A stretch of DNA of 49,159 nucleotides from Alphaproteobacteria bacterium (GTDB taxonomy: Bacteria; Pseudomonadota; Alphaproteobacteria; Thalassobaculales; Thalassobaculaceae). The DNA is taken from positions 1-49,159 of the forward strand of contig JANSYC010000030.1 of NCBI GenBank assembly GCA_024742605.1, written 5' to 3'. Numbering within the stretch: position 1 is the stretch's first letter; each line of letters opens with the position of its first letter. Both the position numbers and the translations under genes were made by a program. The notes below the pieces were generated by a model, which was given only the letters and a program-made list of their open reading frames with translations, had not been told where the DNA came from and did no database searches. Shown here piece after piece: positions 1 to 49,159 of the stretch.

Positions 1-835
1 CGAGGCGATCGGGGACCAGCTGACCTGCGTGTTCGTCGATCACGGCCTGCTGCGGCACGGCGAGGCAGAGGAGGTCGACCGTCTGTTCCGCCAGCACTAC
101 AACATTCCGCTGATCAGCCGGGACGCCAGCGATCTGTTCCTGGGCGAACTGGAAGGGATCTCGGACCCGGAACTCAAGCGGAAGACCATCGGCCGGCTGT
201 TCATCGACATCTTCGATGAGGAAGCGGGCAAGATCAAAGATGCGCGGTTTCTGGCGCAGGGAACCCTCTATCCCGACGTGATCGAGAGCGTCTCCGTGCT
301 GGGCGGCCCCAGCGTGACCATCAAGTCGCACCACAATGTGGGTGGCCTGCCGGAGCGTATGAACCTGAAGCTGGTCGAACCGCTGCGTGAACTGTTCAAG
401 GACGAGGTTCGGGCGCTTGGCCGCGAGCTGGGCCTGCCCGAGACCCTGGTCGGCCGCCATCCGTTTCCCGGGCCCGGCCTGGCGATCCGGGTGCCCGGCG
501 AGATCACCCGAGACCGGCTGGAGATCCTGCGTAAGGCCGACATGATCTATCTGGACGAGATCCGCAAGGCCGGGCTCTACGACGAGATCTGGCAGGCCTT
601 CGCGGTCCTGCTGCCGGTGCGGACGGTTGGCGTGATGGGCGATGCTCGGTCCTACGACTTCGCCTGCGCCCTGCGCGCCGTGACCTCGACCGACGGGATG
701 ACCGCCGATTTCTATCCGTTCTCCCACGATTTTCTCTCCCGGGTCGCGACCCGCATCATCAACGAGGTGCGCGGCATCAACCGGGTGACCTACGACATCA
801 CCTCGAAGCCGCCCGGCACCATCGAGTGGGAGTAG
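1..835 (+). CDS. guaA: GMP synthase (glutamine-hydrolysing), C-terminal part
   Basis: This enzyme converts XMP to GMP with ATP and glutamine, the last step of guanine nucleotide synthesis in the cytosol. Only about the last 277 residues are present, read in the frame beginning at base 2; the glutaminase domain and much of the ATP-pyrophosphatase domain lie before the window. Visible landmarks are [11 protein letters not shown], the [16 protein letters not shown] stretch of the dimerisation domain, and the family-typical C-terminus KPPGTIEWE. The frame is intact to the TAG stop. The FkbM gene starts 17 bases after the stop, so the two could be co-transcribed. The identification is secure. Confidence 0.97.
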
Positions 836-852
836 CGGATGCGGGTCGGAGC

Positions 853-1803
853 ATGCTGAGAGAGGTGCTGCGACAGGTCCCGTTTGCGCGGACGGGCTAC
901 CGCGCGATCAGGTGTGTCGGCGTCGGATCGGCACGGCTGGCGGTCTCCCTGATCCTGAGTACGATCGATCGATCAGCCTGGCTTCGCGGCCTGGCGTTCG
1001 ACGCCCTGAAACAGGACCTTGTGCTCGCACCGGGTCCTGAAAGCTTTGTTGTGTCGACCCGCGACAAGGCGATTGGCCGCGACATCTACGCCAATGCCGA
1101 GTTCGACTTCGCGAAACTGCGCACGGCGATCCGGTTGGCCGGGCTCTCGGATCGGAATGCCGACCTGTTGTTCGTCGATATTGGCGCCAATATAGGACCG
1201 ATCTGCATTCCTGTGATCAAGCGCGGACTGGCGGCGCGGGCGCTGGCGATTGAGCCGGAACCCCTGAACCGGAAACTGCTCGCAGCGAACGCGATCTTGA
1301 ATGACGTGAGCGACCGCATCGAGGTCTTTCCGGTCGCCCTGGGGGCGGCGCCGGGAACCGTCACCTTCGAGCTCAGTGATCGGAATTTCGGCGACCATCG
1401 GATTAGATCCAAGGTCGAGGCCTCCGAGGACAGATACCGGGAGGCGGAGCGGGACACGGTTGAGGTCGAGATGACCACCCTGGACCGGGTCCTGGAACCG
1501 GAAACCGCGCCGAACGTTCTGTTGTGGCTGGATACCCAGGGGTACGAAGGTTTCGTGCTGAAGGGGGCCACAGCCACCTTGAAGCAACGACATCCAATGG
1601 TGCTCGAGTTCTGGCCCTATGGCATGAAGCGGAGCGGGTCGTTCGAGAGCCTGCTCGAATGCCTGTGCGAGTCCGATTATGAGACGTTCGTTGACCTCGA
1701 GGATACGGAGGCCACGAGAACCGCCCTGACCGGTGCCGCGCTCACCGAGCTTTACGAGCGTTTGGGCGAGGACGGCAGGTTCACCGATATTCTGGTGCTC
1801 TGA
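853..1803 (+). CDS. FkbM family SAM-dependent methyltransferase
   Basis: This is a predicted methyltransferase of 316 residues. The SAM-binding motif is visible as LLFVDIGANIGPICIPV (about residues 104-120), followed by the acidic motif IEPEPLNRKLL. The later segment LLWLDTQGYEGFVLKGA is typical of the FkbM family, whose members O-methylate sugars, polyketides or other small molecules. The substrate cannot be told from the sequence. ATG at 853 is the likely start; an in-frame GTG at 826 would overlap guaA. No glycan or polyketide cluster is next to it, so the link to guaA is probably only positional. Confidence 0.8.
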   Translation: MLREVLRQVPFARTGYRAIRCVGVGSARLAVSLILSTIDRSAWLRGLAFDALKQDLVLAPGPESFVVSTRDKAIGRDIYANAEFDFAKLRTAIRLAGLSDRNADLLFVDIGANIGPICIPVIKRGLAARALAIEPEPLNRKLLAANAILNDVSDRIEVFPVALGAAPGTVTFELSDRNFGDHRIRSKVEASEDRYREAERDTVEVEMTTLDRVLEPETAPNVLLWLDTQGYEGFVLKGATATLKQRHPMVLEFWPYGMKRSGSFESLLECLCESDYETFVDLEDTEATRTALTGAALTELYERLGEDGRFTDILVL

Positions 1804-1915
1804 ATTCGTACGTATGGCGCAATCTCGCCGTAACCCACTAGATCGCAGGGGCATCGTCCTTGGGATACGGGGGCGAAGGATCGACACCTGGCCAATCTCG
1901 TACTCAGACCTAGCC

Positions 1916-1987
1916 CCGAGTCGCTTTGCTCGGCTCCCGAGTCGTTTTCTGCTATTCTCCGATTCGCACCCGATTCCATCCGAGTCG
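1916..1987. repeat. Five phased CCGANTC(G/C) boxes (GANTC cluster) upstream of an unknown gene
   Basis: Five near-identical octamers begin at 1916, 1937, 1959, 1970 and 1980: CCGAGTCG, CCGAGTCG, CCGATTCG, CCGATTCC and CCGAGTCG. Each contains GANTC, the methylation site of CcrM in alphaproteobacteria. Spacings are 21, 22, 11 and 10 bases, so all lie on about the same face of the helix. The block ends 25 bases before the next start codon. It may be a methylation-sensitive control region or a repeated operator. Confidence 0.6.
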
Positions 1988-2012
1988 GCGTGAATACGAT
2001 GCGGAGTGGATG

Positions 2013-2522
2013 ATGGGGATTGAGAATCGGGATGTAGCTGGCGGGCTCCGCAGCAATGTCGTGATCAAGGTGAGCTTCGGAAAGCGCGCGGCTGCGGCGG
2101 AAGGCCGTGTCGACGCGCTGGCGAAGGATATCGACGAGCTGGACATGGACGATCTGCCTGACATCGGCACGCGGTCGACAGAACCCTTCGAGGGGTTCGA
2201 GCTGGATGCCGGGCCGCCGGTTGACGTCTCGGGGCGGGTCGCGTTCGGGGTCGAACTGCCGGCCGGTCGGAACGATATGGTGGCGGCGATTGCGGCCCTC
2301 ACCCAACTGATGTCGATCGCGGATGAGCAGGGCGTGGACACCGACAGCTCGCTGCGCGCGGCGATCGCCACCCTTCGGCATTCGCTCGAGGGGGCCAGCG
2401 TCGTTCTTCCGCCCCAGCTGCTGGAACTGCTCGACATGATCGCGCCGATCGAGCCGGTGGCAATGGAGCCTGAGGAGAGTCCCGGTCGCCCGGGGGACTC
2501 CCATCTCCGCCTGGTCGAGTGA
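2013..2522 (+). CDS. Hypothetical protein downstream of the GANTC cluster
   Basis: I do not recognise this 169-residue protein. It has no signal peptide or membrane segment. The middle is acidic (for example DIDELDMDDLPD), and the second half looks helical (MVAAIAALTQLMSIADEQG and LPPQLLELLDMIAPIEPV). ATG at 2013 has GGAG six bases upstream; the adjacent ATG at 2010 would leave only three. Starting farther upstream would place the repeated GANTC boxes inside the coding region, which seems unlikely. It converges on the DUF3126 gene. Its unusual upstream region suggests cell-cycle-linked or otherwise specialised expression, but this is inference. Confidence 0.6.
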   Translation: MGIENRDVAGGLRSNVVIKVSFGKRAAAAEGRVDALAKDIDELDMDDLPDIGTRSTEPFEGFELDAGPPVDVSGRVAFGVELPAGRNDMVAAIAALTQLMSIADEQGVDTDSSLRAAIATLRHSLEGASVVLPPQLLELLDMIAPIEPVAMEPEESPGRPGDSHLRLVE

Positions 2523-2538
2523 GCAGCCGGACATTTCA

Positions 2539-2552
2539 CCGACCGCTGTCGG
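2539..2552. terminator. Short hairpin between convergent genes
   Basis: CCGAC and GTCGG form a perfect 5-bp stem with a 4-base loop between two convergent genes. On the + strand it is followed by CCAAAAGC, so there is no clear T-run. It is only a weak terminator candidate. Confidence 0.3.
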
Positions 2553-2567
2553 CCAAAAGCATTCCGA

Positions 2568-2783
2568 TCAGAAGCTTTCCAGGTCGATATCCAGAATGGT
2601 CATATTGAGCTGGTAGCAGACCTCTCCGTCTTCGTCGTCGCGAAAGATCACTCCGAGAAACTCGTCGTCGAGAACCACTTCAACAGAATCGTCCTTCTGC
2701 GGGCGCCGCACGAGTTGGATGCGGGGGTTGGCGAACCGCTTGCGCATGTAAGCCTGGACCTTGGCGATCTCCTGCGGTGTCAC
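2568..2783 (-). CDS. DUF3126 family protein
   Basis: This 71-residue protein is recognisable as the alphaproteobacterial DUF3126 family from the opening MTPQEIAKVQAYMRKRF, the central VVLDDEFLGVIFRDDEDGE and the closing YQLNMTILDIDLESF. Family function is unknown. It is soluble and acidic towards the C-terminus. The start is a GTG with AGGAG eight bases upstream. The start codon lies inside the 10-bp palindrome GTCACGTGAC (2779-2788), which could be coincidence. It is divergent from the nucleoside hydrolase. Confidence 0.85.
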   Translation of the reverse strand: MTPQEIAKVQAYMRKRFANPRIQLVRRPQKDDSVEVVLDDEFLGVIFRDDEDGEVCYQLNMTILDIDLESF

Positions 2784-2884
2784 GTGACAGTCTCCTGATG
2801 GTTTCGAAACTCGAAGGCGGCGTTTGTCTGAGGGCGTGACTTACCCCACGATATGTGGGCTTTCAACAGCAGGAGCACGATCAG

Positions 2885-3802
<918 letters not shown>

Positions 3803-3810
3803 CGCTTGAG

Positions 3811-3827
3811 GCGGGCGGCCCGCCCGC
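3811..3827 (+). terminator. GC-rich hairpin after the nucleoside hydrolase
   Basis: GCGGGC and GCCCGC form a 6-bp stem with a 5-base loop, nine bases after the nucleoside hydrolase stop. No T-run follows, so it could be a weak terminator or simply a structured intercistronic region before the membrane protein. Confidence 0.3.
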
Positions 3828-3860
3828 GAGAATGGACCCGCAGCATATGACACGGTGCAA

Positions 3861-4709
3861 ATGACTCTGACCGATCCGCTTATCGCCCGTCTCGCCGTTC
3901 CGGTGCTGGTCACGATCGTGGCCGCGGTTCTGGTCCGCCTGCTCGGCGGCTCCGGAACGCGGGCCGTGTCATTCGGTCTGCCTGCCGGTGTCATTGTGGC
4001 CTACGCGGTGCTGCCGGGCTGGCCCTGGGCGCCGCCGACAGCCCCCTTGGATCAGATCGCGTGGTTTGTCGTGGCGGGTACGCTGGCCGGACTCGGTATC
4101 GACATCATGACGCGGGGGCGGATGATGCCGACGTTGATCGCGCTGTTCTGGCCGGCTCTGGCGATTGCCTACCTGGCGGGGTTCGAGTGGCCGGCCGGAC
4201 CCGACCGCAATCTTTACCGCTATGGCGAGGCCTCCGTGGTGCTGGGCCTGCTGCTCGCCCGGATGGAGCAGATCCGCGATACCGGCATTTCCGCCCCGGT
4301 GGGAGGGGCGGTGGTGGCCGCGGGCCTGGGCGCGGTCGCCTGGGTGTCCGGGCTACCTCAGACGGCGATGTTTGCCTTCACGATGGCGGCGGCCGGACTC
4401 GGGTGGGTGCTGTGCAACTGGCCGAGCCGTCGGCTGGCGTTCGGCGCCACCGGGCTGCTCGGCTGGGGTGGCGCCGTTATGGCGCTGGCAGGCCATCTGG
4501 CGCTGTCCACCGAGGTCAACGGGTTCATCGTCCTGATCGTGCTGTTGGGGCTCGTGATCGAGCCGCTTGCCCAGGGCGTGGTGGCGGGAAACAGATTCAC
4601 CCGGAGTGACGCGGTCGCGCCGCTGGCGACGGCGGTTCTGATCGCGATTCCTGCGGTGATCTCGGTGGTATTGGTACTCTACGCGCCGCGCGCGTTACCG
4701 GTCTGGTAG
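3861..4709 (+). CDS. Hypothetical integral membrane protein
   Basis: This 282-residue protein is almost entirely hydrophobic, with roughly eight or nine predicted membrane helices, starting with LAVPVLVTIVAAVLVRLLGG and ending with VAPLATAVLIAIPAVISVVLVLYAPR. I recognise no family. Charged residues are few and mostly in loops, for example GPDRNLYRYGEA and MEQIRDTG. ATG at 3861 is preferred to the in-frame GTG two codons upstream. It follows the nucleoside hydrolase by 58 bases with a hairpin between them. It might be co-expressed, but a role in nucleoside transport is only a guess. Confidence 0.7.
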   Translation: MTLTDPLIARLAVPVLVTIVAAVLVRLLGGSGTRAVSFGLPAGVIVAYAVLPGWPWAPPTAPLDQIAWFVVAGTLAGLGIDIMTRGRMMPTLIALFWPALAIAYLAGFEWPAGPDRNLYRYGEASVVLGLLLARMEQIRDTGISAPVGGAVVAAGLGAVAWVSGLPQTAMFAFTMAAAGLGWVLCNWPSRRLAFGATGLLGWGGAVMALAGHLALSTEVNGFIVLIVLLGLVIEPLAQGVVAGNRFTRSDAVAPLATAVLIAIPAVISVVLVLYAPRALPVW

Positions 4710-4746
4710 TCATCACCGACGCATCTCTGGCTCAGCTGATGCGGCA

Positions 4747-5649
4747 TCACTCCTGTGGCCGTCTGTAGACCGAGACCCAGATCTGCGAGGTCGGGGAGCC
4801 ATCCAGATTAACGGGCCCGGGCACATAGCCGACGCCGATCTCGGTGAAGTTCCTGCCGTAAAGGTTTGCGGCATGGCCGGGACTGTCGGTCCACCCCTGG
4901 ACGACCTGCGCGGCAGCACGTTGCCCGATCGCGAGATTCTCGCCGACCCGGCGGTAGGGATAGTTCTGCCGCTCCACGCGGGAGGCGACCGTACCGCCAT
5001 CGGGGCTGAGATGAGCGAAGTAGCCGCGCGCGGCCATGTCCTGGGCATGGGCGAGGGCGGCCGCCGAGAGCGCCGGGTTTTCGGACAACTTCGTAAGGCC
5101 CCTGCGCACCCGTGCCGTGTTGGTGGCGGCCAACAGATCCGCTGCGGCATTCGGAATCGTCCGCGCCGCGCTGTTGCCCAGAATGACGGTCCATACCTGT
5201 CCGGTCAGCGCGCCGTTATCGAGTGTGAACCGCCCAGGGTCGAAGGCGATCCCGATCCGGTCCACCGCCGGGTCCCGGATCCACTGGTGCCAGCCGTCCT
5301 GGCGCTTCAGGTTCGAGATAAGCCGCGCCGGTGTCGGAAGTGCCGACCGGACGATGGCTCGGAGTTCCAGAAGCATGGAGCCGTCCTGCCGCACCCGCTC
5401 CATCAGATTGGCACGGCCGGGTGGTTCCAGGGTGATCTTGCCGATCCGCGCCATCAGTTCCAGATGCCGGGCCGCCGCCTCGGTCAGGATCGGGTCCGGA
5501 CGCAATGCCGACCGGCCGTTGCGCTCCCGATCCGCATTGATCAGCGTCAGGGCCTGGTCGGACGGCCCGGCCCAGGCCGGAGCACCCTCCCAGACAAGCG
5601 CCAGCAGCAGGAGGAGGGCGATCCGTGCCGATATCAGGGGCAATTCCAT
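4747..5649 (-). CDS. Secreted protein with two CAP/SCP-like domains
   Basis: This 300-residue protein begins with a signal peptide (SARIALLLLLALVWEGAPAWA). The C-terminal half is a clear CAP/SCP (YkwD-like) domain: LLAATNTARVRRGLTKL, then AHAQDMAARGYFAHLSPDG, RVGENLAIG and WTDSPGHAANLYGRNFTEIG. The first half (LTLINADRERNGRSALRPD, then RHLELMARIGKITL) looks like a second, diverged copy in which the central GEN and SPGH motifs are absent. Bacterial CAP proteins are usually extracytoplasmic and of poorly known function. The ATG at 5649 lies five bases after the SDR stop codon, so the two genes are probably one operon. Confidence 0.85.
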   Translation of the reverse strand: MELPLISARIALLLLLALVWEGAPAWAGPSDQALTLINADRERNGRSALRPDPILTEAAARHLELMARIGKITLEPPGRANLMERVRQDGSMLLELRAIVRSALPTPARLISNLKRQDGWHQWIRDPAVDRIGIAFDPGRFTLDNGALTGQVWTVILGNSAARTIPNAAADLLAATNTARVRRGLTKLSENPALSAAALAHAQDMAARGYFAHLSPDGGTVASRVERQNYPYRRVGENLAIGQRAAAQVVQGWTDSPGHAANLYGRNFTEIGVGYVPGPVNLDGSPTSQIWVSVYRRPQE

Positions 5650-5654
5650 CGAGG

Positions 5655-6431
5655 TCAGGCGAGTCCTTCGAGCCCGGCGTCCACACTCAGCGCCTGACCT
5701 GTGATGTGCCGGCCCGCTTCCGAGCAGATGAACAGGATCTGACTCGAGATGTCGGCGGCGGTGACGAACTCCCGCATGTGGGCGATCGAGGCGAGCTTGT
5801 CCCGCATCTCGTTCTCTGAGATCGACTGGGCCTCGGCCTTGGCCTTGATGACCCGGTCGATCCGCGCGCCTTCGACCGCCCCAGGCTGGATGCAGTTCAC
5901 CCGGATCTTGTCCTTTCCCAGTTCCAGGGCGCAGGTGCGGGTGAAGCCGACAATGGCGAATTTCGCGGCGGAATAGGGGCTGCGGAGCGCGAAGGCGAAC
6001 TTGCCGGCTGCCGAGGACAGATTGACGATCGATCCGCCACCGGAGGCACGGAGCGCCGGCACAGCTTTCTGCGTGCCGATGAAGGCACTGGTCAGATTGA
6101 CTGACAGGCAACTCTCCCAGTCGGCGAGGGTGACCTCCTCCACCGGAAGGGTCGGCCCGGCGCTGCCCGCGTTGTTGACCATGATGTCCAGCCCGCCGAG
6201 CTTGGCGATGCCCTCGTCCAGGAAAGCGCCGAAGGCCTCGGCATCCGACACGTCGCAGATCGAGCCGGTCAGGCCGGGGACACCCGCGCGGGCTTCTTCC
6301 AGTGAGTCCTGATCGATATCGCAGACATGAACCCGCGCACCGGCGGCGGCGAACATCTCTGCGGTCTTTCGGCCTATGCCGCTGGCGCCGGCGCTGATGA
6401 TCGCGCGTTTGCCGGTGAGGTCGAGGTTCAT
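5655..6431 (-). CDS. Short-chain dehydrogenase/reductase (SDR)
   Basis: This is a classical SDR oxidoreductase of 258 residues. The nucleotide-binding motif is SAGASGIG (13-20) with D38 after the second strand suggesting NAD(H). NNAG is at 86-89, the catalytic serine in NLSSA near 139-140, and Y153 with K157 in YSAAK. The C-terminus GRHITGQALSVDAGLEG is typical. The first glycine-motif position is Ser rather than the usual Thr. The substrate is unknown. It is the upstream gene of a likely two-gene operon with the CAP-domain protein and is divergent from the exonuclease gene. Confidence 0.9.
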   Translation of the reverse strand: MNLDLTGKRAIISAGASGIGRKTAEMFAAAGARVHVCDIDQDSLEEARAGVPGLTGSICDVSDAEAFGAFLDEGIAKLGGLDIMVNNAGSAGPTLPVEEVTLADWESCLSVNLTSAFIGTQKAVPALRASGGGSIVNLSSAAGKFAFALRSPYSAAKFAIVGFTRTCALELGKDKIRVNCIQPGAVEGARIDRVIKAKAEAQSISENEMRDKLASIAHMREFVTAADISSQILFICSEAGRHITGQALSVDAGLEGLA

Positions 6432-6559
6432 GCGGGGTCTCCCTGGGGGCGGATGATTCGGATGGCTCGTTGGCGGGAACTATAGCCCCCAGGCTCCCCG
6501 GTCCGGCAAGGGCTTAGCTGATGATTGACCGAGCGCCCCGACGCTCTACCCTCCCACCC

Positions 6560-7588
6560 ATGACGGCACCGAAACCCGAAAGCTGGATCGAAGTTCGTCC
6601 GACCGGGCTTTACGTCCGGCCCGGCGACTTCCACGTGGACCCGACCCGCGCCGTCGGACGGGCGGTCATCACCCATGGCCATGCGGATCACGCCCGCGCG
6701 GGTCATGCGGCTGTGGCCGCCACCGCGGAGACGCTGGCGATCATGGCGGTGCGCTACGGGGCCGAGCCGGAGCAGGCAAAACAGGCGCTCCTCCCCGGCG
6801 CGATGCTCAGCATCGGCGATGTTTCGGTCACCCTGTATCCTGCCGGGCACGTCCTGGGCAGTGCGCAGGTGCTGCTGGAGCACAAGGGCAGCCGGGTCGT
6901 GGTGTCGGGCGACTACAAGCGTCGTCAGGATCCGACCTGCGCGCCGTTCGAGCCGGTCCCCTGCGACGTGTTCGTGACCGAGGCCACCTTCGGCCTGCCG
7001 GTGTTCCGCCATCCGGACGATCGGGACGAGATCGCCAAGCTGCTGAACAGTGTCAGAATGTTCCCGGACCGCTGTCATGTGATCGGCGCCTATGCTCTCG
7101 GCAAGGCCCAGCGGATGATCGCGCTGCTGCGGGAGGCGGGTTGGGATCGACCGATCTATCTGCACGGCGCGTTGCAGAACCTGTGCGATCTCTACCGGGC
7201 GCACGGTGTCGATCTCGGAGATCTCCGCCCGGCGACGGCGGGTCAGAAGGGCGTGCCCCGCGATGACTTCAAGGGTGAGATCGTTCTCGCGCCGCCCTCG
7301 GCGATCGCGGACCGATGGGGGCGGCGTCTCCCAGACCCGGTCGTCTGCATGGCCTCGGGCTGGATGCGGGTGCGTCAGCGGGCGAAGCAGCGGGGCGTCG
7401 AGCTGCCGTTGATCATCTCCGACCACGCGGACTGGGACGAGTTGTTGCAGACGGTCGAGGACGTCGACGCGCCGGAAGTCTGGATCACCCACGGTCGGGA
7501 GGAGGCGCTGGTCCACGCGATCACCGCGACGGGACGCCGGGCGCGGGCGCTGTCCATGGTCGGATACGACGAGGAGGAGGGCGCGTGA
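6560..7588 (+). CDS. Ligase-associated DNA exonuclease (metallo-beta-lactamase/beta-CASP fold)
   Basis: This 342-residue protein belongs to the metallo-beta-lactamase nucleases found beside a bacterial ATP-dependent DNA ligase. The metal motif HGHADH is at residues 39-44, followed by PAGHVLGSAQ, VVSGDYKR and VFVTEATFGLP, which are typical of beta-CASP nucleases. Later motifs are GAYALGKAQR, SDHADWDEL and WITHGREEALV. It should trim DNA ends before ligation. Its TGA overlaps the GTG of the ligase, so the two are translationally coupled. The start at 6560 is supported by homology-like N-terminal content (WIEVRPTGLYVRPGDFHVD). Confidence 0.93.
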   Translation: MTAPKPESWIEVRPTGLYVRPGDFHVDPTRAVGRAVITHGHADHARAGHAAVAATAETLAIMAVRYGAEPEQAKQALLPGAMLSIGDVSVTLYPAGHVLGSAQVLLEHKGSRVVVSGDYKRRQDPTCAPFEPVPCDVFVTEATFGLPVFRHPDDRDEIAKLLNSVRMFPDRCHVIGAYALGKAQRMIALLREAGWDRPIYLHGALQNLCDLYRAHGVDLGDLRPATAGQKGVPRDDFKGEIVLAPPSAIADRWGRRLPDPVVCMASGWMRVRQRAKQRGVELPLIISDHADWDELLQTVEDVDAPEVWITHGREEALVHAITATGRRARALSMVGYDEEEGA

Positions 7589-9168
7589 AACCTTTCGCGG
7601 CTCTGCTTGACCGTCTGATCTATACGCCGTCTCGCAATGCCAAGGTGGCGCTGATCGCTGAATACTTCAGGCAGGCGCCGGATCCGGATCGGGGCTGGGG
7701 CCTCGCCGCGCTGACCGGGGGGCTGGACTTCAAAGGGGTCAAGGCCGGCACCGTCCGGGGGCTGGCCATGGAACGGGTCGATCCCACCCTGTTCGCATGG
7801 TCCTACGATTTCGTCGGCGATCTGGCGGAAACGACCGCCCTGATCTGGCCTGAACGGCTGTCGAACCGGGCCTGGCCGGGATTGAGCGAGGTAGTGGACC
7901 GTCTGAGCGGCGCGCAGCGGTCGGAGGCCCCGGAGATCGTGGCGGACTGGCTGGACACCCTCGACGCGACCGGACGTTGGGCGTTGCTGAAGCTGATCAC
8001 CGGGGGGTTGCGTGTGGGCGTGTCGGCACGGCTGGCCAAAGTTGCGTTGGCGGCCTACGCGGACGCTGAACCAGCCGAGATCGAAGAATTGTGGCACGGT
8101 CTGGAGCCGCCCTACACCGAGTTGTTCGCTTGGTTGGACGGCGATGGGCCCCGGCCTAGTCTCGAGGACAAACCGGTCTTCCGCCCGGCCATGCTGGCCC
8201 ATCCCCTGGAGGAGGGGGAGATCGCGGGGCTGGATGCTGCGGCCTATGTGGCGGAGTGGAAATGGGATGGGATTCGGGTGCAGATTTCGTCCCGCGGTGG
8301 AGAGACCCGCCTGTACTCCCGAACCGGCGACGACATAGGACGTGCGTTCCCCGATGTGCTCGACCATGTGACGTTCGAGGGCGTTCTGGACGGGGAACTG
8401 CTGGTGGTGATTGAGGGCGAGGTCCGACCGTTCAACGAATTGCAGCAGCGGTTGAACCGCAAGACCGTCACCGGAGCCATGCTCAAGAAGTATCCGGCCT
8501 TCGTCCGGCTCTACGACATTCTGTTCGATGGCCGGGAGGACCTTCGGGCTCTGGCCTTCTCCGAGCGGCGCAACCGGCTCGAGGGCTTCTACGCCCGCGC
8601 CGCGCCGCGCCGGATGGACGTCTCGCAGGTGGTGGAATTCCGAGATCTCGCAGAGTTGGAGGCCCTTCGGGTCTCGTCCCGTGGGACCGCGACCGAGGGC
8701 CTCATGCTCAAGCGCCAGGACAGCCCCTACGTCGCCGGCCGCCCCAAAGGCCTCTGGTACAAATGGAAGCGAGGGCCGCTCACCTTGGACACGGTTCTGA
8801 TGTACGCCCAGCGCGGCCACGGCAAGCGATCCTCCTTTTATTCCGACTTCACCTTCGGTGCCTGGCGGTCCTCGCCGGAGACCGGGGAGGACGAGGTGGT
8901 GCCGGTGGGTAAGGCCTATTTCGGTTTCACCGATGAGGATCTGAAACACTTGGACAAATGGGTGCGGGACCACACCCTGCACCGTTACGGCCCGGTGCGG
9001 GAGGTTGAGCGCGGCCTGGTTCTGGAGGTGGCCTTCGACAGCGTGCACCGTTCGCCCAGGCACAAGTCCGGGGTGGCCATGCGGTTTCCCAGGATCGCCA
9101 GGATTCGCTGGGATAAGCCGCCGGGGGAGGCGGACCGGCTTGAGACCCTGGAGCGGCTGATCGAATGA
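7585..9168 (+). CDS. ATP-dependent DNA ligase of the exonuclease-associated, cisplatin-response type
   Basis: This 527-residue ligase seals DNA nicks through an enzyme-AMP intermediate. The N-terminal half is the helical DNA-binding domain of ATP-dependent ligases. The nucleotidyl-transfer lysine is K226 in AEWKWDGIRVQ. Further motifs are LYSRTGDDIG, VLDGELLV, EGLMLKRQDSPY and WYKWKRGPLTLD. The family is known to pair with the upstream MBL exonuclease, a DEXH helicase and the PdeM phosphoesterase in DNA-damage tolerance. The last two are not next to it here. The GTG start overlaps the preceding stop codon by four bases. Confidence 0.94.
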   Translation: MKPFAALLDRLIYTPSRNAKVALIAEYFRQAPDPDRGWGLAALTGGLDFKGVKAGTVRGLAMERVDPTLFAWSYDFVGDLAETTALIWPERLSNRAWPGLSEVVDRLSGAQRSEAPEIVADWLDTLDATGRWALLKLITGGLRVGVSARLAKVALAAYADAEPAEIEELWHGLEPPYTELFAWLDGDGPRPSLEDKPVFRPAMLAHPLEEGEIAGLDAAAYVAEWKWDGIRVQISSRGGETRLYSRTGDDIGRAFPDVLDHVTFEGVLDGELLVVIEGEVRPFNELQQRLNRKTVTGAMLKKYPAFVRLYDILFDGREDLRALAFSERRNRLEGFYARAAPRRMDVSQVVEFRDLAELEALRVSSRGTATEGLMLKRQDSPYVAGRPKGLWYKWKRGPLTLDTVLMYAQRGHGKRSSFYSDFTFGAWRSSPETGEDEVVPVGKAYFGFTDEDLKHLDKWVRDHTLHRYGPVREVERGLVLEVAFDSVHRSPRHKSGVAMRFPRIARIRWDKPPGEADRLETLERLIE

Positions 9169-9195
9169 CCGTCTCGAGGTCGGCAGCGAGCGTCA

Positions 9196-10932
9196 TCAGA
9201 TGAGATTAGACGGCACGAAGGGAATGCGTTGGGCAAAGCTGCGCGCCCATTCAAGCGGGTAGTGTGCGATCAGGGGGCAGGACGCCCCTTCGAACCGTCC
9301 GTGAGCGACATCTTCCGCGGCACGCCGCCACAGGGCCAGGGCCGCGTCGCCCGACCGGCCGTCGTCCCGGGTCAGATGGTCGCGCAGAGCATTGGCCCAG
9401 AGCTGGCGCTGAAATCTCTCAACCCCCGATTCATTCTGCCAGAGAACGCCACACTCGGTGTCCCACTGCATGCTGCGGCCGTTCAGGTTCGCGGAACTCA
9501 CGATCGCGGTCCGCCCGTCGAAGATCGAGACCTTGGAGTGCAGATAGATGATCGCTCGGCCGGCCACGAAGCGCCTATGCTCCGTCTCCTCTGAGTACGC
9601 GGCGGGGCGGTCCTTGACCAGACAGAATGCGCCGAACCGGTCTCCAAACGCTGCCCTCAGTCGGTCGACGCCCTGGACCTGCCTCCATTCTCCATGTCTG
9701 GCATCCGCGCCGGTATTCCCATCGAAGGCGACGTCCTCCGGCGCGGCGGGAACCACCAGGATCAGGCGCAGGTCGGGCCGCGCGCCCGCTGCGCGTTCGA
9801 GTGCCGCGATGATCGGCTCGGACCGAAAGAACTGGCTCTCCAGATAGATCAGATCCGTTGCCGCGCCGATCTGATTGATATGGGCGGCCTCGATCTCGGT
9901 GATCGCCGCCTTCGGCCCGACAGCGAATGGAGATCGGGAGCGGCTGGATCGGGTCCGAAGAACCTGAAGGGTTCCATCATTGGCGGGGCCGTCGTCGTGA
10001 GAGACCGCGTATGACGGATCGGACAGTCGCGTGACCGATAGGGGGAGATCATCGCGCGGGGCGCCGAGCTGGGTCAGGCGGGCATTGAAGCGGGGCACCT
10101 CACGGTTCCAGCAGTCCTGGAAATGGCGCCGCAGATCCGCTGCGATCGGCCCCGAGCTGCGGAGGCTGACATCGTGCCAAGTCCGGTCCGAAGGCTGCGC
10201 ATGGTCCGGGTTGTCGAACCGCCGTTCGTCCACGTCCAACCCGCCGAGGATGGTCACGGCGCCGTCGAACACAGCGATCTTCTGATGATAGGTGACCGGC
10301 CACATGCGGGGCGGGGGCCAGCTGCGGATCTCAAACGCATCGCTCCTGCGGCGTCTGGACAGCATCCGCCAAAGGCCCGGAGACCGTTTCCGAAAGTCTT
10401 TCGGGTTCTGTCGGCTGCTAGTGGCCTCCGCGTGCAGGCCTTGGAGCCTCGACCATACCAGCGGCCATAGCAGCCATCGGGCCACCGGACCGAATTCGCC
10501 CTCGTGCAGTGCGGCAATGACCTGCAGGTGACCCGCCGCGCCGGCTGGCACGGACATGCGAAATGCTGCGATGTCTTCCCAGGTGCGTTGATGCAGGTCG
10601 TTGGCCATGATCGGCTCGAAGTCTGTCATCAGAATGCGGACATTGACGCCGCGGCCGACCGCGTCCGCGATCAGGTCGCGCCAAGTCTCAAGGCCTTGTG
10701 ATCGGGCCCTTTCGGTCCGCAGCTTGGTCCGCGGCGACAGGATCTTGAAACCCAGCAGGGCTTCCGTGCGCGCATCGAGAATCGCATTCTCTAGCGCGGG
10801 ATAGGCTGCGCTCGCTTCGATCAGCGGAACGGTATCGACATCTCCTCGCGGAGGAAATTTTTCAAAGGGGAGCACTTGGGACGGGCTTTCGCGCGGTAGA
10901 GGCAGGGGCGGACCGGAACCGGATCGCGACAT
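9196..10932 (-). CDS. Phospholipase D-like protein with two HKD motifs
   Basis: This 578-residue protein has two HxKxxxxD catalytic motifs: YHQKIAVFDG with H216 and K218, and LHSKVSIFDG with H465 and K467, each followed by the usual small-residue patch (GGLDVDERR and SSANLNGRSMQWDTE). Two motifs in one chain is the arrangement of phospholipases D and cardiolipin-synthase-like enzymes rather than of the small one-motif Nuc nucleases. No signal peptide is evident, so a cytosolic or membrane-associated role is likely. It is the last gene after the photolyase and DUF2256 genes, 48 bases downstream. Whether the substrate is lipid or DNA cannot be decided. Confidence 0.9.
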   Translation of the reverse strand: MSRSGSGPPLPLPRESPSQVLPFEKFPPRGDVDTVPLIEASAAYPALENAILDARTEALLGFKILSPRTKLRTERARSQGLETWRDLIADAVGRGVNVRILMTDFEPIMANDLHQRTWEDIAAFRMSVPAGAAGHLQVIAALHEGEFGPVARWLLWPLVWSRLQGLHAEATSSRQNPKDFRKRSPGLWRMLSRRRRSDAFEIRSWPPPRMWPVTYHQKIAVFDGAVTILGGLDVDERRFDNPDHAQPSDRTWHDVSLRSSGPIAADLRRHFQDCWNREVPRFNARLTQLGAPRDDLPLSVTRLSDPSYAVSHDDGPANDGTLQVLRTRSSRSRSPFAVGPKAAITEIEAAHINQIGAATDLIYLESQFFRSEPIIAALERAAGARPDLRLILVVPAAPEDVAFDGNTGADARHGEWRQVQGVDRLRAAFGDRFGAFCLVKDRPAAYSEETEHRRFVAGRAIIYLHSKVSIFDGRTAIVSSANLNGRSMQWDTECGVLWQNESGVERFQRQLWANALRDHLTRDDGRSGDAALALWRRAAEDVAHGRFEGASCPLIAHYPLEWARSFAQRIPFVPSNLI

Positions 10933-10980
10933 GCTGCCATCTTGGGTTGGGGACCGCCGGACTCAAGCCTCGCGGAGCAT

Positions 10981-11142
10981 CTATTTTGGTTCTGATTTGC
11001 GTCCGGCCGTCCGGCACCGCTGTGAGCAGTAGCGCACATGCTCCCAGTTCCGCGCCCATTTCCGGCGCCAGCTGAACGGTCGGCCGCAGGATACGCAGGT
11101 CTTGGTCGGACGCTCCGATTTGCGGACGGACTTGCCCGTCAT
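10981..11142 (-). CDS. DUF2256 zinc-ribbon-like small protein
   Basis: This small gene encodes 53 residues. It has four cysteines in two pairs, C16-x2-C19 and C39-x3-C43, with the family-typical core CGRPFSWRRKWARNWEHV between them. DUF2256 proteins are small, basic, probably zinc-binding and of unknown function, and they are often next to photolyase or cryptochrome genes. The ATG overlaps the photolyase TGA by four bases (ATGA), so translation is probably coupled. The protein is rich in Arg and Lys, which would suit nucleic-acid contact, but that is inference. Confidence 0.9.
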   Translation of the reverse strand: MTGKSVRKSERPTKTCVSCGRPFSWRRKWARNWEHVRYCSQRCRTAGRKSEPK

Positions 11143-12698
11143 CCGAAATCCAGACTCGCTTGATCGGTTTCGGCGGGTCGCCGGCGTTTCCTGGCGCGGG
11201 TGCTTGGCGCCAAGCCGCTTCGTCGGCTGCCATGCCGCTCCTGGATTGCGTCGGCGGCCTCCCGATAGGGCTGTCCCTTGCGGACCGCCCAGATCCTGGC
11301 GCGCGCGTCCCGACCGGCAACCATATGGTCGATGATCGGAGTCGGGTAATCACTGCCGATATCGAGACCGAGATCAGCCTGTTCAAGGGGGGAAAGGGTC
11401 CAGGGTTGGTGAATGGCGACGGTGGGCACGGCCTCGAGTTCCGGGACCCAGCGCCGGATGAACACCCCGTCCGGGTCCTGATCGATCCCCTGTTTGATGG
11501 GGTTGTAGATCCGGGCCGTATTGATCCCGGTGGTGCCGGACTGCATCTGGACCTGCGGCCAGTGAATACCGGGCTCGTAGTCGGTGAACAGGCGGGCGAG
11601 GTGCAGTCCCGGTTCCCGCCAGTGGTTCCAGAGCTGGTAGGAGCTGGCGGACATCAGCATCGCGCGCATCCGAAAGTTGATCCATCCTGTGGCCTGCAGC
11701 GACCGCATGCAGGCATCCAGGAAGGGCCATCCCGTTCGGCCCTCCGCCCAGGCCGCGTGCCGCATGGGGTCGAAATCCCGTATATCGGAATAGGCGGGAT
11801 GCAGGGAGGCGGTCTCGATCGACGGCTGATCCTCGAACTTTTGGATGAAATGGCAATGCCAATGCAGCCGTCCGAGGAAGGACCGCAGCGAGGCCTGCCA
11901 CATGCCGCTCGCACCGGGCGCGTCACGCAGATCCGACATGCGGCACCGGGTCGCCTGGGCCGCTTCCCGCACCGAGAGGGTGCCCCAGGCCAGGTGCGCG
12001 CTGATCCTGGAACAGGAAGCTTCCGCCGACAGCGGGCTCGACATTTCCTTTCGGTATCGCTCGCCGCGCCGATGCAGGAAGCTCTCGAGAGCGTCCAACG
12101 CCGCCACCCTTCCCCCGCGCTGGCGTTCGGGGCAGGAATGGCTGGCGAGACCGAGATCCGGCGCTGCGGGAAGCGATCCCGGGTCGATGTCTGTACCGCC
12201 TATCGCTTTGGGGCGCGGGTGTGTCGGCTCGGCCATGAACCTGTCCCAGGACCGCGCCCAGCCGTTTCGGTCCCCGAGAGCCCGGATCACCCCGGTATCT
12301 CGATATTGGGTCCATTCTACGCCTGAGGATCTCGCCCATCTGGCAACGGCCCTGTCCCGATCGTAAGTCCAAGCGGTGCCTGTCTCCTCATGGCTGGCCA
12401 GGGATGCAATGCCGAACCTCCGGTGCAGATCTGCGAGCACCTCCACCGCCGCGCCGGTTCGAACCACCAGAGGGGCGCCCAATGCAGCGAGATCCGCCCG
12501 CAGTTCGGTCAGGCATTCCGTGACAAATTCCCAATGCCGCGCGGACATGTCCGGCTGTGCCCACCAATCCGGCTCGGCGATGTAGAGCGGCAGCACGCGA
12601 CCGCCGTCTCGCAGCGCCCGCTTGGTGCTTGCTGCGAGCGGGAGATGGTCGGCGGTGCGCAGATCCCGTTTGAACCAGATGACGTGAATTGGGGCCAT
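11139..12698 (-). CDS. Photolyase/cryptochrome family flavoprotein
   Basis: This 519-residue protein has an N-terminal photolyase alpha/beta domain opening with PIHVIWFKRDLRTADHLPL, then a linker and the C-terminal FAD-binding domain. FAD-domain signatures include GRTGWPFLDACMRSLQATG, INFRMRAMLMSASSYQLWNH and DYEPGIHWPQVQMQSGTTG, followed by RIYNPIKQG. The family uses blue light and FAD to repair pyrimidine dimers or to signal. The sequence looks more like the cryptochrome-like photolyases accompanied by DUF2256 than a classic CPD class I enzyme, so the lesion repaired is uncertain. It starts an operon with DUF2256 and the phospholipase D-like gene. Confidence 0.9.
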   Translation of the reverse strand: MAPIHVIWFKRDLRTADHLPLAASTKRALRDGGRVLPLYIAEPDWWAQPDMSARHWEFVTECLTELRADLAALGAPLVVRTGAAVEVLADLHRRFGIASLASHEETGTAWTYDRDRAVARWARSSGVEWTQYRDTGVIRALGDRNGWARSWDRFMAEPTHPRPKAIGGTDIDPGSLPAAPDLGLASHSCPERQRGGRVAALDALESFLHRRGERYRKEMSSPLSAEASCSRISAHLAWGTLSVREAAQATRCRMSDLRDAPGASGMWQASLRSFLGRLHWHCHFIQKFEDQPSIETASLHPAYSDIRDFDPMRHAAWAEGRTGWPFLDACMRSLQATGWINFRMRAMLMSASSYQLWNHWREPGLHLARLFTDYEPGIHWPQVQMQSGTTGINTARIYNPIKQGIDQDPDGVFIRRWVPELEAVPTVAIHQPWTLSPLEQADLGLDIGSDYPTPIIDHMVAGRDARARIWAVRKGQPYREAADAIQERHGSRRSGLAPSTRARKRRRPAETDQASLDFG

Positions 12699-12738
12699 CC
12701 CTCAGACTTAGGGCCCGTTGGGGAGTTGGACAGAGGCG

Positions 12739-12770
12739 TAGGACCGAACATCCTGACTGCTTCGGTCCTA
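12739..12770. promoter_or_regulatory. Perfect 10-bp inverted repeat between photolyase and regulator
   Basis: TAGGACCGAA and TTCGGTCCTA form a perfect inverted repeat with a 12-base spacer, placing the arm centres 22 bases (two helical turns) apart. It is in the 141-base divergent region between the photolyase and the SufR-like regulator. This is the geometry expected of an operator for a dimeric helix-turn-helix protein, and autoregulation by the neighbour is plausible. Confidence 0.55.
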
Positions 12771-12839
12771 TGGGGATGGACCCGGGTTAAACCAACAATG
12801 GGCTTGCATAATCGTCGGTGTGTCCCGTATTCAGAGGAC

Positions 12840-13478
12840 ATGGTGGATACGACAGCCGACCGCATTCTGTTCCGCATCAAGACACGGGGCGCGCAGACCA
12901 GTGCGGATCTCGCGACCGCCTTTTCCGTGACCACCGAGGCTGTGCGGCAACTTCTGGTGAAGCTAGAAGGCGAGGGGCTGGTTTCCGCCGAGGACCGCAA
13001 GGCGGGGCGGGGGCGGCCGAAACGGCTCTGGCACATGACTGCGGCGGGCCATGCGCGGTTTCCCGACCGGCATTCGGATCTGAGCCTGGGTTTGATCCAG
13101 GCGGTGCGGGCCGAGTTCGGTGAGGCCGGGCTCGACCGGCTGATCCAGCGTCGGGAGGCCGATCAACTTGCCGGATATCGCGCGGCGGTGACTGGGGCCG
13201 CGTCGCTGTCCGAGCGGGTGGCGGCCTTGGCTGAAATCCGCGATCGCGAGGGCTACATGGCCGAAAGCCGCCAGGAACCGGACGGTAGCCTTATCCTGAT
13301 CGAGAATCACTGTCCGATCTGTGCGGCGGCGACCAGCTGCCAAAATCTTTGCCGTTCCGAGTTGCAGATCTTTCGGGAGGTGCTTGGGGCCGACGTGACG
13401 GTCGAGCGCACAGATCACATGGTCGCCGGTGCCCGCAGATGCGCCTATCGGATCGAGCCGGTTCAGCCTGCCGGATGA
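12840..13478 (+). CDS. SufR-like transcriptional regulator with C-terminal cysteine cluster
   Basis: This 212-residue regulator has an N-terminal winged helix-turn-helix (about residues 3-60: ILFRIKTRGAQTSADLATAF, then VTTEAVRQLLVKLEGEGLV and a basic RKAGRGRPKRLW wing). The C-terminal domain carries C158-x2-C161-x5-C167-x3-C171 in HCPICAAATSCQNLC, and another Cys in RRCAYRI. SufR-type DeoR/ArsR proteins use such cysteines to bind an Fe-S cluster and sense iron, oxygen or NO. No suf genes are nearby. The likely targets are itself and the divergent photolyase operon. Its end overlaps the convergent MFS gene by 16 bases. Confidence 0.8.
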   Translation: MVDTTADRILFRIKTRGAQTSADLATAFSVTTEAVRQLLVKLEGEGLVSAEDRKAGRGRPKRLWHMTAAGHARFPDRHSDLSLGLIQAVRAEFGEAGLDRLIQRREADQLAGYRAAVTGAASLSERVAALAEIRDREGYMAESRQEPDGSLILIENHCPICAAATSCQNLCRSELQIFREVLGADVTVERTDHMVAGARRCAYRIEPVQPAG

Positions 13479-14896
13479 TCGGCCGCCTTGCGGTCGGAAG
13501 CGCTTGTGCTTAACCCGTTGATCGCAGCCCCGAGAATTGCCAGACCCACGGCGGGCAGAAGGCCCAGATAGGTCCAGCGGGCGGCTGTGGCGATCACCTC
13601 AATTGGCGGCTGCCCCGTCAGCCCGACCCGGTCCGCGATCACCCCGACGGCGGCGGCCCCGAATGCCATCCCGAGCGCCTGTGACGTGGGCACGACGGCG
13701 GTGACCCGGTCCCTGTCGGCTTCGCCAGCCGCCTCGAAGACCCGCTTGGCCACATGACCCCAGGCGGTGCCGATTCCGAATCCAAGCACAGCGATTGACC
13801 CGATGGCGAGCCAGAACGGTCCGGCTGGCAGGAACAGCGTCACCCCGACGCACCCGACCGCTGTCAGCAGCGGACCGACGACGATCGCGGTTCTGGCGCG
13901 GGTGCCGATCAGGCCGGAGAGCGTGATGGCGGCAGACGTCCAAAGCAGAGACTGCACCGTGACGGTGTAACCGGCCACCAGCGGCGGAGTGTCGTGCAGC
14001 ATGCGGAGGAAGTATGGGCCGTAGACTCCGGTTGCCACGGTTCCAGCCGAGACGAAGAAGAAAAACATCACCCCACCGCCGAGAATCGTGGTCGGCCGGA
14101 ACATGTCGCGCGGGAACAGGGGGGTCTCGCTCCGACGTTCCCAGGAAATCGCCAGGATGAGCAACGCGGCTGCGGATGCGGCGCAGGCCAGGTCGACGGC
14201 GTCGGATTGGCCTTTGCCGGTGGCGCCGACCAGAAGCGCTGCAGCGCCGATCAAGCTCAGCCGAAAGACCGGGGCCAGGCCGCCGGTGGCGTGGGAGCCT
14301 TCATTGTTTTTCACGGTGCGCAGAATCAGAACCTGAAAAATCACGCAGACCGGCAGCATCGCGTAAAAGCCCCAGCGCCAGTCGTTGAACTCCGCGAAGA
14401 TGCCGCCAACCAGCGGTCCGGTCAGAGCGGCAACGCCCCAGACGCTCGAGATCGTCGCGAACAGCCGTGCCCAGCTTTTCGGAGGATACAGGTCGCGGAT
14501 CAGACCGTGGCTGTTCGCCATCAGAAGGCCGGACCCGAGCCCTTGGATCACCCGGGCGACCAGCAGCCATTCCATGGTCGGCGCGAGGCCAATCCCGGCA
14601 GTGCCGAGCGCGAAGCCCCAGAGCGAGACCGTCAGCGCCTTCCTCGCACCGACCCGGCTGCGGACGATGCCGCCCGCCGCCGAGGACACGATCGAGGCGA
14701 CCACGTACAGGGTGGTCGCCCAGGACAGCAGCGACAGCCCGCCGATATCCTCGACCACGCTCGGCGCGAGGCTCGAGAAAATGAAGAAATTGACCGCGTG
14801 CAGCGATATCCCGAGGCCCAGCGTCAAGGTTGCCAGCCGATACCGGCGACCGACCAATTCAGCCCAGCTCAGGAGGCGGTCGTCGTCGGCGGTCAC
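13463..14896 (-). CDS. MFS transporter, multidrug efflux type
   Basis: This 477-residue inner-membrane protein has about 12-14 hydrophobic helices. The family motif between helices 2 and 3 appears as GGIVRSRVGARKALTVSL, and motif C-like glycine-rich segments occur at VIQGLGSGLLMANS and VAALTGPLVGGIFAEF. It resembles the EmrB/QacA drug:proton antiporters. The GTG start has AAGGA seven bases upstream. It lies just below the GNAT gene on the same strand but appears to have its own promoter with an embedded palindrome. The substrate is unknown. It overlaps the convergent regulator gene at its 3' end. Confidence 0.88.
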   Translation of the reverse strand: MTADDDRLLSWAELVGRRYRLATLTLGLGISLHAVNFFIFSSLAPSVVEDIGGLSLLSWATTLYVVASIVSSAAGGIVRSRVGARKALTVSLWGFALGTAGIGLAPTMEWLLVARVIQGLGSGLLMANSHGLIRDLYPPKSWARLFATISSVWGVAALTGPLVGGIFAEFNDWRWGFYAMLPVCVIFQVLILRTVKNNEGSHATGGLAPVFRLSLIGAAALLVGATGKGQSDAVDLACAASAAALLILAISWERRSETPLFPRDMFRPTTILGGGVMFFFFVSAGTVATGVYGPYFLRMLHDTPPLVAGYTVTVQSLLWTSAAITLSGLIGTRARTAIVVGPLLTAVGCVGVTLFLPAGPFWLAIGSIAVLGFGIGTAWGHVAKRVFEAAGEADRDRVTAVVPTSQALGMAFGAAAVGVIADRVGLTGQPPIEVIATAARWTYLGLLPAVGLAILGAAINGLSTSASDRKAADHPAG

Positions 14897-14926
14897 GGAA
14901 CATTCCTTTTACACAAGTTCATGCTT

Positions 14927-14955
14927 GCAATAAGCGGCATGATGCCGCCTGTCAA
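14927..14955 (-). promoter_or_regulatory. MFS gene promoter with a palindrome filling its spacer
   Basis: On the - strand TTGACA (14950-14955) is followed after 17 bases by TATTGC (14927-14932). The spacer holds the perfect palindrome GCGGCATCATGCCGC (14934-14948). This is the position for a repressor operator. The -35 box overlaps the GNAT stop codon. The -10 match is weak (3 of 6). The palindrome followed by TTATT could instead be a terminator for the GNAT gene. Confidence 0.5.
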
Positions 14956-15395
14956 AGCCGCTTCTCGAAAAAAAGCCGGTCGTGCCCGAGAGGGTAATCC
15001 TTGATCCGCCCGCATTCGACGAAGCCATGACGGGGGTAGAAGTCGGGCCCCTGGAACGCGTAGGTGTCCAGCCAGATGCCGATGCAGTCAAGGGCCCGCG
15101 CCAGTTTCTCAGCCCGTTCCAGAAGCCCTCCTCCGAGTCCTTTGCGTCGATGCTCCGGATGGATCGCCAGCAGTTTTATGTACATCCAGCGGTAATTGAC
15201 CAGTCCGGTCAGAATGCCGGCCTCGTCCTCGCCGATGCGGGCGACCAAGGCGAAATCTTCGGCCTTGAACGGGTAACCGGACTCAATCGCATGCGCATCC
15301 AACCACGCCAGCGCCTGATCCATCGCAGCGGTGATGCTGGGATTCCCCTCGGCCTCGTCTCGGCCCATCCGGATGGCATAGCTCGGCTCGGACAC
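14952..15395 (-). CDS. GNAT family N-acetyltransferase
   Basis: This 147-residue protein has the GNAT fold. The acetyl-CoA-binding motif A is visible as YIKLLAIHPEHRRKGLGGGLLERAEKLA, with the RRKGLGGG loop. Motif B follows as DTYAFQGPDFYPRHGFVECG, and the C-terminus is DRLFFEKRL. Such enzymes transfer an acetyl group to an amine of a small molecule, antibiotic or protein; the acceptor is unknown. It lies 23 bases beyond cysNC on the same strand and so may be read as the third gene of the sulfate-activation transcript. Confidence 0.88.
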   Translation of the reverse strand: MSEPSYAIRMGRDEAEGNPSITAAMDQALAWLDAHAIESGYPFKAEDFALVARIGEDEAGILTGLVNYRWMYIKLLAIHPEHRRKGLGGGLLERAEKLARALDCIGIWLDTYAFQGPDFYPRHGFVECGRIKDYPLGHDRLFFEKRL

Positions 15396-15418
15396 GGCAG
15401 GGACTCCCCAAATGCTGG

Positions 15419-17308
15419 CTAGACCTTCAGCGAGAAGTGCGCGTCCACATATCGCAGCAATTGCTCGGTCGATTCCGCCAGCGACTGGGTGCCGGTCTCG
15501 ACCTCCAGTTCCGCTCCGGTCGGCTCCTCGTAAGGGGCGGAGATGCCGGTGAACTCAGCGATCTCGCCTTTCCGCGCCTTCTCGTACAGACCCTTCGGAT
15601 CGCGGGTCTCGCAAACCGCCAGATTAGCCTTCAGATAGACCTCGTGGAACAGGTCGGGGGCGACCGCGCGGGCCCGGTCCCTGTCCTCGCGGTAGGGCGA
15701 GATGAAGGCGGTAATCACAAGCACGCCGGCGCGGGCGAACAGGGCGGCAACCTCGCCGACACGCCGGATGTTCTCCGCACGGTCTTCAGGTGAGAATCCG
15801 AGATCGGCCGAAAGTCCGAAGCGGATGTTGTCACCGTCCAGCACATAGGCCTGCCAGCCGCGCCGGAACAGCTGATGCTCAAGTTCCAGGGCCAAGGTGG
15901 ACTTGCCGGAGCCGCTCAGCCCGGTCAGCCACAGAATCCCGGACTTGTGGTTGTTGGCCTGCCAGCGGGCATCGGTGTCGACCCGGTGCTCGACCGCGAA
16001 GATGTTCTGAGACGTCGGTGCCTGGCGCTTGCGCTGATCCGGGAAGCCGTCCATCGACACCAGACCGCCGCCGGCCATGTCGTAGCCGTCGATCAGCACA
16101 AATCGGCCGAGCCGAGGGTTGTCCTTGAACTCGTCGAGGGCGAGCACCGCGCGGGCCCGGAACACGACCTCCCCCACCTCGTTCCGCTCGATCCGTTCGG
16201 CGGGTTTGTCCGTCAGGTCCTCGACATTGATGACCTTCTCGATCGCCTGCACCTCGACCGCATGCTCCATGGTCGCAAGCTTCAGCTTGTAGCGGCGGCC
16301 GACCTCAAGCGGGGCGCGTCCCAGCCAGAAGATCCGGGCGCGGAACACATTGGTCTCGACCGGCGCGTCCTCGACATGGCTCACCACATGGCCGCGTTCC
16401 ACGAAGATCTGGTCGTCCAGCGTGATGCCGATCGACTGTCCCGCGGACGCGGTGACCAGCGGCGCCGGGGTCGACCAGGTTTCGATCGTCTGGACCTTGG
16501 CGCGGGCGTTGCTGGGGCTGATCATCAGGGTGTCACCGACACTGATCTTGCCGCTTTCGATCCGTCCGGCGAGGATCCGTCGCTCGTCGAATTTGTAGAC
16601 GTCCTGAATCGGGAACCGCAGGGGCAACTCGACCGGCAGCGGCTTCGGGTCGGTTGCGTCCAGTGCGTCGATCAGGCTCGAGCCCTTGAACCAGGGCATG
16701 TTGTCCGACAGCTGGGCCAGACCGTCGCCATGGCGCGCAGAGACCGGCAACACATGGGCGGGCACGATCCCCATGCCGGACAGATAGTCGGTGACCTCGC
16801 GCTCCAGTTCATGGAACCGCGCCTCGTCGTGATCGACCAGGTCCATCTTGTTGACGCAGACGATGACCTTTTCGAGGCCCAGCAGATGCAGAATGTAGCC
16901 GTGGCGTCGGGTCTGCTCGCGCACCCCCTCCTTGGCGTCGACCACCAGGATGGCGGCGTCGGCCGATGCGGCGCCGGACACCATATTCTTCAGGAATTCC
17001 TTATGCCCCGGCGCGTCGATGATCACGTAGGGGCGCCGTGGCGTCTTGAAGAAGATCTGGGTGGTGTCGATGGTGATGCCCTGGTCGCGCTCGGCCTGGA
17101 GCGCGTCCAGCACGAAGGCCCATTCCATAGGCATGCCGCGCCGTTCCGACATGGCCTTGACCGCCTCGACCTTGCCGTCGGGCAGAGATCCGGTGTCGTG
17201 CAGCATGCGGCCGATCAGTGTCGACTTGCCGTGATCCACATGGCCGACGATCACCAGCTTCAGCGGCGGAATATCGGTCACGGCGATTTCAGGATTCAGG
17301 GTTTCCAT
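15419..17308 (-). CDS. cysNC: Bifunctional sulfate adenylyltransferase subunit 1 / APS kinase
   Basis: The N-terminal CysN part is a GTPase that drives formation of adenylyl sulfate with CysD; the C-terminal CysC part phosphorylates it to PAPS. The 629 residues contain the GTPase motifs GHVDHGKS (22-29), DAPGH (98-102) and NKMD (153-156), beta-barrel domains, then the kinase with GLSGSGKS (463-470, K469), [16 protein letters not shown] and [11 protein letters not shown]. The fused form is common in alphaproteobacteria, including NodQ. It begins 10 bases after cysD. PAPS could feed sulfate reduction or sulfation; no reductase is seen in this window. Confidence 0.96.
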
Positions 17309-17318
17309 GGCGCCGTCC

Positions 17319-18113
17319 TCACATATATCCGGCGGAGCGCAGGCGCTCGAAGGCGTCTTCGCTCTCGTGGTCCATGGCCCGGCCGGTCCGCTCGGCGACT
17401 TTCGTCTCGCGGAGTTCGGCGATTATCTTCTCCAGCGTGTCCGCCTCGCTGTCCACCGGATAGGTGATGTCGACATCACCGAGCGAGCGGTAGCGCTTTC
17501 CGTTCTTCGCGAAATAGAGATCGACCACCGGAATGCCCTCGCGCTGGATGTAGAGCCAGATGTCGAGCTCGGTCCAATGCAGCAGAGGGTGAACGCGGAT
17601 ATGGGTTCCTGGCGCGAAATCGGTTTTGAACTGGTCCCAGAACTCCGGCGGCTGGTCGCGGAAATCCCATTGCGCGTTCTCGCCGCGCGGGCTGAACACC
17701 CGCTCCTTGGCGCGGGTCGCTTCCTCGTCGCGCCGGATACCGGCGATCACCGCCTGCATGTCGAGCTCGGCGATCAGCCGCTTCAGCCCCTCGGTCTTGC
17801 GGGCCGCCGACCGGCCGGCCGGCGGCAGGGTCGGGTCGATCTCCTCGAGCGGCGGGCAGTCGCGGACGATCAGATTGATGCCCCACTCGTCCTTGTAGCG
17901 CTTCTGAAACGCGTACATTTCCGGGAACTTCTTACCGGTATCGCAGAACAGGGTGGGGAAGGGCACATGCCCGAAAAACGCCTTGCGGGCGAGCCACAGC
18001 ATCACGTTCGAGTCCTTGCCCAGGGACCAGAGGATCCCCAGTCGATCGAACTTGTTGAACGCTTCACGGAAGATATAGACGCTCTGCGCTTCGAGCGCGT
18101 CCAGATGGTTCAT
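17319..18113 (-). CDS. cysD: Sulfate adenylyltransferase subunit 2
   Basis: CysD is the catalytic subunit that joins sulfate and ATP into APS, driven by GTP hydrolysis in CysN. The product has 264 residues. The PP-loop motif is SLGKDS (30-35). Other landmarks are [35 protein letters not shown], and the C-terminal [21 protein letters not shown] at 18113 is chosen because it fits the family N-terminus ([17 protein letters not shown]) and lies about 28 bases below the predicted transcription start of a strong upstream promoter. It is the first gene of the cysD-cysNC operon. Confidence 0.95.
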
Positions 18114-18147
18114 GACCCGCTGATTCCCTAGCTTGCAAACTCGCGCG

Positions 18148-18176
18148 GGTATACGGACGCGCGGCTCGGGTGTCAA
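18148..18176 (-). promoter_or_regulatory. Sigma-70-type promoter of cysD
   Basis: On the - strand, a perfect TTGACA -35 box (18171-18176) is separated by 17 bases from TATACC (18148-18153). The predicted start of transcription is about 28 bases before the cysD ATG. It is the best match to the housekeeping consensus that I found in the window. Confidence 0.7.
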
Positions 18177-18179
18177 AGG

Positions 18180-18213
18180 AAGACCGCCCGGCACACGACA
18201 AGCGAACGGTCTT
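18180..18213 (-). terminator. Hairpin terminator after dctM
   Basis: On the - strand AAGACCG pairs with CGGTCTT across a 20-base loop, seven bases after the dctM stop. The sequence then runs CCTTTG, a weakly T-rich tail. It sits between dctM and the cysD promoter, which is where an end of transcription is expected. Confidence 0.5.
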
Positions 18214-18219
18214 TCGGGC

Positions 18220-19800
18220 CTATAGGAACACGGTGGTGATCTCCGGGATGAACAGGATGATCGCCAGAACCAGAAGCTGAATTGCGATGAACGGCAGGAA
18301 GCCGCGGAAGATATCGGTCAGCGAAATATGCGGTGGTGCGACCGACTTCAGGTAGAACGCCGCCGGGCCGAACGGAGGCGACAGAAAGCTCACCTGCATG
18401 TTCACGCAGAACAGGATCCCGAACCAGACCTGCACCATCGTGCGGGTGTCGAGTCCGCCCGTCAGGCCCAGCTCCTCCATCGGCAGCTTCAGCACGATCG
18501 GAAGGAACACCGGCATCACCAGCAGCACGATTCCGGTCCAGTCCATGAAGGCGCCCAGGAACAGGAAGATCACCATCATCAGCAGGATCACGCCCATGGT
18601 CGGCAGCTCGTAGCCGACGATCAGGTTGGCGACATAGGTCGGCCCGCCCGCGATCGTGTAGGCGCCGGCAAGGGCGGTGGCCCCGAAGGTCACCCAGATG
18701 ATGGTGCCGGTCGACTTGAACGTGCGCATGGAGGCTTCGCGCAGCAGTGTGAACGAGAACTCGCCACGCAGGATGATCAGGACCAGCACCGCGATCGAGC
18801 CCATTCCCGCCGCCTCGGTGATGCCGGTGATGCCGCCGTAGATCGAGCCGAGCACCACGAATACGATCATCAGCGGGGCAACAAGGCCCTTGCCCTTTTC
18901 CCAGGCGTCCGCCGCCCGCTCCCGGCCGACGATGAACAGCACGTAGCCACCCGCGACCAGCGCGATTGCGGCCGTGACGATCAGGGATTGGGTGTCCACA
19001 AGAGAAGTGTCTTCCTCCACGCCGCCGAAAGTGTGCAGGCTTATCCACCGGACCACCAGGAGCGCGGCGGCAACGCCGACCACCATCGCGATGAGGGTGG
19101 CGCCGAGATCGAGCTTCTGCGCGGTGGTGAGGTCGTCGTCCGACGGCTCCGGCAGGGGCGCCTGTTCGGGGTGCAGGCGGGTGCGCACCAGGATGTAGAC
19201 GATGTAGCAGCCGGCCAGGATGAAACCCGGCAGGAACGCGGCCTGAAACAGCGCATGGATCGAGGTCTCGGTGATCAGTCCGTAGAAGATCAGGACGATC
19301 GAGGGTGGAATCATGGTGCCGAGCGACCCGGAGGCGCAGATCGTGCCGATCGCCAGGTTCTGATCGTAGCCCAGTCGGAGCATCTGGGGCAGGGCGATCA
19401 GGCCCAGCAGCACCACCTCACCGCCGATGATACCGGACATGGCGGCCATCACGATCGCCATCAGGGCGGTGACCACCGCGATACCGCCGCGGGTGCGCGA
19501 CAGCCAGATGTTGAGGGAACTGTACATATCGCGCGCGATGCCGGATCGCTCCAACAAGACGGCCATGAAGATGAACAGCGGCACGGACACAAGCACGTAA
19601 TTGGTCGTGATACCGTATAGGCGCTGGGCAAGAATGTTGAGGGGGCCGGTGCCGAAGGTCCCGAACAGCAGGTCGGGGCCGAACTTCAGCACCAGGACCA
19701 CGACCGCCAGGAAACCGGACGCGAAGCCGAGTGGCATGCCGATCGCCAACAGCAGGAACATGCCGATCAGCAGTATGAGGGAGATCGTTCCGATATCCAT
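18220..19800 (-). CDS. dctM: TRAP transporter large permease subunit
   Basis: DctM is the 12-helix or longer membrane subunit that moves the substrate with sodium. The 526 residues begin with the typical TISLILLIGMFLLLAIGMPL. Family motifs include LLERSGIARDMY, GIAVVTALMAIVMAAMSG, CASGSLGTMIPPSIVLIFYG and LGAFMDWTGIVLL. It is about 100 residues longer than common DctM proteins because of an extended central region (about residues 215-300) with two extra hydrophobic segments. It follows dctQ by 16 bases and completes the dctP-dctQ-dctM operon, with a terminator-like hairpin after it. Confidence 0.95.
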   Translation of the reverse strand: MDIGTISLILLIGMFLLLAIGMPLGFASGFLAVVVLVLKFGPDLLFGTFGTGPLNILAQRLYGITTNYVLVSVPLFIFMAVLLERSGIARDMYSSLNIWLSRTRGGIAVVTALMAIVMAAMSGIIGGEVVLLGLIALPQMLRLGYDQNLAIGTICASGSLGTMIPPSIVLIFYGLITETSIHALFQAAFLPGFILAGCYIVYILVRTRLHPEQAPLPEPSDDDLTTAQKLDLGATLIAMVVGVAAALLVVRWISLHTFGGVEEDTSLVDTQSLIVTAAIALVAGGYVLFIVGRERAADAWEKGKGLVAPLMIVFVVLGSIYGGITGITEAAGMGSIAVLVLIILRGEFSFTLLREASMRTFKSTGTIIWVTFGATALAGAYTIAGGPTYVANLIVGYELPTMGVILLMMVIFLFLGAFMDWTGIVLLVMPVFLPIVLKLPMEELGLTGGLDTRTMVQVWFGILFCVNMQVSFLSPPFGPAAFYLKSVAPPHISLTDIFRGFLPFIAIQLLVLAIILFIPEITTVFL

Positions 19801-19816
19801 GTCCGGTGTTCCCTCC

Positions 19817-20416
19817 CTAGTCTGACAGGCTGTTTGGTCCGGCGCCTTTGCGCGGCGTGCCGTCGGCGGCGGTCGTTTCGAAGTCAGGAGGAAGGTCGAT
19901 ATCGTCGGTCGGATTGTAGGTCTGCGGTTCCCGGTTCCAGTCGTAGATCAGGTTGGAAATCGACTGAATTGCCAGCAGCGTCAGCGTGATCAGGATCAAT
20001 GGTTTGATGGTGGCGGGGATCGGCGGGTCGAATGCCGTCCCGAAGGTCTCCCACCGCAGAAACTTCGCCTTGGCCTCTCCGTACCCGCCCCAAACCACTG
20101 CGAAAGCGAACACGCAGACGCAGAATACGGAAAGGCTGTCGAACAGGCGGCGCAGCCAGCGGGGCGCCAAATCGTAGAGCACGAAAATTCGGATATGACT
20201 GCGCTGCTGAAGCGCGTAAAGGCCGGCGGTCAGATAGATCCCTCCACCGACCCAGAGCGACATCTCGTTGACCCACAGGGTGGGGGCCGAGAACACGTAC
20301 CGCATCACCACTTCGTAAAAGATGATGCCGACGATGAAGGCCGGTGCCCACATCGCGATCCGGCTGAAGCTCCAGGTGATCAGATCGACCAAGCCTGTTC
20401 GCTCGTGCTCGACCAT
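19817..20416 (-). CDS. dctQ: TRAP transporter small permease subunit
   Basis: DctQ is the small four-helix membrane subunit that pairs with DctM. The 199-residue protein shows helices at about residues 20-40 (MWAPAFIVGIIFYEVVMRYV), 50-70 (LWVGGGIYLTAGLYAL), 90-110 (VFCVCVFAFAVVWGGY) and 135-155 (TIKPLILITLTLLAIQSI). The RYVFSAPTLWVNEMS segment is typical. A polar tail of about 40 residues (rich in Asp, Pro, Thr) extends past the last helix and is longer than in many homologues. The start has GGGAGG five bases upstream. Confidence 0.93.
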   Translation of the reverse strand: MVEHERTGLVDLITWSFSRIAMWAPAFIVGIIFYEVVMRYVFSAPTLWVNEMSLWVGGGIYLTAGLYALQQRSHIRIFVLYDLAPRWLRRLFDSLSVFCVCVFAFAVVWGGYGEAKAKFLRWETFGTAFDPPIPATIKPLILITLTLLAIQSISNLIYDWNREPQTYNPTDDIDLPPDFETTAADGTPRKGAGPNSLSD

Positions 20417-20471
20417 TTCCGCCTCCCCAACAAACGCAAGGACTCTCTCAAGACGTCTCGTCCGAAGGTTT

Positions 20472-20496
20472 GGGCGACCGAACCCGTCGGCCGCCC
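20472..20496 (-). other. Intercistronic hairpin between dctP and dctQ
   Basis: A 10-bp stem with a 5-base loop lies in the 109-base gap after dctP. On + strand RNA one pair would be an A-C mismatch, but on - strand RNA, the operon's own transcript, it becomes a U-G wobble and the stem is continuous. No T-run follows. It could protect or end part of the dctP message so that the binding protein exceeds the permease. Confidence 0.55.
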
Positions 20497-20525
20497 TTCC
20501 TTAACCGGTGTCAGAAGCGAAGAGG

Positions 20526-21548
20526 CTACTTCGCGAGGCCCAACTGACGCAGATAGGTCAGGTGGCTTTCCACCAGCGCCTTGGCTTCCGGCGTGGTTGC
20601 GAAATCCGCCCAAGCCGACTGGGCGGCTTCGCGGAACTTCTGCAGGTCTTCATCCGACCATGCGTAGAGATTGACGCCCTGCTCCTTCAGCATCGCGGCC
20701 GCTTCAGCGTTCTTCTTCTCGAAGGTCAGAGCGGTCTGCAGCGCGAGAGCCTGCATGGCCACCGACATGATCCGGCGATGATGTTCCGGCATTGCGTCCC
20801 ACTTTGCCTTGTTGCAGGCCAGATGATCGGACGGCATGGAGTGGAAGCCCGGATAGTTGGCGTGCTTGACCAGATCATAGAGACCGAGGCCGACATTGTT
20901 CGCCAGGCCCGAGGCGTCCGCGCCGTCGATGATGCCGGACTCAAGCGCCGTGAAGATCTCGGTGAAATCCATCACGATCGGCTTTGCGCCCAGGTTCTCG
21001 AAGATCTTGGTTTCCATGCCTGGAGGCGACCGGAACTTCCAGTCCTTGAAGTCCTCCGCGTTGCGGATCGGTTTGGACGACGCCAGGGATTCCTGCCCGT
21101 AGACCCACCAGCCGACCAGCTGCATGTCGAACTTATTGTAGAGTTCCTGGGCCGCATCCAGACCGCCGCCATAATACAGCCAGGACAGTTGCTGATAGGG
21201 GGTGGAGTAGCCGCCCATGATGTCGCCGACGAACTGGAAGGCCGGGTTCTTACCGGTCTGATAGCTGCCGCCGGTCATGTCGCAGTCGAGAATGCCGGTC
21301 GCCGCCGCGTCGAAGGTCTCGACGGATTTCACGACCGAGGACGAGTAGAACATCTCGACCTGGATCTCATCGTTCGACATGGTCTGGATGTTGTCGACGT
21401 ACTCCGCCGCCAGCTTGCCCGACGGTGTTTCCGGAGCGTAGTGGGTCTGGATGCGCAGGGTTGTGGTCTCTGCCATGGCCGCGCCAGCGACGCCGGCCGA
21501 CAGAAGTGCCGCCGACACGGCGGGCACCAGTCGTTTTAGTACCGTCAT
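20526..21548 (-). CDS. dctP: TRAP transporter substrate-binding protein
   Basis: This periplasmic binding protein has 340 residues, with a signal peptide cleaved about after AMA (residue 26). Family signatures include the conserved arginine region DFKDWKFRSPPGMETKIFEN, then MDFTEIFTALESGIIDGADA and NYPGFHSMPSDHLACNKAKW. These resemble TakP-type proteins, which bind 2-oxo monocarboxylates, rather than the DctP C4-dicarboxylate group. The start has AGGAG six bases upstream. It is the first gene of the TRAP operon, 186 bases downstream of a D-arginine dehydrogenase-like gene, which would fit a 2-oxo acid substrate, but this is inference. Confidence 0.93.
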   Translation of the reverse strand: MTVLKRLVPAVSAALLSAGVAGAAMAETTTLRIQTHYAPETPSGKLAAEYVDNIQTMSNDEIQVEMFYSSSVVKSVETFDAAATGILDCDMTGGSYQTGKNPAFQFVGDIMGGYSTPYQQLSWLYYGGGLDAAQELYNKFDMQLVGWWVYGQESLASSKPIRNAEDFKDWKFRSPPGMETKIFENLGAKPIVMDFTEIFTALESGIIDGADASGLANNVGLGLYDLVKHANYPGFHSMPSDHLACNKAKWDAMPEHHRRIMSVAMQALALQTALTFEKKNAEAAAMLKEQGVNLYAWSDEDLQKFREAAQSAWADFATTPEAKALVESHLTYLRQLGLAK

Positions 21549-21624
21549 GTATTCCTCCCGATTGCGTGCCGGTAAATCCGGCCTCTCACCTCGTTCGTCA
21601 TTCAGCGAACGGGTATTTCGATCG

Positions 21625-21690
21625 GCGCAGCCCTTAGGGTTGCGCAACTATGGGAGTGAGCGTGGCGCAAATATTCGTTTGTTGCAATCT
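21625..21690. promoter_or_regulatory. Cluster of TTGCGCAA-like dyads upstream of dctP
   Basis: The 186-base gap before dctP holds an imperfect dyad GCGCAGCCC-tta-GGGTTGCGC (21625-21645), the perfect palindrome GTTGCGCAAC (21639-21648), a third copy TGGCGCAA (21663-21670) and TTGCAA (21682-21687). The repeats suggest an operator region for the TRAP operon. I cannot name the regulator or a clear -35/-10 pair. Confidence 0.4.
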
Positions 21691-21734
21691 ATCGTGGTCC
21701 TGGCTGGATCGGTTTCCCGGTTGCCGGTCCCAGA

Positions 21735-22865
21735 TCAACCGAGTCCCGGTCTGTCCGGCGCCAGGTCTGACGCGGCCACCTTGATGTCGCTTGGAATGTC
21801 GGCGCCCTTGATCAGACTTACGGCGAGACGTCCAATGCCCGGGGCAGTCTGGATGCCGTAGCCCCCCTGACCGGCGAGCCAGAAAAACCCCTCGGCCCTT
21901 GGATCGAATCCTACCACCGGCGACTTGTCCGCGACGAAGCTTCGCAACCCGGCCCATGTCGAGGCGAAGCGGCGGATTTCCAGGGTCGTATGGGTCATGA
22001 TCCGGTCGGCCGCGATCGCAAGGTCAAGCTCCTCCGGTTGCGCGTCACAGGGCGCGCTCGGCGTCTGGTCCGCCGGACTTCCGAACATCCGTCCTGCATC
22101 GGGTTTGACGTACCAGGTCTCGTCCGCCCCGGCGGTCAGCGGCCAGCGGGCGATGTCGAGACCGGGAGCCGGATCGAAGGTGAAGGCCGTGCGGCGTTTC
22201 GGAACCAGGCCGACCCTTGCGGCACCGGCCATGACGGCGATTTCGTCGGCCCAGGCGCCGGCGGCGTTCACTACTGTCTTGGCCGCGACCGTCCCGGAGC
22301 GGGTCTCTACACGCCACACCCTGCCGTCGTGGGTGAGCGAAATCACCTCCGCATCGGTCTGAACCTGCCCGCCCTTGGCGCGGAGGCCGCGCAGAAAGCC
22401 CTGCAGCATGGCGTTCACGTCCATGTCCATGGCACCCGGCTCGAACAGGCCTCGGACGATCACGTTGCGCCGCAGGAAGGGTGCCACATCGAACAGCGCA
22501 TCACCGTCGATCAACTCGGAATGAACCCCCGTGGCCAGGGAGTCCGCCAGCCCCTCGTCCAGCAGAGAGAGTTGGCTCTCTGTCGCCACCATCAAGCCGC
22601 CGCGCGGCGACAGAACTGGAGCGTCGGAGAAGTCGGCAGGCGGCGACTCGAAAAACGGACGTCCCCCCTTGGTGATCGCCCGGATCACCGCGTTACCGTA
22701 TCCCTCGAACAACAAGGCCGCCGACCGGCCGGTGGTGTGATAGCCGGGCTGGGATTCGCGTTCGAGCAGCACAACCTCGGCGTCGTCGGCCAGGAAGTAT
22801 CCCGCCGAGGCACCGGCCATGCCGCCGCCGATGATCGCGATATCCGTCGTTACGCTGTTGGTCAT
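21735..22865 (-). CDS. dauA: FAD-dependent D-amino acid dehydrogenase, D-arginine dehydrogenase-like
   Basis: This 376-residue flavoprotein of the DAO family oxidises a D-amino acid to its 2-oxo acid. The FAD motif is [20 protein letters not shown] at the N-terminus, followed by [20 protein letters not shown]. Other matches to Pseudomonas DauA are [77 protein letters not shown] and [19 protein letters not shown]. The exact D-amino acid is not certain. Its ATG overlaps the NAD kinase stop (ATGA). The downstream TRAP transporter of a 2-oxo-acid-binding type may handle related compounds. Confidence 0.8.
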
Positions 22866-23638
22866 GGTTCGAACTGTTCCTTGAGCACGCGTTCTTCGAG
22901 ATTGTGGTCAGCATCGTAGAGCACAGTAAGCGAAACCGATCTGTCCTCCCGCACCACAACTTTCTCGACATCGTGGACTTCCTGGACATCCGCGACCGCA
23001 TGAACCGGACGCTTGTAGCCGCGCTGGACTACGAAGGTGATCTCGGCCGTATGGGGCAGGAGCGCGCCGCGCCACCGCCGCGGACGGAACGGACTGATCG
23101 GAGTGAGCGCCAGCACGCCGGCTCCGATCGGAATGATCGGGCCATGGGCCGAGAAGTTATAGGCGGTCGACCCGGCCGGCGTGGAGACCAGAACGCCGTC
23201 GCAGACCAGTTCGTCCATCCGTTTCTTGCCGTCGATCAGAATCGCGATCTTGGCCGCCTGGGCGGATCCTCGGTAAAGTGAGACTTCGTTGATCGCAAGG
23301 CCGCGATGGGTTTCGCCGTCCTGCGTGGTCGCCTCCATGCGCAGCGGGTGCAGACTGTTCGCCACAGCCCCCTTGATGCGCGAGATCAGATCGTCCGCCC
23401 GGTAGTGGTTCATCAGAAACCCGACGGTGCCCCTGTTCATGCCGTAGATCGGCTTTTTCAGGTCGATGCAGGATCGCAGGGTTTCGAGCATATGCCCATC
23501 CCCGCCCAGTGCGACGATCACGTCGGCCCGCTCGCGGCCGACATCGCCATAGGTTCGCCTCAGTTCCTCGGCCGCACCGCGTGCCTCATCTGTGCTCGCA
23601 GACTCAAAGGTCAGCGCCGGGCTATCGGGTACGAGCAT
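22862..23638 (-). CDS. nadK: NAD kinase
   Basis: NAD kinase makes NADP from NAD and ATP in the cytosol. The 258-residue protein has the GGDG motif (45-48) in [25 protein letters not shown], the NEVSLYRG segment and [20 protein letters not shown], all diagnostic. ATG at 23638 gives a length normal for alphaproteobacterial NadK; longer upstream frames would add an N-terminus without similarity. Its stop overlaps the start of the D-amino acid dehydrogenase, so the two are translated together. It is divergent from a hypothetical gene 181 bases away. Confidence 0.95.
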
Positions 23639-23819
23639 GGGGATCTCTCTGATGGCGGTCTGAAGGGCTGGCAGACGAACGCGACCATCTCCATGTGGCA
23701 TGAGAAGATCTCGCTCAAAACGGGGTCGCGTCGTCTTCAAGGATAGGCGATCATCCAACGTCACCAAAGCCCCAAACGACCCGCTCTGGACCGAACCCGA
23801 AATATAAGGATGCCGACCG

Positions 23820-24353
23820 ATGTTTTCGATCAACGGACCGCGCACGCTGCCGGTCGACCGCTGGCTTTTCGTCGCTCTGATCTTCGGCATGGCTTTGGTG
23901 GGAGGGGTGTTGTTCGGGGCCACGGGCCTTCGCGCGGACGACAGCGACCGCCATGCCGGCTATTACTATCCCGACAACGTGACCCATGAGACCTACAAGG
24001 CGCGGGCCTCGAAGGTTCCAAGCAGCTCTCGGCAAACCCGCATCGCGTTTGTTACCGGTGTTACCGCGCAACAGGTGCAGGCGCCCTATCCGCCGCTCAC
24101 CGCGATGTTCGCCAAGGGAACGGAGGCGGACAAGCTGATCCTTGTGAGCCTTCAGGAAGGGCGAATGGACACCCTGTTCCGGGCGCGGGCGGTACTTGCG
24201 ATGCTGACGGCCACGGCCCGCACGACGCCGGTTTTCGCGGAGCTCGATTCAGACCTGGATCACACGTTTCTGGACCTACTCAAGATCCTGGGATTCGTTC
24301 AGATCACTGTCAGCGACGGTCGTAGCTTCGCCCATCAGATCAAGATCGAATAG
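23820..24353 (+). CDS. Hypothetical membrane-anchored protein
   Basis: I do not recognise this 177-residue protein. Residues 15-37 ([22 protein letters not shown]) form one membrane segment or uncleaved signal anchor. The rest would be periplasmic: [20 protein letters not shown], then a mixed alpha/beta region with [42 protein letters not shown] and [18 protein letters not shown]. The last stretch looks like a folded C-terminal domain. It is divergent from nadK and convergent with moaA, so it is probably a single-gene unit. Only a weak AAGGA ten bases ahead supports this start. Confidence 0.7.
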
Positions 24354-24382
24354 GCGCCTGTCGAATTTGGCGGGCCGGGCGG

Positions 24383-25426
24383 TCAGCCGCCGGTCACGCT
24401 CATGTGCCGGGCAACCGGTGCACGGGGACGGCGGCGGTCGATGATGAAGTCGTGGCCCTTGGGCTTGCGCGAGATCGCCTCCCGGATCGCATCGGCCAGT
24501 GGCAGATTGGTCTCGGAGGCCCGCAGCGGCGCCCGAAGATCGGCGGCGTCGTCCTGTCCCAGGCACATGTACAGTGTGCCGGTGCAGGTGAGCCGCACCC
24601 GATTGCACGACTCGCAGAAGTTATGCGTCAGCGGGGTGATGAATCCGAGCCGCCCGTCGGTTTCCTCGACCCGCATGTAGCGCGCCGGCCCCCCGGTCAT
24701 GTAGGGGATGTCGGTGAGGGTGAAGCGTTCCGCCAGTTTGGAGCGCACCATCGACAGCGGCAGATACTGGTCCACCCGGTTCTCGCCGCCGATATCGCCC
24801 ATCGGCATCACTTCGATCACCGTCATGTCGTAGCCGCGGTCTCCGCACCATTGCAGCATGTCCGCCAGTTCGTCCTCGTTGACGCCCTTCAGCGCCACCG
24901 CGTTGATCTTGACGGCCAAGCCGGCCCGATCGGCCGCCTCAAGACCTGACATCACCTGCTCAAGCCTGCCCCAACGGGTGATGGCGCGGAACCTGTCTGG
25001 ATCCAGTGTGTCAATCGAGACATTGACCCGCCGGACGCCGGCCGCGAAAAGCTGATCCGCGTATTTTGCCAGCTGGCTGCCGTTCGTCGTCAGGGTCAGT
25101 TCGTCCAGCCCTCCGCCGTTCAGCCGCTTTCCCAACTCCCGGATCAGCCACATGATGTTCCGACGTACCAGCGGCTCCCCTCCGGTCAGCCGAAGTTTCC
25201 GCACGCCCATATCCACGAATGCGTTGCACAATCGCGCCAGTTCCTCGAGCGTCAGGACGTCGGCCTTGGGCAGGAACGTCATATCCTCCGCCATGCAGTA
25301 CACGCAGCGGAAGTCGCAACGATCGGTCACCGAAACGCGGAGATAGGAGATTTCGCGGGCAAACGGGTCGATCAGCGGCGCTGAGCTGGCGGATGTGGGC
25401 ATTGGAATTTCGATCTTGTCACTCAT
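24383..25426 (-). CDS. moaA: GTP 3',8-cyclase (molybdenum cofactor biosynthesis protein A)
   Basis: MoaA is a radical SAM enzyme that starts molybdenum cofactor synthesis by converting GTP to the cyclised precursor handled by MoaC. The 347-residue protein has the SAM cluster motif C37-x3-C41-x2-C44 in [14 protein letters not shown], and the second cluster CX2CX13C starting at [22 protein letters not shown] and the C-terminal double glycine SVTGG are diagnostic. No Shine-Dalgarno sequence is obvious at the ATG at 25426, which lies four bases from a ModE-type operator, so the transcript may be nearly leaderless. ATG at 25402 is an alternative start. Confidence 0.96.
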
Positions 25427-25429
25427 ACG

Positions 25430-25453
25430 CGTTATATACGACGGAATATAACG
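25430..25453. promoter_or_regulatory. ModE-type (Mo-box) operator between moaA and mobA
   Basis: The 24-base site consists of CGTTATAT and ATATAACG, a perfect 8-bp inverted repeat around an 8-base spacer. The published ModE consensus is CGNTATATA-N6-TATATAACG, matched with one difference. It lies three bases before the moaA start codon and 35 bases before mobA, so bound ModE-MoO4 would most simply block moaA and perhaps affect mobA. No modE gene is in the window. Confidence 0.8.
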
Positions 25454-25488
25454 CTGTTAAAGGGGCACACCACCGAACGGGGTCCGAG

Positions 25489-26142
25489 ATGACGATATCG
25501 GCCGACTTTGTTAGCGATTTCCCGGTCGTGCCGAAGGCCGTCGTGGTGGTGGTTCTGGCGGGTGGACGGTCGCGTCGCATGGGGGGCGGGCTTAAATGCC
25601 TCCGGGATCTGGCGGGCAAGAATCTGCTGCGCCGCGTTCTGGACCGCCTGCCGGAAACGGTGGGAGCGGTCGTTCTGAACGCAAACGACAGATCGGAACA
25701 GATCGCTGCATTCGGTTTGCCGGTGATGCCCGACCAGGATCCGGACGCCCGGCTTGGCCCGCTGGCCGGGATCCTGGCGGGTATGGACTGGGCATCGCAT
25801 CAGGACGGAGCGCGCTGGATCCTGGCAGTCCCTTCCGACGCGCCCTTCGTGCCGAGAGATTTGCTCGACCGGCTGTCTGGCTCGGTGGCACGGAATCAGG
25901 CGCCGTTGGCCGTAGCCGCAAGCGCCGGCCGCCTGCATCCGGTCGTGGGCCACTGGTCGCTCAGCCTCCGGGCGGAGCTGCATCGTGCGCTGACGGAGAG
26001 CGGAGAGCGCAAAGTCGGTACAGTCGTCCGCGCCTTCGGGGCCGCCATCGTGGACTGGCCGGCGGTGCCGCATGATCCGTTCCTGAACATCAACACACCG
26101 GAGGATCTGGCCGGGGCGGAACGGAACTTGAGCGCTCAATAG
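25489..26142 (+). CDS. mobA: Molybdenum cofactor guanylyltransferase
   Basis: MobA attaches GMP to molybdopterin to form the MGD cofactor of DMSO-reductase family enzymes. The 217-residue protein has the nucleotide-binding signature VVVLAGGRSRRMGGGLKCL, then ANDRSEQ, the MPDQDPDARLGPLAGILAGM segment and VPSDAPFVPRDL with the metal-binding aspartate. It ends with DPFLNINTPEDLAGAE. In the signature the usual G-x-D/N-K reads GGGLK, a small deviation. It is divergent from moaA across the ModE-type site. The ATG at 25489 is the only start that gives the family N-terminus. Confidence 0.94.
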   Translation: MTISADFVSDFPVVPKAVVVVVLAGGRSRRMGGGLKCLRDLAGKNLLRRVLDRLPETVGAVVLNANDRSEQIAAFGLPVMPDQDPDARLGPLAGILAGMDWASHQDGARWILAVPSDAPFVPRDLLDRLSGSVARNQAPLAVAASAGRLHPVVGHWSLSLRAELHRALTESGERKVGTVVRAFGAAIVDWPAVPHDPFLNINTPEDLAGAERNLSAQ

Positions 26143-26199
26143 CGGACCTGTCCGGCTTTGGACTTGCGGTTGTCTCTGACATGACACAGTCTTGCGCGC

Positions 26200-26541
26200 A
26201 TGAAACACAGATTGTTGACGATATTGGGTTTAGGTCTTGTCGCGTTTCTCGCCGGATGCGGCGAGGACGAGCCCCAGGGACCCCCAAAATCTGAGATCTA
26301 CATCGACAATCAGAGCTCGACCGAGGCCAGTGTCCGCATCAAGTTCTGGACCAAGGAATATACCGCCGTCAGCGCCGGCGACAGCGCGACGATCGCGTTC
26401 GAGAATCCGGACAAGATGAACATCGTCCAGGTCGAAGCCAAGACCCGCAAGCAATGGGACGACTGCTGGGTCACGCTGAATGTCGGTCAGACCCTGGTCG
26501 TGTTCGATGCGACGGAGCGCATCGGCTGCCGGACTGAGTGA
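26200..26541 (+). CDS. Small lipoprotein, hypothetical
   Basis: This 113-residue protein has a lipoprotein signal with the lipobox LAGC and lipidated C20. The next residues GEDEPQG are acidic; Gly at +2 does not suggest retention in the inner membrane, so it may reach the outer membrane. The mature part (about 90 residues) is rich in beta-strand patterns (SEIYIDNQSSTEASVRIKFW, then NIVQVEAKTRKQWDDCW) and has two cysteines that could form a disulfide. I recognise no domain. It is 57 bases after mobA on the same strand and could be co-transcribed. Confidence 0.75.
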   Translation: MKHRLLTILGLGLVAFLAGCGEDEPQGPPKSEIYIDNQSSTEASVRIKFWTKEYTAVSAGDSATIAFENPDKMNIVQVEAKTRKQWDDCWVTLNVGQTLVVFDATERIGCRTE

Positions 26542-26553
26542 GGCGGAAGCCCG

Positions 26554-27282
26554 TCAGCCTGCTGTCAGCAGGACCGCCCGACCGTATTTTCTGAAGGCGC
26601 GCGCGCCGGCCCCCTCCATGACGGATTTAAAGCAGGTCTCTGTATCGGTGACCATGAAGCCGGCAAGACGGTCGACGCGGTGCTGGAACAGGCCGGGACA
26701 GAGCGGCGTTCCGGGTCCGACCAGCGTGATTGCGCAATCCGGACGCGCAAGGGCGAGAAGGCCGTCGATCGATCCGTTCACCAAAGTGGTGGCGGTGACG
26801 ATCAGCCGATCTGCGCCCGGGATGATGTCCGGTGCGCGCTCGGCCGGAATATCGTCGGGGCCGGGCCGTTTCTCGAGCACTAGCGCGTGGGGTATTTTTC
26901 GCTCCAGACCGGGAAACCGGCCGATCACCACAACCTGCTCATCGGGCTCGGCCGACAGCCCATCAGTCGCCTCGGATATCAGGCTGGCACCCGTATCCGC
27001 AGCCGCGGCCGACCAATGGGCATTGCAGGCCGCGATTCCGATGGCCCGTTCATAAAGGTTGGAGGACAGCGCCATCGGTGCGAGTGCGGATAGGGCGCGT
27101 CCGCCGAAGGTCCCCGTGTCCGGAGTTGTCCAGGCGTCGGCGGCTTTGGAAGGTGATGAGGCCAAGCCCAGAACCGGTCCGCTTGGGTACAATCCCTCGA
27201 CCGCGGTCCAGTTGAAGCCCACGACGATTCGTCCGGATCGAATGTCTGAGACACCGGTTGTGACGGGAACCAAAAAGCTCAT
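26554..27282 (-). CDS. DUF364-like (putative heavy-metal chelation, Rossmann-like) protein
   Basis: This 242-residue protein looks like the DUF4213/DUF364 family, proposed to bind metals. The evidence is the N-terminal VSDIRSGRIVVGFNWTAVEG, then GLASSPSKAADAW, the conserved ERAIGIAACNAHW, and a Rossmann-like C-terminal half (QVVVIGRFPG, then LIVTATTLVNGSIDGLL and ITLVGPGTPLCPGLF). The real function of the family is not established. ATG at 27282 leaves 19 bases after the DUF3553 stop. ATG at 27324 (or TTG at 27327) would overlap that gene and cannot be excluded. Confidence 0.65.
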   Translation of the reverse strand: MSFLVPVTTGVSDIRSGRIVVGFNWTAVEGLYPSGPVLGLASSPSKAADAWTTPDTGTFGGRALSALAPMALSSNLYERAIGIAACNAHWSAAAADTGASLISEATDGLSAEPDEQVVVIGRFPGLERKIPHALVLEKRPGPDDIPAERAPDIIPGADRLIVTATTLVNGSIDGLLALARPDCAITLVGPGTPLCPGLFQHRVDRLAGFMVTDTETCFKSVMEGAGARAFRKYGRAVLLTAG

Positions 27283-27301
27283 CTGGGCGCCGAGAGCGAC
27301 G

Positions 27302-27487
27302 TCAGGACCCGGCCTCGCGCTCATCAACGGCGTCGAGAGAGACCCGGTCTGTATTGATCAACTGCTTGCCGGCATTCTCGAAATTCACCGTGACCCGAGG
27401 ACCGATGATCGTCTGGATCTGCCCGACACCCCATTCGGGTTTTCCGTCAAGCGTTACAAACGACCCGGGGCTCAGATATTCGGACAT
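27302..27487 (-). CDS. DUF3553 family protein
   Basis: This 61-residue protein is recognisable as DUF3553, a small beta-rich family of unknown function: SPGSFVTLDGKPEWGVGQIQ, then VTVNFENAGKQLIN. The layout is like the short CarD/UvrD-C-type modules that bind proteins or nucleic acids, but this is speculative. GGAGGTGG lies just before the ATG at 27487, which decides this start over one 12 codons upstream. It is divergent from chpT and probably co-transcribed with the DUF364-like gene. Confidence 0.85.
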   Translation of the reverse strand: MSEYLSPGSFVTLDGKPEWGVGQIQTIIGPRVTVNFENAGKQLINTDRVSLDAVDEREAGS

Positions 27488-27678
27488 CGCCACCTCCGCA
27501 TGCGCAGCCGAGCACTTCGGCAAACTGTAGATATGCTAACAATCCTTTTTCGCGCGTGCGAGAAGAATGCCGTGTTCGACCGATTGTTTCGCGGCGGGTG
27601 GCGGAAAACCGAAGTTTCCGGTTGCTCAAGGTGGCCTGATCGCTGCATCTCTGAGGGCCAAAGTTTGATAATGTCTGT

Positions 27679-27707
27679 CCGATTCGCAAGAACCGCATCC
27701 GGGAATC
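27679..27707. promoter_or_regulatory. Pair of GANTC sites upstream of chpT
   Basis: CCGATTCG (27679-27686) is the same octamer found in the repeat cluster at 1916-1987. A second GANTC (GAATC, 27703-27707) begins 22 bases after the first GANTC, two helical turns away. They lie 66-94 bases before the chpT start. They could be CcrM methylation sites in the chpT promoter. Confidence 0.4.
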
Positions 27708-27772
27708 CTGATCGGACGGGCAGGGACGGCGGAGCATCGACGCCCGGAACCGGCTACCGAGAGGCCTTGGAC

Positions 27773-28396
27773 ATGAGCGGAAATGGGACCGATCAGATCA
27801 TCACTCTAGAGCACCTGGACTTGTTGTTGTCGAAGGTCTTTCACGATCTGATCTCGCCGGTTTCGGCCGCCAGGAACGGGTTGGAGCTGGTCCGCGAGTT
27901 TTCGGGAGACGAGGTGGGCGGCGACGCGATCGAACTGGTCGAACAGAGCGTCGGACAGGCGGCCGATCGTCTGACGTTTTTCCGGATGGCATTTGGCGGC
28001 GCCGGGTCGGGAGGAGGCTTGGATGCCCGGCTGGCGGCGCAACTGGCGAAAGACTATCTCGCGGGCCGCAAGATCGAGACCGATATCTCGAACTGGCCGG
28101 CAGATCCGCATCCGGACGGCGTGCTGAAGGTGGTTCTGCAGACAACCGCACTCGCGGCTGATTGCCTGCCGCGTGGCGGCCTCATCCGGGTGGCGGAACA
28201 GCCGGGCGGTTGCCGGGTCGTCGCGGAGGGCAGAGGCGCCGCCATTCCCGACAGCATGGTCGCAGCCCTGGAGACGTCGGTCGCGGACCAAGTCTCGCCG
28301 GAGACGGTCCTGGCGGACACTTTGCGGGTAACCGCGACCCGCTTCGCGGTCACGGTCGAGAGATCCGGCGACACGGGCTTCGTCTTGGGCTGGTAG
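27773..28396 (+). CDS. chpT: Histidine phosphotransferase ChpT
   Basis: ChpT passes phosphate from the hybrid kinase CckA to CtrA and CpdR in the alphaproteobacterial cell-cycle pathway. The 207-residue protein has the phospho-accepting H24 in LLLSKVFHDLISPVSAARNG, within an alpha-helical hairpin (through about residue 90), then a degenerate ATPase-like domain. The C-terminal region (AVTVERSGDTGFVLGW) fits the family. ATG at 27773 is used; an in-frame ATG about 100 bases upstream would add residues without similarity. ctrA is convergent immediately downstream, which supports the assignment. Confidence 0.88.
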   Translation: MSGNGTDQIITLEHLDLLLSKVFHDLISPVSAARNGLELVREFSGDEVGGDAIELVEQSVGQAADRLTFFRMAFGGAGSGGGLDARLAAQLAKDYLAGRKIETDISNWPADPHPDGVLKVVLQTTALAADCLPRGGLIRVAEQPGGCRVVAEGRGAAIPDSMVAALETSVADQVSPETVLADTLRVTATRFAVTVERSGDTGFVLGW

Positions 28397-28405
28397 GCTC
28401 GGCCG

Positions 28406-29095
28406 TTATGCCGCCCGCTCCACCGGATCCCGCAGAACGTAGCCCCGACCCCAAACGGTTTCGATGTAATTCGTTCCGCCGGTAGCGGTGGACAGCTTCT
28501 TGCGGAGCTTGCAGATGAACACGTCGATGATCTTCAGCTCCGGCTCGTCCATACCGCCGTAGAGATGATTGAGGAACATTTCCTTGGTCAATGTGGTCCC
28601 TTTGCGAAGGGACAGCAATTCCAGGATGCCGTATTCCTTGCCGGTCAGGTGAATCGGGGTGCCTTCCGCTTCGACAGTTCTCTGATCCAGATTGATGGTC
28701 AGCTTACCCGTGCGAATGATGGATTCCGAATGGCCTTGCGACCGCCGGACGATTGCCTGAATGCGTGCCAGAAGCTCGCGGCGGTCGAAGGGCTTCGTGA
28801 CGTAGTCGTCGGCTCCGAAGCCGAGCCCCTTGATCTTCGCATCGAGCTCCGCCACCCCGGACAGGATCAGGATCGGGGTCTGAACGCGCGCGGCCCGCAG
28901 GCGGCGCAGCACCTCATACCCGTCCATGTCCGGCAACATGAGATCGAGGAGAATGATGTCGTAGTCGTAGAGCTGGCCGATCTCCAGGCCGTCCTCTCCA
29001 TGCTCGGTCACGTCGACGACGAACGATTCCGCCTTCAACATCAACTCGATACTACGTGCCGTCGGTCCATCGTCTTCGACCAAGAGAACCCGCAT
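28406..29095 (-). CDS. ctrA: Cell-cycle response regulator CtrA
   Basis: CtrA is the OmpR-type master regulator of division, flagella and motility in alphaproteobacteria. The 229-residue protein has the receiver domain with D51 as phosphorylation site in [11 protein letters not shown] and K101 in TKPF, then the winged-helix DNA-binding domain. The stretch from [20 protein letters not shown] to [29 protein letters not shown] is almost identical to Caulobacter CtrA. ATG at 29095, with GGGAG eight bases upstream, is preferred to the GTG three codons earlier. It is convergent with chpT and divergent from fliI. Confidence 0.97.
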
Positions 29096-29122
29096 CGTTT
29101 CCACTCCCGTTGCCGCTCGCGC

Positions 29123-29212
29123 TTAACACTTCAAGACCGCGCAATTCATGATGAGATAAGGTTAACAGCCTCCTTCTGAACGAAAGGTTAACCTGACAAG
29201 CATATTCGTTAA
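29123..29212. promoter_or_regulatory. TTAA-rich divergent promoter region of ctrA and fliI
   Basis: Four TTAA tetramers (29123, 29162, 29188, 29209) lie within 90 bases of GC-rich sequence. Two belong to a direct repeat AAGGTTAAC at 29158-29166 and 29184-29192, 26 bases apart, and one lies in the palindrome AGGTTAACCT (29185-29194). TTAA is the half-site of CtrA (TTAA-N7-TTAA). No full N7 site is present, so half-site binding or another factor is possible. No GANTC is seen here. Confidence 0.5.
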
Positions 29213-29292
29213 ATTTAGGCCGTATGATACATTTGCTCAGACATTCAAACATATGGCCGCGATCTCCAAGGCCTTTTATCGGGAGTTCGGTT

Positions 29293-30642
29293 TTGGCGAC
29301 CCTTCTGCGACACCTCGCCAATGAGATTGAAAAAGTCCAGGACGTCCGGGTTTACGGACGTGTGACGGCGGTTTTGGGCATGATGGTCGAAATCGGCGGC
29401 GTGGAGCGGGCGCTTTCCATCGGCGATCGCTGTTTCGTTCAGGCGCGCGGCAACCGTCTGATCGCCTGCGAGGTTGTCGGCTTTCGGGATGGTCGGGCGC
29501 TGGCAATGCCGTTCAACGCGGTTGAAGGCGTTGGTATCGGGTCGCGGGCCTTGATCTCGGACGCCCAGCCGGTGGTGTATCCGGATAACAATTGGCTTGG
29601 ACGGGTGGTGGACGCGATGGGCCGCCCAGTTGACGGTAAGGGGCCGCTGTCCGACGGGATCGTCGCCTATCCGTTTCGCGCCCCTCCGCCGCCGGCGCAT
29701 ACCAGACGCCGGGTCGGTGAGAAGCTGGATATCGGCGTACGCGCAATCAATCAGTTCCTGACGATCTGCCGGGGACAGCGCATGGGTATCTTCGCTGGGT
29801 CCGGCGTCGGGAAATCCATGCTGATGGCGATGTTGGCGCGGTTCGCCCGGGCCGACGTCTTTGTGATCGGACTGATCGGTGAGCGAGGCCGTGAGGTTCA
29901 GGAGTTCATCCAGGACTACTTGGGCGAGGACGGGATGTCGCGCTCGGTCGTCGTGGTCGCCACCTCCGATGAAAGTCCCCTGATGCGGCGTCAGGCGGCG
30001 TATCTCACCCTCTCGGTCGCCGAACGGTTCCGGGATGAAGGCAAGCAGGTCGTCTGCATGATGGATTCGGTCACGCGTTTCGCGATGGCCCAACGTGAGA
30101 TCGGCCTGGCGAGCGGGGAGCCGCCGGCGTCCAAGGGCTACACGCCGACAGTGTTCGCCGAACTTCCCAGATTGCTGGAACGGGCCGGCCCCGGCGCCGA
30201 TGAGGGATCGATCACCGGTCTGTTCACGGTCCTGGTCGAAGGCGATGACCACAATGAGCCGATCTCGGATGCGGTTCGGGGTATTCTGGACGGGCACATT
30301 GTGCTGGACCGGTCGATCGCCGATCGAGGCCGCTATCCCGCGATCAATATCCTGCGGTCGGTCAGCCGCATGATGCCGGACTGCAATTCGGCGGAAGAGA
30401 ACGTTCTGATCCGTCGGGCGCGTGCCCTAATGGCCACATACGAGGATATGGCCGAGATGATTCGACTTGGTGCCTATCGCAAAGGCAGCGACCAGCTTGT
30501 TGATGAGTCGATCCTCTATCACGAGCCCCTGGAAGCGTTCCTGTCCCAGCAGAAGGATGAGCTTGCCGATATGGACGAGGGCTTTGCGACCCTGGCGGAT
30601 ATTCTGGGCCAGGGCGCCGAGCCGGCCGATGCGACGGTCTAG
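29293..30642 (+). CDS. fliI: Flagellar protein export ATPase FliI
   Basis: FliI is the hexameric ATPase that powers export of flagellar axial proteins. The 449-residue protein matches F1-beta-type ATPases: NWLGRVVDAMGRPVDGKG, Walker A GIFAGSGVGKS with K174, GLIGERGREVQEFIQDYLGE, Walker B VVCMMDSVTRFAMAQREIGL, GEPPASKGYTPTVFAELPRL and EGDDHNEPISDAVRGILDGH. The TTG at 29293 has GGGAG seven bases upstream and gives a normal N-terminus (ATLLRHLANEIEKVQDVRV). An ATG at 29224 would add 23 unmatched residues. fliJ follows after 15 bases. Confidence 0.95.
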   Translation: MATLLRHLANEIEKVQDVRVYGRVTAVLGMMVEIGGVERALSIGDRCFVQARGNRLIACEVVGFRDGRALAMPFNAVEGVGIGSRALISDAQPVVYPDNNWLGRVVDAMGRPVDGKGPLSDGIVAYPFRAPPPPAHTRRRVGEKLDIGVRAINQFLTICRGQRMGIFAGSGVGKSMLMAMLARFARADVFVIGLIGERGREVQEFIQDYLGEDGMSRSVVVVATSDESPLMRRQAAYLTLSVAERFRDEGKQVVCMMDSVTRFAMAQREIGLASGEPPASKGYTPTVFAELPRLLERAGPGADEGSITGLFTVLVEGDDHNEPISDAVRGILDGHIVLDRSIADRGRYPAINILRSVSRMMPDCNSAEENVLIRRARALMATYEDMAEMIRLGAYRKGSDQLVDESILYHEPLEAFLSQQKDELADMDEGFATLADILGQGAEPADATV

Positions 30643-30657
30643 ATGCGATAACCGACC

Positions 30658-31080
30658 GTGAAACCCTTCGACACTCTGATCCGTCTGTCCGAACAGCAGC
30701 TTGACGAGAAGCGGCGCCGGTTGGCGGCGCTGGAGGATCGGCTGGATGGCGCGCGCGCGCAACGCCAAGCGATCGAAGACGAACTGGAGCGGGAACAAGG
30801 CCTGGCCACCGAGGACTCGAGTGCACTCTTCGCCTACGGCCCTTATGCGGCCGAGGTGATCCGACGCCGCGAGCGGGCGGACGCCCTGATCGCGGCGGTG
30901 GAACGGGAAGCCGAGGCGGCGCGTGACGAAGTCCGCACGGCGTTCGCCGAACTGAAGCGCTACCAGATCACGCACGACAAGAAACTGGCCGAACTGGCGA
31001 AGTCTCGTGCGGCCAAGGAGCAGATCGAACTCGACGAGATCGCCCAACAGCTCGACCGCCGAAAGGACGACCGGCTTTAG
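30658..31080 (+). CDS. fliJ: Flagellar export chaperone FliJ
   Basis: FliJ is the coiled-coil stalk protein that sits in the FliI ring and helps the export gate. The product has 140 residues and is almost wholly helical and charged, with heptad-like patterns such as LIRLSEQQLDEKRRRLAALE and ALIAAVEREAEAARDEVRTA. Sequence conservation in FliJ is low, so the position just after fliI with a 15-base gap, the length and the coiled coil are the main evidence. The start is a GTG at 30658. It is the last recognisable flagellar gene in the window. Confidence 0.88.
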   Translation: MKPFDTLIRLSEQQLDEKRRRLAALEDRLDGARAQRQAIEDELEREQGLATEDSSALFAYGPYAAEVIRRRERADALIAAVEREAEAARDEVRTAFAELKRYQITHDKKLAELAKSRAAKEQIELDEIAQQLDRRKDDRL

Positions 31081-31192
31081 CGGTGTGCTTCTGGTGGTGT
31101 CGGTCGGGATTGCCCCGGTCGGACGCGCGGCCTAGCATTGGGTGCGCATTCGCGCATCGCCTTCGTTCCTATTCCCCGCTCAGGATCCCGAT

Positions 31193-32374
31193 ATGCCGAT
31201 CATCAACAGAATCGCCGAATTTCATGCCGACATGACCAAATGGCGTCGGGACATGCATGCGCACCCGGAGACCGCGTTCGAGGAAATATGGACCTCCGAC
31301 TACATCAACGGGCGACTGGAGGAAATCGGGGTCGATACGATTGAACGCGGAATCGCGAAGACCGGTATCGTCGCTACCATCAAAGGTCGGGGCGACAGTG
31401 GGCGAGCGATCGGGTTGCGCGCCGATTTCGACGCGTTGGACATTCTCGAGGATACCGGTGCGCCCCATGCATCCACGATCCCGGGAAAGATGCATGCCTG
31501 CGGTCATGACGGGCACACATCAATGCTGCTCGGCGCTGCCAAGTATCTGGCCGAAACCCGCAATTTCGACGGTGACGTGGTGCTGATCTTCCAGCCGGCC
31601 GAGGAGAACGAGGGCGGTGGCCGGGTGATGGTGGAGGAGGGGCTTTTCGACCGGTATCCGGTGGATGCCGTCTACGGCATGCACAACCGCCCGGGGCTGG
31701 AGGTCGGGAAGATGTGTATGCGCGCCGGTCCTGCCATGGCCGGTTTCGATATTTTCGAGATCACCATCCACGGCTATGGCGGGCATGCTGCCCGACCGCA
31801 CACCACAGTGGATCCGATCGTCATCCAGGCGCAGATCGTCAACGCACTGCAGACCATCGCCAGCCGAACGACCGATCCTCTGGAGAGCGTGGTGGTGTCG
31901 ATCACGCAGGTCCATGGCGGTGACACCTGGAACGTGATCCCGCAGAAGGTCGTGTTGCGTGGCACGGTGCGGGCGTTCAAGACCGAAATTCAGGATCGGA
32001 CCGAAACTGCAATGCTCAAGCTCTGCACCAATGTGGCAGCGGCCTTCGCTGCGACCGTCGACGTGCGATACGAGCGGCGGTATCCGCCGCTGATCAATGA
32101 TGAGAATCATATCGATCTGTGCGCCGACGTGGCGCGGGACCTGGTCGGCGAAAGTAATGTCGACACCAATTCGGCCCCGGTCATGGGATCCGAAGATTTT
32201 GCGTTCATGCTCCAGGAAATGCCGGGAGCTTACGTCAATCTCGGCAACGGTGTCGGTGAGAATGGTGGCGTGTTCGTCCACAATCCCGGCTACGATTTCA
32301 ACGACGAGGCCCTGCCGGTCGGCGCCTCCTATTGGGCCCGGTTGGTGGAGACGGTTCTGAAGCGGTCGGCGTGA
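31193..32374 (+). CDS. M20 family amidohydrolase
   Basis: This 393-residue metallohydrolase is of the M20D (hippurate hydrolase / indole-acetyl-amino-acid hydrolase) type. Metal-binding motifs are KMHACGHDGHTSMLLGAA with C103, H105, the FQPAEENEGGGRVMVEEGLF segment with paired glutamates, YGMHNRPGLEVG and, near the C-terminus, APVMGSEDFAFMLQEMPG. These enzymes cleave N-acyl amino acids. The natural substrate is unknown. The ATG at 31193 gives a typical N-terminus (IAEFHADMTKWRRDMHAHPE) and has an AGGAT upstream. It follows fliJ by 112 bases and is probably a separate unit. Confidence 0.92.
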   Translation: MPIINRIAEFHADMTKWRRDMHAHPETAFEEIWTSDYINGRLEEIGVDTIERGIAKTGIVATIKGRGDSGRAIGLRADFDALDILEDTGAPHASTIPGKMHACGHDGHTSMLLGAAKYLAETRNFDGDVVLIFQPAEENEGGGRVMVEEGLFDRYPVDAVYGMHNRPGLEVGKMCMRAGPAMAGFDIFEITIHGYGGHAARPHTTVDPIVIQAQIVNALQTIASRTTDPLESVVVSITQVHGGDTWNVIPQKVVLRGTVRAFKTEIQDRTETAMLKLCTNVAAAFAATVDVRYERRYPPLINDENHIDLCADVARDLVGESNVDTNSAPVMGSEDFAFMLQEMPGAYVNLGNGVGENGGVFVHNPGYDFNDEALPVGASYWARLVETVLKRSA

Positions 32375-32385
32375 GGCGGAAGCGG

Positions 32386-32407
32386 GACGGCGTCAACGGA
32401 CGCCGTC
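32386..32407. terminator. Bidirectional hairpin terminator between convergent genes
   Basis: GACGGCGTC and GACGCCGTC form a perfect 9-bp stem with the loop AACG, 11 bases after the M20 stop and touching the stop codon of the convergent DUF3467-like gene. There is no T-run on either side. The strength and convergent position still suggest an end of transcription for both genes. Confidence 0.5.
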
Positions 32408-32711
32408 AGTCGTCCGTGGTCGCGGAGTCTGCGGTTCCGCGGGTTCCGTCGTCCTCACGCCGGTAAAGTCGCCCCATCAGTTGGCCCAATGCGTTGTGCA
32501 GGTTGCGCGCGGCGGAACGGGAGAGGATCAGGCGTCCGACAACCGCATGTTCGAGTTCGTTCCCATCCGGGCTGGTGTGGATATTCACCAGGTTCATCCG
32601 GACGATCCCGTCGCGCACGGTGGCACCGATCACGCCGTCGACGAAAATATCCCGGCAGTCCGGATTGACGGTGATCTTAACGTCGCTCTGCGGGTCTTGC
32701 TGATCGCTCAT
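32406..32711 (-). CDS. Small protein, DUF3467-like
   Basis: This 101-residue protein probably belongs to the DUF3467 group: a beta-rich first half (DIFVDGVIGATVRDGIVRMN, then NLVNIHTSPDGNELEHAVVG) followed by RLILSRSAARNLHNALGQLM and an acidic tail EDDGTRGTADSATTDD. The family has no known function. ATG at 32711 is preferred to a start four codons earlier. It is downstream of an SDR gene on the same strand across a 116-base AT-richer gap that may hold its own promoter. Assignment to the family is moderate. Confidence 0.65.
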   Translation of the reverse strand: MSDQQDPQSDVKITVNPDCRDIFVDGVIGATVRDGIVRMNLVNIHTSPDGNELEHAVVGRLILSRSAARNLHNALGQLMGRLYRREDDGTRGTADSATTDD

Positions 32712-32827
32712 TATAGTCCCCAAAATCTGATGCGTTGCGGGCAGTCTCGTGCGTCATGGCCGACTTCGCAGAAGCGGGAATCGGTATGTATTGTATTTTA
32801 GACGAGTTCTCGTATTAAGCCATCGGC

Positions 32828-33646
32828 TTATGCCATCTTGAGATGGTGTCCGCCATCGACCGGCAAGCACACCCCGTTGATGTACCTGGCCTCGTCGGAT
32901 GCCAGGAACAGTGCGGCATGAGCCACGTCCCAGGCGTCGCCCATTCGCCCGGTCGGTGATTTCTCATGCCGCGCACGCAGCATCTCCTCCTCGTTCTCGT
33001 ATTGACCGACGATCTGCTGCCGGATCAGGGGCGTGTCCATCAGGCCCGGCATGATGACATTCGCACGAATGCCCTGCTGGGCGTACTGGATCGCCAGACC
33101 GCAGGTGAACTGGTTCAGCGCGCCCTTGCTGGCGTAGTAGGACGCGTAGGGGTAGCCGCTCCACCGGATCGCCGCGATCGAGGAGACGTTGACGATAGCG
33201 CCGGAGCCCTGCTCAAGCATGATCGGAAGCACGTGTTTGCAGGTGAGGAAGGCCCCGGTGAGGTTGATGTCCATCACCCGATGCCACTTCTCTTCCGAGA
33301 GCTCGATCGGACCGCCCATCTCGGCGATGCCCACATTGTTGTGCAGCACGTCGATCCGACGCCAATGGGACAGGGCCGACTCCGCGACAGCTTTGACCTG
33401 AGCGGATTTGGTCACGTCGCAGGCGACGGCAAGCGCGGTCCCGCCTTCGCCCTTGATGATGCCGGCGGTCTCTTCCGCGGCGGCGAGGTTGATATCGCCG
33501 CAGAGCACCCTGGCCCCGGCGCGGGCGAACAGGACCGCCGTGGCCTTGCCGTTACCCCAACCCGGTCCCGACAATCCCGCGCCCATCACCACCGCAACCC
33601 TGCCCTTGAGCCGGTCCGAACCCGGGCTGCCCGCCTGATCCGTCAT
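32828..33646 (-). CDS. Short-chain dehydrogenase/reductase (SDR)
   Basis: This 272-residue classical SDR has a slightly unusual cofactor motif, GAGLSGPGWGNGKA (about 22-35), in which the standard TGxxxGxG is extended by several residues. D51 follows the second strand, favouring NAD(H). NN at 103-104 with the rest of the NNAG motif replaced by NNVG, S155/S156 in VNVSS, and Y170 with K174 in SYYASKGAL complete the active site. The C-terminus GVCLPVDGGHHLKMA is typical. The substrate is unknown. GAGAGG lies eight bases before the ATG. It is divergent from the permease gene. Confidence 0.88.
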   Translation of the reverse strand: MTDQAGSPGSDRLKGRVAVVMGAGLSGPGWGNGKATAVLFARAGARVLCGDINLAAAEETAGIIKGEGGTALAVACDVTKSAQVKAVAESALSHWRRIDVLHNNVGIAEMGGPIELSEEKWHRVMDINLTGAFLTCKHVLPIMLEQGSGAIVNVSSIAAIRWSGYPYASYYASKGALNQFTCGLAIQYAQQGIRANVIMPGLMDTPLIRQQIVGQYENEEEMLRARHEKSPTGRMGDAWDVAHAALFLASDEARYINGVCLPVDGGHHLKMA

Positions 33647-33743
33647 CTTTGTGTCCTCTCCTGAAGATGATCCGGTGAGGTGTCGATTCACGATCACCCT
33701 CTTGCTTTGCTGACGATTTTGCGGGAGCGGCCGGGGGGATACA

Positions 33744-35135
33744 ATGCACGCCACTGCGCCCGCGACCGTCACCCAGGAATACCGACCGGTGTTTGGCCCC
33801 AGTTCCGGCTTCTCGAAACTCAATGCGGCCTGGCGGCCGCCTGTGCTTGCGGCGGTCTGGCTGTCCGCCGTCGTCCTGCTTTGGGTGGACTGGCCGGCGC
33901 TGCACACGCTGGCGGCGGTCACGCTGGGGCTGATCGCGGCGTTGTCCCTAACCGACGCCCGAAAGGAGACCCTTGTCGTCGTCGCGGTCATCGTCGCTCT
34001 TATCGGTCTCTTGCTGTGGAGCGGGGCGGCGGCCGACGAGGTGGTGCGTGGGTTGGACCGCTCGCTGATCTTCGCCGCCCTGCTGCCGACGCTGGCGATG
34101 ACCCGATCGGTCGCGCGCGGGCTGTCCGGTGTTCTGATGGCCCAGGACCGGATTGCGAAGCTTCCGAGGGCTTGGGCGGGGGTCGGGCTGCTGTTCGGCG
34201 GTCACGCCTTCGGCTACGTGCTGAACACCGGGTCCTTCGCGCTGATGTCGTCGATCATTCCGGATGACAGCCCGGAGGACGATCGTCGGGCCGCAGCGCT
34301 CGCCACCTTGCGGGGGATGAATACCACCGCGTTCTACTCGCCGTTCTTCGTGGGGTTCGCGGTCGCCTATACCTACTTTCCGGCAGTGCCGGTCTGGCAG
34401 GTCTTCGTTTTGGGAGGCGGGCTCGCCGTGGTCGGCCTTCTGGTCGGATTGCTGCTCTACGCGCGCCCGCTCAGTTGGGCGGGACTGCAGGCGGGGCTGG
34501 GCTGTCTGGCGCCGGTGATTCCTCCGATGGGCGGAGCGGTCGTGCTGGTGGTGATCGCCAGCCATCTGCTGCCGATCTCGACCCTGGGTGGCGTGCTGAT
34601 GGTGATGCCGGTTCTGGCGGCGCTGCACGTTCTGTCGCGCCCGCACCGGCTGCGTCCGGTCCTCGCCGACACCCGCCAGGCGATGGCGGGCATGGGGGAC
34701 GATCTGGCCGTGATCTCGGCCGCCATGGTGCTGGGGACCCTGGCGGAGAGCGCGCCGTCGATCCGCGAGGTCGTTTCCCCCTGGATCGCCGGCCACATGC
34801 CGCCCTGGGCGGCTGTCGGAGCCACGGTCGGCGTCATGGTCGGATTCGCGATCGCCGGGCTGCACCCGATGATCACCGGGACCGTGATGATGGCCAGCCT
34901 GGCCGGCTCCGGTCTCGCGATCGCCGACTTGCCGCTGATGATCGCGATGATGTTCGGCTGGGGCATGGGGGCGATGAACTCGATCAGTTCCCTCTCGGTG
35001 ATCACGGCCGCGCAGATGTTCCGGGTAAGTCCGATGGGCTTGGCGTTCGGCCCCAACTTGATTTACGCCGCCGTCTTGGGAACCATCGTGGTGCTGGTCC
35101 TGACCGGGGTGAACGCGGTGATTGTCGGCGGCTGA
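33744..35135 (+). CDS. Putative ion-transporter-superfamily permease
   Basis: This 463-residue inner-membrane protein has about 11-13 helices. The N-terminal 30 residues are polar. The pattern of two halves, each with a conserved small-residue loop (GGHAFGYVLNTGSFALMSSI and GLHPMITGTVMMASLAGSG, with MNSISSLSVITAAQMFRVSP later), resembles the ion-transporter superfamily that includes citrate, gluconate and C4-dicarboxylate carriers. I cannot name a substrate. GGGGGA precedes the ATG. The ureohydrolase gene follows on the same strand after 63 bases, so an amidine-compound or organic-acid substrate is possible but unproved. Confidence 0.7.
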   Translation: MHATAPATVTQEYRPVFGPSSGFSKLNAAWRPPVLAAVWLSAVVLLWVDWPALHTLAAVTLGLIAALSLTDARKETLVVVAVIVALIGLLLWSGAAADEVVRGLDRSLIFAALLPTLAMTRSVARGLSGVLMAQDRIAKLPRAWAGVGLLFGGHAFGYVLNTGSFALMSSIIPDDSPEDDRRAAALATLRGMNTTAFYSPFFVGFAVAYTYFPAVPVWQVFVLGGGLAVVGLLVGLLLYARPLSWAGLQAGLGCLAPVIPPMGGAVVLVVIASHLLPISTLGGVLMVMPVLAALHVLSRPHRLRPVLADTRQAMAGMGDDLAVISAAMVLGTLAESAPSIREVVSPWIAGHMPPWAAVGATVGVMVGFAIAGLHPMITGTVMMASLAGSGLAIADLPLMIAMMFGWGMGAMNSISSLSVITAAQMFRVSPMGLAFGPNLIYAAVLGTIVVLVLTGVNAVIVGG

Positions 35136-35198
35136 GCCGGTGATGTTTCGCCCTCGACTCGGTTTCAATTCCTATATCCAGCGACAGAGAGGTGTCCC

Positions 35199-36152
35199 AT
35201 GGTCGACCCGCGCTACGAACCCGTTGATGCCACGAAAGTGCCCCGGTTCTCCGATATCGCGACGTTTCTGCGCACCCGACGGGTCGAGATGAACGACGAC
35301 ATTGATATCGGGCTGGTCGGCGTGCCGTTCGACATCGGCCTGAACTATCGCAGCGGCCCCCGCGAGGCGCCGGGTGCCGTCCGGCAGGCCAGCCGGATCA
35401 TCCGGCAGGTTCATCCGACTTCCGGGATACAGCCCTACAAACTCTGCAATATCGCCGATCTGGGCGACGCGCCAGTCAATCCGCTGAACAAAGACGAAAG
35501 CATCGAAACCATCGAGGCGTTCTTCGCCGATCTGAAGGCCCACAGGATCCGACCGATCGCGATCGGCGGGGATCACACGATTCCGACCCCGATTCTGCGC
35601 GGACTGGCGCGGGAGGAACCGGTCGGGATCCTGCAGATCGATAGTCACGCCGACACCCTGGACGAGCTGTGCGGCACCAAGGTGAACCACGCCACTTTCA
35701 TGCGGCGCGGTTTGGAGGAGGGGCTGATCGACCCGAAGCGGGTGGTCCAGCTTGGCCTGCGCGGCTCCCGGTTCAGCCCGGATGACATCGCGTTCGGCTA
35801 CGACGCCGGTTTCACCATCATCACCTTCGACGAGTTCGAGGAGATGGGCAGGGCCGCCGCGATCGCGAAAATTCGGGAGGTGATCGGCCTTGGTCGCACC
35901 TACATGACGATCGATATCGACGGCCTCGATCCATCGTTCTGCCCGGGCACGCCGGTGCCGGAGATCGGAGGACTCACCCCGCGCGACGCGCAGGTCATCA
36001 TCCGCTCGCTGCGGGGCGTGGATCTGATCGGCGCGGATATATCGGAGGTGGCGCCCTGCTACGACCCGACCGGCATAACCTCGGTCACGGCGGCCAATCT
36101 GATGTTCGAGCTCCTCTGCGTGATCGCGGAGAAGATCGGCGGCGGTCGCTAG
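35199..36152 (+). CDS. Ureohydrolase (agmatinase/guanidino-acid hydrolase family)
   Basis: This 317-residue enzyme hydrolyses a guanidino group to urea and an amine. The binuclear manganese site is complete: GGDH (H126), QIDSHADT (D148, H150, D152) and TIDIDGLDP (D239, D241). The motif CPGTPVPEIGGLTPRDAQ and the ending SEVAPCYDPTGITSVTAANL are typical of agmatinase-like proteins. Agmatine, guanidinobutyrate and guanidinopropionate cannot be told apart from this sequence. AGAGAGG precedes the ATG. It may be co-transcribed with the upstream permease and with the GNAT gene 12 bases downstream. Confidence 0.9.
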   Translation: MVDPRYEPVDATKVPRFSDIATFLRTRRVEMNDDIDIGLVGVPFDIGLNYRSGPREAPGAVRQASRIIRQVHPTSGIQPYKLCNIADLGDAPVNPLNKDESIETIEAFFADLKAHRIRPIAIGGDHTIPTPILRGLAREEPVGILQIDSHADTLDELCGTKVNHATFMRRGLEEGLIDPKRVVQLGLRGSRFSPDDIAFGYDAGFTIITFDEFEEMGRAAAIAKIREVIGLGRTYMTIDIDGLDPSFCPGTPVPEIGGLTPRDAQVIIRSLRGVDLIGADISEVAPCYDPTGITSVTAANLMFELLCVIAEKIGGGR

Positions 36153-36164
36153 GGCAGATCGGCC

Positions 36165-36641
36165 TTGAAAATTACCACGGGGTTTGCGGGGCGAGCGCAA
36201 GCGATCATCGATCTGTGCGCGGCAACCTTCACTGCATCGGAAGGGGCAGAGGAGGGCGGACGGATTGGCGGCCTGGTTCGCGATCTTCTGGCAGATACGC
36301 CCGCGGCCGAGATCCGTGTGTTTTGTGCCGAGGATCAAGGCCAGGTTGTCGCTGCGGCAGTCTTCACGCGCCTGCGCTACTCGGAGGACCCACACAATGT
36401 GGTCCTGCTCTCGCCGATGGCGGTGGCGACCGAGCGTCAGCGCCAAGGTGTCGGGCGGACCCTGCTTGGCTCCGCGCTGGCGGCCTTGCGTTCCGAGGGT
36501 GTCGAGGTCGTAATCACCTCCGGCGATCCGGACTATTACGTACAGGTCGGGTTCCTGCCGATCACCGAGGTTCAGGCCCGGGCACCGCTTCCGCTCAGCT
36601 TGCACCACGGCTGGATCGGGCAGTCCCTGACCGATCGGTGA
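36165..36641 (+). CDS. GNAT family N-acetyltransferase (YhbS-like)
   Basis: This 158-residue protein resembles YhbS-type acetyltransferases: FTASEGAEEGGRIGGLVRDL, then the acetyl-CoA-binding motif LSPMAVATERQRQGVGRTLL and VVITSGDPDYYVQVGFLPI, a highly characteristic YhbS segment. The acceptor is unknown. It starts at TTG 36165, with the partial ribosome-binding site AGGG upstream. It follows the ureohydrolase by 12 bases and could acetylate an amine product of that enzyme, but this is only an idea from position. Confidence 0.85.
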   Translation: MKITTGFAGRAQAIIDLCAATFTASEGAEEGGRIGGLVRDLLADTPAAEIRVFCAEDQGQVVAAAVFTRLRYSEDPHNVVLLSPMAVATERQRQGVGRTLLGSALAALRSEGVEVVITSGDPDYYVQVGFLPITEVQARAPLPLSLHHGWIGQSLTDR

Positions 36642-36792
36642 ATGCCCGATCTTATGGGGTCTTCGGCATGCGTGCCCGCCCTGAGCCGGTCCGATCTGTG
36701 GTGACGCCCATGAATGAACTGTGCGCCGCCGCTCCGACCTCGGTGCCGCCTGTTTCATGGCCCACAGGGATCAGAGCCTATGACCGGGGCCG

Positions 36793-37039
36793 CTAAAACA
36801 GCAGTCCGAAGTAGAGGTACGCCGCCCGCCGCCCTCGGTCGCCCTGGCCCAGTGCAAAATAGGCCGCGCTGAGTGGGTTATCGGCACCCAGGAACAGGCT
36901 GAACCGGCTGCCCTTCCGGAGCGGGTGCTTGGCTGGCCGCGTGGGCGTCTACCGGCAGCCCTGCGGCGAGCAAGACGGCCAAGACCAGAAGGTAGCGGGC
37001 GCAGCGCAGCAATCCGCGCGTCGATGGACGAAGACTCAT
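36793..37039 (-). pseudogene. Decayed outer-membrane protein gene (signal peptide and last beta-strands only)
   Basis: Read from ATG at 37039, the first frame gives a signal peptide (RYLLVLAVLLAAGLPVDAHA) and stops after 53 codons. One frame over, the same stretch continues as HPLRKGSRFSLFLGADNPLS, then AAYFALGQGDRGRRAAYLYFGLLF and a stop. The last part is typical of the C-terminal beta-strands of a patatin-like or BamA-related barrel ending in Phe. The 247-base length is not a multiple of three. This looks like a gene that lost its middle by deletion plus a frameshift. The surrounding 36642-36792 and 37040-37263 hold no gene that I can support. Confidence 0.55.
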
Positions 37040-37132
37040 GTGATCCATCCCCCGGAGACCAGCCGGCGAAAAGCGACCGTCGATGCCCGTTTCAAACTCG
37101 GCGAAGGCGGTAGGGTAGCCGAAACGAGAACC

Positions 37133-37161
37133 TTGTCTGAAATAGTCAACAGAGCTGTAAA
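37133..37161 (+). promoter_or_regulatory. Candidate glcF promoter
   Basis: TTGTCT and TGTAAA are separated by 17 bases and match four of six positions each of the housekeeping -35 and -10 boxes. They lie about 100 bases before the glcF start in the otherwise gene-free stretch 37040-37263. The evidence is weak. Confidence 0.25.
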
Positions 37162-37263
37162 GGCGCCCGCATTTCCGGCGCCGGTCCGATCCACATTGCC
37201 CGACCGCCCCTGTGACCCGTATGGTGCGCCATTGTTCCAGACAAAGCGCCGGCGGACCTTTCC

Positions 37264-38598
37264 ATGCAGACCGATTTCACCCTGGCTCAGCTCGCCGACC
37301 CGGACATCGCGGAGGCGAATAAAATCCTGCGGTCCTGTGTCCATTGCGGGTTCTGCACGGCCACCTGTCCGACCTATGTCTTGTTGGGGGACGAACTCGA
37401 CAGCCCGCGCGGTCGGATTTACCTGATCAAGGACATGCTGGAGAACGACAGGCCGGCCGGTCCCCAAGAGGTCAAGCATATCGACCGCTGTCTGTCGTGC
37501 CTGTCCTGCATGAGCACCTGTCCATCCGGCGTGCACTACATGCATTTGGTGGACCACGCCCGCACCCATATCCAGCGCACCTATCGCCGCCCGTTCCTGG
37601 ACCGGGTGTTGCGCAAGGCCCTGGCGATGCTGCTGCCCTATCCGGGCAGATTCCGGCTGGCCCTGGCTGGGGCCTGGTTCGCCCGACCGCTGGCGCCTCT
37701 TGCCGGAAATCTGATGGGAGGGCGGCTGAAGGCGATGCTGGCCCTGGCACCCAGACGGGTGCCTCCGCGCTCCAATCTCGATCGGTCGGGGGTTTTCGCG
37801 GCGGAGGGAGTCAGGAAGGCGCGGGTGGCGCTGCTCGCCGGATGCGCCCAGCGGGTCCTGGACCCGGAGATCAATGACGCGACCATCCGCCTGCTGACCC
37901 GTGTCGGGGTCGAGGTGGTGGTGCCGCCTGCCGCCGGCTGCTGCGGCTCGCTGACCCATCACATGGGTATGGAGCAAGAGGCCCATGCGTCGGTCAGGGC
38001 CAATGTGGACGCCTGGACTGCGGAGATCGAGGGCGACGGCCTGGATGCCATCATCGTCAACACTTCAGGCTGCGGGACCACGGTCAAGGATTACGGGTTC
38101 ATGCTGCGCGACGATGCGGCCTATGCCGGCAAGGCTGCCAAGGTGGCGGGGCTGACCAAGGACATCACGGAGTTTCTGGACGGCTTCGGCGTGCCGGCGC
38201 CTACCATCGTCACCGGGCACCGCGTGACCTATCATTCCGCCTGTTCGATGCAGCATGGTCAGAAGATCAAGGCTTTGCCGCAGTCCTTGTTGCGGACGCT
38301 AGGCTTCGAGGTGCGGGACGTGCCGGAAAGCCATCTCTGCTGCGGTTCAGCCGGGACCTACAATCTGCTGCAGCCGAAGATCGCGACGCGTCTGCGCGAC
38401 CGTAAGGTCGAGAATATCTCGGCCACGACGCCCCAGATCATCGCGGCGGGCAATATCGGCTGTCTGACCCAGATCAGCGCGGGTATCGAAGCCACCGGAC
38501 AGACCGTGCCAGCCGTTCACACGGTACAACTGATCGACTGGGCGACCGGCGGCCCGATGCCGTCGGCGCTCGCCAGTCGCAGCTCGGAGGCCGCCTGA
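37264..38598 (+). CDS. glcF: Glycolate oxidase iron-sulfur subunit
   Basis: GlcF carries electrons from the GlcD/GlcE flavin subunits during oxidation of glycolate to glyoxylate. The 444-residue protein has two 4Fe-4S motifs: C25-x2-C28-x2-C31-x3-C35 and C76-x2-C79-x2-C82-x3-C86. The C-terminal half has the two CCG domains, seen as VPPAAGCCGSLTHHMGMEQ, SGCGTTVKDYG and VPESHLCCGSAGTYNLLQP. glcD and glcE normally precede it, but here a decayed gene and a GNAT gene do. A small lipoprotein gene follows two bases later. The protein itself looks intact. Confidence 0.95.
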   Translation: MQTDFTLAQLADPDIAEANKILRSCVHCGFCTATCPTYVLLGDELDSPRGRIYLIKDMLENDRPAGPQEVKHIDRCLSCLSCMSTCPSGVHYMHLVDHARTHIQRTYRRPFLDRVLRKALAMLLPYPGRFRLALAGAWFARPLAPLAGNLMGGRLKAMLALAPRRVPPRSNLDRSGVFAAEGVRKARVALLAGCAQRVLDPEINDATIRLLTRVGVEVVVPPAAGCCGSLTHHMGMEQEAHASVRANVDAWTAEIEGDGLDAIIVNTSGCGTTVKDYGFMLRDDAAYAGKAAKVAGLTKDITEFLDGFGVPAPTIVTGHRVTYHSACSMQHGQKIKALPQSLLRTLGFEVRDVPESHLCCGSAGTYNLLQPKIATRLRDRKVENISATTPQIIAAGNIGCLTQISAGIEATGQTVPAVHTVQLIDWATGGPMPSALASRSSEAA

Positions 38599-38600
38599 CC

Positions 38601-38864
38601 ATGCGGAACCCGCTCGCCATGCTCGTTTTGACCGTGCTGCTGACGGCCTGTTTCCAGGAGACCAAGGACGATCTGATCCAGAAGGCCGAGGGAGTGCAGA
38701 GCAAGCAGCAGCTCCGAGAGCTGCTCGGGAATCCGGACGGGGTCGACAAACTCGGTCCGATCGAGAAATGGACCTATACGGCGCGGGACGGCACCGTAAT
38801 TTTTCCGATCATCGCCGACAAGGTCGGCCCCAGCATGACCGGCCCCAAGCAGACCGGCCAGTAA
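38601..38864 (+). CDS. Small lipoprotein
   Basis: This 87-residue protein has a lipoprotein signal peptide with lipobox LTAC and lipidated C17. The mature part (QETKDDLIQKAEGVQSKQQL, then a GNPDGVDKLGPIEKWTYTA stretch) resembles the small SmpA/OmlA-like lipoproteins: a helix, then a short beta segment around the GxPxxxxxxG-type motif. It starts two bases after the glcF stop, so it is surely co-transcribed with glcF. The link to glycolate oxidation is not obvious. It is convergent with the dihydroorotase. Confidence 0.75.
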   Translation: MRNPLAMLVLTVLLTACFQETKDDLIQKAEGVQSKQQLRELLGNPDGVDKLGPIEKWTYTARDGTVIFPIIADKVGPSMTGPKQTGQ

Positions 38865-38877
38865 CCGGGGCCGCGGA

Positions 38878-40206
38878 TCAGCCCATGCGGAACCGGACCG
38901 GCTCGCCCGTCGGCGTACCGAGCACTTCGTCGTCCCGCATGACGATGGTGCCGCGCACGATCGTGCCTTTCGGCCAGCCGCGCACCGTGGTTCCCGCGAA
39001 CGGGGTCCACCCGCATTTGCTGGCAATCCAGTCGTCGGTGATTTCCCGCTGCGCACCCAGATCCACCAGCGCGAAATCGGCGTCGTAGCCCATGGCGATG
39101 CGGCCTTTTCCGGCAATTCCAAATATCCGTTGCGGACCGGCCGAGGTCAGGTCGACCAGACGGGCCAATGTCAGTCGGCCCTGCGACATGTGATCCAGCA
39201 GCAACGGCAGCAGGGTCTGCACGCCCGGCATGCCGGAGGGGCTGGACGGATAGTCCCGCTGTTTCTCCTCCAGGGTATGGGGCGCGTGGTCGGAGCCGAT
39301 AACGTCGACGGTCCCATCCGCGATCGCCTGCCAAATTGCGGCCCGATGCCGCTCGTCGCGAACTGGCGGGTTCATCTGGGCCCGCGTACCCAGCCGCTCA
39401 TAGCAGTCCGGGGCGGCCAGCGTCAGATGGTTCAGGGTGGTCTCGACCGTCACCGTGTCCTTGTAGTGAGCCAGCAATTCCATCTCCTCGGCGGAGGTCA
39501 CGTGCAGTACGTGAACCGGCCGCCCGGTTTCCCGCGACATCTCAGCGATCCGCCGTGAGGCGATGACGGCGGTCTCCACGTCCCGCCAGATCGGATGGGC
39601 GCGCGGATGGGCGGTTTCCTTGGCGATGTGCTGGCGCTCCCGAAGACGGTCCTCATCCTCCGCATGGATCGAGATCCGCCGTCGGCCGTTGCGTAGGATC
39701 GCGCGCAGGATCTCCTCCCGCTCGACCAGCAGAGAGCCGGTCGACGATCCCATGAAGATCTTCACTCCGGCGCAGCCCGGAAGCTGTTCCAGCCTGTCGA
39801 GCTTGTCGACATTCTCCTCGGCCCCGCCGATGAAATAGGCGTGATCGCACCACGCGCTCGCCTTCGAGCGGGCCAGCTTATCGTTCAGGGCCGCTTCGTC
39901 GATGGTGGACGGGGAGGTGTTCGGCATTTCGAAGAACGCCGTGACCCCGCCCATCACCGCCGCCTTAGAGCCGTGCGCGATGTCTTCCTTGTGCTCGAGG
40001 CCGGGCTCTCGGAAATGCACCTGGCTGTCGATCACGCCCGGCAGGACCACCAGACCGGACGCCTCGAAGACCTCTGCGGATTTGGCGGCCGCAAGGTCTC
40101 CCAATGCGGCAATCTTGCCGCCTCGCACGCCGATATCCATCTCCGAGGGACCGGACGGTGTCACCACCATGCCGCCGCGCACCACCAGATCGAAACTGTC
40201 CGTCAT
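38878..40206 (-). CDS. pyrC: Dihydroorotase-like amidohydrolase with altered HxH motif
   Basis: Dihydroorotase closes carbamoyl aspartate to dihydroorotate in pyrimidine synthesis. This 442-residue class I-type protein has GVIDSQVHFREPGLEHKED, the carbamylated lysine segment GVKIFMGSSTGSL, ISIHAEDEDRL, VHVLHVTSAEE and GSDHAPHTLEEK. In the first motif the expected DxHxH is D60-S-Q62-V-H64, so one metal-binding His is Gln. The rest of the site is complete. Allantoinase or another cyclic-amidase is an alternative. It starts 19 bases after a TPR gene on the same strand. No pyrB is next to it. Confidence 0.8.
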   Translation of the reverse strand: MTDSFDLVVRGGMVVTPSGPSEMDIGVRGGKIAALGDLAAAKSAEVFEASGLVVLPGVIDSQVHFREPGLEHKEDIAHGSKAAVMGGVTAFFEMPNTSPSTIDEAALNDKLARSKASAWCDHAYFIGGAEENVDKLDRLEQLPGCAGVKIFMGSSTGSLLVEREEILRAILRNGRRRISIHAEDEDRLRERQHIAKETAHPRAHPIWRDVETAVIASRRIAEMSRETGRPVHVLHVTSAEEMELLAHYKDTVTVETTLNHLTLAAPDCYERLGTRAQMNPPVRDERHRAAIWQAIADGTVDVIGSDHAPHTLEEKQRDYPSSPSGMPGVQTLLPLLLDHMSQGRLTLARLVDLTSAGPQRIFGIAGKGRIAMGYDADFALVDLGAQREITDDWIASKCGWTPFAGTTVRGWPKGTIVRGTIVMRDDEVLGTPTGEPVRFRMG

Positions 40207-40225
40207 TATCTCTCGAGCCTCTCGG

Positions 40226-40849
40226 TTAGAGCTTCTTGTCTGCGAGTTCCCTCCGTAGCGCGTCGATGCGCTCCTTGGAAGGCAGGTGGGGATGGATTTC
40301 CAGCGCCGCATCGAACGCTTTGAGGGCCGCCGGCTTATCGCCTTTCGCCAAATTGATTAGTCCCAGTCCCGAGAGTGCGCCGAAATGCCGTGGCTCGAGT
40401 GCAATCGTGCGTTGAATGTCCAGAGCCGACCGGTCCAAGTCTCCCAGCATGTAGAAAACCGTCGCTCGCTTGTTCCAGCCTTCCGCGAATTCCGGCTCAA
40501 GTCTGGTCACCTTGTCGAAGGCTTCGAGCGCGTCGTTGACCCGTCCGGTCGACATGGCTTCGATCCCATCCCGCAGAACAAAGCCGCTTTCGGAGCCGGC
40601 CGGAGGGATGTGCCAGATCGTCCAGATCTGGTTCTCCAGCATCTTCGAGGTTTCCTGGGTATCGGAAAGTTTCAGGGCGCTGAACAGAACGTCCAGGCGC
40701 GGATCCTTCTGATCGGCCGAAACCTGCGTCGACAACCCTGCAATGAATATCGAAAAGATGGACAAGGTGAAAATAACAGCTTTTGGTAATGTAATCTTAA
40801 GGATACCAAGAGCATGTATTTTCTTCAAAAAACAATCGGAGGTTATCAT
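40226..40849 (-). CDS. Periplasmic TPR-repeat protein
   Basis: This 207-residue protein has a signal peptide (PKAVIFTLSIFSIFIAGLST, cleaved after VSA) and about three tetratricopeptide repeats in the C-terminal two-thirds, for example SGRVNDALEAFDKVTRLEPE style units and LGLINLAKGDKPAALKAFDA. TPRs bind other proteins. The ATG at 40849 has GGAG six bases upstream, but it shares its CATG with the chemoreceptor start codon on the other strand, leaving no intergenic space. A TTG at 40828 (giving MKKIHA) is an alternative start. The partner and role are unknown; the dihydroorotase gene is next downstream. Confidence 0.8.
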   Translation of the reverse strand: MITSDCFLKKIHALGILKITLPKAVIFTLSIFSIFIAGLSTQVSADQKDPRLDVLFSALKLSDTQETSKMLENQIWTIWHIPPAGSESGFVLRDGIEAMSTGRVNDALEAFDKVTRLEPEFAEGWNKRATVFYMLGDLDRSALDIQRTIALEPRHFGALSGLGLINLAKGDKPAALKAFDAALEIHPHLPSKERIDALRRELADKKL

Positions 40850-42245
40850 GTCCTACTCCACTGGATCCGAGGGTCGCGAGCCTGAGGCGGTGTCCGAGGG
40901 GGAGGGTGCCTGGGACGGGGCGGTCCTGTCGCAAGGCCGGCCCCGCCGGCTGGGCATTGGTGGGCGCCTCTATCTGGCGTTCGGCGTCCTTTCGATCCTG
41001 ACAGTGGGCGCATGCAGCCTCGCAGCCTATGGTCTCTACAATCTAGGGCAATCCCTTGCCAACGTCACCGACCAAGCGATCCCGTCGATGACCGCGAGCC
41101 TGGAGATGTCGGCATTGGCGTCTCAACTGGCTGCGACGGCTCCGGGAATGGTGGCGGCATCCGATCAGGAAGGCATGGAATCTGTCGAAGCAGCTATCGA
41201 GGCAGGTCTCGCCGGCATCGAGGAGCGACGCCAGGCCCTGTCGGGGGTTGACGCCGAGGCGGCTGACCGGATCGGCGCCCTGCGGATTCAGATGGCGCAA
41301 AGTCTTATTTCTCTCCAGGACGCGGTGGTTGATCGGAATCAGGCGGGTGCCGCCGTTCAGACAGCGATGGACCGGGTCATCGTCAGCCATGCGACGTTCC
41401 TGTCGACCGCTGTTCCGATGGTTCAGTCCGTGAAGCAGCAGGTCAACGAGTCGGGAGACCAGACGGTCGAGACCGCCATCGAGACCGTCAATGCGCTGAT
41501 CGAGCGCGAAGTTGCGACCCTGCGCGCGGCCCTCGAGATCTCCGCCAACGGGCAGCGGATGCTGGCGGTCATCGGCCGTTCGGCTCAAATCCGTGAACCA
41601 GATGTGCTGGTCGAGACAGAACAGGCTTTCGGAGAAACAGCGGTCCAGACCTCTCAACTGGTCAAGCAGCTTCCCGATACCACGAGCGGCGAGGCCCTGA
41701 GCGCCCTAGCCCAGTCGGTCATGAAGCTCGGCGTGGGGGAGATGTCGGCCTTTGCGATACGAGCGGGCGAGCTCAACTGGGACGACCTGACTGTCAACGA
41801 ATATGAAGACGTGAAAAAGGCTCGTGCCGAACTCGATGCGGCGCTGGTGGAGTTGTCGGATGCGTTCGAACGGGCGGTCACGCCTGTCGTCGAGGGAGCG
41901 CGGATCAATCTGGTAACCGGGTCCACCGACCTGTCGGATAATCTGGAAGTCGGGATCTACAATCTGGTGGAACAGGATGTCACCTCGCTGCGTCTGGTGC
42001 TCGAGGCGCTTGCCGAGGCAAATCGTGCGATCGGGATTCTGGGGTTGGCCGCGACCGCCCCGGACGAGGCGCGTCTGGAGGGTCAGATCGGCGAATTCAT
42101 GGACTCGGCTGAAAAGCTGTTTTTACTGGGCTCCTCGCTGAAATCGAAACCCGCGCTGGCGAGTCTCGGGGAAGACCTCCAGGCTCTCGCCAATCTGGGC
42201 GAGGGGGAAGACGGGGTCTTCGCGACCCAGCGCGCGCGCCTTTAA
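40848..42245 (+). CDS. Chemoreceptor, N-terminal sensor part (truncated by in-frame TAA)
   Basis: This 465-codon frame encodes the N-terminal half of a methyl-accepting chemotaxis protein: a short cytosolic tail, TM1 at about residues 41-64 (LYLAFGVLSILTVGACSLAA), then a long periplasmic helical sensor region (ASLEMSALASQLAATAPGMV, later TLRAALEISANGQRMLAVIG). It stops at TAA 42243-42245. The same frame continues directly into TM2, HAMP and the signalling domain. The upstream GGAGG five bases before ATG decides the start. As it stands, this product could not signal through CheA. The ligand is unknown. Confidence 0.85.
   Translation: MSYSTGSEGREPEAVSEGEGAWDGAVLSQGRPRRLGIGGRLYLAFGVLSILTVGACSLAAYGLYNLGQSLANVTDQAIPSMTASLEMSALASQLAATAPGMVAASDQEGMESVEAAIEAGLAGIEERRQALSGVDAEAADRIGALRIQMAQSLISLQDAVVDRNQAGAAVQTAMDRVIVSHATFLSTAVPMVQSVKQQVNESGDQTVETAIETVNALIEREVATLRAALEISANGQRMLAVIGRSAQIREPDVLVETEQAFGETAVQTSQLVKQLPDTTSGEALSALAQSVMKLGVGEMSAFAIRAGELNWDDLTVNEYEDVKKARAELDAALVELSDAFERAVTPVVEGARINLVTGSTDLSDNLEVGIYNLVEQDVTSLRLVLEALAEANRAIGILGLAATAPDEARLEGQIGEFMDSAEKLFLLGSSLKSKPALASLGEDLQALANLGEGEDGVFATQRARL
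42243..42245 (+). other. In-frame TAA that splits the chemoreceptor gene
   Basis: The codon series CGC CTT TAA TCC GAC is the only stop in an 891-codon frame from 40848 to 43520. The residues on both sides read as one continuous sensor helix. A single base change from a sense codon such as GAA, CAA or AAA would restore a full-length receptor of about 890 residues. Confidence 0.75.
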
Positions 42246-42269
42246 TCCGACGTTCAGGCGCAAGCCGCG

Positions 42270-43520
42270 TTGCTGGATGCACGAAAGATCGCCGAGGCCT
42301 TCCAGGACGAGGTTACCGTACTGGTTGACTCAACGGTCGCGCGCACTGATTCGGACTCGGCCGTGGCTGCCGATGAGATACTGCGTAATATCCAAATGCT
42401 CGGCCTGATCGCTTTGGCCAGTGCAGTGATCTGCGTCCTGATCATCTGGCTCGTCGTGAAACGTCAGGTGATCGCTCGTATGGTCGGGCTGGCCGGCGTA
42501 ATGACCGAACTGGCCGGGGGGAATACGGACGTCGAAGTGGATACCTCCGGTGCCGACGAACTGACTGAGATGGCCGAAACCGTCGAAGTGTTCCGCACCA
42601 ATGCACAGCAAGTCGAACGGCTGCGTGCCGACCAGTTGGAGGCGGAGAAACGTGCCTCCGAGGAACGCCAGACCCAGCGGATCGAACTGGCGGCCGATTT
42701 CGAGAACCGGGTCCAGTCGATCATCGACCGGGTTGGTTCTGCCGCCCACCAGATGCAGGACACCGCGCAGGCGCTGGCTCAGGGCGCCGACGAGGTTCGG
42801 ACTCGCTCTCAGAACGGTGTCACCAGTGCAGAGCAGACCGCGACCAACGTGCAGACCGTCGCCTCGGCGGCGGAGGAACTGTCGGCGTCGATCCGGGAGA
42901 TCTCCGACAAGATCGCGCAATCCTCCACGCAGGCGCGGCGCGCCAATGAAGAAGCTTCGCAGACCCAGGCCCGTGTAGAAGCGCTCGACAAAGTGGCCAG
43001 CAAGATCGATACGGTCGTGACCCTGATCAGCGATATCGCAGAGCAGACCAACCTGCTGGCCCTGAACGCCACGATTGAAGCGGCTCGGGCCGGAGAAGCG
43101 GGGCGCGGTTTCGCGGTCGTCGCCGCCGAGGTCAAGAACCTGGCGGGCCAGACCGCGAAGGCGACGGAGGAGATCACCGGCCAGGTCAAGATGGTCCAGG
43201 AGGGGGTGAAGGAGGCCGTCGGTGCGATGCGGAACATCACCGACGCGATCGGCGAGATCGACAGCAATGTGACCGCCATCGCGGGTGCGGTCGAAGAGCA
43301 GGGGGCTTCAACCGACGAGATCGCCCGCTCCACCCAGGATGCCGCCTCCGGGACCAGCGAGGTCACCGAGACCATTACCGGCGTGTCCCGGGTGGCCAAC
43401 GACGCCGGCGGTCAGGCCGAAGCGGTTCTGACGGCGGCCCGGGAGCTGGCGGGCGAGGCGGGCACCCTCGACCGGGAGGTCAAGGCCTTCCTCGACCAGG
43501 TGCGGTCCGGCGGCAGATAG
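42270..43520 (+). CDS. Chemoreceptor, C-terminal HAMP and signalling part (downstream of in-frame TAA)
   Basis: In the same frame as the sensor part, 24 bases after the TAA, this half holds TM2 (about residues 42-63, [20 protein letters not shown]), a HAMP domain (64-116), and the full MCP signalling domain with the highly conserved CheA/CheW-binding hairpin [20 protein letters not shown], then [20 protein letters not shown]. The TTG at 42270 is the nearest usable start and has no good ribosome-binding site, so independent expression is doubtful. If expressed it would have one membrane helix and no sensor. It is followed by a strong hairpin. The two halves are best seen as a single broken gene. 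Confidence 0.8.
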
Positions 43521-43527
43521 CTGCGAT

Positions 43528-43567
43528 GCAAGATGACGGAGGCTCTTGTGACCTCACGTCATCTTGC
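43528..43567 (+). terminator. Strong hairpin after the chemoreceptor gene
   Basis: GCAAGATGACG pairs perfectly with CGTCATCTTGC. Inside, GAGG pairs with CCTC, leaving one bulged A and a 9-base loop, for 15 base pairs in total. It starts seven bases after the chemoreceptor stop. No T-run follows. It is the strongest hairpin that I found in the window and most likely ends the chemoreceptor transcript. Confidence 0.6.
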
Positions 43568-43634
43568 GCGCGCCGGGCCGGTGGCCAAATATGCGGTCAT
43601 CCAATTCGAGACGTGGTGATCGAGGAGAGCTGTC

Positions 43635-44801
43635 ATGACCGCCTGTATCGTCGGCTGGGCGCATTTGCCGTTCGGAAAGAAAGAGGGCGAGGACGCCGAA
43701 AGCATGATCGTGCGGGTGGCCGCCGACGCTTTGGCCGATGCCGGACTGGAGCCGACTGAGATCGATGCGATCTATCTCGGTCACTTCAACGGCGGTTTCG
43801 AGAAACAGGACTTCACCGCCTCCCTGGTGCTGCAGGCCGATGACCGGTTTCGCTTCACCCCCGCCACCCGGGTCGAGAACGCGTGCGCCACCGGGTCGGC
43901 GGCCGTGCACCAGGGGATCCACCTGATCGAGGCGAAGAAGGCCAAGCGGGTGCTGGTGGTCGGGGTCGAGAAGATGACCGCGCTGCCGGGCAAGGAGATT
44001 GGCGAGACCCTGCTGAAGGCCAGCTACCTGAAAGAAGAGGCGGGTATCGATGGCGGGTTTGCCGGAGTGTTCGGTCAGATCGCGCAACAGTATTTCCAGC
44101 GCCACGGCGATCAGTCCGATGCACTCGCCCGGATCGCGGCCAAGAACCACAGGAACGGCGTCTCGAATCCTTATGCCCAGATGCGCAAGGATCTCGGCTA
44201 CGAGTTCTGCCGCAATACCTCCGAGAAAAATCCGTTCGTGGCAGGCCCGCTCAAACGTACCGATTGCTCTCTGGTATCGGACGGCGCCGCCGCCATTGTG
44301 CTGAGCGACGTGGACACCGCCCTGTCGATGGACAAGGCGGTGGTGTTCCGGGCTGCAGCGCAGGCGAACGACTTCCTGCCGCTGTCGAAGCGCGACATCC
44401 TCAAGTTCGAAGGCTGTACTGCGGCTTGGCGGAAAGGTCTGGCCCAGGCGGGGATGAGCCTCGACGATCTCTCGCTGGTCGAGACCCACGACTGCTTCAC
44501 CATCGCCGAGCTGATCGAGTACGAGGCGATGGGGCTCACCAAGGAAGGCGAGGGCGCACGCGCCATCCTCGAAGGCTGGACAGAGAAGGACGGCAAGCTG
44601 CCGATCAATCCGTCGGGCGGCTTGAAGTCCAAGGGGCATCCGATCGGTGCGACCGGCGTCTCAATGCATATCATGGCCTCCATGCAACTGCGCGGTGAGG
44701 CTGGCGACATGCAGATCAAGGGCGCGACTTCGGCCGGTATCTTCAATATGGGTGGGGCCGCTGTGGCAAACTTCGTCTCGATCCTGGAGCCGTTGCGGTA
44801 A
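43635..44801 (+). CDS. Thiolase family protein (acetyl-CoA acetyltransferase, SCP-x type)
   Basis: This 388-residue thiolase-fold enzyme would catalyse acyl-CoA condensation or cleavage. The nucleophilic cysteine is C84 in VENACATGSAA. LSLVETHDCFTIAELIEYEAMG and SGGLKSKGHPIGATG supply the histidines typical of the SCP2-thiolase group. The second catalytic cysteine of classical thiolases (CxG near the C-terminus) is not present: the C-terminal segment reads AGIFNMGGAAVANF, usual in this subgroup. The substrate is unknown. GAGGAGAG precedes the ATG. GNAT and AcuI-type reductase genes follow on the same strand. Confidence 0.88.
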   Translation: MTACIVGWAHLPFGKKEGEDAESMIVRVAADALADAGLEPTEIDAIYLGHFNGGFEKQDFTASLVLQADDRFRFTPATRVENACATGSAAVHQGIHLIEAKKAKRVLVVGVEKMTALPGKEIGETLLKASYLKEEAGIDGGFAGVFGQIAQQYFQRHGDQSDALARIAAKNHRNGVSNPYAQMRKDLGYEFCRNTSEKNPFVAGPLKRTDCSLVSDGAAAIVLSDVDTALSMDKAVVFRAAAQANDFLPLSKRDILKFEGCTAAWRKGLAQAGMSLDDLSLVETHDCFTIAELIEYEAMGLTKEGEGARAILEGWTEKDGKLPINPSGGLKSKGHPIGATGVSMHIMASMQLRGEAGDMQIKGATSAGIFNMGGAAVANFVSILEPLR

Positions 44802-44815
44802 GGCGCTCAGGCGCC
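44802..44815 (+). other. Small hairpin over the ribosome-binding region of the GNAT gene
   Basis: GGCGC and GCGCC form a 5-bp stem with the loop TCAG in the 15 bases between the thiolase stop and the GNAT ATG. No Shine-Dalgarno sequence is visible. The stem may lower translation of the GNAT gene unless ribosomes arrive from the thiolase gene. Confidence 0.35.
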
Positions 44816-44816
44816 A

Positions 44817-45440
44817 ATGACACAGACGACCTACCGGATCCGGCTCGCGCGGCCCGACGATCTGCCGCGGCTGCCGGAAATCGACTCAATGGCGGATAGC
44901 CGCTTCGGGGCAACGTCCTATCGGGACGTACTTGAGGCGTTTCCCGCGGTCACTGTCGACCATCTGACAGAACTGCAGGACCAATGGCGGCTCTGGGTGG
45001 CGGCCGCAGAGCAGGACCGTCCGGTCGGCTTCGCGATGGTGAGCCTGGACGCGCCGGCTATCCTGCATCTCGACCTTGTCGCGGTCGATCCAAGCCATGC
45101 CGGACACCGGCTGGCATCCCGGCTGATCGCAGGGATCGACGCCTTCTGCGCGGGCAGGGGCCTCACGAAGATGACCCTTACCACCTTCCGCGACGTGCCC
45201 TGGAACGCGCCCTATTACGAACGCCTCGGCTTTCGGGAAATTGCCGATTCCGAGGCCGATGCCGACCCCTTTCTGGGTCCCCGCCTGCGCGACCAGGTGG
45301 CCAAAGGGTTGCCTCGCGAAAGCCGGATTGCAATGGTGCGGGACATGGGAACCCCCTTACGGGAGAGAGACGATGACCGAGACGTTCAAGGCCTACCTGT
45401 TGCGCGAGGACGAGAACCGAAAGGTATCCGGCGCCTTTGA
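44817..45440 (+). CDS. GNAT family N-acetyltransferase with long overlapping tail
   Basis: This 207-residue protein has a GNAT fold: IRLARPDDLPRLPEIDSMAD, motif A with LHLDLVAVDPSHAGHRLASR, and motif B in NAPYYERLGFREIADSEADA. The usual RxxGxG/A of motif A reads HAGHRLAS, so the loop lacks one glycine. The last 23 residues lie in a region that also encodes the start of the AcuI-type gene in another frame (68-base overlap), giving an Arg/Asp-rich tail without similarity. The normal stop may have been lost. The acceptor is unknown. Confidence 0.82.
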   Translation: MTQTTYRIRLARPDDLPRLPEIDSMADSRFGATSYRDVLEAFPAVTVDHLTELQDQWRLWVAAAEQDRPVGFAMVSLDAPAILHLDLVAVDPSHAGHRLASRLIAGIDAFCAGRGLTKMTLTTFRDVPWNAPYYERLGFREIADSEADADPFLGPRLRDQVAKGLPRESRIAMVRDMGTPLRERDDDRDVQGLPVARGREPKGIRRL

Positions 45441-46374
45441 GGATGTGCCCGTCGCTGATCTCCCCGAGGGCGATGTCACAGTCCGGGTTGCCTACACCAC
45501 GGTGAACTACAAGGACGGCATGGTGATGGGCGGCATCGGCCGCTTGGTCCGTAGCTATCCGCACGTGCCAGGGGTCGATTTCTCGGGCGTCGTCGAGAGC
45601 TCTTCCCATGCTGGCTTCTCCAAGGGCGACGAGGTGGTGCTGACCGGCTGGCGGGTCGGTGAGATGCATTGGGGCGGCTATGGTGAACTGGCGCGGGTCT
45701 CCGGGGACTGGCTGGTGAAGCTGCCGGACGGACTCGATCTGGCCCGCGCGATGGCGCTTGGCACGGCGGGGTTCACGGCCGGTCTGGCGATCGACACGCT
45801 GGAGCGGCAGGGAATGTCCAAAGACGGTGGTGATGTGCTGGTCACGGGGGCCGCCGGTGGGGTCGGCAGTGTGGCGGTCGCCCTGTTGGCGGGGGCAGGG
45901 TATTCGGTGGCCGCGTCCACCGGACGGGCCGAGACCCGCGACTATCTCAAGGAACTCGGCGCGTCGGTGCTGATCGATCGGGCTGAGATCGGCGAAGCGC
46001 CGAGCCGCCCACTCGCCAAGGAACGCTTCCAGGCCGTGATCGACAATGTGGGCGGCGACACGCTCGCCAACGTCCTAACCCAGGTGAAGTATGGCGGATC
46101 GGTCGCAGCGGTCGGCCTCGCGGGTGGCAATGCCGTGTCCACCACGGTGCTGCCGTTCCTGCTGCGGGGGGTTAACATCCTGGGGATCGACAGCGTGATC
46201 TGTCCGACGGAGCGCCGCATCCCGGTCTGGGCACGGATCGCGGAAACCCTGCCCAAGGACAAACTCGACGCGATCAGTCACCGTCACGGCTTCGATGAAC
46301 TGCCGGGACTGGGCAAGGCGATCCTCAAAGGCGAGGTGCAGGGCCGTGCCGTGGTCGAGATCGGCGGAGGCTGA
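45373..46374 (+). CDS. acuI: Acrylyl-CoA reductase (AcuI/YhdH family)
   Basis: This 333-residue medium-chain reductase matches the AcuI/YhdH family, which reduces acryloyl-CoA to propionyl-CoA with NADPH during DMSP or 3-hydroxypropionate use. Family features include FKAYLLREDENRKVSGAFED, VRVAYTTVNYKDGMVMGG, VPGVDFSGVVESS, the cofactor loop VTGAAGGVGSVAVALLAGAG, STGRAETRDYLKELGAS and LLRGVNILGIDSVICPTERR. The ATG at 45373 has GGGAGAGAG upstream and lies inside the GNAT gene. The thiolase, GNAT and AcuI-type genes appear to form one operon. Other quinone-oxidoreductase-like substrates remain possible. Confidence 0.88.
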   Translation: MTETFKAYLLREDENRKVSGAFEDVPVADLPEGDVTVRVAYTTVNYKDGMVMGGIGRLVRSYPHVPGVDFSGVVESSSHAGFSKGDEVVLTGWRVGEMHWGGYGELARVSGDWLVKLPDGLDLARAMALGTAGFTAGLAIDTLERQGMSKDGGDVLVTGAAGGVGSVAVALLAGAGYSVAASTGRAETRDYLKELGASVLIDRAEIGEAPSRPLAKERFQAVIDNVGGDTLANVLTQVKYGGSVAAVGLAGGNAVSTTVLPFLLRGVNILGIDSVICPTERRIPVWARIAETLPKDKLDAISHRHGFDELPGLGKAILKGEVQGRAVVEIGGG

Positions 46375-46393
46375 TCTCGACATTTCGTCGTGG

Positions 46394-46909
46394 TCAGTCG
46401 TCGTACTGGATCAGCGCCTCGAACGGGATGTCGAGCTTGTCGCGTCCCTTGAGGAAGGTCAGTTCCATGATGCAGGCACCGCCGACCACCTCGGCTTTGA
46501 CCTTGCGCAGCAGGTTGACCGAGGCCTCAAGGGTGCCACCGGTGGCGAGCAGATCATCCAGGATCACGACGCGGGTCCCCGGAGTGACGGCGTCGTCCTG
46601 GATCTCGACCGTGTCGGTCCCGTATTCCAGGTCGTAGGTATAGGGCACGGTCTTGCCCGGCAGTTTGCCCTTCTTGCGGATCATGGTGAAGCCAAGCCCG
46701 AGTTCCAGCGCCAGCGGAGCGGCAGTCAGAAAGCCGCGGCTTTCAATGCCGGCGAGCACCTGGGGATTGAACTCCTTCACGATCTCGGCGAGCTGGTCGA
46801 CCGTTGCCTTCCACGCCTGCGGATGCATCAGCAGGGTCGAAATGTCGTGGAACAGAATGCCGGGCTTCGGAAAGTCGGGCACCGAACGGATATGGTCCTT
46901 CAAATTCAT
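46394..46909 (-). CDS. apt: Adenine phosphoribosyltransferase
   Basis: APRT converts adenine and PRPP to AMP in purine salvage. The 171-residue protein has the family start [20 protein letters not shown], then [40 protein letters not shown] and the PRPP-binding loop [20 protein letters not shown]. All active-site elements are present and the length is normal. It is convergent with acuI and divergent from mlaE across a 178-base region with an inverted repeat. Confidence 0.96.
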
Positions 46910-46980
46910 GTGAGACTGTTCCCCAAGTGATCTGCCGCAGCGGCGTTGTGCCTTAAGTCCCTCGCTTTACGGCAATCTGC

Positions 46981-47011
46981 GCTGACGATCCACCCCGATG
47001 CGGCCGTCAGC
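46981..47011. promoter_or_regulatory. 7-bp inverted repeat between apt and mlaE
   Basis: GCTGACG and CGTCAGC are a perfect inverted repeat with a 17-base spacer in the divergent apt-mlaE region. The arm centres are 24 bases apart. It could be an operator or chance. No clear -35/-10 pair is evident for either gene. Confidence 0.3.
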
Positions 47012-47087
47012 CGCTATCGATTTTGTCGGTTCCACTGTATCGTTTCACGCAAGCGGGCGGCGCGGTGGAAGATAACCAGGAGCTGGA

Positions 47088-48215
47088 ATGGCGACAGACG
47101 CGCTGATGATCGACGACACCGGCGGGGAATTGCGTCTGACTTTGGCCGGTCGCTGGACCCTCGACGCGGTGATGGCCGCCGACAGCAGATTGCGTGCCCT
47201 ATCTACACACCCGGCGGGACGCGTGATCGTCGATGCCCATGGTCTGACCGGGATCGATAGCGCGGGGGCCTGGGCTTTGCGACGCACGCTCAATGCGTTT
47301 GAGGTGCGCGGCATCGAGGCCCGGCTCGAGGGGTTGTCTGAGACCTATCGGCCGATCCTGGAAAAGGCGTATCTGCCGGACCCGGCAGCCGAGATCGGAC
47401 CACCAGAAGTGAACCCGCTGATCGCGGTTCTCGAACGGGCCGGGCGGGAAACCCTGAACGGGTTGCAGGTCGCGCGAAATCTGCTTGGATTTCTTGGCCT
47501 GGTGCTGACCTGGCTGGCCAGGGCGATCGTGCAGCCGGGACGCATTCGGTTCACTGCCGTGATCGCGCAGATTGAACGTACCGGTGTAAATGCGCTGCCG
47601 ATTGTCGGTCTGCTGTGCTTTCTGGTGGGCGTAGTGCTCGCTTATATGGGCGCGCTGCAACTGGAGCGGTTCGGTGCCAAGCAGTTGACGGTCAACCTTG
47701 TGGGGGTCTCCGTACTGCGGGAGATCGGCATCCTGTTGACGGCGATCATCGTGGCTGGGCGATCCGGTAGCGCCTTTGCGGCGCAGATCGGCACCATGAA
47801 GGTCAACCAGGAGGTCGACGCGCTGGAAACGCTTGGCCTGTCGGCAATCGAGGTCCTGGTTCTGCCGCGGGTGATCGCGCTGATGATCGCTTTACCGGCA
47901 TTGGCGGTCTTCGGCGATCTGATGGGCCTTATGGGCGGCGCGGTGGTCGCGATCTTTCTGCTGGATATGAGCTCTGCCCAATTCATGACCCAACTCGTGG
48001 GCGCGGTGTCGATCTGGGATTTCTCGACCGGACTTATCAAGGCGCCGATCTTCGCCTTGGTGATCGCCCTCGTCGGCTGTTACGACGGCTTGAATGTTAC
48101 AGGCAGTGCGGAGAGCGTGGGCCAGCAGACCACCAGAGCGGTGGTGGAATCGATCTTCATCGTGATCGTCCTGGATGCGGCATTCGCCATAGCCTACGCG
48201 GAACTGGGGATTTGA
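47088..48215 (+). CDS. mlaE: MlaE family lipid ABC transporter permease with N-terminal STAS domain
   Basis: MlaE is the inner-membrane permease of a phospholipid transport system that maintains outer-membrane asymmetry. The 375-residue protein has an N-terminal STAS domain (about residues 10-95, core GRVIVDAHGLTGIDSAGAWA), then the MlaE domain: LSAIEVLVLPRVIALMIALP and VGVSVLREIGILLTAIIVAG, with GCYDGLNVTGSAESVGQQTT near the end. In E. coli the STAS protein MlaB is separate; here it is fused to the permease. AGGAG precedes the ATG. mlaF begins two bases after its stop. Confidence 0.93.
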   Translation: MATDALMIDDTGGELRLTLAGRWTLDAVMAADSRLRALSTHPAGRVIVDAHGLTGIDSAGAWALRRTLNAFEVRGIEARLEGLSETYRPILEKAYLPDPAAEIGPPEVNPLIAVLERAGRETLNGLQVARNLLGFLGLVLTWLARAIVQPGRIRFTAVIAQIERTGVNALPIVGLLCFLVGVVLAYMGALQLERFGAKQLTVNLVGVSVLREIGILLTAIIVAGRSGSAFAAQIGTMKVNQEVDALETLGLSAIEVLVLPRVIALMIALPALAVFGDLMGLMGGAVVAIFLLDMSSAQFMTQLVGAVSIWDFSTGLIKAPIFALVIALVGCYDGLNVTGSAESVGQQTTRAVVESIFIVIVLDAAFAIAYAELGI

Positions 48216-48217
48216 GC

Positions 48218-49048
48218 ATGTCGGACATCGAAGTTCTCGACCGACCCGGAGGGGCTGCAGCAGAGACACCGGCAATCCGGGTTCGGGGTCTGGTGACCCG
48301 CTTCGGCACGCAGACCATTCATGACGGGCTCGACTTCAGCGTTCGGCGGGGCGAGATCATCGGGATCGTCGGGGGATCCGGAACCGGTAAGACGGTGCTG
48401 ATGCGGACCATCATAGGGTTGCAACGGCCCGCGGCGGGGGACATCGAATTGCTCGGGGAGACCATGGACTGGGACGGCAGGTCGACCCGTGAACTGGCGG
48501 GGCGCTTCGGCATGCTGTTCCAGGACGGGGCCCTGTTCAGTGCCTTGACGGTCGGCCAGAACATCCAGGTCCCGATGCGGGAGCTGGGCGGGTTTCCAAG
48601 CGAGCTGATGGACGAACTGGCCCGATTGAAAATCGAGATGGTCGGTCTGCCGCCGAATGCGTGCGGCAAGTTCCCGTCGCAATTGTCCGGCGGCATGAAA
48701 AAGCGCGCGGGCCTTGCGCGGGCTTTGGCCCTTGATCCGGACGTGGTTTTTCTGGATGAGCCGACAGCAGGACTCGATCCGATCGGAGCGTCCGATTTCG
48801 ATCAGCTGATCCTGGACCTTCAGGCCGCTCTCGGCCTGACGGTTGTTATGGTTACGCATGATCTGGACAGTCTCGCACGCATCTGTGACCGGATCGCGGT
48901 TCTCCTGGATAAGAAGATGGTGGTTGGCACCATTGCCGAACTGGCGGCCAATCCTCACCCTTGGCTGCAATCCTATTTCCACGGACCCCGCGCGCGTGCC
49001 GCCTTTGAAGGGGATGCCGGGCACAAACCGACTGGGGACAATGTCTGA
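48218..49048 (+). CDS. mlaF: MlaF family lipid ABC transporter ATP-binding protein
   Basis: This 276-residue ATPase drives the MlaE permease. It has Walker A GGSGTGKT with K58, the Q-loop in FGMLFQDGALFSALTVGQNI, the signature LSGGMKKRAGLARAL, Walker B VVFLDEPTAGLDPIGA and the switch histidine in VVMVTHDLDSLARICDRIAV. ALFSALTVGQN and the C-terminal DKKMVVGTIAELAANPHPW are typical of MlaF. The first 20 residues form a non-conserved leader. It starts two bases after mlaE, and its TGA overlaps the ATG of mlaD by one base. Confidence 0.95.
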   Translation: MSDIEVLDRPGGAAAETPAIRVRGLVTRFGTQTIHDGLDFSVRRGEIIGIVGGSGTGKTVLMRTIIGLQRPAAGDIELLGETMDWDGRSTRELAGRFGMLFQDGALFSALTVGQNIQVPMRELGGFPSELMDELARLKIEMVGLPPNACGKFPSQLSGGMKKRAGLARALALDPDVVFLDEPTAGLDPIGASDFDQLILDLQAALGLTVVMVTHDLDSLARICDRIAVLLDKKMVVGTIAELAANPHPWLQSYFHGPRARAAFEGDAGHKPTGDNV

Positions 49049-49159
49049 TGGAAACCCGTGCCGGTTACGTGATCGTCGGTTTATTTGTCGTTGCTTTGTT
49101 CGTGGCTGCGGTGGGTGGCGCGATCTTGCTGGGCGATACTCAACTCGACCAGAAAACCA
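49048..49159 (+). CDS. mlaD: MlaD/MCE family substrate-binding protein, N-terminal fragment
   Basis: The window ends 37 codons into this gene. The visible part is METRAGYVIVGLFVVALFVA followed by AVGGAILLGDTQLDQKT: a short cytosolic lead and one membrane helix, the normal N-terminus of an MlaD/MCE protein that anchors the lipid-binding domain in the periplasm. The one-base overlap with mlaF (TGATG) and its position support the call. The MCE domain itself lies beyond the window. Confidence 0.85.
   Translation, partial: METRAGYVIVGLFVVALFVAAVGGAILLGDTQLDQKT

Follow-up and report, generated by a model that had tools for sequence, protein, structure and literature searches.

The window analysed (the whole stretch of DNA, 49,159 nucleotides) contains two divergently oriented molybdenum cofactor (Moco) genes, moaA and mobA, separated by a 24-mer with the sequence CGTTATAT-N8-ATATAACG (Table 1). 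The 24-mer lies exactly where a preliminary description of this DNA had placed it, and the gene names proposed there held, with both profile scores above the TIGR02666 and TIGR02665 cut-offs. It is separated by 3 bp from the moaA ATG, whose A is at 25426 on the minus strand, and by 35 bp from that of mobA. A frame encoding a lipoprotein-like product of 113 aa (26200-26541) is found 3' of mobA, with a similar frame after mobA in a genome of genus g10 (L125), and farther downstream (27059-30642) is a group of frames that, by eye, look like ChpT, CtrA and the flagellar ATPase FliI.

Table 1. Coordinates of the genes, the Mo-box and the predicted promoter elements in the window, and of related modules in other genomes
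Feature	Position	Strand	Basis
Mo-box, proposed ModE(S) operator	25430..25453	no strand	perfect 8-bp inverted repeat, 8-bp gap
moaA, GTP 3',8-cyclase	24383..25426	minus	TIGR02666 360.3 bits, cut-off 284.05
mobA, Moco guanylyltransferase	25489..26142	plus	TIGR02665 173.9 bits, cut-off 151.85
predicted moaA -35, TTAACA	25455..25460	minus	simple -35/-10 weights
predicted moaA -10, TATATA or TATAAC	25431..25438	minus	within operator; simple weights
compact moaA/Mo-box/fdhD-mobA-modE(S) modules, two other families	L268:1679-4606, L269:1279-4202, L270:3908-6858

The pattern matched once in the 49-kb window and not at all in 100 dinucleotide shuffles of it. Across the whole 4.47 Mb genome, three places were found with up to 3 mismatches, compared with none for a reversed control pattern; the third of these, on contig C80, is AT-rich DNA that, read by eye, apparently falls within a reading frame. 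The inverted repeat is close to CGNTATAT-N8-ATATANCG, uncommon across the genome and located at molybdenum genes; judged by its sequence, the 24-mer is a Mo-box, the proposed operator of ModE. The initial count of a single departure from the ModE consensus depends on the consensus used: against the 28-base form printed in PMC2700814, ATCGCTATATA-N6-TATATAACGAT, 5 of 22 specified bases differ, 2 of these in its 18-base core (counted by eye).

Predicted -35 and -10 elements for moaA were placed at and beside the box, and a -10 at 25433-25438 would set the moaA start at or beside the ATG. As a strict promoter scan of 25300-25600 returned no promoter, all promoter calls here rest on our own simple weights.

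A short ModE and a second Mo-box

A ModE homologue, which had been named as a thing to look for, is present in the genome, and a further Mo-box was found at modA, in line with the suggestion that modABC be searched. The gene order on contig C178 is metC, modE(S) (L010:4792-5157), second Mo-box (C178:19190, between modE and modA), modA, modB and modC. The metC gene (cystathionine beta-lyase, TIGR01324, 482 bits; L010:3488-4786) immediately precedes modE(S), and a metC match before modE was also seen in many loci of the host's family.

The host ModE is 121 aa long and ends after its DNA-binding domain. Only HTH_1 was detected in a Pfam search (PF00126, 32.7 bits, above the cut-off of 26.6), with no C-terminal Mop/TOBE domain, and the score against TIGR00637 was 79.4 bits, under the cut-off of 98.5. 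The protein lacks the C-terminal molybdate-binding Mop domains that characterise full-length ModE. Its best match among solved structures was PDB 2ijl (135 aa, E 6.7e-21), with similarity spanning residues 9-109, followed by the N-terminal part of E. coli ModE (E 4e-9); 2ijl is presumably the short ModE of Agrobacterium tumefaciens. TOBE matches numbered six in the genome, every one in an open frame of at least 361 aa, and two were above cut-off, one of them ModC; a stand-alone Mop protein, the other homologue that had been proposed as a check, was not found among these six. With no Mop/TOBE domain in the host ModE and no stand-alone Mop found, direct reading of molybdate is not to be assumed, and the original picture of ModE acting with molybdate is, in that form, not supported for this protein.

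Mo-boxes and promoters in related genomes

A search across the taxonomic order yielded 36 genomes, all of one family and including the host genome. MoaA matches were obtained in 29 and ModE matches in 31; 30 ModE loci were measured (two further ModE matches came without a locus), and the length between the start of the match and the stop was 108-125 aa in all of them. Upstream regions were analysed for 29 of 30 moaA loci, L149 being truncated at a contig end. Boxes were present in 8, 13, 19, 22 and 24 of these at up to 1, 2, 3, 4 and 5 mismatches, respectively, compared with 0.0, 0.0, 0.04, 0.33 and 1.78 expected from 200 dinucleotide shuffles of each upstream region. A reversed pattern with the same TATA core came as close as 4 mismatches in 6 of 30 loci, and in none as close as 3. 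The five moaA genes lacking a box are the second moaA of G010 (L143) and those of four g10 genomes, which keep the right half-site with the left shifted by one base, a match no better than shuffles. Three genomes (G008, G020 and G032, 69-71% complete) carry the moaA box with no ModE match. G022 and G023, 1.5-Mb genomes that are 99% complete, had neither MoaA nor ModE matches and are apparently reduced genomes that have lost the Moco pathway.

When whole genomes are scanned freely with up to 2 mismatches, the pattern proves unspecific in AT-rich members of the family, with hits in 21 of 36 genomes and hits of the reversed control in 12 of 36. Nine further family places with a box at this threshold were read; in L208 (G028) the box stands just ahead of a frame resembling, by eye, another modA, followed by a ModB match, and for the other eight no tie to molybdenum genes was found. 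The gene across the box from moaA varies: unrelated frames occur in g3 and g12, and in G010, g8 and g9 the place between moaA and mobA is taken by fdhD, with scores of 140.8, 145.3 and 130 bits for three of these FdhD proteins against a TIGR00129 cut-off of 140.9.

Three predicted promoter layouts were recognised under the moaA box from the best or second-best -35/-10 weight matches, and in each the -10 or the start would lie under a bound protein. In layout 1 (g1, g6, g10 and g11), the right half-site contains the predicted -10 (TATATA, TATAAC or TATATC), and the moaA ATG comes 3-7 nt past the box, no ribosome-site motif being present (9 loci, four genera); g9 has the same -10 and yet an ATG 19-40 nt on. 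In layout 2 (g5, g7 and g8), the -10 occupies the left half-site (TTGAAG-17-TATATC in g8, for example), and both a leader and a ribosome-site motif are present. In layout 3 (g2, g3 and g12), the -10 is 9-13 nt ahead of the box, as in TTGATA-16-TATAAT of g3. The layout in g4 is ambiguous. One operator thus appears to be kept while the promoter beneath it takes three forms. A box overlapping the predicted -10 or start fits repression, and an ATG 3-7 bp off the box with no ribosome site in four genera fits a leaderless message. The earlier proposals of direct repression of moaA and of a nearly leaderless moaA message are in keeping, at the level of prediction, with the placement over the predicted core promoter, the recurrence of the box at relatives' moaA and the near-leaderless start common to four genera.

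At the family's ModE loci, a modA match was in view in 25 of 30. A box between modE and modA at up to 4 mismatches was found in 14 of these (both g1 genomes, G029, G010, G012, G013, four g8 and four g10 genomes), and additionally in G018. The remaining 11 (L157, L158, L160, L164-L167 and L169-L172) lack one, an absence that refers to the modA adjacent to modE. Seven of these 11 genomes have a moaA box, at 4 mismatches in G002 and at up to 3 in G003, G004, G006, G007, G021 and G033; for the remaining four, moaA was either truncated or not found.

Outside this set, 430 bp were searched at each of 80 named moaA loci, giving boxes in 9 when up to 4 mismatches were allowed and in 6 when the limit was 3, compared with 2 and 0 for the reversed pattern; L028 and L037, among the nine, are seemingly members of the host's own family. 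Thirty of the named genomes were searched for ModE, with a ModE-like match in 24, short in 22; among the eight boxed named genomes searched, no ModE match was found for L033, L037 and L060. MoaA was matched in 95 of 144 genomes sampled from the class. Outside the family, 9 of 96 moaA upstream regions (93 genomes) had a box with 3 or fewer mismatches, in eight families, with 0.05 expected. Scanning the class with no more than 1 mismatch allowed found the pattern in 42 of 386 genomes and the reversed control in about 23; the 46 loci obtained comprised 23 close to mod genes, 4 at moaA and 19 with none of the seven query genes nearby. Ahead of modA in G267, two Mo-boxes with 1 mismatch start 44 bp apart (L244:1142-1209). 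The moaA box was also considered as a general mark of genomes with ModE(S) and rejected, as most moaA loci of the named genomes with a ModE-like match have no box.

Compact modules, in which moaA is followed across the box by divergent fdhD-mobA-modE(S), occur in G093 and G215 (one family) and G178 (another). In G163, mobA and modE(S) are adjacent and 3.6 kb from moaA, with transporter-like genes intervening. The ModE of all four genomes is likewise short.

Proposed regulation and its alternatives

The explanation that, as a whole, we consider probable builds on what was observed, namely the Mo-box, the two Moco genes, the short ModE, a second Mo-box and the recurrence in relatives: ModE(S) would repress moaA and probably mobA, with a leaderless moaA start, in a Moco feedback. 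The box between the two genes would be the operator of the ModE(S) encoded elsewhere in the genome, and once bound, the protein would sit over the spacer and -10 of the moaA promoter, blocking RNA polymerase. The moaA message would begin at or next to the ATG and be leaderless or nearly so, and mobA, just downstream of the same site, would probably also be controlled. Repression would set in when the cell has enough Mo cofactor, so that both the first step (MoaA) and the attachment of the guanine nucleotide (MobA) would be under feedback, a role that would match that of the Moco riboswitch in E. coli. Because the box lies on the predicted moaA promoter and many relatives retain it along with the short regulator, Moco synthesis is probably switched off, either by Moco itself or by molybdenum status. 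For A. tumefaciens, the short ModE (Hoffmann et al. 2016) reportedly responds to Moco status rather than molybdate, and it is from there that Moco sensing enters the explanation. If Moco is sensed in the host as well, the circuit would be end-product feedback, and if not, molybdate-linked repression; ModE(S) as the putative moaA repressor is common to both. Counted against the explanation are the TIGR00637 score below cut-off, the boxed genomes with no ModE match, the shift in g10 and the empty strict scan.

Were molybdate the signal, it would be read by ModE(S) or by a partner, for instance the ModC TOBE domain, and the operator would shut moaA when molybdate is plentiful. The box at modA, the TOBE domain in ModC and the title of 2ijl, a molybdenum-binding repressor according to its depositors, are points in favour, but a ModE with no molybdate domain, a stand-alone Mop not found and Agrobacterium results that reportedly favour Moco status make this rather unlikely. 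That bound ModE turns moaA on, as molybdate-ModE does at the S1 promoter of E. coli moa (PMC2408646), is very unlikely, because overlap with the predicted -10 or start, seen in every layout, is a poor position for an activator. It is highly improbable that the site serves mainly mobA, with moaA merely adjoining; the box is close to the mobA ATG as well, yet in several genera mobA is not across the box and the moaA side stays. Finally, a chance palindrome from an AT-rich promoter could draw on the part of the repeat that is predicted -10 sequence, and on the reversed control hits that reveal an unspecific pattern in AT-rich genomes, but is barely credible against 19 of 29 moaA boxes where shuffles predict 0.04 and with CG ends that are kept while the promoter register shifts.

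Repression by ModE(S) under cofactor feedback may extend to the family: tentatively, family ModE(S) would be chiefly a cofactor-feedback repressor of moaA with mobA or fdhD-mobA, and not of molybdate uptake. This suggestion derives from the moaA box in seven genomes whose adjacent modA shows none and from modE(S) standing in the run divergent from moaA in two other families. It would link a regulator with no sensing domain of its own to the initial step in making the product on which it supposedly reports, and the compact modules (moaA, box, fdhD-mobA-modE(S)) offer a way to find its signal. Among titles and abstract openings, no Mo-box at an alphaproteobacterial moaA was found in a literature search in which "ModE" is confounded with "mode" and regulon databases were outside the scope; an earlier prediction elsewhere is possible.

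Comparison with known systems

The host ModE resembles A. tumefaciens ModE(S) (2ijl) in sequence, in consisting of the DNA-binding domain only and in having a Mo-box at modA. The A. tumefaciens protein is not known to have targets other than modA, whereas the host has a strong Mo-box on the moaA promoter too. Full-length E. coli ModE, acting at modABC and moa, shares with the host the type of operator and moa as a target, a proposed one in the host; according to PMC2408646, it activates moa and has a molybdate domain, whereas in the host this domain is missing and the site is on the predicted core promoter. The same paper describes repression of E. coli moa by Moco via leader RNA, with a Moco riboswitch candidate (RF01055) upstream of moaA. 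RF01055 gave no match in positions 23000-28000 of the window or in any of the 36 family genomes, with the E. coli control found. In both the riboswitch, as presented there, and the loop proposed for the host, the cofactor level would feed back on moaA, through an RNA leader in E. coli and through a DNA operator and a protein in the host. If this is true, ModE(S) would be the protein equivalent of the Moco riboswitch, and the promoter on which it acts would in some genera be a leaderless one.
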